This document shows positions 1 to 33,564 of a stretch of DNA of 33,564 nucleotides, one piece after another. Each line of letters opens with the position of its first letter. Within the stretch, counting starts at the first letter, position 1. The stretch lies in assembly GCA_947627895.1 (NCBI GenBank), contig CANQXV010000004.1:1-33564 (forward strand), written 5' to 3'. The position numbers and the translations under genes were made by a program. Origin of the DNA: an uncultured Bacilli bacterium (GTDB taxonomy: Bacteria; Bacillota_I; Bacilli_A; RF39; UBA660). The notes beneath the pieces are model-generated. The model did not search any database and was not told where the DNA came from. It saw only the letters and a program-made list of their open reading frames with translations.

Positions 1-60
1 ATACCTCCCACAAACAAAGTTCACCTTTGTTTGTTATCTATATTATAAATCGGTATCATT
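1..60 (-). promoter_or_regulatory. Leftward promoter, operator-like palindrome and Shine-Dalgarno for a gene off the left edge
   Basis: Read on the minus strand, a TATAAT-like box lies near 41-50. It is followed by a perfect 10-bp inverted repeat (10-19 with 25-34, 5-nt spacer) and then a GGGAGG Shine-Dalgarno at about 4-9, so a start codon should lie just left of the window. The palindrome sits in the leader or transcription-start zone and has no U-tract, so it looks more like a repressor operator or an mRNA hairpin than a terminator. The downstream gene is not visible. Confidence 0.5.
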
Positions 61-145
61 TTAACTAATGATTAACAGTTTTTTCTTGTGTCATTTAACT
101 AAATATAGTATAATTTTTTTGTATAATGAATGGGGATGGAAGTGG

Positions 146-1084
146 ATGAGCAAAAAAAATAAAGAAAAAATTGTTATTTCCAATGAAGAATTAAAACCAA
201 CCGTTTTATATACTATTAAAGAAAGAAAAACTAATTTTATTGGTCTTATTCTTTTATTTGCTATTTTTATTGGCGTTGTTTATTTTTTACCAACTTTATC
301 TGAAAAGTATGAAGAATATAAAAAGAAAAATAATCCTGATATGACAATATCACCTTCGAATCCTACTCAAAAACCAAATGAAGGAGAAGATGAAGACGAT
401 GTTGGGGTTGAGGATACTCGTTTTGATTTTGCTTCTAATCCTAATATTCAAAATGATGATATTTTAGTTAATAATTTTAGTTATACGAATAATGTTTTAA
501 CATTTGATGTTAGTAATATTAAAGATACACCTGTATCTTTACAAAGTAAAAAATATTATTTGGAATTATTTGATAGCACGGATACTTTAATTAAAAGAAT
601 ATTAGTAGGAGAAGGTACCTATAAAGCTTCGGAAAAGAAAAATATGACTTTTGCTTTAACGGCCCAAAATATAAGTTCTTTGTATTTAAAACAAATTATG
701 CCCGACGATTATCCCGAATTTATTTTGCCTCCTAATGAAAATGGTAGTAGTATTCTTTCATGTAGACTAAATGAAACAAATTATATTTATACTTTTACGA
801 ATAATGTTTTAACCCAAATAAATGAAGTAGTTACGCTTGATCAAAATAATGCTAACTATAGTACTTTATTAAGTGCTAACCAAAGTAAAATGCAATCTTT
901 AAATAGTGCTAATGGGGTAACAGTTGCAACTAGTACTAATGAGGCATCAACCATATTTAATTATGTAATTGATCCCGCTTTAGCAGCCATAGATAGTTTA
1001 GAAAATAATAATTATTATGCGAAAACAGCAACAGCTAAAACGATAAATTTTGAAGTGGAAGCTCGAGGTTATAATTGCAACTAA
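146..1084 (+). CDS. Membrane-anchored protein of unknown function upstream of scpA
   Basis: This 312-aa protein has a charged cytoplasmic N-terminus of about 30 residues, one hydrophobic segment (roughly residues 31-52, NFIGLILLFAIFIGVVYF), a Lys/Glu-rich stretch, an acidic linker around GEDEDDVG, and a long Asn/Thr-rich extracellular-looking domain. The reading frame is open from 68. I chose ATG 146 because it directly precedes the MSKKN-type basic start, follows a GGAAGTGG purine tract, and lies downstream of TATAAT-like boxes near 110-127. The stop is 10 nt before scpA and abuts its ribosome-binding site, so the two genes are probably cotranscribed. No family is recognised. A single-pass anchored extracellular protein fits the sequence, but its role is unknown. 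Confidence 0.75.
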   Translation: MSKKNKEKIVISNEELKPTVLYTIKERKTNFIGLILLFAIFIGVVYFLPTLSEKYEEYKKKNNPDMTISPSNPTQKPNEGEDEDDVGVEDTRFDFASNPNIQNDDILVNNFSYTNNVLTFDVSNIKDTPVSLQSKKYYLELFDSTDTLIKRILVGEGTYKASEKKNMTFALTAQNISSLYLKQIMPDDYPEFILPPNENGSSILSCRLNETNYIYTFTNNVLTQINEVVTLDQNNANYSTLLSANQSKMQSLNSANGVTVATSTNEASTIFNYVIDPALAAIDSLENNNYYAKTATAKTINFEVEARGYNCN

Positions 1085-1094
1085 AGGAGGACTT

Positions 1095-1817
1095 ATGAAT
1101 CTACACATTAAAGATTTTGAGGGGCCACTAGATTTATTATTACATTTGGTACGTAGTGCCAAAATGAATATTTATGATATTGATACAGCTTATATTATTG
1201 ATGAGTATTTAGAGTTTATTAATTCTTTAGATAAAGAAGATTTAGATAATGCGAGTGAATATTTAGTTATGGCAAGTGAACTTATTCATTTAAAGAGTAG
1301 GTTAATTCTTAATCTAAAAGATGAAAAAGAAGAAACTGATGAGTATACAATTACGAGTGAAGAAGATTTAAAAAATAAATTAATTGAATACGAAAAATAT
1401 AAAAATGTGACGGAAGAACTACATAAATTAGAAGAAAATAGAAGCGAATATTATACGAAAGTACCGGAGGCTTTAAGTGAATATATTGCTTCGGATAATC
1501 TTAATTATGAAAGACAAGACCCGGATATTTTAGCAACTATTTTACAAGAATTACAAAAGCGAATTAATTACCAAAAGCCATTAAGTACGAGAATAGCGAA
1601 AAGAGAAATAAGTGTCGAGGCCCGAACTAATTATATTCGAGATTTTCTTAAACACAGGGATAATGTTAAGTTCTTTGATCTTTTCGAAGATTATTCCAAG
1701 GAATTAGTTGTCGCAACCTTTTTATCTATTTTAAATATGTGTAAGGGTGGCGAAATATTATTATTACAAAATCGAAATTTTTCCGATATTTTAATCAAGA
1801 AGGTGGAACATGAATAA
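1095..1817 (+). CDS. scpA: Segregation and condensation protein A (ScpA, kleisin)
   Basis: This 240-aa protein is the kleisin subunit that bridges SMC heads in the bacterial condensin and works with ScpB in chromosome compaction and segregation. The N-terminus carries the family hallmark FEGPLDLLLHL (residues 8-18), followed by the helical SMC-neck-binding region with IDEYLEF and ASEYLVMASELIHLKSR. The C-terminal part (about 165-240) is the winged-helix region. The length is typical. The frame is open from 1050, but ATG 1095 is preceded by a perfect AAAGGAGG (1083-1090), which fixes the start. Its 3' end overlaps scpB by 8 nt, the usual coupled arrangement in Firmicutes. Confidence 0.96.
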   Translation: MNLHIKDFEGPLDLLLHLVRSAKMNIYDIDTAYIIDEYLEFINSLDKEDLDNASEYLVMASELIHLKSRLILNLKDEKEETDEYTITSEEDLKNKLIEYEKYKNVTEELHKLEENRSEYYTKVPEALSEYIASDNLNYERQDPDILATILQELQKRINYQKPLSTRIAKREISVEARTNYIRDFLKHRDNVKFFDLFEDYSKELVVATFLSILNMCKGGEILLLQNRNFSDILIKKVEHE

Positions 1818-2367
1818 ACAAGCAATTTTAGAAGGTTTACTTTTTATCGTTGGGGATGAAGGCCTAACAATTGAAGAGATAAGTAAAAATTTAGAAATTG
1901 ATGATAAGGAAGCTCAAGAATTATTAAAGGCTTTACAAGACGAATATAGTCAAGATTTTCATGGGCTTCGCATTAGTTTTTTAGGTGGTAAATTTAAATT
2001 AACAACGAAGAAAGAACATAAAGATTTCTATCAAAAAGTGCTTATGCAAGAAAAAAATAACTTCTTAAGTCAAGCGGCATTAGAAACTTTAGCCATAATT
2101 GCCTATAATCAACCTATTACCAGAGCGGAAGTCGATGAATTAAGAGGAATTGCATCTGTTAATATGATAAGAAAATTAGTTGCCAAAGACTTAGTAAAGG
2201 TAAGTGGTAAAAGTTCGTTGCCAGGTAAACCCAACCTTTATCGCACTACACTATTCTTCTTAGATTATTTTGGTCTATCTTCTTTAGAGGATTTACCAAC
2301 AATTAAAGAATTAGAAAATATTGAAAATGATGCTGATCTTTTCACCTCTAATTATAAAGAATCATAG
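1810..2367 (+). CDS. scpB: Segregation and condensation protein B (ScpB)
   Basis: This 185-aa protein has two winged-helix domains and binds the ScpA kleisin as a dimer within the SMC condensin. It opens with the typical ILEGLLFIVGDEGLT. The central LETLAIIAYNQPITRAEVDELRGI (about residues 94-117) and the following KLVAKDLVKVSGKSSLPGKP are strongly diagnostic. Start ATG 1810 lies inside the end of scpA, with an AAGGTGG ribosome-binding site in the scpA coding sequence, so translation is coupled. The stop codon TAG shares its last two bases with the left arm of the terminator at 2366-2396. Confidence 0.96.
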   Translation: MNKQAILEGLLFIVGDEGLTIEEISKNLEIDDKEAQELLKALQDEYSQDFHGLRISFLGGKFKLTTKKEHKDFYQKVLMQEKNNFLSQAALETLAIIAYNQPITRAEVDELRGIASVNMIRKLVAKDLVKVSGKSSLPGKPNLYRTTLFFLDYFGLSSLEDLPTIKELENIENDADLFTSNYKES

Positions 2368-2396
2368 TAACTTAGTAATTTTAAGTTACTTTTTTT
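2366..2396 (+). terminator. Intrinsic terminator of the scpAB operon
   Basis: A perfect 9-bp stem, AGTAACTTA (2366-2374) with TAAGTTACT (2382-2390), is followed by six T residues. The left arm begins within the scpB stop codon. Confidence 0.85.
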
Positions 2397-2403
2397 GATA
2401 AGT

Positions 2404-2413
2404 ATGTTATAAT
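2404..2413 (+). promoter_or_regulatory. Extended -10 promoter of tRNA-Leu
   Basis: ATG-T-TATAAT gives a TGn extension and a consensus -10 at 2408-2413, 14 nt before the tRNA 5' end and just after the scpB terminator. No good -35 is seen. Confidence 0.6.
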
Positions 2414-2426
2414 TATTTCGATATTT

Positions 2427-2513
2427 GCTTGTGTGGCGGAATTGGTAGACGCGCTGGACTCAAAATCCAGTGGTAGCAATATCATGTGGGTTCGAGTCCC
2501 ACCACAAGCACCA
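2427..2513 (+). tRNA. tRNA-Leu (anticodon CAA)
   Basis: This is an 87-nt type II tRNA. The acceptor stem is GCTTGTG (2427-2433) paired with CACAAGC (2503-2509), with discriminator A and an encoded CCA. The anticodon stem is CTGGA/TCCAG with loop CTCAAAA, which reads UUG codons. There is a long variable arm, and the T-arm is GTGGG-TTCGAGT-CCCAC. It is a plausible attachment site for the accessory DNA downstream. Confidence 0.97.
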
Positions 2514-2525
2514 AATTGATATGAT

Positions 2526-2560
2526 ACTCGAACTTTTGAATTTGATAAGTTCGAGTTTTA
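2526..2560 (+). terminator. Terminator after tRNA-Leu
   Basis: A 10-bp perfect stem, ACTCGAACTT (2526-2535) with AAGTTCGAGT (2547-2556), is followed by TTTTA. Its right arm is the first part of the terminator-promoter module that recurs at 4312 and 6003. Confidence 0.8.
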
Positions 2561-2584
2561 ATATTCAATAATTTATGATAAAAT
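2553..2584 (+). promoter_or_regulatory. Terminator-promoter module, copy A
   Basis: This 32-nt module begins with GAGTTTTAA, the right arm of the preceding terminator, and ends with an extended -10 TGATAAAAT (hexamer 2579-2584). The distance from GAG to the -10 hexamer is 26 nt, exactly as in copies B and C. It drives the DUF1653 gene at 2607. Confidence 0.6.
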
Positions 2585-2606
2585 TTATTTTAGATAGGAG
2601 GAATAT

Positions 2607-2840
2607 ATGAGAGCTTTAAAAATTAAAGGAATTTATAAACACTATAAAGGAGATTTATATATAGTAGAAGATATAATTTATCATAGTGAAACAGGAGAAA
2701 AAATGGTAGCATATAGAGCATTATATGGAGATAATAAATTATGGTGCAGACCATATGATATGTTTTTAGATGAAATAAATAAAAATGGACAAAAATATAG
2801 ATTTGAATTACAAAAAATAAAAAGTTTAAATGAAAAATAA
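2607..2840 (+). CDS. DUF1653 domain protein
   Basis: This 77-aa protein matches the small DUF1653 family along most of its length: KGIYKHYKGDLYIVEDI, HSETGEKMVAYRALYG, then LWCRPYDMFLDEI. The family is widespread in bacteria and has no assigned biochemical function. It is cytoplasmic by composition, with no signal or membrane segment. A strong ribosome-binding site (AGGAGGAA) precedes ATG 2607, and copy A of the repeated promoter lies just upstream. Its last codons overlap the ATG at 2830 of a KilA-N remnant. The family call rests on motif memory and is fairly firm; the function is unknown. Confidence 0.85.
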   Translation: MRALKIKGIYKHYKGDLYIVEDIIYHSETGEKMVAYRALYGDNKLWCRPYDMFLDEINKNGQKYRFELQKIKSLNEK

Positions 2841-3117
2841 TGAATTTGGATATTCATCATTTACTTTAAGTCCCAAAAGATGTATTGATAGGACAAATGC
2901 CAAAGGAATATATTCTAAAGGTGGGAAATATAGCATAGGAACATTTGCTCATCCTGATATAGCATTTGAATTCGCTAGCTGGTTAAGTCCTACTTTTAAT
3001 TCCAATGCTGAATTTATTAAATTAGGATTATCACAAAAAGAAAGATTAATAAAACTTAATGATTCTGCTAGAAATCAAATGGAAATCTTAAAAAACAATG
3101 ATGGAATAAAGAATTAA
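2830..3117 (+). pseudogene. KilA-N domain protein remnant, N-terminally truncated and internally deleted
   Basis: The 95-codon frame contains the second half of a KilA-N DNA-binding domain: SSFTLSPKRCIDRTNAKGIY, then the GTFAHPDIAFEFASWLSP block. It then jumps directly to a sequence typical of the far C-terminus of such proteins, LGLSQKERLIKLNDSARNQM. In the family, these parts are normally separated by about 100 or more residues, and about 60 residues of the KilA-N domain precede SFTLSP. Both are missing here. ATG 2830 lies inside the end of the DUF1653 gene with no Shine-Dalgarno of its own. KilA-N proteins are typical of phages and mobile elements, so this is probably debris of a lost element. 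A short expressed product is not excluded. Confidence 0.75.
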
Positions 3118-3244
3118 AAAATATTGATAAATACCTAATTGGAATTAAATGAATATTTTAAAATTAAAATTAAAAAACACGCTTGCATATTTTCAAAAAT
3201 AGTAATAGTAATGACAATTAATAAGCTGTAAAGGAGTGACTAAT

Positions 3245-3505
3245 TTGTTAGGAAATTGTTTACTAGGAATTGTCTCAATTTGTACTTTTATTTCTTATTT
3301 TCCTCAAACAGTTAAATTATTAAAAACAAAAAAATCAGATGATTTAAGCATTTCATCATGGATTTTATGGGTAATAAGTAGTTTATCTTTTACTGCATAT
3401 GCAATTTGTGTTAGTAAGGATACAATGTTAATATTTGAAACGTCTTTAGAATTATTTTTTTGTTTATTAATTTTATTATTAACAATTAGATATAGAAATA
3501 ATTAA
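3245..3505 (+). CDS. SemiSWEET / PQ-loop repeat small membrane transporter
   Basis: This 86-aa protein has three hydrophobic segments (about residues 2-18, 36-55 and 60-80) and a PQ-loop signature, ISYFPQTVKLLKTKKSDDLS, followed by SSWILWVISSLSFTAYA. This is the three-helix SemiSWEET/MtN3 half-transporter pattern; characterised members dimerise to move small sugars across the membrane, but the substrate here is unknown. The frame can be opened at GTG 3236, but that codon overlaps the AAGGAG Shine-Dalgarno (3231-3236). TTG 3245 has an 8-nt spacing and is the better start. The gene stands alone in the accessory block. Confidence 0.8.
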   Translation: MLGNCLLGIVSICTFISYFPQTVKLLKTKKSDDLSISSWILWVISSLSFTAYAICVSKDTMLIFETSLELFFCLLILLLTIRYRNN

Positions 3506-3721
3506 TTCAAATTTGTTGTATTTTTTCCCTTAGGAGATCAGATAGGTATGAAATGTTTCGAAAAGTTAGAAAAAAATATATAATGAAAATATATTCTTGG
3601 ACTTGAAAAAGCTGTTTTTTATAACAAAAAAATTAGATAATTTTACATATTTTTCAAAATACCTAGGGTGGTTAAACGTTTTGTTATAACGAAATATTAG
3701 TTAGGTAAAGGAAGCGAAAAA
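3506..3721. other. AT-rich intergenic stretch with a possible tiny decayed reading frame
   Basis: No convincing gene is present. An AGGAG (3533-3537) is followed by an ATG at about 3549 that opens only about a dozen codons (MKCFEKLEK then stop), which may be gene debris. The palindrome GTTATAAC near 3683 could be part of a promoter for the gene at 3722. Confidence 0.35.
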
Positions 3722-4354
3722 ATGGAATTGGATAAAAGTTTAATTGAAAGATCCTTAAAAATTTGGAATTTTGATGTTGAACAAATAGACATTGAAAAAA
3801 TACAACATGTACCGATGCATGAATGGAGGATTTCCACTAAAGATAAACCATTATTATACATTGAAAATTTACAATGTTGTGTAGGACTATATGCTTATGG
3901 AAATAATTTTGCTTTTGGAGCTCATATTAATACAGTTATATTTGATAAAAATGAATATACTTTAGATGAAAATAAAAATCCATTATACTGCAATAGATGT
4001 TATGATTTGCAAACAGAATTATTAAAGTTTAATGGTAAAATTGAAGAACCATTTAAAATAGGTATATCACTTGGAGTTACTCCTCCTAAAGATACGGAGA
4101 AATCAATGCTATTAATTTATTATGGAATAGATCAAGTAATTAAAGAAATGAATCGATTAGGAATACCAATGGTGCAACTGGAAAACATTTATGAACCAGA
4201 ATTTATTATCGATGCGTTAAATAATTGCATAATAAAAAGAACTAAACAAAATAAAACTTGTAGATTATTTCGGCATTTTCCCCAGATAGATAATAAACTC
4301 GGACTTTTTTCGAGTTTTAAAATGTTCAAATTTATGATAATATTATGTTGTTAG
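3722..4354 (+). CDS. Orphan protein with a weak CheD-like Cys-His pattern and a suspicious C-terminus
   Basis: The frame codes 210 aa. The middle reads CCVGLYAYGNNFAFGAHIN (about residues 53-71). A Cys followed 15-16 residues later by His in a Gly-rich context recalls the CheD/CNF1-type glutamine deamidase core; this is a weak motif resemblance, not a family assignment. The last 25 or so residues are odd: codons from about 4295 read through a hairpin terminator (4295-4317) and through promoter module B, giving a hydrophobic tail ending FKMFKFMIILCC. Stops in other frames occur at about 4260-4293, so a frameshift may have removed the native stop. Ribosome-binding site AAAGGAAG precedes ATG 3722. 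Confidence 0.6.
   Translation: MELDKSLIERSLKIWNFDVEQIDIEKIQHVPMHEWRISTKDKPLLYIENLQCCVGLYAYGNNFAFGAHINTVIFDKNEYTLDENKNPLYCNRCYDLQTELLKFNGKIEEPFKIGISLGVTPPKDTEKSMLLIYYGIDQVIKEMNRLGIPMVQLENIYEPEFIIDALNNCIIKRTKQNKTCRLFRHFPQIDNKLGLFSSFKMFKFMIILCC
4295..4320 (+). terminator. Short hairpin terminator inside the 3' end of the preceding frame
   Basis: AAACTCG (4295-4301) pairs with CGAGTTT (4311-4317) around a T-rich loop. The stem is short and the U-tract weak, but its sequence parallels the tRNA-Leu terminator and its right arm forms module B. Confidence 0.5.
4312..4343 (+). promoter_or_regulatory. Terminator-promoter module, copy B
   Basis: This copy starts GAGTTTTAAAATG and ends with an extended -10 TGATAATAT (hexamer 4338-4343), 26 nt after GAG. 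It matches copy C at 26 of 32 positions and serves the gene at 4388. Confidence 0.6.
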
Positions 4355-4387
4355 AAACTAACAAATTTAATAGTTATGGAGTAAAAA

Positions 4388-5137
4388 ATGGCTTTAAAAA
4401 ATATTAAGATTAAGGATATACAAGATATTGATACCAAGTTTTCTTTTTTTCATTACACTAATAAAAATAATATTGAAAGTATAGATATTAATGGCCTTCT
4501 TCCCAAAATTGGAAATAGTGCTACGGGCATAGAAAAATCAGAAAAAATTTTTTTTGCTATTGGTGTTAATGGTGTTTTTTCTATTTTTGATTCGTGGATT
4601 CGTTGGCTAATTGCTAAAAGATTAACAGATTTACCAGGTGAAAAAGCAGATATTCCTTTTTATCGTTTTTGTACTTTTGTTATGCGCCTGCCTTTAATAC
4701 GTTATTTAGTAGCAATTTTTGTAAATATGGTTGTTTGGGTAGAATTTAGAATAAAACCAGTTAAAGTAAAATCATTCAAAATAATGAAAGAAATATTGGA
4801 TAATAGTTGTTTTCTAATATTGGATTTAGAAGATGGCATAGATTTTTCTTATAAAGATATCGATGAGGTAAAAAGCCAAAATTTTGATAGAAAGCTATTA
4901 AAATGTGTTTATGCCAAGCAAAATAAAATGAGTAGTAAAAAAATGGATTATTGGAATATGCATACGTTTAGTAATAAAAGTATTTCCCCATCAAAAATAA
5001 CTTTACTCAAAATTAATAATTCATTTAGTTGTATGGATATTTTGTTATGGATGATTAAAAACAACCCAACGGATTTAAAAATATTATCTCCATATTTGTA
5101 TGAATTTTTAAATTATTATAATTTTTTAGATAATTAG
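4388..5137 (+). CDS. Orphan protein with an ADP-ribosyltransferase-like HYT...GLLP N-terminal motif
   Basis: This is a 249-aa protein. Residues 21-40 read FFHYTNKNNIESIDINGLLP. His-Tyr-Thr followed by a helix and Gly-Leu is a pattern seen at the NAD-binding start of several ADP-ribosyltransferase-fold families (DarT-like and RNA 2'-phosphotransferase-like), so a transferase fold is possible; this is inference from one motif. A hydrophobic stretch, RLPLIRYLVAIFVNMVVWVEF (about 99-119), could be membrane-associated or a buried core. Later conserved-looking pieces are YWNMHTFSNKSI and SPSKITLLKI. GGAG precedes ATG 4388 with normal spacing, and promoter module B lies 45 nt upstream. No partner antitoxin gene is obvious beside it. 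Confidence 0.65.
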   Translation: MALKNIKIKDIQDIDTKFSFFHYTNKNNIESIDINGLLPKIGNSATGIEKSEKIFFAIGVNGVFSIFDSWIRWLIAKRLTDLPGEKADIPFYRFCTFVMRLPLIRYLVAIFVNMVVWVEFRIKPVKVKSFKIMKEILDNSCFLILDLEDGIDFSYKDIDEVKSQNFDRKLLKCVYAKQNKMSSKKMDYWNMHTFSNKSISPSKITLLKINNSFSCMDILLWMIKNNPTDLKILSPYLYEFLNYYNFLDN

Positions 5138-5199
5138 TAGTAATTTACCAGCGTTGTTAAAAATATTTATAGTATATCAAATTTTTATTAATAACATAA

Positions 5200-5904
5200 T
5201 TAACAATCAGTATAATAGTAGTGAACAGTTAATTTTTTTATTTTTTCATCTTCAAGTTCTGCTTTATAACCAGCACCATTTCTATATAATGGTGTATTTA
5301 CATCTTCCGGGCCTTGAACTACAACTTCTCCTCTTTTTTTCTCTTGATAACTTTCATATGCGTCTCCTAAAAAACTTTTCAAAAATGTTTCAAAACTTTT
5401 ATGAATTTCAGAAGTAAATTCTTCTTTAGGAGTTGTTACTTGTTTTATTAACTCTTTTTTAACTGCTTTAGCTGTAACTTTTCCTTTTACTTCAATTTCA
5501 AAAATTTTATAATAATCCTCTTTTTTACATAAAAAACTTAAACAGGGGTCTAAAACATATTCTGTACCATTAAAACTAAAACATATCCAAGCGTGATAAT
5601 ACTCGGGAGTTCTTTTATCAAATTTCAGAGTTCCTCTTTCAATATAGTCATCATCATTTAAAAATACTATCGCTGATTCAGTAGTCTGCCAGCACCATCC
5701 TTCAAGTTTTCCTACAGGCATTAATTCAAATATTGAACCCTCATAATCACCTAAAACTTCAATATGTAATTCACTTAACCTTTCAATCAAATATTTTACA
5801 ACTTTTGAATTTATTCTTTTAGAATGTAGGATTTTAAACTTCTCTTGCTCTGTTAAAGGTTTTTTATTAGTTACTTTTCTTATTATTTCATTAATTCCAA
5901 ACAT
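5200..5904 (-). CDS. Transglutaminase-like / papain-like fold orphan (Cys-His-Asp)
   Basis: This is a 234-aa cytoplasmic-looking protein. Three segments fit a transglutaminase-like cysteine hydrolase core: Cys71 in EGWCWQTTESA, His104 in YYHAWICFSF and Asp119 in EYVLDPCLSF. The spacing is C-33-H-15-D. The HAW...VLDP pattern is typical of the transglutaminase/NAT/papain superfamily, but the exact family and substrate are not recognised. The C-terminal third is Lys/Glu-rich. ATG 5904 is preceded on the minus strand by AAGAGG and by a good promoter (TTGACT, 17 nt, TATCAT). It is divergent from the GNAT gene at 6065. Catalysis is inferred only from the motif arrangement. Confidence 0.7.
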   Translation of the reverse strand: MFGINEIIRKVTNKKPLTEQEKFKILHSKRINSKVVKYLIERLSELHIEVLGDYEGSIFELMPVGKLEGWCWQTTESAIVFLNDDDYIERGTLKFDKRTPEYYHAWICFSFNGTEYVLDPCLSFLCKKEDYYKIFEIEVKGKVTAKAVKKELIKQVTTPKEEFTSEIHKSFETFLKSFLGDAYESYQEKKRGEVVVQGPEDVNTPLYRNGAGYKAELEDEKIKKLTVHYYYTDC

Positions 5905-5934
5905 TTTTAATTTTACCTCTTGTTAATGGTTGAT

Positions 5935-5963
5935 ATGATAGCATTTTACTTCTAAAAAGTCAA
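5935..5963 (-). promoter_or_regulatory. Promoter of the transglutaminase-like gene
   Basis: On the minus strand, TTGACT (5958-5963), a 17-nt spacer and TATCAT (5935-5940) with a TGC extension form a near-consensus vegetative promoter 31 nt upstream of the start codon. Confidence 0.7.
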
Positions 5964-6002
5964 ATTCACCATAATTAGGCCCCTAAGTTCAAATAGAGAC
6001 TT

Positions 6003-6034
6003 GAGTTTTAAAATGTTTATATTTATGCTATACT
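6003..6034 (+). promoter_or_regulatory. Terminator-promoter module, copy C
   Basis: This copy starts GAGTTTTAAAATG and ends with extended -10 TGCTATACT (hexamer 6029-6034), 26 nt after GAG as in copies A and B. Here the hairpin left arm is degenerate and the upstream gene is on the other strand, so only the promoter function is likely. Confidence 0.6.
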
Positions 6035-6064
6035 TTCTATAAACTATGTTAGGAGATGAATATA

Positions 6065-6556
6065 ATGAAACCTATAATTAGAAAAAGAAAGATAGAAGAT
6101 TCTACGGAATTAGCCCATTCTATTGCGGTTGTTTGGAATACAACATATAAAGGAATAGTTGATGACGATTATTTAAAGGGATTTTTTGACCATGAAAAAG
6201 AAACGGCTGAAAAATTAAAAAATAATATAAACAAACAACCAGATTACTATGTTTTAACTTTACAAGATAAAATAATTGGCTGGATTTATTATACTTTAGA
6301 TAGTGAAAAGGTTGATGATGCAGCCGAAATTCATGCTTTATATCTTTTAAAAGAATATCAAGGAAATGGTTATGGTAGATTGTTATATGAATATGCCGTT
6401 AATAATATTGTAAAAAAAGGAATAAAAAATTTAATTATTGGCTGTTTAGATGGCAATCCCTCTAATGAATTTTATAAACATCTAGGTGGAAAGTATATAG
6501 GTAATAATTTATTTAGAGATAAATATCTAGAAAACATATATTTATTTGAATTATAA
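6065..6556 (+). CDS. GNAT-family N-acetyltransferase
   Basis: This 163-aa single-domain protein has the GNAT acetyl-CoA-binding motif A: IHALYLLKEYQGNGYGRLLY (Q-x-x-G-x-G), followed by helix AVNNIVKKG and the motif B segment NPSNEFYKHLGGKYIG. The N-terminal IIRKRKIEDSTELA and VWNTTYKGIV are typical of stand-alone GNAT enzymes that acetylate small amines or protein N-termini; the substrate is unknown. The frame has an ATG at 6056, but it abuts the AGGAG (6051-6055). ATG 6065 has 9-nt spacing and is chosen. The gene has promoter module C and faces the minus-strand gene at 6574. Confidence 0.88.
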   Translation: MKPIIRKRKIEDSTELAHSIAVVWNTTYKGIVDDDYLKGFFDHEKETAEKLKNNINKQPDYYVLTLQDKIIGWIYYTLDSEKVDDAAEIHALYLLKEYQGNGYGRLLYEYAVNNIVKKGIKNLIIGCLDGNPSNEFYKHLGGKYIGNNLFRDKYLENIYLFEL

Positions 6557-6573
6557 ATCAAAAATATAACTTT

Positions 6574-7020
6574 TTATTTTAAGTAAGGAGTGTAAGATAA
6601 GTACTCTTTATTTTCTTCTTTAATCCAAAAACCAAAGCGACCATTTATTTTAATGGGTTGTTTTAAAGGTGTAAATTTATGATTTTTTGTATCAGAGGAT
6701 TCTGCGCCTTCAGAAATAGATGCGGTAATATGCGGTATTTTTAACTTTTTAGAATCTTGTTCATCATAATTTAAATAATATGGTAATAGTTTATCAGGTA
6801 TTTTAATTTCAAAACCACTATTATGGTTATCATTGCCATAACCAATAAGTGTAACCTCAAACTCTTGACCAACTAAATTATTAAATATTTCTTCTTTACT
6901 AGGATGATATTTAAAAATACAATGAATCTCATCATTAACTAATGCCAAAGTTTTAGTCTCTAACGAATGAATTAATTCAACTGTTTTTTGATCAAAAAAG
7001 ATTCCTTCATAACTTACCAT
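6574..7020 (-). CDS. Orphan protein, possible 2H phosphoesterase-like fold
   Basis: This 148-aa protein shows HCIFKYHPS at residues 33-41, LIGYGNDNHNSGFEIKIP at about 58-75, PHITASISEG at 96-105 and a GRFGFWI end. An HIT segment plus an upstream His about 60 residues earlier resembles the two His-x-Thr/Ser motifs of 2H phosphoesterases (2'-5' RNA ligase and cyclic phosphodiesterase superfamily), but the first motif would be HCI or HPS, so the assignment is tentative. ATG 7020 follows a strong AAAGGAG on the minus strand. It converges on the GNAT gene with only 17 nt between the stops. Confidence 0.6.
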   Translation of the reverse strand: MVSYEGIFFDQKTVELIHSLETKTLALVNDEIHCIFKYHPSKEEIFNNLVGQEFEVTLIGYGNDNHNSGFEIKIPDKLLPYYLNYDEQDSKKLKIPHITASISEGAESSDTKNHKFTPLKQPIKINGRFGFWIKEENKEYLSYTPYLK

Positions 7021-7079
7021 AGTTTTCTCCTTTAATTTAAAATTATTTTATAACACTAAAAGAAAAACTAAGGAATTTC

Positions 7080-7107
7080 TTGCAATTAATTAGTTTTTTT
7101 GTATAAT
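7080..7107 (+). promoter_or_regulatory. Promoter of the 691-aa orphan gene
   Basis: TTGCAA (7080-7085), a 16-nt spacer containing a T7 run, and TATAAT (7102-7107) lie 25 nt upstream of the start codon at 7133. Confidence 0.7.
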
Positions 7108-7132
7108 AATTAATAACGAAAGAAGGGTAGCA

Positions 7133-9208
7133 ATGGTTCTTACTAATCCTTATTATGCTTTATTAGATACATATAATGGTAATATAAATAAGTTATTTCA
7201 GAGTAATGTTAGCAGCAAATATAATATTACTGCAGAAGAAAAAAATAATTTATTAAATTGTAATTGCTTTAATTTAGTAAGCACTTGCCAATTAGAAAGT
7301 GGGGTTCTTTTAAAAGAGATAAGATATGTTGGAACTTTAACTTTTAGTTTTGATTATATTGCTAATGAAGTATATGTTTCAAAAATTCCTTATGTTTTAT
7401 TTATGAATACTAAAATACCCGTATTTACTAGTGATATTGCTAAAATTATTAAAGATATATTAATAAAATATGGAATTAGGGATTTTAGAATTAGTTTTAA
7501 AGATCAGCTTTTACCACTGGCTATTGATACTAAAGTAGAGGATATAATCCCTTCAATTAAAGATACCACTAATTATCGTTTAGTTATGCTTATTTTAAAT
7601 AAATTAGTTCAAGAAAAAAAGCAAATAATGAAGAATACTAAACATTTTCAAGATCAACAAAGACGACTTGAAGAAAGTAGGGAAAGAGCCCTAACTCAAA
7701 AAAGAAAAATAAAAGGTTTAGATCCTCAAGATTTTGTTTCTCTAACTGAATTTCAAAAAGAATTAAATCAAAAATTAATTAGCATTTGGCAAAATAAAAT
7801 TAAAAATATTAAAAGACATTTACAAATAAATCGTAGAAAATACCTAACTTATTTAGAAAAGGGAAGTCCAGAAAATTTTGGAGATACTTTAGAATTAGCC
7901 ATTATCGAAAAATTAGGAAAAGAAAATAATAGGAGTTCCTTCGAGAATTTACTTGCAAGAGAAACTAAACTTTCACCGGAAGTAAATCGAATGCTTAAAT
8001 TAAGACAATATTTTTATGATCATATTTTAGATGATACTATAAATAATAAACAAAACTTAAATAGAGCTTGTCGTTATATTTTAGATTATGATTTGCATTC
8101 GCCCAAAGGAGTTTTAGAATCGATTAATAAAGCTCGAGGGGAAGACGATTTAAAAAAAACAGCGCAAAAAATGGACTTATCTTATCAAGAAGTTAGTCCT
8201 TATATTTTTTATGAACTTATTTTAAGAGATTTTTTTGCCTCAGCAAGTAAACATCCCATATTTAGTAAGCAATATGAACAAGTGATGGATTTATGTAGGC
8301 ATTATCAAAACGATTTCTTCATGGTGGCTCATGCTATGAAAAGAGCCAAATTTGATCTTAAACCTTGGGAGTTGGTAACTGCAATTGCCAGTTTAGAACA
8401 ACAACTTACTTATTACCAAAATCTTCTTAAAAATCCTAAAGAAGCAATTTTAAAATTTTATAAAACTAGTAAAGTCTGGGGTAGTATTATGTTGCTTTCT
8501 TATTGGAAAAGAATATATATTGATACCTATGGTTCTAAAGAAACTCCTGAAACCTTTGGTTTATTCATGATTCAAAAAGGAGTTAAAACTATTGATTATG
8601 AAAATATCATGATGTTTTGGGAAAATCCGCGGAATCAAGAAAAACCTTGGGAAAAGAAAGATAGGTCGCCAAAGTTTTTTGAATGTACGAGATTAATGGT
8701 AACAATACCACATTCTTTATCTTATTTAGAAATTGAAAAACTAATTGATTATAGTTATAAAACAGGCGAAATGTTAAATTTTATTTGTGAGGGTATTGAT
8801 GTTGCCATTATAGTAAAGAAAATTTTAATTAAAAAGAGTGTTTCTGCGTATGTGTCGGGTCAAGAATATTTTAAAAATTGGTGTTTTGTAAATATTGACC
8901 CAACTTATTTTGAGTCTTTTATGGTGGATACTCCTAATAGTAAAACTTTATGGCATCGTTATGATTTTAGTTCCGATTATAAATATCATCGATTTTTTAT
9001 TTTAAGTTTTGATTATTTAGTTAAGAAAGCCATCGAATATTCCCGAAATGGGGATGCAAGCTTAGATTATCAATTACTAGATGCAATTCTTTTAGGTAGT
9101 TATGATGAAACTATAATTAAAGATGATGTTGCTAACTTTTATGCTAGTTTAAAACCTAAAATGGATGCATTAACCAAGGAACTAACTTTAACGAAAAGAA
9201 ATAAGTAA
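7133..9208 (+). CDS. Large orphan protein with a coiled-coil segment (691 aa)
   Basis: No family is recognised. The first 150 residues look mixed alpha/beta (for example EIRYVGTLTFSFDYIANEVY and YGIRDFRISF). Residues about 155-240 are highly charged and probably coiled coil (KHFQDQQRRLEESRERALTQ). The remaining two thirds are mostly amphipathic helix, with aromatic-rich stretches such as LLSYWKRIYIDTYGS and NIMMFWENPRNQEKPWEKKD. There is no signal peptide, membrane segment or P-loop. A solid promoter, AGAAGGG ribosome-binding site and intact length indicate a real gene. It is the first of three consecutive orphan genes on this strand, each preceded by its own promoter-like sequence. Confidence 0.8.
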   Translation: MVLTNPYYALLDTYNGNINKLFQSNVSSKYNITAEEKNNLLNCNCFNLVSTCQLESGVLLKEIRYVGTLTFSFDYIANEVYVSKIPYVLFMNTKIPVFTSDIAKIIKDILIKYGIRDFRISFKDQLLPLAIDTKVEDIIPSIKDTTNYRLVMLILNKLVQEKKQIMKNTKHFQDQQRRLEESRERALTQKRKIKGLDPQDFVSLTEFQKELNQKLISIWQNKIKNIKRHLQINRRKYLTYLEKGSPENFGDTLELAIIEKLGKENNRSSFENLLARETKLSPEVNRMLKLRQYFYDHILDDTINNKQNLNRACRYILDYDLHSPKGVLESINKARGEDDLKKTAQKMDLSYQEVSPYIFYELILRDFFASASKHPIFSKQYEQVMDLCRHYQNDFFMVAHAMKRAKFDLKPWELVTAIASLEQQLTYYQNLLKNPKEAILKFYKTSKVWGSIMLLSYWKRIYIDTYGSKETPETFGLFMIQKGVKTIDYENIMMFWENPRNQEKPWEKKDRSPKFFECTRLMVTIPHSLSYLEIEKLIDYSYKTGEMLNFICEGIDVAIIVKKILIKKSVSAYVSGQEYFKNWCFVNIDPTYFESFMVDTPNSKTLWHRYDFSSDYKYHRFFILSFDYLVKKAIEYSRNGDASLDYQLLDAILLGSYDETIIKDDVANFYASLKPKMDALTKELTLTKRNK

Positions 9209-9230
9209 TTGTAAAGTCTATCTACATAAA

Positions 9231-9259
9231 TTGCGCTTTTTAGTAAAAGCTGTTAAAAT
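9231..9259 (+). promoter_or_regulatory. Promoter of the 560-aa transglutaminase-like gene
   Basis: TTGCGC (9231-9236), a 17-nt spacer and TAAAAT (9254-9259) lie just upstream of GAGGT and ATG 9278. The spacer contains a small GCTTTT/AAAAGC hairpin. Confidence 0.55.
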
Positions 9260-9277
9260 GTTATAGAGGTAATACTT

Positions 9278-10960
9278 ATGAATGATAAGTTCTTAATTCC
9301 AGAATATTTTTTAGATTCTAATCCTCAAGCATTACGAGAGGACTTTTTAAAGCGTTTTCCAAAGTATCAAGGGCAAGAAGAAGCAATTTTATTAATCTAT
9401 AGGGAACACGCTAAACACATGGGATTTTTAACAGAGGAAGAGGAACTATATCAAAGTATTTTAGAAAGGCCTGAATATTATACTTATGTCGAAAAATTAA
9501 TCGGCGGGGAAATTCCAAAAATTATTGTGGGATTAGTCTATAAATATTCCGCGGCTAGAATAATAGAAATAAGTAAAGTATCTTTAATTGAAAATATCGA
9601 AAAACTAAAAGCTAAAGGTAAAATTAGTTTTACTGATGAAACAAGAAAGCGTTTTAATAAATTATCTGAAAGTGCTTTTTTTGCGAGCTATATTAAAAAT
9701 ATTGGTAATAAAAAATACCATTTAAGAATTGATGATATGGAATATGATGTACCTATTCCGGTTTTACTTTCCTTTATTTTTTTAGATAAAGACTCTTTTT
9801 ATGCTTCTTTTAAAAATGAAAAAATAAATGATATTAATAGTTTCCATTTTGCTTATCTAGTGGCTCATTTTTTAAAATATGAAATATTGAATAATTATTT
9901 AGTGCCGGATATTATTAAAAAAAGATATCAAGAAATAGTTGATTCAAAGTTAATCGATATTCAAGCCTTAAATCAAAAATATGATAATGGTGGTGACATT
10001 GTTTCTCAAGTTAAAGTTAATCCGGAATTAAAAATGGCTATTTTAAAAGATATACCTAATAATTTAACTCTTTTAGAAAAAAGTATTTTTATTTATTTAA
10101 GAATGTGTGATTTACTTACCTATGATGATGAATATTATGTTTTTGATCAAAGAGGGGAAGTTGTTAAAAAGCACGCTGATATAAATCATATTAGGGAAAT
10201 AAGTCCCACGAATAATCTAGTAGTTTGTTATGAATTCGCCGCCATTTATGCTTTTCTTTTACGCGAATACAATATTCCTTTAGAAATTCGGTATGGAGAA
10301 AATAAAAAAAATTATGGCAGTGAACATGCTTTTTTAGAATATCGGATTTCTAAATATATGGTATCAGCTGATGCTTTCACGGGAATTCTTAATGGCGATG
10401 TTTTTTATGTTAAAGTAGGTAAGCCTTTGGTTGGTTTAGAGTGCATTAATGAAAATGCCGAAACTAGTAAGGAATTTATGGAAATTGAACAACAAGTATA
10501 TGATCTATTTTTAAAATTAAAAATTCAATCTGAAGAATTAAAAAGCCCTTATACCGAAATGTTGCCAGAAGTTATAGATAAAACTTTTGAAGAAAGAATG
10601 CAGATACTCGCTTCTAAAATAAATGATACTCCTTATACAGGTATGACGCCAATGGCTTATTTAATTAGTTTAAAACATTCTTTATTTAAAGATAAGGAAA
10701 TTAAAATAACGATTGTTAAAAATAATATAACTAGTAATGCTTATAAAAAAGCCATGGCAACCGCTATTATAACCATAAATAAAAATGGGATAACGGAAGA
10801 TAGTTCAAATAATAGTTACTTTATCTATGATGAAGAAGGTTATTTAAGACCAATAACAATTACCGAATTACGCCGTAATTTTCAAGAAAAAATATATCAA
10901 TATGTAAGTCGTTATGACCCGCTTATCCCAGGCCTTAATTATAGTGGTCGAGGATTCTAA
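9278..10960 (+). CDS. Large orphan with a transglutaminase-like Cys-His-Asp core (560 aa)
   Basis: The central region carries a transglutaminase-like pattern: Cys317 in NLVVCYEFAAIYAFLLREYN, His350 in YGSEHAFLEYRI and Asp365 in MVSADAFTGIL. The spacing is C-33-H-15-D, identical to the unrelated-looking protein at 5200-5904. The segment after Cys (helix, then IPLEIRYGE) matches the usual transglutaminase-core order. The N-terminal 300 residues are helical with no recognised domain; the C-terminal 150 residues are mixed alpha/beta with an ITINKNG...YFIYDEEGYLRP ending. No signal peptide is seen, so a cytoplasmic protease, amidase or cross-linking role is possible. Substrate and partners are unknown; the neighbours at 7133 and 11034 are natural candidates. 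Confidence 0.78.
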   Translation: MNDKFLIPEYFLDSNPQALREDFLKRFPKYQGQEEAILLIYREHAKHMGFLTEEEELYQSILERPEYYTYVEKLIGGEIPKIIVGLVYKYSAARIIEISKVSLIENIEKLKAKGKISFTDETRKRFNKLSESAFFASYIKNIGNKKYHLRIDDMEYDVPIPVLLSFIFLDKDSFYASFKNEKINDINSFHFAYLVAHFLKYEILNNYLVPDIIKKRYQEIVDSKLIDIQALNQKYDNGGDIVSQVKVNPELKMAILKDIPNNLTLLEKSIFIYLRMCDLLTYDDEYYVFDQRGEVVKKHADINHIREISPTNNLVVCYEFAAIYAFLLREYNIPLEIRYGENKKNYGSEHAFLEYRISKYMVSADAFTGILNGDVFYVKVGKPLVGLECINENAETSKEFMEIEQQVYDLFLKLKIQSEELKSPYTEMLPEVIDKTFEERMQILASKINDTPYTGMTPMAYLISLKHSLFKDKEIKITIVKNNITSNAYKKAMATAIITINKNGITEDSSNNSYFIYDEEGYLRPITITELRRNFQEKIYQYVSRYDPLIPGLNYSGRGF

Positions 10961-10980
10961 TAATTACCATTTTCCGTCAA

Positions 10981-11009
10981 TTGACAATTAGAAAATTATA
11001 ATATAAAAT
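10981..11009 (+). promoter_or_regulatory. Promoter of the 276-aa orphan gene
   Basis: Consensus TTGACA (10981-10986), a 17-nt spacer and TAAAAT (11004-11009) precede AAAGGAAG and ATG 11034. Confidence 0.65.
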
Positions 11010-11033
11010 ATTTTTGGTGAAAGGAAGAAAAAA

Positions 11034-11864
11034 ATGAAAACTCATCGCTGTTTTAATGTAAATGATGAAGTATTAAGTTTTTATTATAATTTATTAGGAT
11101 TTCAAAATCATGATATTGCCTCCAAGTTTGTATATGATTTTAAAGAATTAAGCCCAACGGAAATATATCATAGATTTCCTAAGAGTAGTGGTAAATTAAA
11201 TGATGCAGTCCTTGCTTTAATCGAAAGCATTTATAATAGTGATACCGAAGATATTTTTAAGCAAAATGCTTATTTTAAAGCAATTAAAGAAATTATTACA
11301 ACTATTTTAAATCTTAATGTTATGTCTTCTTTAGATACGGACTTTATAAAACATTTTTCTCGTGTTAATGTTATTTTAACTTTGGCTATTAGGGCTATTC
11401 TTTCTTTAGGGGTTGAGGGAACCATTAAATATGCCCAATGGATTAAAGAAAGAAATTATGATAAATTATTGATTCCAAAAGAAAATTTACCCGAATTTGC
11501 TTTTTTAATTTTATTGTCTTTACTTGGTAATGAGGATACTCCCGATTACAATATTTTTGTCGGTGATTCTGAAGAAATAAATGAATGTCATCTTTTCCAA
11601 ATGGTAGTCGAATTAATTGATAAAGAAAAAGAAAATGTAGGTGAAATTTATCCTAAAAAAATGGCTTGTCCTTGTAAAGTAAATAGTGGTATATCTTTAG
11701 ATGATTATTTAAAAAATAAAACTAATAATGCTTTATATAAAGCTTATATTAAAGCTAAGTATGAAGATTTACTAGATGTTTCTAAATCAGAAATAGTTTT
11801 TTTGTTGCACCCATATAGTCGTATCTCTTATTCTTTAGCCCGAAAGTTAACTGTTAAGAAATAG
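11034..11864 (+). CDS. Orphan helical protein (276 aa)
   Basis: No family is recognised. It is mostly alpha-helical and soluble in composition, with a Cys-rich spot KKMACPCKVNSGIS at about residues 210-223. The stretch RFPKSSGKLNDAVLALIESI near residue 47 loosely resembles RFPKYQGQEEAILLIYREH near residue 26 of the upstream 560-aa protein, hinting at a shared N-terminal module or distant duplication; this is only a visual similarity. A consensus promoter and AAAGGAAG ribosome-binding site precede ATG 11034. It ends 73 nt before the aldolase gene, which has a separate promoter. Confidence 0.75.
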   Translation: MKTHRCFNVNDEVLSFYYNLLGFQNHDIASKFVYDFKELSPTEIYHRFPKSSGKLNDAVLALIESIYNSDTEDIFKQNAYFKAIKEIITTILNLNVMSSLDTDFIKHFSRVNVILTLAIRAILSLGVEGTIKYAQWIKERNYDKLLIPKENLPEFAFLILLSLLGNEDTPDYNIFVGDSEEINECHLFQMVVELIDKEKENVGEIYPKKMACPCKVNSGISLDDYLKNKTNNALYKAYIKAKYEDLLDVSKSEIVFLLHPYSRISYSLARKLTVKK

Positions 11865-11905
11865 TCAATTTTAAGCAAAAGACTACTTATTTTGGGAAAA
11901 GTTGT

Positions 11906-11913
11906 GCTATACT
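11906..11913 (+). promoter_or_regulatory. Extended -10 promoter of the aldolase gene
   Basis: TGTGC-TATACT (hexamer 11908-11913) has a TGn extension and lies 25 nt upstream of ATG 11938. No clear -35 is seen. Confidence 0.55.
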
Positions 11914-11937
11914 TAATCTAAAGAGTGCGAGGTTAAA

Positions 11938-12819
11938 ATGCAAGAAAAATTAGAAATATTAAAAGAAAGAAAAGGTTTTATCGCGGCTTTAGACCAAAGT
12001 GGGGGTAGTAGCCGTAAGACTTTAGCAAATTATGGAATCCCGGAAGATAGTTATAAAACGGATGCGGAAATGTTTAACTATATTCATGAAATGCGGTCAA
12101 GAATAGTGTCTTCTCCCGTATTTACCGAAGATAAAATTTTAGGGGTAATTTTATTTGAACATACAATGAATAATAAAGTAAATGGGAAATATACAGCTGA
12201 TTATCTATGGGAAGATAAACATATTTTATCTTTCTTAAAAATTGATAAAGGATTAGAAGATGAAAACAATGGTGTTAAATTATTAAAAGATATTCCCAAT
12301 CTAGAAGATGCTTTAAAAGATTTAACATCCCGAAATATCGTTGGAACTAAAATGCGTTCTGTTATATATGAGCCTAATAGAGAAGGAATACACGCAGTTG
12401 TAACTCAACAATTTGCTTTAGCTAAAACTATTGCTAGTTTTGGTTTAGTTCCTATTATTGAACCCGAAGTAGATATTTATGCAATTGAAAAATTTGGTTG
12501 TGAACAAATTTTATTAGATGAAGTAAAACAAGCCTTAGCAACTTGCGATTATGATGTAATTTTTAAATTTACTTTACCCGAAAAAACTAACTTTTATGAT
12601 GAGTTACTAACTAATCCTCATGTTTTAAGAATTGTCGCGTTATCCGGAGGTTATACCAGAGACAAAGCTAATGCAATACTAAAAACTAATCACAAGATGA
12701 TTGCTTCATTTTCGCGGGCTTTACTAGAAGACTTAAATTATGCCCAAAGTGATGCTGAATTTAACCAAACTTTAGAACATAATATTAATAGTATTTATGA
12801 AGCCTCTTGTTGTAAATAA
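11938..12819 (+). CDS. fda: Fructose-bisphosphate aldolase, class I
   Basis: This 293-aa enzyme cleaves fructose 1,6-bisphosphate to dihydroxyacetone phosphate and glyceraldehyde 3-phosphate in glycolysis, through a Schiff base and without metal. Its length and motifs match the staphylococcal-type class I family: GFIAALDQSGGSSRKTL at 13-29, GVILFEHTMN, IVGTKMRSVI at 134-143, IIEPEV at 173-178, VIFKFTLPEKTNFY with the likely Schiff-base Lys210, and RIVALSGGYTRDKAN. GCGAGG precedes ATG 11938. The cca-type gene starts 2 nt after its stop with no Shine-Dalgarno of its own, so translation is probably coupled. Confidence 0.95.
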   Translation: MQEKLEILKERKGFIAALDQSGGSSRKTLANYGIPEDSYKTDAEMFNYIHEMRSRIVSSPVFTEDKILGVILFEHTMNNKVNGKYTADYLWEDKHILSFLKIDKGLEDENNGVKLLKDIPNLEDALKDLTSRNIVGTKMRSVIYEPNREGIHAVVTQQFALAKTIASFGLVPIIEPEVDIYAIEKFGCEQILLDEVKQALATCDYDVIFKFTLPEKTNFYDELLTNPHVLRIVALSGGYTRDKANAILKTNHKMIASFSRALLEDLNYAQSDAEFNQTLEHNINSIYEASCCK

Positions 12820-12821
12820 AT

Positions 12822-13484
12822 ATGGATATTGCCTTAGATTTATTAAAGACAATTAAAACTCAAGGCTTTGAAGCCTACCTAGTAGGTGGCTTTGTTCGTG
12901 ATTATCTTTTAGGTAAATCTTCTTTAGATATTGATATTTGTACTTCGGCACTTCCCGGGGATTTAGAACATATTTTTCATCTTAAACCTAATGCCTTCGG
13001 AGGTATAAATTTTAAACAAGAAGATTACCAAATAACTATTACCCCTTATCGGGAAGATATGGTATACCGAAAAGGTTTTCCTAAAAAAGTTAATTTTAAT
13101 GTTGACCTTATGACTGATTTAAAAAGAAGAGATTTTACGATTAATGCCATTTGTATGGATGAAGATAAAAACATTATTGATTACCATAAGGGATTAGAAG
13201 ATTTAAATAACAAAACAATAAAAATGATTGGCGATGCTGATACTAGAATAAAGGAAGACCCTTTACGCATCATCAGAGCCCTTAGATTTGCGGTTACTCT
13301 TAACTTTAATTTAGATGAAAATCTAGTTAAAGCTATAAAAAATAATAAAGATTTACTTGATGAGATAAGTGCTGCTAAAAAAGAAAAAGAGATAGCTAAA
13401 TTAATGAAAGAACCATATCAAGAAAAAGCTTTAAACTTAATTACCGATTTAGGTTTAAAGGAAATAATTTTTCCTAAAATCTAA
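12822..13484 (+). CDS. cca: Short CCA tRNA nucleotidyltransferase (class II head and neck only)
   Basis: This 220-aa protein has the catalytic features of class II CCA-adding enzymes or poly(A) polymerases: GGFVRDYLLG at residues 22-31, the metal-binding LDIDIC (Asp36, Asp38), RRDFTINAICMD at 102-113 and EDPLRIIRALRFA at 145-157 in the neck. Family members are usually about 400 residues with body and tail domains that grip the tRNA elbow; these are absent, and the frame ends cleanly in YPKI-like IIFPKI. It may be a naturally reduced enzyme or a remnant. Three tRNAs in the window encode CCA, which makes this mainly a repair enzyme. The start lies 2 nt after the aldolase stop. Confidence 0.85.
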   Translation: MDIALDLLKTIKTQGFEAYLVGGFVRDYLLGKSSLDIDICTSALPGDLEHIFHLKPNAFGGINFKQEDYQITITPYREDMVYRKGFPKKVNFNVDLMTDLKRRDFTINAICMDEDKNIIDYHKGLEDLNNKTIKMIGDADTRIKEDPLRIIRALRFAVTLNFNLDENLVKAIKNNKDLLDEISAAKKEKEIAKLMKEPYQEKALNLITDLGLKEIIFPKI

Positions 13485-13550
13485 TTTACAAAAATTAAAA
13501 ATAAGACTATAATAAAAATTGTTAGTAAAAAACTTAAAGGAAGTGACTCT

Positions 13551-14180
13551 ATGACCGTTAAAAATAAGCATTTAGTATTAGAATCTAATTTTATTCGGGA
13601 AGGAGTTAAAAATAAATTATCTTTACCAGAATTTTTACTTCTTTCATATTTTGATAATTCTTTTGATTTAACTTTTAATGTTGATTTAATAAAAAAAGTT
13701 TTACAAATGAGTGAAGAAGAAATTTTAGAAGCTTATAGTTCCTTACTTACTAAAAAAATAATCAAAGTCGAAACTGTTAAAAATGGTGATGGGAAAATGT
13801 GTGATCAAATTAGTTTAGAACCATTTTATCAAAATATGATTTTAGAAGATAAGTCTCAAGAAAAGAAACAAGAAAAAGCCGATATTTTTAGTGTTTTTGA
13901 AGCAGAATTTGGCAGAACCCTATCTAGTATGGATTTTGAAATAATTAATGCTTGGATTGAAAAAGGTTTTAGTGAAGAATTAATTAAAGCGGCTTTAAAA
14001 GAAGCAACTTATAATGGAGTTAAAAATTTAAAATATATTGATAAAATATTGTATGAATGGCATAGGAAAGGCTTAAAAACTACGGAAGATGTTAGTAATC
14101 ATATGCGAGGTAATGATAATGAAATTCCGGATTATGAAACTAAAGTGCTAAATTTTGATTGGTTAAATGGAAGCAACTGA
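13551..14180 (+). CDS. dnaD: DnaD family replication initiation protein
   Basis: This 209-aa protein belongs to the DnaD/DnaB primosome family that helps load the replicative helicase at oriC and at restarted forks in low-GC Gram-positives. The N-terminal winged-helix domain covers about 1-95 (LSLPEFLLLSYFDNS and LTKKIIKVE). The C-terminal DnaB_2-type domain (about 120-185) carries FSVFEAEFGRTLSSMDFEII and the diagnostic NLKYIDKILYEWHRKGLKT (the YxxxIxxxW motif). AAAGGAAGTGA precedes ATG 13551, with a TATAAT box at about 13508. It ends with TGA inside nth (14-nt overlap), the conserved dnaD-nth arrangement of Bacilli. Confidence 0.94.
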   Translation: MTVKNKHLVLESNFIREGVKNKLSLPEFLLLSYFDNSFDLTFNVDLIKKVLQMSEEEILEAYSSLLTKKIIKVETVKNGDGKMCDQISLEPFYQNMILEDKSQEKKQEKADIFSVFEAEFGRTLSSMDFEIINAWIEKGFSEELIKAALKEATYNGVKNLKYIDKILYEWHRKGLKTTEDVSNHMRGNDNEIPDYETKVLNFDWLNGSN

Positions 14181-14781
14181 ATTAATAAAAAATCTTGATA
14201 ATCTTTATCCAGATGCTAGATGTGAACTAAATTATACAAAAGATTATGAACTGTTAATTGCAACAGTCTTATCAGCTCAATGCACGGATAAAAGAGTAAA
14301 TGAAGTAACCGCCGTATTATTTTCCAAATACGATATTTTTGCCTTGGCTAAAGCTAATAAAAAGGCAATTGAAAAAATAATCTATCCAGTAGGAACTTAT
14401 AATAAAAAAAGTGATTTTATTATAAAAATCGCTCAAGCCTTAGTAAAAGATTATAATGGGGTCGTTCCCAATAACCGCGAATATTTAGAAAGTTTACCTG
14501 GGGTAGGGCGTAAAACATGTAATGTGGTTTTATCTAATATTTATAATGTTCCTGCCATTGCGGTTGATACCCATGTTGCCCGAGTTTCCAAAAGATTAGG
14601 AATTGCTAAGCAAAATGATGATGTAGAAAAAATAGAAAAGAAACTAATGCGTTTTTTACCTAAAGAGGCTTGGAGTAGATGTCATCATCAATTAGTTTTA
14701 TTTGGAAGATACATTTGTAAAAGCCAAAAACCAGATTGTGCTTCCTGTCCTTTTAAATGTCGATATATGAAGCTACCCTAA
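14167..14781 (+). CDS. nth: Endonuclease III
   Basis: This 204-aa bifunctional DNA glycosylase/AP lyase removes oxidised pyrimidines in base excision repair. The helix-hairpin-helix LPGVGRKTCNVVL (110-122) contains catalytic Lys116, and AVDTHVARVSKRLG (132-145) contains Asp134. An iron-sulfur loop follows at Cys184, Cys191, Cys194 and Cys198. The spacing C-6-C-2-C is normal, but the last interval is 3 residues (CPFKC) instead of the usual 5, so the cluster loop is shortened. The start overlaps dnaD by 14 nt. The stop lies in the loop of the following terminator. Confidence 0.95.
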   Translation: MEATELIKNLDNLYPDARCELNYTKDYELLIATVLSAQCTDKRVNEVTAVLFSKYDIFALAKANKKAIEKIIYPVGTYNKKSDFIIKIAQALVKDYNGVVPNNREYLESLPGVGRKTCNVVLSNIYNVPAIAVDTHVARVSKRLGIAKQNDDVEKIEKKLMRFLPKEAWSRCHHQLVLFGRYICKSQKPDCASCPFKCRYMKLP

Positions 14782-14793
14782 AGGTAGTTTTTT
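14773..14793 (+). terminator. Terminator of dnaD-nth
   Basis: CTACC (14773-14777) pairs with GGTAG (14783-14787), followed by TTTTTT. The nth stop codon is in the 5-nt loop. There is no U-tract in the opposite direction. Confidence 0.75.
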
Positions 14794-15229
14794 AACCTCT
14801 TTTTCTGCCTAGAACCTCATCAATGGAAAATTTAGGATAAATTAACGAAAGATTAAATAAAAAAGTAGTAGGTATTAAGTAACGAGAATTCTCATAATGG
14901 GCATAAGCTGAAGAACTTGTATTTAAAACATTAGCAATATCTTGTTGGGTTAATTTATGTTTTTTCCGTATAGTTCGTAAATTATTACTTATGATATCTA
15001 AATCTATTTTTAAGGGCAAATAATCTTCATTATATTCTTTTAAGCCAAATAAATAATCTAAACTATATCCATAATGATTGGCATATTTTATTAAATGGCG
15101 TAGAGGTATTGTGTCTTGTCCTGTTTCCCAACCTGAAATAGTTGAAAAATGAACTTTAAATAAAGTTGTTAAATCTTTTTGTTTTAAGTCTAATAATTCC
15201 CGTGATTCCCGAAAATTTTTAACAATCAT
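14792..15229 (-). CDS. XRE-type regulator with two tandem helix-turn-helix domains
   Basis: This 145-aa protein consists of two Cro/C1-type HTH domains in tandem: the first around FRESRELLDLKQKDLTTLF and STISGWETGQDTIP (about 5-58), the second around LRTIRKKHKLTQQDIANVL and SSAYAHYENSRYLIP (about 80-140). No ligand or metabolite domain is present. The frame extends five codons to 15244, but ATG 15229 is preceded by GGGTGAT at suitable distance and matches the usual domain start. It is transcribed divergently from the BspA-type surface gene across 139 nt, so it may control that gene or itself; this is inference from position. Confidence 0.85.
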   Translation of the reverse strand: MIVKNFRESRELLDLKQKDLTTLFKVHFSTISGWETGQDTIPLRHLIKYANHYGYSLDYLFGLKEYNEDYLPLKIDLDIISNNLRTIRKKHKLTQQDIANVLNTSSSAYAHYENSRYLIPTTFLFNLSLIYPKFSIDEVLGRKRG

Positions 15230-15302
15230 GTGTATATCACCCATTTAATTTTTTCATTATTTTACATGAAAATTATTTTTCTTTGGGAAATAGACCAAAA
15301 AG

Positions 15303-15311
15303 TGCTATAAT
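15303..15311 (+). promoter_or_regulatory. Extended -10 promoter of the BspA-type surface gene
   Basis: TGC-TATAAT (hexamer 15306-15311) lies in the divergent region between the double-HTH regulator and the surface protein, 57 nt before ATG 15369. This leaves a leader of about 50 nt. Confidence 0.65.
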
Positions 15312-15368
15312 ATCTATAAGAATAAAATATGTGATTTTTTTACAAAATAAATAAGAAGAGGTAATAAC

Positions 15369-18119
15369 ATGAAAGAGGTAAATAAAAGAAAAAGTCTAAT
15401 CTTATTAACAATAGGAGTATTAGTTCTATTAATAGTAATGATTGGGGCTGCTTATGCCTTTTTTCAAGCTCAAACAAATGGTAGCGAAGACTTCAATATT
15501 AATGCTACTGCAGGAACAACAGATAATTTTACCTTTAGAATGGAAGACTTAAATATTGGTGATGAGGCTAAAAAAATAGCAGATAACCATAATAAAGATG
15601 GAGAAAATGAAAATACCGAAATAGTAATAGAAGCCAATCAACAAAACTTTGTTCAAAATGGAAATAGTATTGGTGATGGTGTAAAAGCAACAGCAAGTCT
15701 AATTGCTAATAACTATAATTATACGGCATCATATTCTTATAATTTATATTTAAATATAGATCAAAATAACTTTGTTTATACTAATGAAGAAGAAAGAACC
15801 CCCGAACTTGTAATGGTAGTAAAAGAAAATGGAAAGTATGTCGAAGATATAGCAGGATTAACTAATACAAAAGTTCAAGTAAAAGGTGAGGAACAACCAG
15901 TAACAGGATTTGATATAACAACAAATAAAAATTTTATAAAAATAGCTAGTGATAAAGCAATAGATGCAAATGAAGATACTGGAGGTAAAGCCGAGGATAT
16001 ATGGGAAATATCGATAATATTTTTAAATTTAGAAAATGATCAAAATGCTAATGCAGGAAAAGAATTTAATGCTGAATTATCAATTCAAACCGAAAAAATA
16101 AATTATCTAAACTTAGGAAATAAGGATTATGCCTTTTATCGAGGAACATCAGAAACTGATAAAGGATATAGGGAACAAATAAAGAATGTCCACATTGTCG
16201 ATCACATAGCAGAAGAAAATGAATTAAATAGAGTAGAAAGTTGGGATTTATCTAGTAATAGCGATGGTTCAATAATGGGATGGCTAGTTCAAGCTAATGA
16301 AGATGATACTGCCCCATATGATTTGTATATAGGATATGAAGGAGAACTAAAAGCAAAAAGTCTTGCTTATGCCTTTTATAATATGACAAATTTAGAAACG
16401 ATAGATGGATTAGAAAAAATAGATACTTCAAATGTTACAAATATGAAGTGGATGTTTTATAATACAAAATTAAGTACACTAGATTTAAGTAAATGGGATA
16501 CATCCAAAGTAACCAATATGGCAGGTATGTTTGATAACATGACAAACTTAATAGAAATACAGGGAATAGAAAACTTTAAAACAGAAAATGTTACCGATAT
16601 GGGACTAATGTTTTATGGTACACCTTTAATGGCATTAGATTTAAGTAATTGGAATACCTCTAAAGTGACTGGCATGTATGGAATGTTCAATAGTATGACA
16701 AATTTAACAGAGATAATGGGAATAGAAAACTTTAAAACAGGAAACGTAACAAGTATGGAATATATGTTTTATGGAACAAAATTAAATACTTTAGATTTAA
16801 GAGGATGGGATACATCCAAAGTAACCAATATGGTAGGTATGTTTGGTAATATGCTGAATTTAATAAAAATAGAAGGGCTAGAAAATTTAAATGTTTCAAA
16901 TGTAAAAGATATGACGAATATATTTATTAATACTACTTTTAAATCATTGGACTTAAGTAATTGGAATACATCACAATTACTTAACATGAGAGGCATGTTT
17001 TACAATATGGAAAACTTAACAGAAATAAAAGGAATAGAAAATTTTAAAACTGGTAAGGTTACAGACATGGGGTATGTATTTTATGGAACAGCTATAAGTT
17101 CATTAGACTTAAGAAACTGGGATACATCTCAGGCAACAACTATGTTTTTAATATTTTATAATATGGAAAACTTAACAGAAATAAAAGGAATAGAAAACTT
17201 TAAAACTAACAATGTTACAGATATGAGTTACATGTTTTTTAATACAAAAATAGATACATTAGATTTAGGCAGTTGGGATACATCGCAAGTAACAAATATG
17301 ACAGGTATGTTTGGTAATATGGAAAACTTAACAGAAATAAAAGGAACAGAAAATTTTAAAACCGGTAAGGTTACAAGTATGGAAGTTATGTTTTCTAATA
17401 CTGCATTAATTACATTAGATTTAAACAATTGGGATACATCGCAAGTGACGAATATGCATGGAATGTTTTATAACATGAAAAACATAACAGAAATTAAAGG
17501 TTTAAAAGATTTAAAAGTTTCAAATGTAACTAATATGTGTGATATATTTAATGGTAACATTTTAAGCACATTAGATTTAAGCAATTGGGACACATCGCAA
17601 GTAACGAATATGCAAGGAATGTTTTATTTAATGACAAACTTAACCGAAATAAAAGGAATAGAAAATTTTAAAACTAGTAATGTAACTAATATGTGGGGCT
17701 TGTTTGCATATACCGCAATAAGTACACTTGATTTAACCACTTGGGACACATCACAAGTAGAGACTATGAGAGAAATGTTTTATGATATGACAAACTTAAA
17801 AGAAATAAAAGGAATAGAAAATTTTAAAACCGGTAGGGTTACAAGTATGGAAGGTATGCTTTCTTATACAGCTTTAAGTACACTAAATTTAAGCAAATGG
17901 GATACATCACAAGTAACCAACATGATTCTTATGTTTTATGGAATGACAAATTTAACAACATTAGATATGACTAATGCAAAATTTACCCAAGTAACAAACT
18001 ATGATAATATGTTCGGCAATATTAATCCCGATTTAAAAGTAACAATAACTGGTGAAGATAATAAAAACTGGTTTGTTGATCATAATATTTTAACAGCAGA
18101 TTATTTAAATGTTTTATAA
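15369..18119 (+). CDS. BspA-type (DUF285) repeat surface protein with TasA/camelysin-like N-terminus
   Basis: This 916-aa protein begins with a basic tip and a hydrophobic segment (9-28), then GAAYAFFQAQTNGSEDFN. This resembles the signal region of TasA/camelysin proteins processed by SipW-type peptidases. Residues 40-350 form a beta-rich Asn-rich domain. From about 350 to 860, ten long repeats of the leucine-rich BspA/DUF285 type follow (LDLSNWDTSQVTNMxGMF... NLTEIKGIENFKT), with a strict 52-residue period: LDL/LNL tripeptides run from 371 to 839. Such proteins mediate adhesion in gut and oral bacteria. There is no LPXTG or C-terminal anchor. AGAGG precedes ATG 15369. A terminator follows. 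Confidence 0.92.
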   Translation: MKEVNKRKSLILLTIGVLVLLIVMIGAAYAFFQAQTNGSEDFNINATAGTTDNFTFRMEDLNIGDEAKKIADNHNKDGENENTEIVIEANQQNFVQNGNSIGDGVKATASLIANNYNYTASYSYNLYLNIDQNNFVYTNEEERTPELVMVVKENGKYVEDIAGLTNTKVQVKGEEQPVTGFDITTNKNFIKIASDKAIDANEDTGGKAEDIWEISIIFLNLENDQNANAGKEFNAELSIQTEKINYLNLGNKDYAFYRGTSETDKGYREQIKNVHIVDHIAEENELNRVESWDLSSNSDGSIMGWLVQANEDDTAPYDLYIGYEGELKAKSLAYAFYNMTNLETIDGLEKIDTSNVTNMKWMFYNTKLSTLDLSKWDTSKVTNMAGMFDNMTNLIEIQGIENFKTENVTDMGLMFYGTPLMALDLSNWNTSKVTGMYGMFNSMTNLTEIMGIENFKTGNVTSMEYMFYGTKLNTLDLRGWDTSKVTNMVGMFGNMLNLIKIEGLENLNVSNVKDMTNIFINTTFKSLDLSNWNTSQLLNMRGMFYNMENLTEIKGIENFKTGKVTDMGYVFYGTAISSLDLRNWDTSQATTMFLIFYNMENLTEIKGIENFKTNNVTDMSYMFFNTKIDTLDLGSWDTSQVTNMTGMFGNMENLTEIKGTENFKTGKVTSMEVMFSNTALITLDLNNWDTSQVTNMHGMFYNMKNITEIKGLKDLKVSNVTNMCDIFNGNILSTLDLSNWDTSQVTNMQGMFYLMTNLTEIKGIENFKTSNVTNMWGLFAYTAISTLDLTTWDTSQVETMREMFYDMTNLKEIKGIENFKTGRVTSMEGMLSYTALSTLNLSKWDTSQVTNMILMFYGMTNLTTLDMTNAKFTQVTNYDNMFGNINPDLKVTITGEDNKNWFVDHNILTADYLNVL
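16372..17995 (+). repeat. 156-bp in-frame tandem repeat array (about 10 units)
   Basis: The coding repeats of the surface protein have an exact 156-bp period: the first LDL codons start at 16479 and the tenth equivalent at 17883, nine periods later, with no insertion or deletion. Units 5 to 10 are more alike at DNA level (for example AACTTAACAGAAATAAAAGG recurs), suggesting recent duplication or gene conversion at that end. Confidence 0.9.
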
Positions 18120-18124
18120 AGAAT

Positions 18125-18160
18125 AAAATGTTACCAAATTGGTGCATTTTTTCTTTTTTT
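18125..18160 (+). terminator. Terminator of the surface protein gene
   Basis: AAAATG-T-TACCA pairs with TGGT-G-CATTTT (18125-18150, one internal mismatch), followed by a long T-rich tail. Confidence 0.8.
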
Positions 18161-18200
18161 TTAAAGAAAATAGTTATATAATTTTATTAAGGAGGAGAAA

Positions 18201-19784
18201 ATGAAAAAGATATTTAAAAAATATGGTGCAGTAAAAAGTATCGGTGGATGTCTTGATATTTTAGGTTTACTTTTAGCTATAATTGCCGCTTTCTTAGGTA
18301 AATTTGAAGATGTACAAATGACTATGCGAGTTATTAGTTGTATTTTAATTTTCATTGGTTTATTTATGATGGCTTTAATGGCTGAAAAAAATAAAACTTT
18401 AAAATTGATAGGCTCATTTGTTTTAGCTGCCTTTGTCTTTACTTGGATTTTGCCTTATGGATATTTTAATGGGGCAACATTCGTAAACTACGGTTTAAAA
18501 AGATTAGGTTTAGCGGACTTTGGTATAGGTGCATATTATGCTGTAAGCTTTACTTTAGAAAAAATATTATTTATTCTTTTCTTAGTAGGTTTCTATGGTG
18601 TGTTATCTAAAATAAGTGGATATCAACAATTAGTTACATCTATTGCCAAAAAATTAAAAGGAAAAGAAGTTATTACTGCTTTATGTATGTCTTTATTTAT
18701 AGTAGCTTTTACAGCTTTATCTAGACAAACATTTGCCGCTTTAATTTTTGTTCCATTCTTTGTTTCTATTTTATCCCATATGAAAGTAGAAAAAATTACC
18801 GCTTTTGCTATTACGTATGGTTCTATTCTTATTGGTATTTTAGGAGTTCTATATGGAAGTGAAAGTTTATCAGACTTTAATTACTATTTAGATACTGAAC
18901 TTACAACTGGTCTTACATATCGAGGTATTATTTTAGCGGTTGCTTTTGTTCTTTACAATTTCTTTATTGTAATGCGAATAAGAGCAAATAAAAAGAGAAA
19001 AAATGCCGAAGCTATTGAAGATACATTTGAAGTTGAAGCTCCTAAGAAAAAAGGCCATGTATATCCTGTAGTTATAACTTTAGTAGTTGTTACTATTTTA
19101 GCTATTTTAGGATATGTTGGTTGGAGTGATTATTGGGAAATTGGTATTTTTAAAGATTTCCATACTTGGATAACAAGTTTCTCAATTGGCGAAGATTTCC
19201 CAATATTTAGTTATATTTTAGGCAGTAATCCAGTTGCCTTTGGGGAATTTGGATACCTATATGTAATGGATGGTATTTTATTAATTGCAAGCGCTGTATT
19301 AGCTTTGATTTACAGAATGAAATTAAGCGAATATGTTGCTGCTGCTTTTGAGGGCCTTAAAAAGGCTATTAAACCGATACTTGTCATTATTGGTATTTAT
19401 ACAATTTTTGCTTTTGTATATATGTCACCAGTAACGCCAACATTATGTAACTGGTTCTTCAGTTTAACTGATTCTCTAAATCCAGTAACTGCGTCTATTT
19501 CCGCCTTTATTGCCTCTATGTTTAACATTGATTTTGGTTATACTGCATACGCTATAGGAGCTTACTTAACTACAGCATATGAAGGTAGCTTAGAAATAGT
19601 TCATACTATATTCACTTCAATGTATGGTTTAGTTCAAGTATTCTTACCATCAAGTTTAGTTTTAATGGTAGGTTTATCACTAGCCAATATTGATTATAAA
19701 TCATGGTTTAAATATATCTGGCTATTCGTGGTTGGAATGTTTATTATCTTAATAGTATTCTTTGTAGTATTATTATACGTTTAA
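18201..19784 (+). CDS. Polytopic membrane protein, possible YfcC/ion-transporter superfamily member
   Basis: This 527-aa integral membrane protein has about 11-12 hydrophobic segments and a central Lys-rich cytoplasmic loop (about residues 253-285, RIRANKKRKNAEAIED). The block GFYGVLSKISGYQQLVTSIA...FTALSRQTFAALIFVPFFVSIL recalls the YfcC/DcuC-like group of carboxylate carriers (IT superfamily), but I cannot place it confidently. The second half contains MSPVTPTLCNWFFSL and FNIDFGYTAYAIGAYLTTAY, which look like re-entrant or substrate-site segments. Substrate unknown. A near-perfect AAGGAGGAG precedes ATG 18201, with TATAAT at about 18174. It is bounded by terminators on both sides, so it is monocistronic. 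Confidence 0.8.
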   Translation: MKKIFKKYGAVKSIGGCLDILGLLLAIIAAFLGKFEDVQMTMRVISCILIFIGLFMMALMAEKNKTLKLIGSFVLAAFVFTWILPYGYFNGATFVNYGLKRLGLADFGIGAYYAVSFTLEKILFILFLVGFYGVLSKISGYQQLVTSIAKKLKGKEVITALCMSLFIVAFTALSRQTFAALIFVPFFVSILSHMKVEKITAFAITYGSILIGILGVLYGSESLSDFNYYLDTELTTGLTYRGIILAVAFVLYNFFIVMRIRANKKRKNAEAIEDTFEVEAPKKKGHVYPVVITLVVVTILAILGYVGWSDYWEIGIFKDFHTWITSFSIGEDFPIFSYILGSNPVAFGEFGYLYVMDGILLIASAVLALIYRMKLSEYVAAAFEGLKKAIKPILVIIGIYTIFAFVYMSPVTPTLCNWFFSLTDSLNPVTASISAFIASMFNIDFGYTAYAIGAYLTTAYEGSLEIVHTIFTSMYGLVQVFLPSSLVLMVGLSLANIDYKSWFKYIWLFVVGMFIILIVFFVVLLYV

Positions 19785-19794
19785 TAAAAACAAA

Positions 19795-19828
19795 ATAAAA
19801 AAAGTTAGCTTCGGCTATCTTTTTTTAT
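19795..19828 (+). terminator. Terminator with UUCG tetraloop
   Basis: An A-run, G-T-TAGC, loop TTCG (19810-19813), GCTA-T-C and seven T residues follow the membrane protein gene. The stem has one T-T mismatch. Confidence 0.85.
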
Positions 19829-19895
19829 TTGAAAAAAATTGAATAATAAATTGCCTAGATTAACATTATAAACATAGAATTATATAGGAGGATTT

Positions 19896-22019
19896 ATGTT
19901 CGATTTTTATAATATTGAGATAAGTAAAATATTTAAGCAAAGTGAGCAAGAAATGTTTAATTTACATCATCCGTATGTGGGAACAGAGCATTTATTGCTT
20001 TCTTTACTTAAGCTTTCTTCTGAGGTTAATATGATTGCTCTAGATTATGGTCTAACTTATGAGAGTTTTAAAAATGAGCTTATAAATGTCGTAGGATCCT
20101 CGACGAAAAAAAGTAGTTATGTTTTATATACGCCGCTTTTAAAAAGGGTTATTAAAAATGCTACGGTAAAAGCTATGCATAATAATCAAGAACTAAGTGC
20201 TAAAAGCCTATTTATGGCTTTACTTGATGAAGGCGAAGGTATAGCCATCCGAGTTCTTATTGGTATGGATATTGATATTGATGAATTATATGAAGAGTTA
20301 AAAGACCATAAAAGTGGCAGTGGTACTAAATTAGAATTATTAGAAGTTGGTAAAAACTTAAGTGAACTCGTGGATATGGATGATATTCTCGTGGGAAGAG
20401 ATAAAGAGTTAACTTATATTATTGAAACATTGATTCGCAAAGATAAAAATAATCCTCTTTTAATTGGACCTGCAGGAGTAGGGAAAACGGCAATCGTGGA
20501 AGAACTGGCTCGACGCATAAATAAAGGAGAAGTGCCTTCAAAATTAAAAAATAAGAAAATAGTTTTGTTAGAAATGGGAGCTTTAGTCGCGGGAACTAAA
20601 TATCGCGGGGAATTTGAAGAAAGATTAACTAAAATAATTAAAGAATTAGAAAAATGCGATGAATATATTATCTTTATTGATGAAATTCATTCCATGGTTA
20701 ATGCCGGAGGGGCTGAAGGAGCTATTAATGCCGCGGATATTTTAAAGCCTTACCTAGCTAGAGGGGCCATTAAATGTATTGGAGCAACTACCACCTATGA
20801 ATATAATAAATTTATTGCTAGTGATAAAGCTTTAGCAAGACGTTTTGAAACAATTAATATTGTTGAACCCGATATTGAAGAAACCAAAAATATCTTACGA
20901 AAAGTAAAAAAAACTTATGAAAAACATTATAATATCAAAATAAAAGATCTGGATTTAGAAAAAATAGTTGATTTAGCAACTAAGTATATTTATACACAAA
21001 AAAATCCGGATAAAGCCTTAGATGTCTTAGATTCTGTTTGTGCTTTTGTATGTATGCAAAAAGAACAAAATAACAATATTAAAAACTATGAAACTAAATT
21101 AAGTAATTTAGCTAAACAAAAAGAAGAATTAATAAAAGCTAATGACTTTGAAGAAGCGATTAAAATATATGCAGAAAGTAGCAAAATTCAAAATAAATTA
21201 CAACTTATAAATAATAAAAAAATTCAAAGTATAAGAGAAGACGATATTTATTATGTAATAAGTAAGAAAATAAATATACCTTTACCTAAAGAAAAAGAAG
21301 GGTATTTAGAAAAATTAAATAATGAGTTAAATAATTTAGTTTATGGTCAAGAAGAAGCTATTAAAGATATTTTAATAACGTTAAAAAATAAATATTTTAT
21401 TAATGATACACCAATATCTTTTATCTTTAATGGACCAAGTGGCGTAGGTAAAACCTATATTTCGAAAATTATGGCCAAAGTTCTAAAAATGCCAATTTTA
21501 AAACTTGATTTTAGCGATTATTCCTCTAGTGCTTCTTTAAGTAAACTATTAGGTTCTACCGCGGGATATGTTGGTTATGATGATGGAGCCTTACTTAATC
21601 AGTTTAAATATCAACCCTATAGTTTATTAATAATTGAAAATTATGATGGTGGATGCTTAGAAGTAAAAAAGTTATTAGACCAAATTTTAGAAGAAGGACT
21701 TATTACGAATGCCAAAGGCGAAGATATATCTTTTCGCAATAGTTTAATTATAATTAATAGTCGAATTCAAAAAGAAAATAATGTTGGTTTTAATCAAATG
21801 AATGTTATAAAAGATGCTGAATTTCTAAAATTAAGTGAAAGAGTTAGTAAAGTAGTAATGTTTAATAATTTAAATGATACTATCGTTACTAAATATTTTA
21901 CTGATAATAATTATGATAAAGCAATGATATCTAAAATAAAGTATCAAAATGGAGGCTTTAAAACTATTATTAAAGCTTTAAAGAACTTTAATTTAGAACA
22001 TGAAAAAACATCGGTTTAG
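19896..22019 (+). CDS. clpC: ClpC-like AAA+ unfoldase with an intact D1 and degenerate D2
   Basis: This 707-aa protein follows the ClpC plan: Clp_N repeats (1-150, HPYVGTEHLLLSLLK), D1 with Walker A GPAGVGKT (191-198), Walker B IIFIDEIH (258-265) and ALARRFETI, a UVR-like middle (about 410-440), then D2 with Walker A GPSGVGKT (513-520) and GYVGYDDGALL. D2 has lost its Walker B acid pair: the expected LLDEIEKA reads LLIIENYDGG (Glu581-Asn582), and the FRPEFLNRID arginine-finger region is unrecognisable. It is about 100 residues shorter than usual. A VGF tripeptide (630-632), where ClpC carries its ClpP-contact loop, remains. AGGAGG precedes ATG 19896. No clpP or mcsB is nearby. Confidence 0.88.
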   Translation: MFDFYNIEISKIFKQSEQEMFNLHHPYVGTEHLLLSLLKLSSEVNMIALDYGLTYESFKNELINVVGSSTKKSSYVLYTPLLKRVIKNATVKAMHNNQELSAKSLFMALLDEGEGIAIRVLIGMDIDIDELYEELKDHKSGSGTKLELLEVGKNLSELVDMDDILVGRDKELTYIIETLIRKDKNNPLLIGPAGVGKTAIVEELARRINKGEVPSKLKNKKIVLLEMGALVAGTKYRGEFEERLTKIIKELEKCDEYIIFIDEIHSMVNAGGAEGAINAADILKPYLARGAIKCIGATTTYEYNKFIASDKALARRFETINIVEPDIEETKNILRKVKKTYEKHYNIKIKDLDLEKIVDLATKYIYTQKNPDKALDVLDSVCAFVCMQKEQNNNIKNYETKLSNLAKQKEELIKANDFEEAIKIYAESSKIQNKLQLINNKKIQSIREDDIYYVISKKINIPLPKEKEGYLEKLNNELNNLVYGQEEAIKDILITLKNKYFINDTPISFIFNGPSGVGKTYISKIMAKVLKMPILKLDFSDYSSSASLSKLLGSTAGYVGYDDGALLNQFKYQPYSLLIIENYDGGCLEVKKLLDQILEEGLITNAKGEDISFRNSLIIINSRIQKENNVGFNQMNVIKDAEFLKLSERVSKVVMFNNLNDTIVTKYFTDNNYDKAMISKIKYQNGGFKTIIKALKNFNLEHEKTSV

Positions 22020-22034
22020 CCGATGCTTTTGTTT
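22003..22034. terminator. Bidirectional terminator between the ClpC-like gene and the tRNA pair
   Basis: CATCGG (22009-22014) pairs with CCGATG (22020-22025). A T-rich tail follows on the plus strand, and an A6 run (22003-22008) gives a U-tract on the minus strand. It therefore serves both the ClpC-like gene, whose TAG stop is in the loop, and the convergent tRNAs. Confidence 0.85.
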
Positions 22035-22038
22035 TAAA

Positions 22039-22115
22039 TGGTCGAGAAGACAGGATTTGAACCTGCGACCCCTAGATCCCAAATCTAGTGCACTACCAAA
22101 TTGTGCTACTTCTCG
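22039..22115 (-). tRNA. tRNA-Pro (anticodon TGG)
   Basis: This is a 77-nt tRNA on the minus strand. Acceptor CGAGAAG pairs with CTTCTCG, with discriminator A and encoded CCA (plus strand 22039-22041). The anticodon stem CTAGA/TCTAG holds loop TTTGGGA. It is cotranscribed with the tRNA-Arg upstream. Confidence 0.97.
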
Positions 22116-22125
22116 AATCCTTAAA

Positions 22126-22203
22126 TGGTACGCCCAAAGGGATTCGAACCCCCAACCTCTAGATCCGTAGTCTAGCGCTCTAATCCAATTGAGCTATGGG
22201 CGC
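22126..22203 (-). tRNA. tRNA-Arg (anticodon ACG)
   Basis: This is a 78-nt tRNA on the minus strand. Acceptor GCGCCCA pairs with TGGGCGT (a G-U at the end), with discriminator A and encoded CCA. Anticodon loop CTACGGA reads CGN codons after A34 deamination. It lies 10 nt upstream of tRNA-Pro. Confidence 0.97.
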
Positions 22204-22224
22204 ATTTTTTCGAAATGCATTATA

Positions 22225-22253
22225 ATTATATTATAGTTTTTAGGAAAAATCAA
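22225..22253 (-). promoter_or_regulatory. Promoter of the tRNA-Arg/tRNA-Pro pair
   Basis: On the minus strand, TTGATT (22248-22253), a 17-nt spacer and TATAAT (22225-22230) lie 21 nt before the tRNA-Arg 5' end. Confidence 0.75.
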
Positions 22254-22290
22254 CTTTAAATCGCGAAAAATACGGCATTCAATTATTAAA

Positions 22291-22339
22291 TTTTGCCAGA
22301 ATTACGGATAATAGCAAAATATTCGTAATTCTGGCAAAA
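22291..22339. repeat. Perfect 16-bp inverted repeat with 17-nt loop
   Basis: TTTTGCCAGAATTACG (22291-22306) is perfectly complementary to 22324-22339. No U-tract follows on either strand, so a standard intrinsic terminator is not evident. It lies between the tRNA promoter and the 3' end of the Ca2+ ATPase gene. It may act as a terminator-like hairpin for that gene or be a small mobile or regulatory palindrome. Confidence 0.8.
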
Positions 22340-22358
22340 GATTTAAATAAAAAATGAT

Positions 22359-24941
22359 TCAAATTTTAATTGAAACATTTTTCTTTTTGTAAACTATTTT
22401 ACGAATAATATCTAAAGGGAAGACAGTTAAAGCTAAAAGAAAGACTAAGATAAGTTCTTTAAATGTTAGGCCATAAGTTCGAAATATTTCGCCTCCAAAG
22501 TAAATAATATATGTTTGAACTGCAAAAATAAAAGCAAAAATGAAGATAAAGACTCTATTAGTACTTAAATTAGCAAATATATTTATTCTTTCAGTTCGGG
22601 CATTAAAGGCATTAAAAATGCCTAAAAAGATAAACATAGCAAAGTAAGCGGTCATTAAATATTCTTGGTTAGGTGAGGTTCTTATTAATGTTTTAAAAAG
22701 AGGTAGTTTTAGAAAAAGAATACAAAGAATAGCACAATAAAGACCAATGGTAATAATTTGATTGTACATATATTTATTCATAATTGGCTCATCTTTTTTC
22801 TTAGGTTGTTCGTCCATATATTCTTTTAAAGGGGATTCAAAAGAGAAGGCGAGACCAGCGAAAGTATCCATAATCATATTAAGCCATAACATTTGGACAA
22901 TGGTAATAGGAGTGGTAACCCCAATAAAAGAACCAATGATAGATAGGACTAAAGCACACATATTAACCGTTAATTGATAAATTATAAAACGCCTAATGCT
23001 TTTAAAAATAGTTCTTCCATAAATAATGGCTTTACAAATGGAAGTAATATTATTATCAAGAATAACGATATCACTGGCATCTTTGGCAACTTCGGTGCCA
23101 CTTCCCATGGCGAATCCTACATTAGCTTTTTTTAAGGCCGGAGCATCATTAACACCATCACCTGTCATCCCCACGATTAGATTTAACTCTTCCCCTAAGC
23201 GTACCAATCTACTTTTATCTTGAGGTAATGCTCTAGCAATAACTACAATCTTATAAAGCATTTTTTTAATTTCTGCATCACTTAATTTATTTAACTCGCT
23301 ACTTTCTAAACAATGCTCACTACCATGATAAAGGCCAACTTCTTTGGCTATCGCTTGAGCCGTTTCTTTCGCATCCCCCGTAATCATAATGGTGTGAATT
23401 CCGGCTTTTTTAATAGTAGCTAGGGCTTCTTTGGCTTCTGCACGCACCTCATCTTTTATTTCTGCGAGTCCCAGAAAGGTCAAGTGTTCAAGACTATGAC
23501 CAAAGGCTAAAACAATAACGCGACTGGCATTTTTAGTTAAACTGCTAATATTTTTCTTCACCAGAGCCCGGTTAAATAAGTATTTAATATTACCATCAAA
23601 ATCTAGGTAACTATCGCATTGAGTAAGGATTTTTTCTGCGGCTCCTTTAATAAAAATAGTGCCATCTTTTAAAGTAACATAACTATATTTTTTATTACTA
23701 TCAAAAGGTTCTTTACTAATAACATCATCTTTTAAGGTTAAATCAGTACCTATAAAAGATAAAAGAGCCCGGTCAGTGGAATTACCTCCAATAATATTCG
23801 AACCTGATACTTTACTTTCATTGTTGAAATAGAATGATTTGTAGATGTAAGGGTAGTAGTTTGGATATATTTTTAAGTCTTCTTTATTTTTAAATTTTTT
23901 ACCACTATAGGAAATAAAATTAGTTACTTTAAGAGCACCTTTAGTTAAAGTTCCCGTTTTATCAGTTAAAAGTAAATTTAGACTTCCCGCGGTTTCAATA
24001 CCAACCATTTTTCGGACCAACACATTATCTTTTAACATTTTTTTCATATTGCTAGATAAAACTAAAGTAATCATCATTGGTAAGCCTTCAGGAACGGCCA
24101 CCACAATAATGGTGACACCTAGGGTAAGGGCATAAATTAAATGATTAAAAAGAAAGGGGAGGTTGATAATACTTTCTTTAATTAAAGTTGGATTAAAGTT
24201 ATTATCAATTACAAAGACGGAAAAAAGATAGGAAGCACAAGCAAGGAGGGCCCCAATATAACCAATTTTACTAATTGTTTTGGCTAAACCCCGAAGTTTT
24301 ATCCGTAATGGGCTATCGGGAACTTTTTCTTGTAATTCTTGGGATATTTTACCCATGATTGTTTTATCTCCCACGATCGTTACTTTCATGATGGCATCTC
24401 CCGAGTAGACAACAGAACCTCGAAATACTTTATTTTTTTCTTGAATTAAAGACCCGTGCATTTTTTCTTTAGCTTGTTCTTTGGCTTCCCCATTTAGGGA
24501 AGATTCATCCACACTTAAAATGCCATCAATGATTAGACCATCCGCGGGTATTTTATCACCACTGGAAAGAGCCACCAAATCCCCCATCACAATATCGTTA
24601 ATATCAACTTCAATTAATTTATTATTGCGATAAACGCGGCATTTTATTTTACTGGATTCTTCTTGTAAACGATTAAAAGCCTGTTCCGAACCATACTCAC
24701 TAATGGTTGAAATAAAAGAAGCTAGAAAAATAGCTATTAAAATACCTAAAGTTTCATACCAATCAAAACTTTGAAAAAGTAAAACAATTTTGATAGCTAA
24801 GGCAATTAATAAAATTTTAATAATTGGATCTCCAAAAGATTCAAGTAAAAGATGACCAAAAGTATTTTTCTTCCTTTCCGTTAGGGCATTGCTACCATAT
24901 TTTTTACGACTAGTTATAACTTCATTATCATTTAATCCCAT
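22359..24941 (-). CDS. Calcium-transporting P-type ATPase (PMCA type)
   Basis: This 860-aa P2-type ATPase exports Ca2+ across the cell membrane using ATP. It has the cation-ATPase N-domain (LNDNEVITSRKKYGSNALTE), the actuator motif SLNGEA (an Asn in place of the usual Thr of TGES/A), M4 VAVPEGLP with the ion-binding Glu, phosphorylation motif DKTGTLT (Asp327), KGAAE in the nucleotide domain, TGDGVNDAPALK in the hinge and M6 WLNMIMDTFAGLAF with Asn and Asp ligands. M5 lacks the SERCA-type Glu, which favours one Ca2+ site as in PMCA. The frame extends to GTG 24956, but GGAGG sits 8 nt before ATG 24941. Confidence 0.93.
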   Translation of the reverse strand: MGLNDNEVITSRKKYGSNALTERKKNTFGHLLLESFGDPIIKILLIALAIKIVLLFQSFDWYETLGILIAIFLASFISTISEYGSEQAFNRLQEESSKIKCRVYRNNKLIEVDINDIVMGDLVALSSGDKIPADGLIIDGILSVDESSLNGEAKEQAKEKMHGSLIQEKNKVFRGSVVYSGDAIMKVTIVGDKTIMGKISQELQEKVPDSPLRIKLRGLAKTISKIGYIGALLACASYLFSVFVIDNNFNPTLIKESIINLPFLFNHLIYALTLGVTIIVVAVPEGLPMMITLVLSSNMKKMLKDNVLVRKMVGIETAGSLNLLLTDKTGTLTKGALKVTNFISYSGKKFKNKEDLKIYPNYYPYIYKSFYFNNESKVSGSNIIGGNSTDRALLSFIGTDLTLKDDVISKEPFDSNKKYSYVTLKDGTIFIKGAAEKILTQCDSYLDFDGNIKYLFNRALVKKNISSLTKNASRVIVLAFGHSLEHLTFLGLAEIKDEVRAEAKEALATIKKAGIHTIMITGDAKETAQAIAKEVGLYHGSEHCLESSELNKLSDAEIKKMLYKIVVIARALPQDKSRLVRLGEELNLIVGMTGDGVNDAPALKKANVGFAMGSGTEVAKDASDIVILDNNITSICKAIIYGRTIFKSIRRFIIYQLTVNMCALVLSIIGSFIGVTTPITIVQMLWLNMIMDTFAGLAFSFESPLKEYMDEQPKKKDEPIMNKYMYNQIITIGLYCAILCILFLKLPLFKTLIRTSPNQEYLMTAYFAMFIFLGIFNAFNARTERINIFANLSTNRVFIFIFAFIFAVQTYIIYFGGEIFRTYGLTFKELILVFLLALTVFPLDIIRKIVYKKKNVSIKI

Positions 24942-25045
24942 ATGCTTGTCCTCCACTTAAATATATGAAGGAAAGGAAATTTTATAACTCTTAACTATTT
25001 AATTAAAATATGGTATGATTAATTTAAATACGAGGGAGTATTATC

Positions 25046-25513
25046 ATGAGTAATGAAAAGAATAGTAAAGCAAAAATATTTGGGGATGATGTTGAGATTC
25101 AAGCCCAATTTTCCGCGGCTTTTGCTAAAGGCTATAAACCTTATTTATATTTAACGGGATATCAAGAATTAATCTATATGATTGAAGGCTTTTATCGGCA
25201 TAATTTACCTGATGAAAATTATGTTTATTTAAGTGGTAAAAAGAAAAGATTATATGATAATAATCTAAGTGATAATTTATTTGAAATGCTTATATCACGA
25301 TTGCCGGAAAATGCTAAAAATGCTATTTTATGTCCTACACGGGATGATTTTTCTCTAGGAATTGATAAATATTTAAGAACTAAAGTGTTATGTAGTGTAG
25401 CTAGTCTTTTAAAAATGAGTGATACGGATATTGAAAGAGCCCAACTTCGATATAATCGTTTTTGGGATGAGGTATCTGAATTCTTAGATATTGAAATAAA
25501 ACGAGGACACTAA
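25046..25513 (+). CDS. Orphan protein coupled to a DUF1287 protein (155 aa)
   Basis: No family is recognised. It is soluble and mixed alpha/beta, with FGDDVEIQAQFSAAFAKGYK and YLYLTGYQELIYMIEGFYRH in the N-terminal half and a helical C-terminus (RAQLRYNRFWDEVSEFLDIE). GAGGGAG precedes ATG 25046, and an extended -10 (TGG-TATGAT, about 25012) gives it its own promoter, divergent from the Ca2+ ATPase. Its TAA stop overlaps the next start by 1 nt (TAATG), so the two genes are translationally coupled and probably work together. Confidence 0.75.
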   Translation: MSNEKNSKAKIFGDDVEIQAQFSAAFAKGYKPYLYLTGYQELIYMIEGFYRHNLPDENYVYLSGKKKRLYDNNLSDNLFEMLISRLPENAKNAILCPTRDDFSLGIDKYLRTKVLCSVASLLKMSDTDIERAQLRYNRFWDEVSEFLDIEIKRGH

Positions 25514-26178
25514 TGAAATTTGTTTTAAATTATGGTCATTTTATTGTTTTATTATTAATTATATTTTTATTTATAATTGGTTTTTATCATAGTGATTTAT
25601 TGGAACCTAAAAGTTATGAAGATGCCGATTTTGGTCTTGCTTTTGAGGCTAGTCTTGTTGATAAAGATGAAGATGGAATAGATGATTATACTGATATTTT
25701 AAATGGAGCTAGAGAATTTGTAGCGAGTAAACCCCGTTATAAAAGTAAATATTATGATGGCGGATATCCAACTGATGGTTATTATGTTTGTACCGATGTT
25801 ATTTGGTATGCTTTAAAAAATGCGGGTTATGATTTAAAAGAAATGATGGATGCCGACATTATGGAAAATAAGCGTGAATATAATATAGATAAGCCGGATC
25901 CAAATATTGATTTTCGTCGGGTTAAAAATATCAAGGTATTTTTAGAAAGATTTGCCTTAATTATTACCCTTGATCCAACGGAAATTGAAAAGTGGCAAGC
26001 CGGAGATATTGTGGTGTATGAAGACCATATTGCGATAGTAAGTGATAAAAGAAATAAAGAAGGGGTTCCTTATATCATTCATCATGCTGGTACTTTAAAA
26101 TACGAAGCCAATGCCTTAACAAAAAAGAATATCGTCGGCCATTTTCGCTTTTCATTGTTAAATGATGTCAATTCTTAA
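25513..26178 (+). CDS. DUF1287 family NlpC/P60-like protein, membrane-anchored, with a Ca2+-binding-type loop
   Basis: This 221-aa protein has one N-terminal hydrophobic helix (8-24, FIVLLLIIFLFIIGFY) that acts as an anchor or uncleaved signal. Residues 50-58 read DKDEDGIDD, the DxDxDGxxD loop of dockerin or EF-hand type calcium sites. The rest is a full DUF1287 domain: GGYPTDGYYVCTDVIWYAL (Cys93), DPNIDFRRVKNI, WQAGDIVVYEDHIAIVSD (His172) and IIHHAGTL. The fold belongs to the NlpC/P60-like cysteine peptidase group, so an extracellular cell-wall role is likely but unproven. It is coupled to the orphan gene upstream and shares a divergent region with the Ca2+ exporter. Confidence 0.88.
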   Translation: MKFVLNYGHFIVLLLIIFLFIIGFYHSDLLEPKSYEDADFGLAFEASLVDKDEDGIDDYTDILNGAREFVASKPRYKSKYYDGGYPTDGYYVCTDVIWYALKNAGYDLKEMMDADIMENKREYNIDKPDPNIDFRRVKNIKVFLERFALIITLDPTEIEKWQAGDIVVYEDHIAIVSDKRNKEGVPYIIHHAGTLKYEANALTKKNIVGHFRFSLLNDVNS

Positions 26179-26235
26179 GATAATTATTACTATTTTAATT
26201 ATAAATGTGCTATAATTTAATAGCGTGAGGATAAA

Positions 26236-26724
26236 ATGACAGGAAAAAAAGAATTAGAATTTAATAAAATCGTTAGTGATATATTGAAAAATGAAAATTT
26301 TATCGAATTAAAATATGAAGTTCATCATGGGATTTCCCGGATGGATCATTCTTTGCATGTGGCAAGAATTACTTATTTAGCTTGTAAAAAGTTTCATCTT
26401 AAAAACACGGAAGAAGTAACAAGAGCCGCTTTATTACATGACTTTTTTAGAACGGATGAAGTTACCAATAAAGTATTTATTAATCATCCTTTATATGCCG
26501 TAAACAATGCAACCTCTGAGTTTAATATTAATGCTTTACAACAAAATATTATTGCCTCTCACATGTTCCCAGTTTGTAAAGTTATGCCTAATTGTAAAGA
26601 AAGTTTGCTAGTTTCTTTAGTAGATAAAATGGTTGCAACTTATGAACTTACAAAATATAAAGCCCCAATTGAACTGGGAGCCATATTTATCTTTGTTCTT
26701 AATTTTTTAATCATTCAACGCTAA
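26236..26724 (+). CDS. HD-domain phosphohydrolase
   Basis: This 162-aa metal-dependent phosphohydrolase has the HD signature: RMDHSLHVARITYLA (His38, His41), RAALLHDFFRTD (His68-Asp69), further His84 and His109, and DKMVATYE (Asp130). The order H...HD...H...D is complete, so it is probably active, but the nucleotide or phospho-substrate is unknown. The C-terminus ends in a hydrophobic GAIFIFVLNFLIIQR that could touch the membrane. GCGTGAGG precedes ATG 26236, with an extended -10 (TGC-TATAAT) about 26208-26216. The promoter of the following tRNA begins right at its end. Confidence 0.85.
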   Translation: MTGKKELEFNKIVSDILKNENFIELKYEVHHGISRMDHSLHVARITYLACKKFHLKNTEEVTRAALLHDFFRTDEVTNKVFINHPLYAVNNATSEFNINALQQNIIASHMFPVCKVMPNCKESLLVSLVDKMVATYELTKYKAPIELGAIFIFVLNFLIIQR

Positions 26725-26745
26725 TATATGGTAGAATAATGGTAT

Positions 26746-26822
26746 GTCCTCGTAACTCAGCTGAATAGAGTAATCCCCTCCTAAGGGATAAGTCATCGGT
26801 TTGAATCCGATCGAGGACGCCA
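26746..26822 (+). tRNA. tRNA-Arg (anticodon CCT)
   Basis: This is a 77-nt tRNA. Acceptor GTCCTCG (26746-26752) pairs with CGAGGAC (26812-26818), with discriminator G and encoded CCA. Anticodon stem ATCCC/GGGAT has loop CTCCTAA, which reads AGG. An extended -10 (TGG-TAGAAT) lies about 15 nt upstream. Confidence 0.95.
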
Positions 26823-26833
26823 TAAAAAAATAT

Positions 26834-26858
26834 CTTGCTTATCGAGCAAGTTTTTTTT
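26834..26858 (+). terminator. Terminator of tRNA-Arg(CCU)
   Basis: CTTGCT (26834-26839) pairs with AGCAAG (26845-26850), followed by eight T residues. The last T begins a TATAAT box (about 26858-26863) that probably drives the next gene. Confidence 0.88.
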
Positions 26859-26890
26859 ATAATTTTAAGTAGAGTAAGAAGGCGAAGTAA

Positions 26891-27352
26891 ATGCAAAAAA
26901 ATCAAAAGTATATATTAGGAATATTGTTGTTTTTAATTGTTGTGGTATCTATGCTTATAGGTATAAGACTTTTTGGATATCATAAAAATATAAGTGATTC
27001 GGAAGAAAAAGGAGATTTAGGAATGTATGTCGAAATATTGGGTCAAAAATATGAAGTAACGCTTGAAAATAATGATACCGTTACGGAATTTAAAAAATTA
27101 CTTCCCTTAGAACTTTCATTAAGTGAACTTAATGGTAATGAAAAATACTTTTATTTAGATACAACTTTGCCGATTCGGGAAGGAGAAGTAAAGGAAATTA
27201 AAGCGGGAGATGTTATGCTTTATGGCGATAATTGTTTGGTTATTTTCTATCAAAGTTTTTCAACCGTTTATTCTTATACCAAAATAGGTCATATTGATAA
27301 TCTACCAACTTTAGATAAAAATACTTTAAATGTTAAAATAACTTTAGAATAA
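26891..27352 (+). CDS. Membrane-anchored cyclophilin-like domain protein
   Basis: This 153-aa protein has an N-terminal hydrophobic helix (7-27, YILGILLFLIVVVSMLIGI) and then a compact beta-rich domain. The motifs MYVEILGQKYEVTLENNDTV, FKKLLPLELSLSELNGNEK, GDVMLYGDNCLVIFYQSFST and YSYTKIGHIDN match the cyclophilin-like fold family found in many gut bacteria and often annotated as a flavodoxin-associated or hypothetical domain. Peptidyl-prolyl isomerase activity is not established for this family. The domain should face outward or be lipoprotein-like, although no lipobox Cys is seen. AGAAGG precedes ATG 26891. It is upstream of, but separated from, the ABC operon. Confidence 0.8.
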   Translation: MQKNQKYILGILLFLIVVVSMLIGIRLFGYHKNISDSEEKGDLGMYVEILGQKYEVTLENNDTVTEFKKLLPLELSLSELNGNEKYFYLDTTLPIREGEVKEIKAGDVMLYGDNCLVIFYQSFSTVYSYTKIGHIDNLPTLDKNTLNVKITLE

Positions 27353-27360
27353 TTATAAAT

Positions 27361-27393
27361 GTAACTTAGTAGTAACTTTCAGTAACATATAAT
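27361..27393 (+). promoter_or_regulatory. Promoter of the ABC operon with three phased GTAAC repeats
   Basis: GTAAC starts at 27361, 27372 and 27382 (11- and 10-nt spacing), immediately followed by -10 TATAAT (27388-27393). Helically phased direct repeats over the -35 region are the usual binding arrangement for OmpR/PhoB-type response regulators, and one is encoded at 30744. The assignment is inferred. Confidence 0.7.
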
Positions 27394-27418
27394 GAGGTAA
27401 ACAAAAGGAGATTTTGAT

Positions 27419-28090
27419 ATGGAAATATTAAAAGTGGAAAATTTAACCAAAGTATATGGGAAAGATACGACTAAGGTTGTGGCTTTAGACCATGTTTCTT
27501 TTACGGTGGAAAAAGGGGAGTTTGTGGCAATTGTCGGTGCCAGTGGGTCAGGTAAATCCACACTCTTACATTTAATTGGTGGTGTGGATAGACCGACAAG
27601 TGGTAAAGTTTTTATTGATGGCCAAGATATCTTTAATTTTGATGATGATAAATTAGCTATTTTTAGAAGAAGACAAGTGGGACTTATTTATCAATTTTAT
27701 AATTTAATTCCCATTTTAAATGTGGAAGAAAATATTACTTTGCCTTTGGCGCTAGATAACCGAAAAATTGATAAGGAAGAATTAGAAGAAATGCTAAAGC
27801 ACCTTGGTTTACAAAATAGGCGTAATCACTTACCAAATGAACTTTCCGGGGGTCAACAACAAAGAACGAGTATTGGTAGAGCATTAATTACAAGGCCAAC
27901 CATAATCCTCGCTGATGAACCAACGGGAAACTTAGATTCCAAGGCTAGTGAAGAAATTGTGGCTTTGCTTAAAAAAACTAATAAAGAGTTAAAACAAACC
28001 ATCATTATGATAACTCATAACTTAGATATTGCGGCCTCAGCCGATAGAATCATTAAACTAGAAGATGGCAAAATTACCTCAGGAGATTAA
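27419..28090 (+). CDS. ABC transporter ATP-binding protein (MacB/BceA type)
   Basis: This 223-aa ATPase pairs with the FtsX-type permease that follows. Walker A is GASGSGKST (40-48), the Q-loop YQFYNLIPI (91-99), the signature LSGGQQQR (142-149), Walker B IILADEP (162-168), the D-loop NLDSKA and the switch His200 in MITHNLD. The VEENITLPL segment is typical of the MacB/LolD/BceA subfamily, which powers mechanotransmission rather than classical transport. AAAAGGAG precedes ATG 27419. It is the first gene of a likely ABC plus two-component module, and its stop overlaps the permease start region. Confidence 0.94.
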   Translation: MEILKVENLTKVYGKDTTKVVALDHVSFTVEKGEFVAIVGASGSGKSTLLHLIGGVDRPTSGKVFIDGQDIFNFDDDKLAIFRRRQVGLIYQFYNLIPILNVEENITLPLALDNRKIDKEELEEMLKHLGLQNRRNHLPNELSGGQQQRTSIGRALITRPTIILADEPTGNLDSKASEEIVALLKKTNKELKQTIIMITHNLDIAASADRIIKLEDGKITSGD

Positions 28091-30681
28091 TGATGAGTCT
28101 ACTTAACAAACTAACAATTAAAAATTTAAAATTAAATAAAAAAAGAACCATTGTTACGATTATTGGTATTATTTTATCAGTTGCTTTAATTACTGCGGTT
28201 GCCAGTATGTATTCATCACTAATTGCTTCCTTAATTAAATTTGAAACCAAAGAAAAAGGCAATTTTCATGTGGCTTTTTACGATGTAGCTAAAAATGATT
28301 TAGAAATATTTCAAAATAATCAGCAAGTAGAAGATTTTTATTTAACCGAAAATATTGGTTATGCTCTATATCCGGGAATTGTCAATGCTAATAAGCCTTA
28401 TCTTTTTATTAAAGGTTTTGATAATAAGTCATTAGAAAACTTATCAATTAAATTAGTTGAGGGTAAATTGCCGGAAAAAAGTGATGAAATAGTTGTTCCA
28501 ACCCATTTAAAAACAAATGGACGGGTAGATTTAAAAGTCGGGGATACCCTTACTTTGGAGGTTGGTACGCGATTGGATAATGAAGGCCATGTTTTAAATC
28601 AAGATAGTCCTTATATGGTATCTGAGGAAGAAGAATTTTTAGAAAAAATAATTAATGCCACGACTAAAACTTATAAAATCGTGGGTATTATTGAAAGGCC
28701 TGCGAATAATATTGAAGCCTATTCCGCGCCGGGTTATACTTTAATTACCTATAGTGATTTTCAAGAGGCCTTAAAGTTAGATGTTTATACGCACTTAACT
28801 AAAAAAGGAGTTAGAGATTATATAACTTATACCGCGGGTATTTTAGGTATTAATCCTGAAATTTTTAAAAATTATGTTGATGTTTCCAGCGGTTATGAAG
28901 CTCGTATGGAAGCTCAAGAGGCCGTAAATAATGCCCCATATAAAATAAATATTAATGATTATTTAATTGATTTACAAACTAATCCTTTTAATAATGAATC
29001 GATTGGCTCTTTAGGAGCAGTAGTTGTAGTTGTTTGTTTAATTATAGTATTTACTTCGGTATTTTGTATCAAGAATAGTTTTGATATCTCGATTACCGAA
29101 AAAATAAAACAATATGGAATGCTTAGAAGTATTGGGGCCACGAAAAAACAAATTAAACGAAATGTCTTTTATGAAGGCACTGTTTTAGGTTTAATCGGCA
29201 TACCTCTAGGGGTCTTATCCGGTTTATTGGCATCAATCATTCTAGTTTGGGTTTGTAATTATTTTCTCGCGGGATCCCTTGATGAAAGCCTAACTATTAT
29301 TTTTGCTACCTCTCCTTTAGCCATTATTATTGCCGTTTTACTAGGCATCATAACAATCTATTTTTCAACTCTTAGGAGTGCTAGTAGAGCCGCAAAAGTA
29401 AACCCAATTGATTCGATTCGTAATAGTGCCAATATTAAAATAAATAAAAAGAAAGTTAAAAGTAATAGCTTAGTTACTAAGTTATTCGGGGTCGGGGGCG
29501 ATTTATCGTATAAAAACTTAAAACGAAACAGAAAGAAATATCGTACGACTATCATTTCGATTATTACCTCGGTTGCCGTCTTTATTGCTTTATCAGCATT
29601 TATGAATATGGCTTTTGATTCGGTCCATAATGAACTAAGTCTTCAAAATTATAATATTAGTATAGTGAGCCTTGCTTTAAATGATAAACTAAAAAACAAA
29701 ATTTCGGAAATTGAACAACTTCCAAGCATTGATAATTATACGGTTGAACGCGATAGTGATGTAACACTTATTAATCCCAAATATAATAAAGATTTTTTAG
29801 AAAAAATAAAGTATGAACCGCAAGAAGAGGAAAATATTAGAATTGTGGCGATTGGCGAAGTACCTTTCCAAAGATATTTACAAAAATTAGGACTTAATTA
29901 TGATATTGTTAAGGATAAAGGTATTCTTTATGATAAGGTAAATTATATTGCGATGGATAAAGAGGGAGGTACGCATAGTTATAAGATCCGGGAATTTGCT
30001 TATAATAAAGGTGATGTTGTAAATATAAGTGATAATTCTATAGAACTTGCTTTAATAACGGATGAATTGCCAGTTGGGCCATATGAAGGATCAAGTGAAG
30101 CTACTATTTTTGTAAGTGATGCTTACTTTGATAAAAATTATCAAGATGAGTATATTAATATTTATATTGATGCTAGTAACGCGAATGATTGTCAAGATGC
30201 GATTGATAAAATATTCCAAGGGGAAGAATATTATTTAAATAACTCCGCGGAAAATGCCCAAATAATGCAAAATTTATTTACTTTAATTGGTATCTTCTTA
30301 TATGGTTTTATTATTGTTATTTCTCTTATTGGTATTACGAATATCTTTAATACCATAACTACCAGTATGGAACTTAGAAGAGGCGAGTTTGCGATGTTAA
30401 AATCGGTAGGAATGACGACGCCGGAATTCAAGCGCATGATTCGTTTAGAAAGTATCTTTATTGGTCTTAAATCTTTAATCTGGGGAATACCAATTGGTCT
30501 AGTTTTATCGTACCTAATCTATCGGACAGGGGATATGGATTATGCTTATAAGTTACCAATTCTAGCTATAATTCTTTCTATTGTTGCTGTTTATCTTTTA
30601 ATTACTTTAATTATGAGTTATTCCCTTAAAAAGATCAAAAAGCAAAATACGATTGAAACTATCCGAAATGAAAATATTTAA
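28090..30681 (+). CDS. ABC transporter permease with two FtsX domains
   Basis: This 863-aa membrane protein has a TM helix near 20-40, a large extracellular domain (about 50-300), three TM helices of the first FtsX domain (about 305-325, 360-385 and 400-425), another N-terminal-type TM near 485-505, a second large extracellular region and a final FtsX TM set (about 735-860). ALKSVGMT-like signatures appear in both halves (YGMLRSIGATKKQIKR and FAMLKSVGMTTPEFKR). Duplicated FtsX domains are seen in peptide-resistance and lipid or peptide export systems. AGGAG (28081-28085) favours ATG 28093 over ATG 28090; both are in frame. Its substrate or signal is unknown. Confidence 0.92.
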   Translation: MMSLLNKLTIKNLKLNKKRTIVTIIGIILSVALITAVASMYSSLIASLIKFETKEKGNFHVAFYDVAKNDLEIFQNNQQVEDFYLTENIGYALYPGIVNANKPYLFIKGFDNKSLENLSIKLVEGKLPEKSDEIVVPTHLKTNGRVDLKVGDTLTLEVGTRLDNEGHVLNQDSPYMVSEEEEFLEKIINATTKTYKIVGIIERPANNIEAYSAPGYTLITYSDFQEALKLDVYTHLTKKGVRDYITYTAGILGINPEIFKNYVDVSSGYEARMEAQEAVNNAPYKININDYLIDLQTNPFNNESIGSLGAVVVVVCLIIVFTSVFCIKNSFDISITEKIKQYGMLRSIGATKKQIKRNVFYEGTVLGLIGIPLGVLSGLLASIILVWVCNYFLAGSLDESLTIIFATSPLAIIIAVLLGIITIYFSTLRSASRAAKVNPIDSIRNSANIKINKKKVKSNSLVTKLFGVGGDLSYKNLKRNRKKYRTTIISIITSVAVFIALSAFMNMAFDSVHNELSLQNYNISIVSLALNDKLKNKISEIEQLPSIDNYTVERDSDVTLINPKYNKDFLEKIKYEPQEEENIRIVAIGEVPFQRYLQKLGLNYDIVKDKGILYDKVNYIAMDKEGGTHSYKIREFAYNKGDVVNISDNSIELALITDELPVGPYEGSSEATIFVSDAYFDKNYQDEYINIYIDASNANDCQDAIDKIFQGEEYYLNNSAENAQIMQNLFTLIGIFLYGFIIVISLIGITNIFNTITTSMELRRGEFAMLKSVGMTTPEFKRMIRLESIFIGLKSLIWGIPIGLVLSYLIYRTGDMDYAYKLPILAIILSIVAVYLLITLIMSYSLKKIKKQNTIETIRNENI

Positions 30682-30687
30682 GATAAT

Positions 30688-30717
30688 TTGACATTTTTAG
30701 TTATCTAATGCTAGGAT
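30688..30717 (+). promoter_or_regulatory. Promoter of the two-component genes
   Basis: Consensus TTGACA (30688-30693), an 18-nt spacer and TAGGAT (30712-30717) with a TGC extension. It gives the regulator and kinase a second promoter independent of the ABC genes. No GTAAC repeats are seen here. Confidence 0.65.
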
Positions 30718-30743
30718 AAGGATTAGAAAAAAGATGAGGATTT

Positions 30744-31397
30744 ATGAAAATATTACTTATAGAAGATAATGATGCGATATTAAAAGGCCTTGAATACACT
30801 TTAGAAAAAGAAAAATATTACACTTTTTCAGCTTCCAATATTAAAGAAGCAAGCTTCTTTTTAACCAAAGAGAAAATAGATTTAGTTATTTTAGATATTA
30901 CTTTGCCGGATGGAAATGGTTTTACCTTTTATGAAAAAAACTTAAAAAAGCAAAATATAAAGACTATTTTTTTGACAGCTAAAGATGAAGAAGATGATAT
31001 TGTCAAAGGCCTTAATATGGGAGCGGAAGACTATTTAACTAAACCTTTTAAAACAAGAGAATTATTGGCAAGGATTAATAAAATCTTTTTAAGAGAAAAG
31101 AAAGCCAATATTATTAAAGTAAAAGATATTAGTTTTGATATTGATAAAATAAGAGTTAAAAAAGGTGAGAAAGAAATTAATTTAACAGCTTTAGAACTAC
31201 AATTATTGCAATTATTGTTCTTAAATTTAAATAAAGTTGTGACTCGTAGTACTATTTTAGATACGATATGGGATATCACAGGTAATGATGTTGATGATCA
31301 TACGATTACGGTTTATTTTAAAAGAATAAGAGAGAAACTAGATACTGATATAATTAAAACTATTAAAGGAATAGGATATAGAATAGATAATGAATAA
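30744..31397 (+). CDS. OmpR/PhoB-family response regulator
   Basis: This 217-aa protein has a receiver domain (1-118) with acidic pocket Glu7-Asp8, phospho-acceptor Asp51 in VILDITLPDGNGF, Thr78 in FLTAKDEEDD and Lys100 in DYLTKPF. The C-terminal winged helix (about 125-215) contains INLTALELQLLQLLFLN, TRSTILDTIW and VDDHTITVYFKRIREKL, then IKGIGYRI. It should bind phased direct repeats as a dimer; the GTAAC array upstream of the ABC genes is the obvious candidate target. GAGGA precedes ATG 30744. It overlaps the kinase gene by 8 nt. Confidence 0.96.
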   Translation: MKILLIEDNDAILKGLEYTLEKEKYYTFSASNIKEASFFLTKEKIDLVILDITLPDGNGFTFYEKNLKKQNIKTIFLTAKDEEDDIVKGLNMGAEDYLTKPFKTRELLARINKIFLREKKANIIKVKDISFDIDKIRVKKGEKEINLTALELQLLQLLFLNLNKVVTRSTILDTIWDITGNDVDDHTITVYFKRIREKLDTDIIKTIKGIGYRIDNE

Positions 31398-32577
31398 AGT
31401 AGATTTTAAAAAATTTATAATTAAAGTTATAAGTATTATGCTTATTTTTACTATCGGTATTGTTATTTTAGTGAACTTTGAAAAAAATATTATCAATAGC
31501 GAAATTAATACGAAAATAAATGCTATTGTAAGTGCTTTACAAGAAAAATATCCGCTTGTTACTGAAACTGAAATAATGGCAATTTTAACTCGTGATACCG
31601 CATCTTCCAATATTCTTTTAAAATATGGTTATAGTCTTAAAGATACTTTAGTTAATAATAATTTAGTTATCAGATTTATAATTATAGATATTGTTATTTT
31701 AAGTTTAGGAATGGTTCTTATTTTAATTTCATTTTTTAAATATGAAAAAAGAAAAAATAACGATATTCAAAAAATAACGAAGCTGCTAAATAAAATTAAT
31801 AATGGTAATTATGATTTAGAATTAGATAGTTTTACCGAAGATGAACTATCAATTTTAAAAAGTGAAATATATAAAACAACGATTAAATTAAAAGAACAAG
31901 CCTTAAATTCGATGCATGATAAACAAAATTTAAAAACCTCTTTAGAAGATATATCGCATCAATTAAAGACCCCTTTAACGAGTATTACTATTATGTTAGA
32001 TAATTTATTAGATGAAGAACACAATAAACAAAAAAAGGAATTTTTACATGATATTAAAAGAGAAATAACAAAACTTAATTTTTTAATTCAAAATTTACTT
32101 AAATTATCCAAGTTTGATGCTAACACTATTGTTTTTGAATCTCAGGAAGTAGATGTTTCCTCCTTAATTAATGCTGCTTGCGAAAATTTAGCAACTTTAA
32201 GTGATTTAAAAGAAATAAAGATTCAAGTAAAAGGACCAAAGGGAGTCCAACTTAAATGTGATTTTTCTTGGCAAGTTGAGGCTTTAACTAATATTATTAA
32301 AAATTGTTTAGAGCATTCACCTAAGGATGGTAAAATTGAAATAAGTTATGGAGCCAATAATGTTTATGTATGGCTTAAGATTAAAGATTATGGTAGTGGC
32401 ATCAGTCCTAAAGATTTACCTCATATCTTTGAAAGATTTTACCGGGGTGAAGATGCTAGTCGTGATAGTATTGGTATTGGTCTTTCCTTAGCCAAAACCA
32501 TTATTAATCATGATGGGGGAGTAGTAAGTGTGGCATCACACCATGGCACAACATTCACCATTAAATACTACCAATAA
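31390..32577 (+). CDS. Sensor histidine kinase
   Basis: This 395-aa kinase has TM helices at about 9-29 and 92-116 with an extracellular loop of about 60 residues (30-91), a linker, HisKA with SHQLKTPLTSI (His190) and HATPase with N-box NIIKNCLEHS (Asn305), G1 DYGSGIS (333-339) and G2 IGIGLSLAK (361-369). The extracellular loop is short and polar, with no recognised ligand fold. In Bce/Vra-like modules such kinases sense through the cognate ABC permease, and the gene order here fits that scheme. The loop is longer than in the classical intramembrane-sensing kinases. The start overlaps the regulator gene by 8 nt. Confidence 0.95.
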   Translation: MNKVDFKKFIIKVISIMLIFTIGIVILVNFEKNIINSEINTKINAIVSALQEKYPLVTETEIMAILTRDTASSNILLKYGYSLKDTLVNNNLVIRFIIIDIVILSLGMVLILISFFKYEKRKNNDIQKITKLLNKINNGNYDLELDSFTEDELSILKSEIYKTTIKLKEQALNSMHDKQNLKTSLEDISHQLKTPLTSITIMLDNLLDEEHNKQKKEFLHDIKREITKLNFLIQNLLKLSKFDANTIVFESQEVDVSSLINAACENLATLSDLKEIKIQVKGPKGVQLKCDFSWQVEALTNIIKNCLEHSPKDGKIEISYGANNVYVWLKIKDYGSGISPKDLPHIFERFYRGEDASRDSIGIGLSLAKTIINHDGGVVSVASHHGTTFTIKYYQ

Positions 32578-32606
32578 AAAAGCATTTTTAGTAAACGCTT
32601 TTCTAA
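32577..32606. terminator. Convergent terminator between the kinase and the minus-strand orphan
   Basis: AAAAAGC-a-TTT pairs with AAA-c-GCTTTT around loop TTAGT, with A- and T-rich flanks on both sides. It can serve both strands; the orphan gene's stop lies at its edge. Confidence 0.6.
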
Positions 32607-33370
32607 GAATTTTTCTTCATTTGATGTTTTTCAAAATATTTTAATGTTTTATCTAATTTTTTCATTGCTTGAATTTGATGTGCCCGTTTCTTTCGAGTTC
32701 TAGCAATTACGGTTGATCTTCTTCTTTTATTATGTTTTTCTGCATCCCTTTCGGCTTGGAAAGTGATATTTTCGATTTTCTCTTCATCTAGTGATGAGAA
32801 CCGACCATTAATATAAAACCGGTCATAGAATTCTTGCCAATCGCTTACCTTACCTTGAACTTTATAAGAAATAAATTGGTCAATAAAATCGGATAAAGCA
32901 TCAAGTTCTGCCGATGGGTTATTATAACTTTCACAACCCTTTAACTCAAAATCATTGGGAGTGCCATCAATGGTATATAAAGCAAAATTATAAACGAGTT
33001 TAACTCCTAAAAGAATGGGTTCGGTAACTTCAGGTGTTGATAATACTAAGTAATCGATGCCATCATAATTTGCAACCTCAATATCACAATCTTCAGGATT
33101 ACGAAGCAAATTAGGTAAAACAGCTCTCGCCGTATCTAGGCTAATAATTGATGCTTCAGTAATAGCTATGGCAATATTTTCTAAATCCTTGCGAGCATTA
33201 TCTTGATCCAAAATACCTTTATTTAATTTAGAAATGCCTTTGGTTAATTCTAAATTATCTTTTATTTCATATTTGACTAAATTTAAATATGAATCTTGTG
33301 CTTTACGAAATTCTTCTTGCGCACTTTGATAAGCCCCTTTTTTATTCTCGTATTCTAAAAATACGCTCAT
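32603..33370 (-). CDS. Orphan protein with N-terminal coiled coil and basic C-terminus (255 aa)
   Basis: No family is recognised. Residues 1-75 are heptad-like and charged (NKKGAYQSAQEEFRKAQDSY), probably coiled coil. The middle is alpha/beta with CDIEVANYDGIDYLVLSTPE and LLGVKLVYNFALYTIDGT. The last 45 residues are strongly basic (KHNKRRRSTVIARTRKKRAH), which could bind nucleic acid or ribosomes. There is no signal or membrane segment. A near-perfect AGGAGG precedes ATG 33370 on the minus strand, with a 17-nt-spaced promoter upstream. It converges on the histidine kinase gene and has no operon partner in view. Confidence 0.75.
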   Translation of the reverse strand: MSVFLEYENKKGAYQSAQEEFRKAQDSYLNLVKYEIKDNLELTKGISKLNKGILDQDNARKDLENIAIAITEASIISLDTARAVLPNLLRNPEDCDIEVANYDGIDYLVLSTPEVTEPILLGVKLVYNFALYTIDGTPNDFELKGCESYNNPSAELDALSDFIDQFISYKVQGKVSDWQEFYDRFYINGRFSSLDEEKIENITFQAERDAEKHNKRRRSTVIARTRKKRAHQIQAMKKLDKTLKYFEKHQMKKNS

Positions 33371-33390
33371 TTATATATCCTCCTAGATAA

Positions 33391-33419
33391 ATTATAATAC
33401 CGATATAACCTAAATTCAA
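33391..33419 (-). promoter_or_regulatory. Promoter of the minus-strand orphan
   Basis: On the minus strand, TTGAAT (33414-33419), a 17-nt spacer and TATAAT (33391-33396) precede AGGAGG and ATG 33370. Confidence 0.7.
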
Positions 33420-33464
33420 ATTATTTTCGTTATTTTGGTTAAACTAAAAATGTCCGGGAAATTA

Positions 33465-33493
33465 TTGTCAAGAAAAATAATCCGTGTTATAAC
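33465..33493 (+). promoter_or_regulatory. Possible rightward promoter near the right edge
   Basis: TTGTCA (33465-33470), a 17-nt spacer and TATAAC (33488-33493) would start a transcript near 33500 that enters the hairpin at 33519-33564. No reading frame is visible before the edge. Confidence 0.45.
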
Positions 33494-33518
33494 CCGAGTT
33501 TGACAGTTAATAAAGATT

Positions 33519-33564
33519 AAAATCATCACTTATCCCAATTTTTATAAGGCTTTGTGATGATTTT
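33519..33564. other. 11-bp perfect hairpin at the window edge
   Basis: AAAATCATCAC (33519-33529) is complementary to GTGATGATTTT (33554-33564), with a further CTTAT/ATAAG pairing in the loop. The A- and T-ends suggest a bidirectional terminator that may continue beyond the window. Confidence 0.6.

Follow-up and report, generated by a model that had tools for sequence, protein, structure and literature searches.

Do three consecutive genes from an uncultured Bacilli bacterium, here called A, B, and C, form one undescribed system? The original prediction was that conserved co-occurrence of these genes, which lie between accessory DNA and core metabolism, could define a new protein-processing or scaffold system. 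We find no single system: A, B, and C are unrelated accessory genes in an interval prone to insertions. The conserved association of B is with a small protein, S, and not with A or C. The window that we analyzed is a complete contig of 33.6 kb from a metagenome-assembled genome (MAG) of 1.18 Mb, which is 93% complete. Because all of the genomes considered here are MAGs or possibly incomplete, the absences that we report are provisional.

A, B, and C in a variable interval

The three open reading frames are intact and exactly as first reported; Table 1 gives their coordinates, strand, and lengths. The good ribosome-binding sites are also as described: purine-rich GAAGGG for A, GAGGT for B, and GAAAGGAAG for C. 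The individual promoters held up for A and C, which are preceded by consensus-like candidates (TTGCAA-16-TATAAT at 7080–7107 and TTGACA-17-TAAAAT at 10981–11009, respectively), but not for B: the 69-bp gap between A and B contains no promoter-like site scoring 9/12. (The gap between B and C is 73 bp.) Promoter-like sites are not in excess across the whole region (39 vs. 32.3 ± 6.3 in shuffles).

Table 1. Features of the window, with predicted domains and putative catalytic residues of B
Feature	Position	Strand	Description
scpB	1810–2367		left flank of the island
Hypervariable island	2368–11937		between scpB and the class I fructose-bisphosphate aldolase gene
Gene A	7133–9208	+	691 aa, assigned to no known family
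Gene B	9278–10960	+	560 aa, transglutaminase-like cysteine enzyme (predicted), no S gene downstream
B, N-terminal region	residues ~1–230		helical/mixed
B, catalytic core	residues ~255–400		
B, C-terminal domain			
Cys317 codon	10226–10228	+	putatively catalytic, VVCYEF motif; computed from ORF start 9278
His350 codon	10325–10327	+	putatively catalytic, EHAFLEYR motif; computed from ORF start 9278
Asp365 codon	10370–10372	+	putatively catalytic, VSADAFTG motif; computed from ORF start 9278
Gene C	11034–11864	+	276 aa, orphan
Class I fructose-bisphosphate aldolase gene	11938–12819		right flank of the island

A, B, and C have no significant matches in Pfam, NCBIfam, PADLOC, or PHROGs. All three had been called orphans, which is correct for C and nearly so for A, but not for B, whose family has 59 loci in the GTDB contig collection. 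In the rest of the genus (29 genomes), the only full-length homologue of A is a protein of 802 aa in G001 (32% identity), and a second, weak match is a 159-aa ORF in G007. The homologue in G001 adjoins rpsP-khpA and several sigma-70 paralogues, and neither B nor C is alongside it. (At this locus, L029 or G001:C6:30000-44654, one of the sigma-70 paralogues is RpoD-like, with 1,137 aa and a long extension at the C-terminus.) For C, the only credible homologue is a distant one (230 aa, 21% identity across 196 residues, E = 3e-10), in one genome of the family from a different genus, with no A- or B-like genes nearby. Searching both strands of 243 loci (1.77 Mb) gave no further copy of A, and for C it gave only the known homologue and one chance-level match.

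Since A and C are rare and the homologues do not have the other genes alongside, the proposed trio is unsupported. Neither A nor C is beside B at any of the 59 GTDB loci. We found no support for a conserved A-B-C neighborhood in the 30 genomes of the genus, in 385 genomes sampled from the order (for B), or at the GTDB loci. In other words, the homologues are scattered independently with no shared neighborhoods, which is the outcome that the original prediction, in calling for a homologue search, had itself named as refuting it. We also considered whether A might be a divergent B or whether C might substitute for S, but comparisons of the profiles (A vs. B, C vs. B, and C vs. S) showed no similarity.

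The location of the genes was described correctly, and the case is stronger than was claimed: the entire interval from scpB to the aldolase gene is variable in this genus. Both flanking genes are in all 30 genomes. We compared the interval across 14 relatives that have scpB and the aldolase gene on one contig. It spans 9,570 bp in the window and 3.8–8.1 kb in the relatives. None of the window's island genes were found in the relatives' intervals, and each of these carries different cargo (some genes are common to subsets of the relatives). The island is thus a variable one, and A, B, and C make up its distal part.

It is still conceivable that the three genes are a lineage-specific module, newly assembled in the window's species, whose products work jointly even though the arrangement is not conserved elsewhere. 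The genes are on one strand, with short gaps, and have similar GC3 (0.155–0.175). But the arrangement is missing from every relative, the hotspot holds other cargo in each genome, and the promoter-like sites before A and before C suggest separate transcription. We consider such a module very unlikely.

Several other genes in and next to the interval are worth recording. At its proximal end (2607–3505) are short ORFs with weak phage-type matches (a KilA-N fragment and PHROGs), possibly a decayed phage remnant. A 234-aa ORF within the island (5200–5904, minus strand) has a papain/transglutaminase-like C...H...D motif (GWCWQTT...YYHAWICF...DPC) and no match in Pfam or NCBIfam. At 12822–13484, a CCA tRNA nucleotidyltransferase has just 220 aa, vs. 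396 positions in the model. The copy in the relative G021 is equally short (219 aa; L245:247-906), so the minimal form may be a trait of the genus.

Spread and predicted fold of the B family

Within the genus, several genomes encode a full-length relative of B, as do about 37 of the 385 genomes of the order sample; the 59 GTDB loci are from uncultured gut Bacilli. The MAGs with B-related loci are labelled Bacilli, Firmicutes, Clostridia, or Tenericutes, many are from animal guts, and they include Candidatus Aphodocola. We take the bacterial family in question to be RF39-type gut Bacilli. The B family is undescribed, in that it is absent from Pfam, NCBIfam, and PADLOC.

We considered mobile or defensive origins for the three genes and rejected them. 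B has no relatives in viral contigs or plasmids, A has none among phages or viral contigs, and C has none among viral contigs. As for a defence island, A, B, and C have no PADLOC match, and of 114 proteins encoded near B, those with PADLOC matches are spread over unrelated families.

The first description of B included a transglutaminase-like core, and three kinds of evidence bear this out: a putative catalytic triad, a bridging homologue, and weak fold matches. Of the 61 B sequences that extend to this site, 60 keep all of Cys317, His350, and Asp365. The lone exception (L133) has Ser-Tyr-Asp, and in our alignment the whole triad, Asp365 included, is invariant. We built an AlphaFold2 model of B from 57 sequences, from the window and from GTDB, and the model is confident (pLDDT 89, pTM 0.86). 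In the model, the cysteine is at the N-terminus of a helix and the histidine and aspartate are on or beside adjacent strands. When we compared the model to the PDB with Foldseek, the matches were arylamine N-acetyltransferase, geldanamycin amide synthase, vasohibin, and menin. All of these are weak (E of at least 0.067 and modest TM-scores), and they are consistently of the transglutaminase-like fold class.

No member of the B family passes the cut-off for Pfam's Transglut_core (one of the 57 gives E = 0.047), which lowers the claim that B belongs to that Pfam family itself. But the B profile finds transglutaminase-like (TG) domains in larger proteins, with E values down to 2e-20, and Cys-His-Asp is conserved in most of these domains. 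One of the homologues, L224, scores 24.2 bits against Transglut_core, whose cut-off is 23 bits. Given this bridge, together with the triad and the predicted fold, we place B in the transglutaminase-like superfamily.

The partner protein S and its possible role

A conserved helical protein of about 73 aa, S, is encoded directly 3' of B at 38 of the 59 GTDB loci and upstream of B at one other (L121). In 16 of the 38 downstream cases, the S gene overlaps the stop codon of B by 4 bp (ATGA). S is present in 44 genomes of the order sample, and a TG-like gene is immediately upstream of about 45 of the 51 S matches. We looked at three of the other six: two adjoin EssC, and one is at the end of a contig. 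S has a mean pairwise identity of 47%, between that of B as a whole (34%) and that of the catalytic core of B (50%). The predicted structure of S is a compact bundle of short helices (pLDDT 95), with no match in the PDB by fold or by sequence.

S is often missing. In the set of 59 B genes that we used for a tree, 20 have no adjacent S, and the triad is intact in nearly all of these. The presence of S is clustered in the tree, yet about 11 changes are needed, so losses or gains of S have been repeated (this was a quick tree and many of its forks are weak). For instance, the genome G020 has an intact B but S is gone, at a locus where its sister G024 has S. (In both genomes, B follows genes for proteins of 335 and 774 aa, which resemble pheS-pheT by size and order.) We did not detect S in the window's genome, where gaps in the MAG might hide it, and we regard the window's B as a copy that has lost S.

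We propose that A, B, and C are unrelated cargo, that B is a cytoplasmic protease or acyltransferase, and that S is its cofactor or chaperone, with the window's copy going without. We think that this reading is probably correct overall; within it, we infer the catalysis and the type of reaction, as well as the binding of S to B and the role of S. We are surer that the trio is refuted than we are of this mechanism. The nucleophile would be Cys317, which His350 would activate and Asp365 would orient. The variable N-terminal region would select a specific substrate, either a protein or a small molecule, and B would cleave it or transfer an acyl group on it. In most relatives, S would be made together with B, from an overlapping or adjoining start. 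It would most likely bind close to the conserved core of B and help the enzyme to fold or become active, a role like that of SVBP for vasohibin. The window's B would either work without S or be conditionally inactive. The absence of S from roughly one in three B loci counts against our proposal.

The B-S pair occurs widely among uncultured gut Bacilli. Diverged TG-like relatives of B are also present in type VIIb secretion (T7SSb) loci, which have ladders of WXG100 proteins of about 100 aa, DUF4176, EssC, and sometimes S. Proteins next to the diverged B-S forms in these loci reach about 3,000 aa. The diverged relatives have the core and the C-terminal region in common with B, while the N-terminal ~230 aa differ. 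We also noticed six T7SSb-type loci (L221, L222, L223, L224, L225, and L231) with an internal TG-like domain in proteins of up to 5,100 aa. Another locus encodes, beside EssC, a 199-aa protein that seems to contain two S-like repeats, the second one weak (L230:2371-2967, minus strand); we detected no TG-like gene near it. A broader and more tentative version of our proposal is that B and S are an undescribed enzyme-cofactor pair, used both as a standalone cytoplasmic cassette and, in diverged form, in T7SSb loci, and that the pair has repeatedly lost the partner. This is plausible, although we hold it with less than even confidence.

The homologous TG domains in proteins from T7SSb loci raise the question of whether B might be an exported effector of that system that merely lies away from the secretion genes. 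We rejected a tie between B and the presence of the system, as EssC is above the cut-off in 19 of 37 genomes with full-length B and in 191 of 385 genomes overall (p = 0.86). The other 18 of the 37 include the window's genome, which has no EssC above the cut-off, and there is no WXG100-like gene among the window's neighboring ORFs. Furthermore, B has only the core and the C-terminal domain in common with the proteins from T7SSb loci. An exported effector is highly improbable.

The main rival to a cofactor is that the pair consists of a toxin, B, and an antitoxin or immunity protein, S, in a toxin-antitoxin or effector-immunity cassette related to T7SSb effectors. A compact cassette of two overlapping genes at varied chromosomal sites would fit this, as would the diverged TG-like proteins in T7SSb loci, several of which have an S-like gene. 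Also, toxins with a transglutaminase fold and a Cys-His-Asp triad are known from polymorphic toxin systems (PMC3482391). But such a cassette implies an obligatory partner for the intact enzyme, and the B genes with a full triad and no detectable S, the window's among them, make up about a third of the family. In G020, B has stayed intact without S. Immunity proteins of cysteine-protease toxins are described as considerably divergent (PMC12136450), whereas S evolves as slowly as the catalytic core of B. And full-length B is not associated with EssC. We think that a toxin and its immunity protein are unlikely, and we prefer an enzyme and its cofactor.

Comparison with known systems

In place of a false three-gene system, we are left with a testable pair, B and S, which an uncultured gut lineage carries in dozens of its genera. 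The pair is not contained in the family libraries that we searched (Pfam, NCBIfam, and PADLOC). Like other members of the transglutaminase-like superfamily (PF01841, Transglut_core, and its papain-fold relatives), B has Cys-His-Asp in the canonical order, and in the model the cysteine is at the N-terminus of the core helix, followed by the strands with histidine and aspartate. B differs in having its own N-terminal region, its own C-terminal domain, and a dedicated small partner. The best fold match of B in the PDB, arylamine N-acetyltransferase (NAT), is weak (E = 0.067) and belongs to the same Cys-His-Asp fold class, but its sequence identity to B is only 7–13%. NATs are single-gene enzymes of about 270 aa and are not known to have a partner protein.

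The polymorphic LXG/WXG effectors of T7SSb resemble B in that homologous TG domains and S-like genes are found in T7SSb loci of the same bacterial family. But the standalone B has no LXG/WXG region and no WXG100 neighbors, and it occurs independently of EssC. The diverged copies in T7SSb loci suggest a new class of secretion-linked proteins with transglutaminase domains.

The vasohibins, which are eukaryotic tubulin carboxypeptidases, and the bacterial CPR-C4 are transglutaminase-like cysteine proteases from the same superfamily as B. Vasohibin is stabilized and activated by a small helical partner, SVBP (PMC6937246), while no partner is indicated for CPR-C4 (PMC9108980). SVBP has 66 residues and S has about 73. 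B is not a member of the vasohibin family, however. The triad of vasohibin is Cys-His-Leu, with the leucine acting through its carbonyl (PMC6937246), and CPR-C4 has this triad as well, whereas B has Cys-His-Asp with an invariant Asp365. Also, SVBP is a single extended helix, while S is predicted to be a compact bundle that matches nothing in the PDB, so the analogy between them is functional only. If S is the cofactor of a transglutaminase-like enzyme, then B and S would be, in principle, a bacterial equivalent of vasohibin and SVBP.
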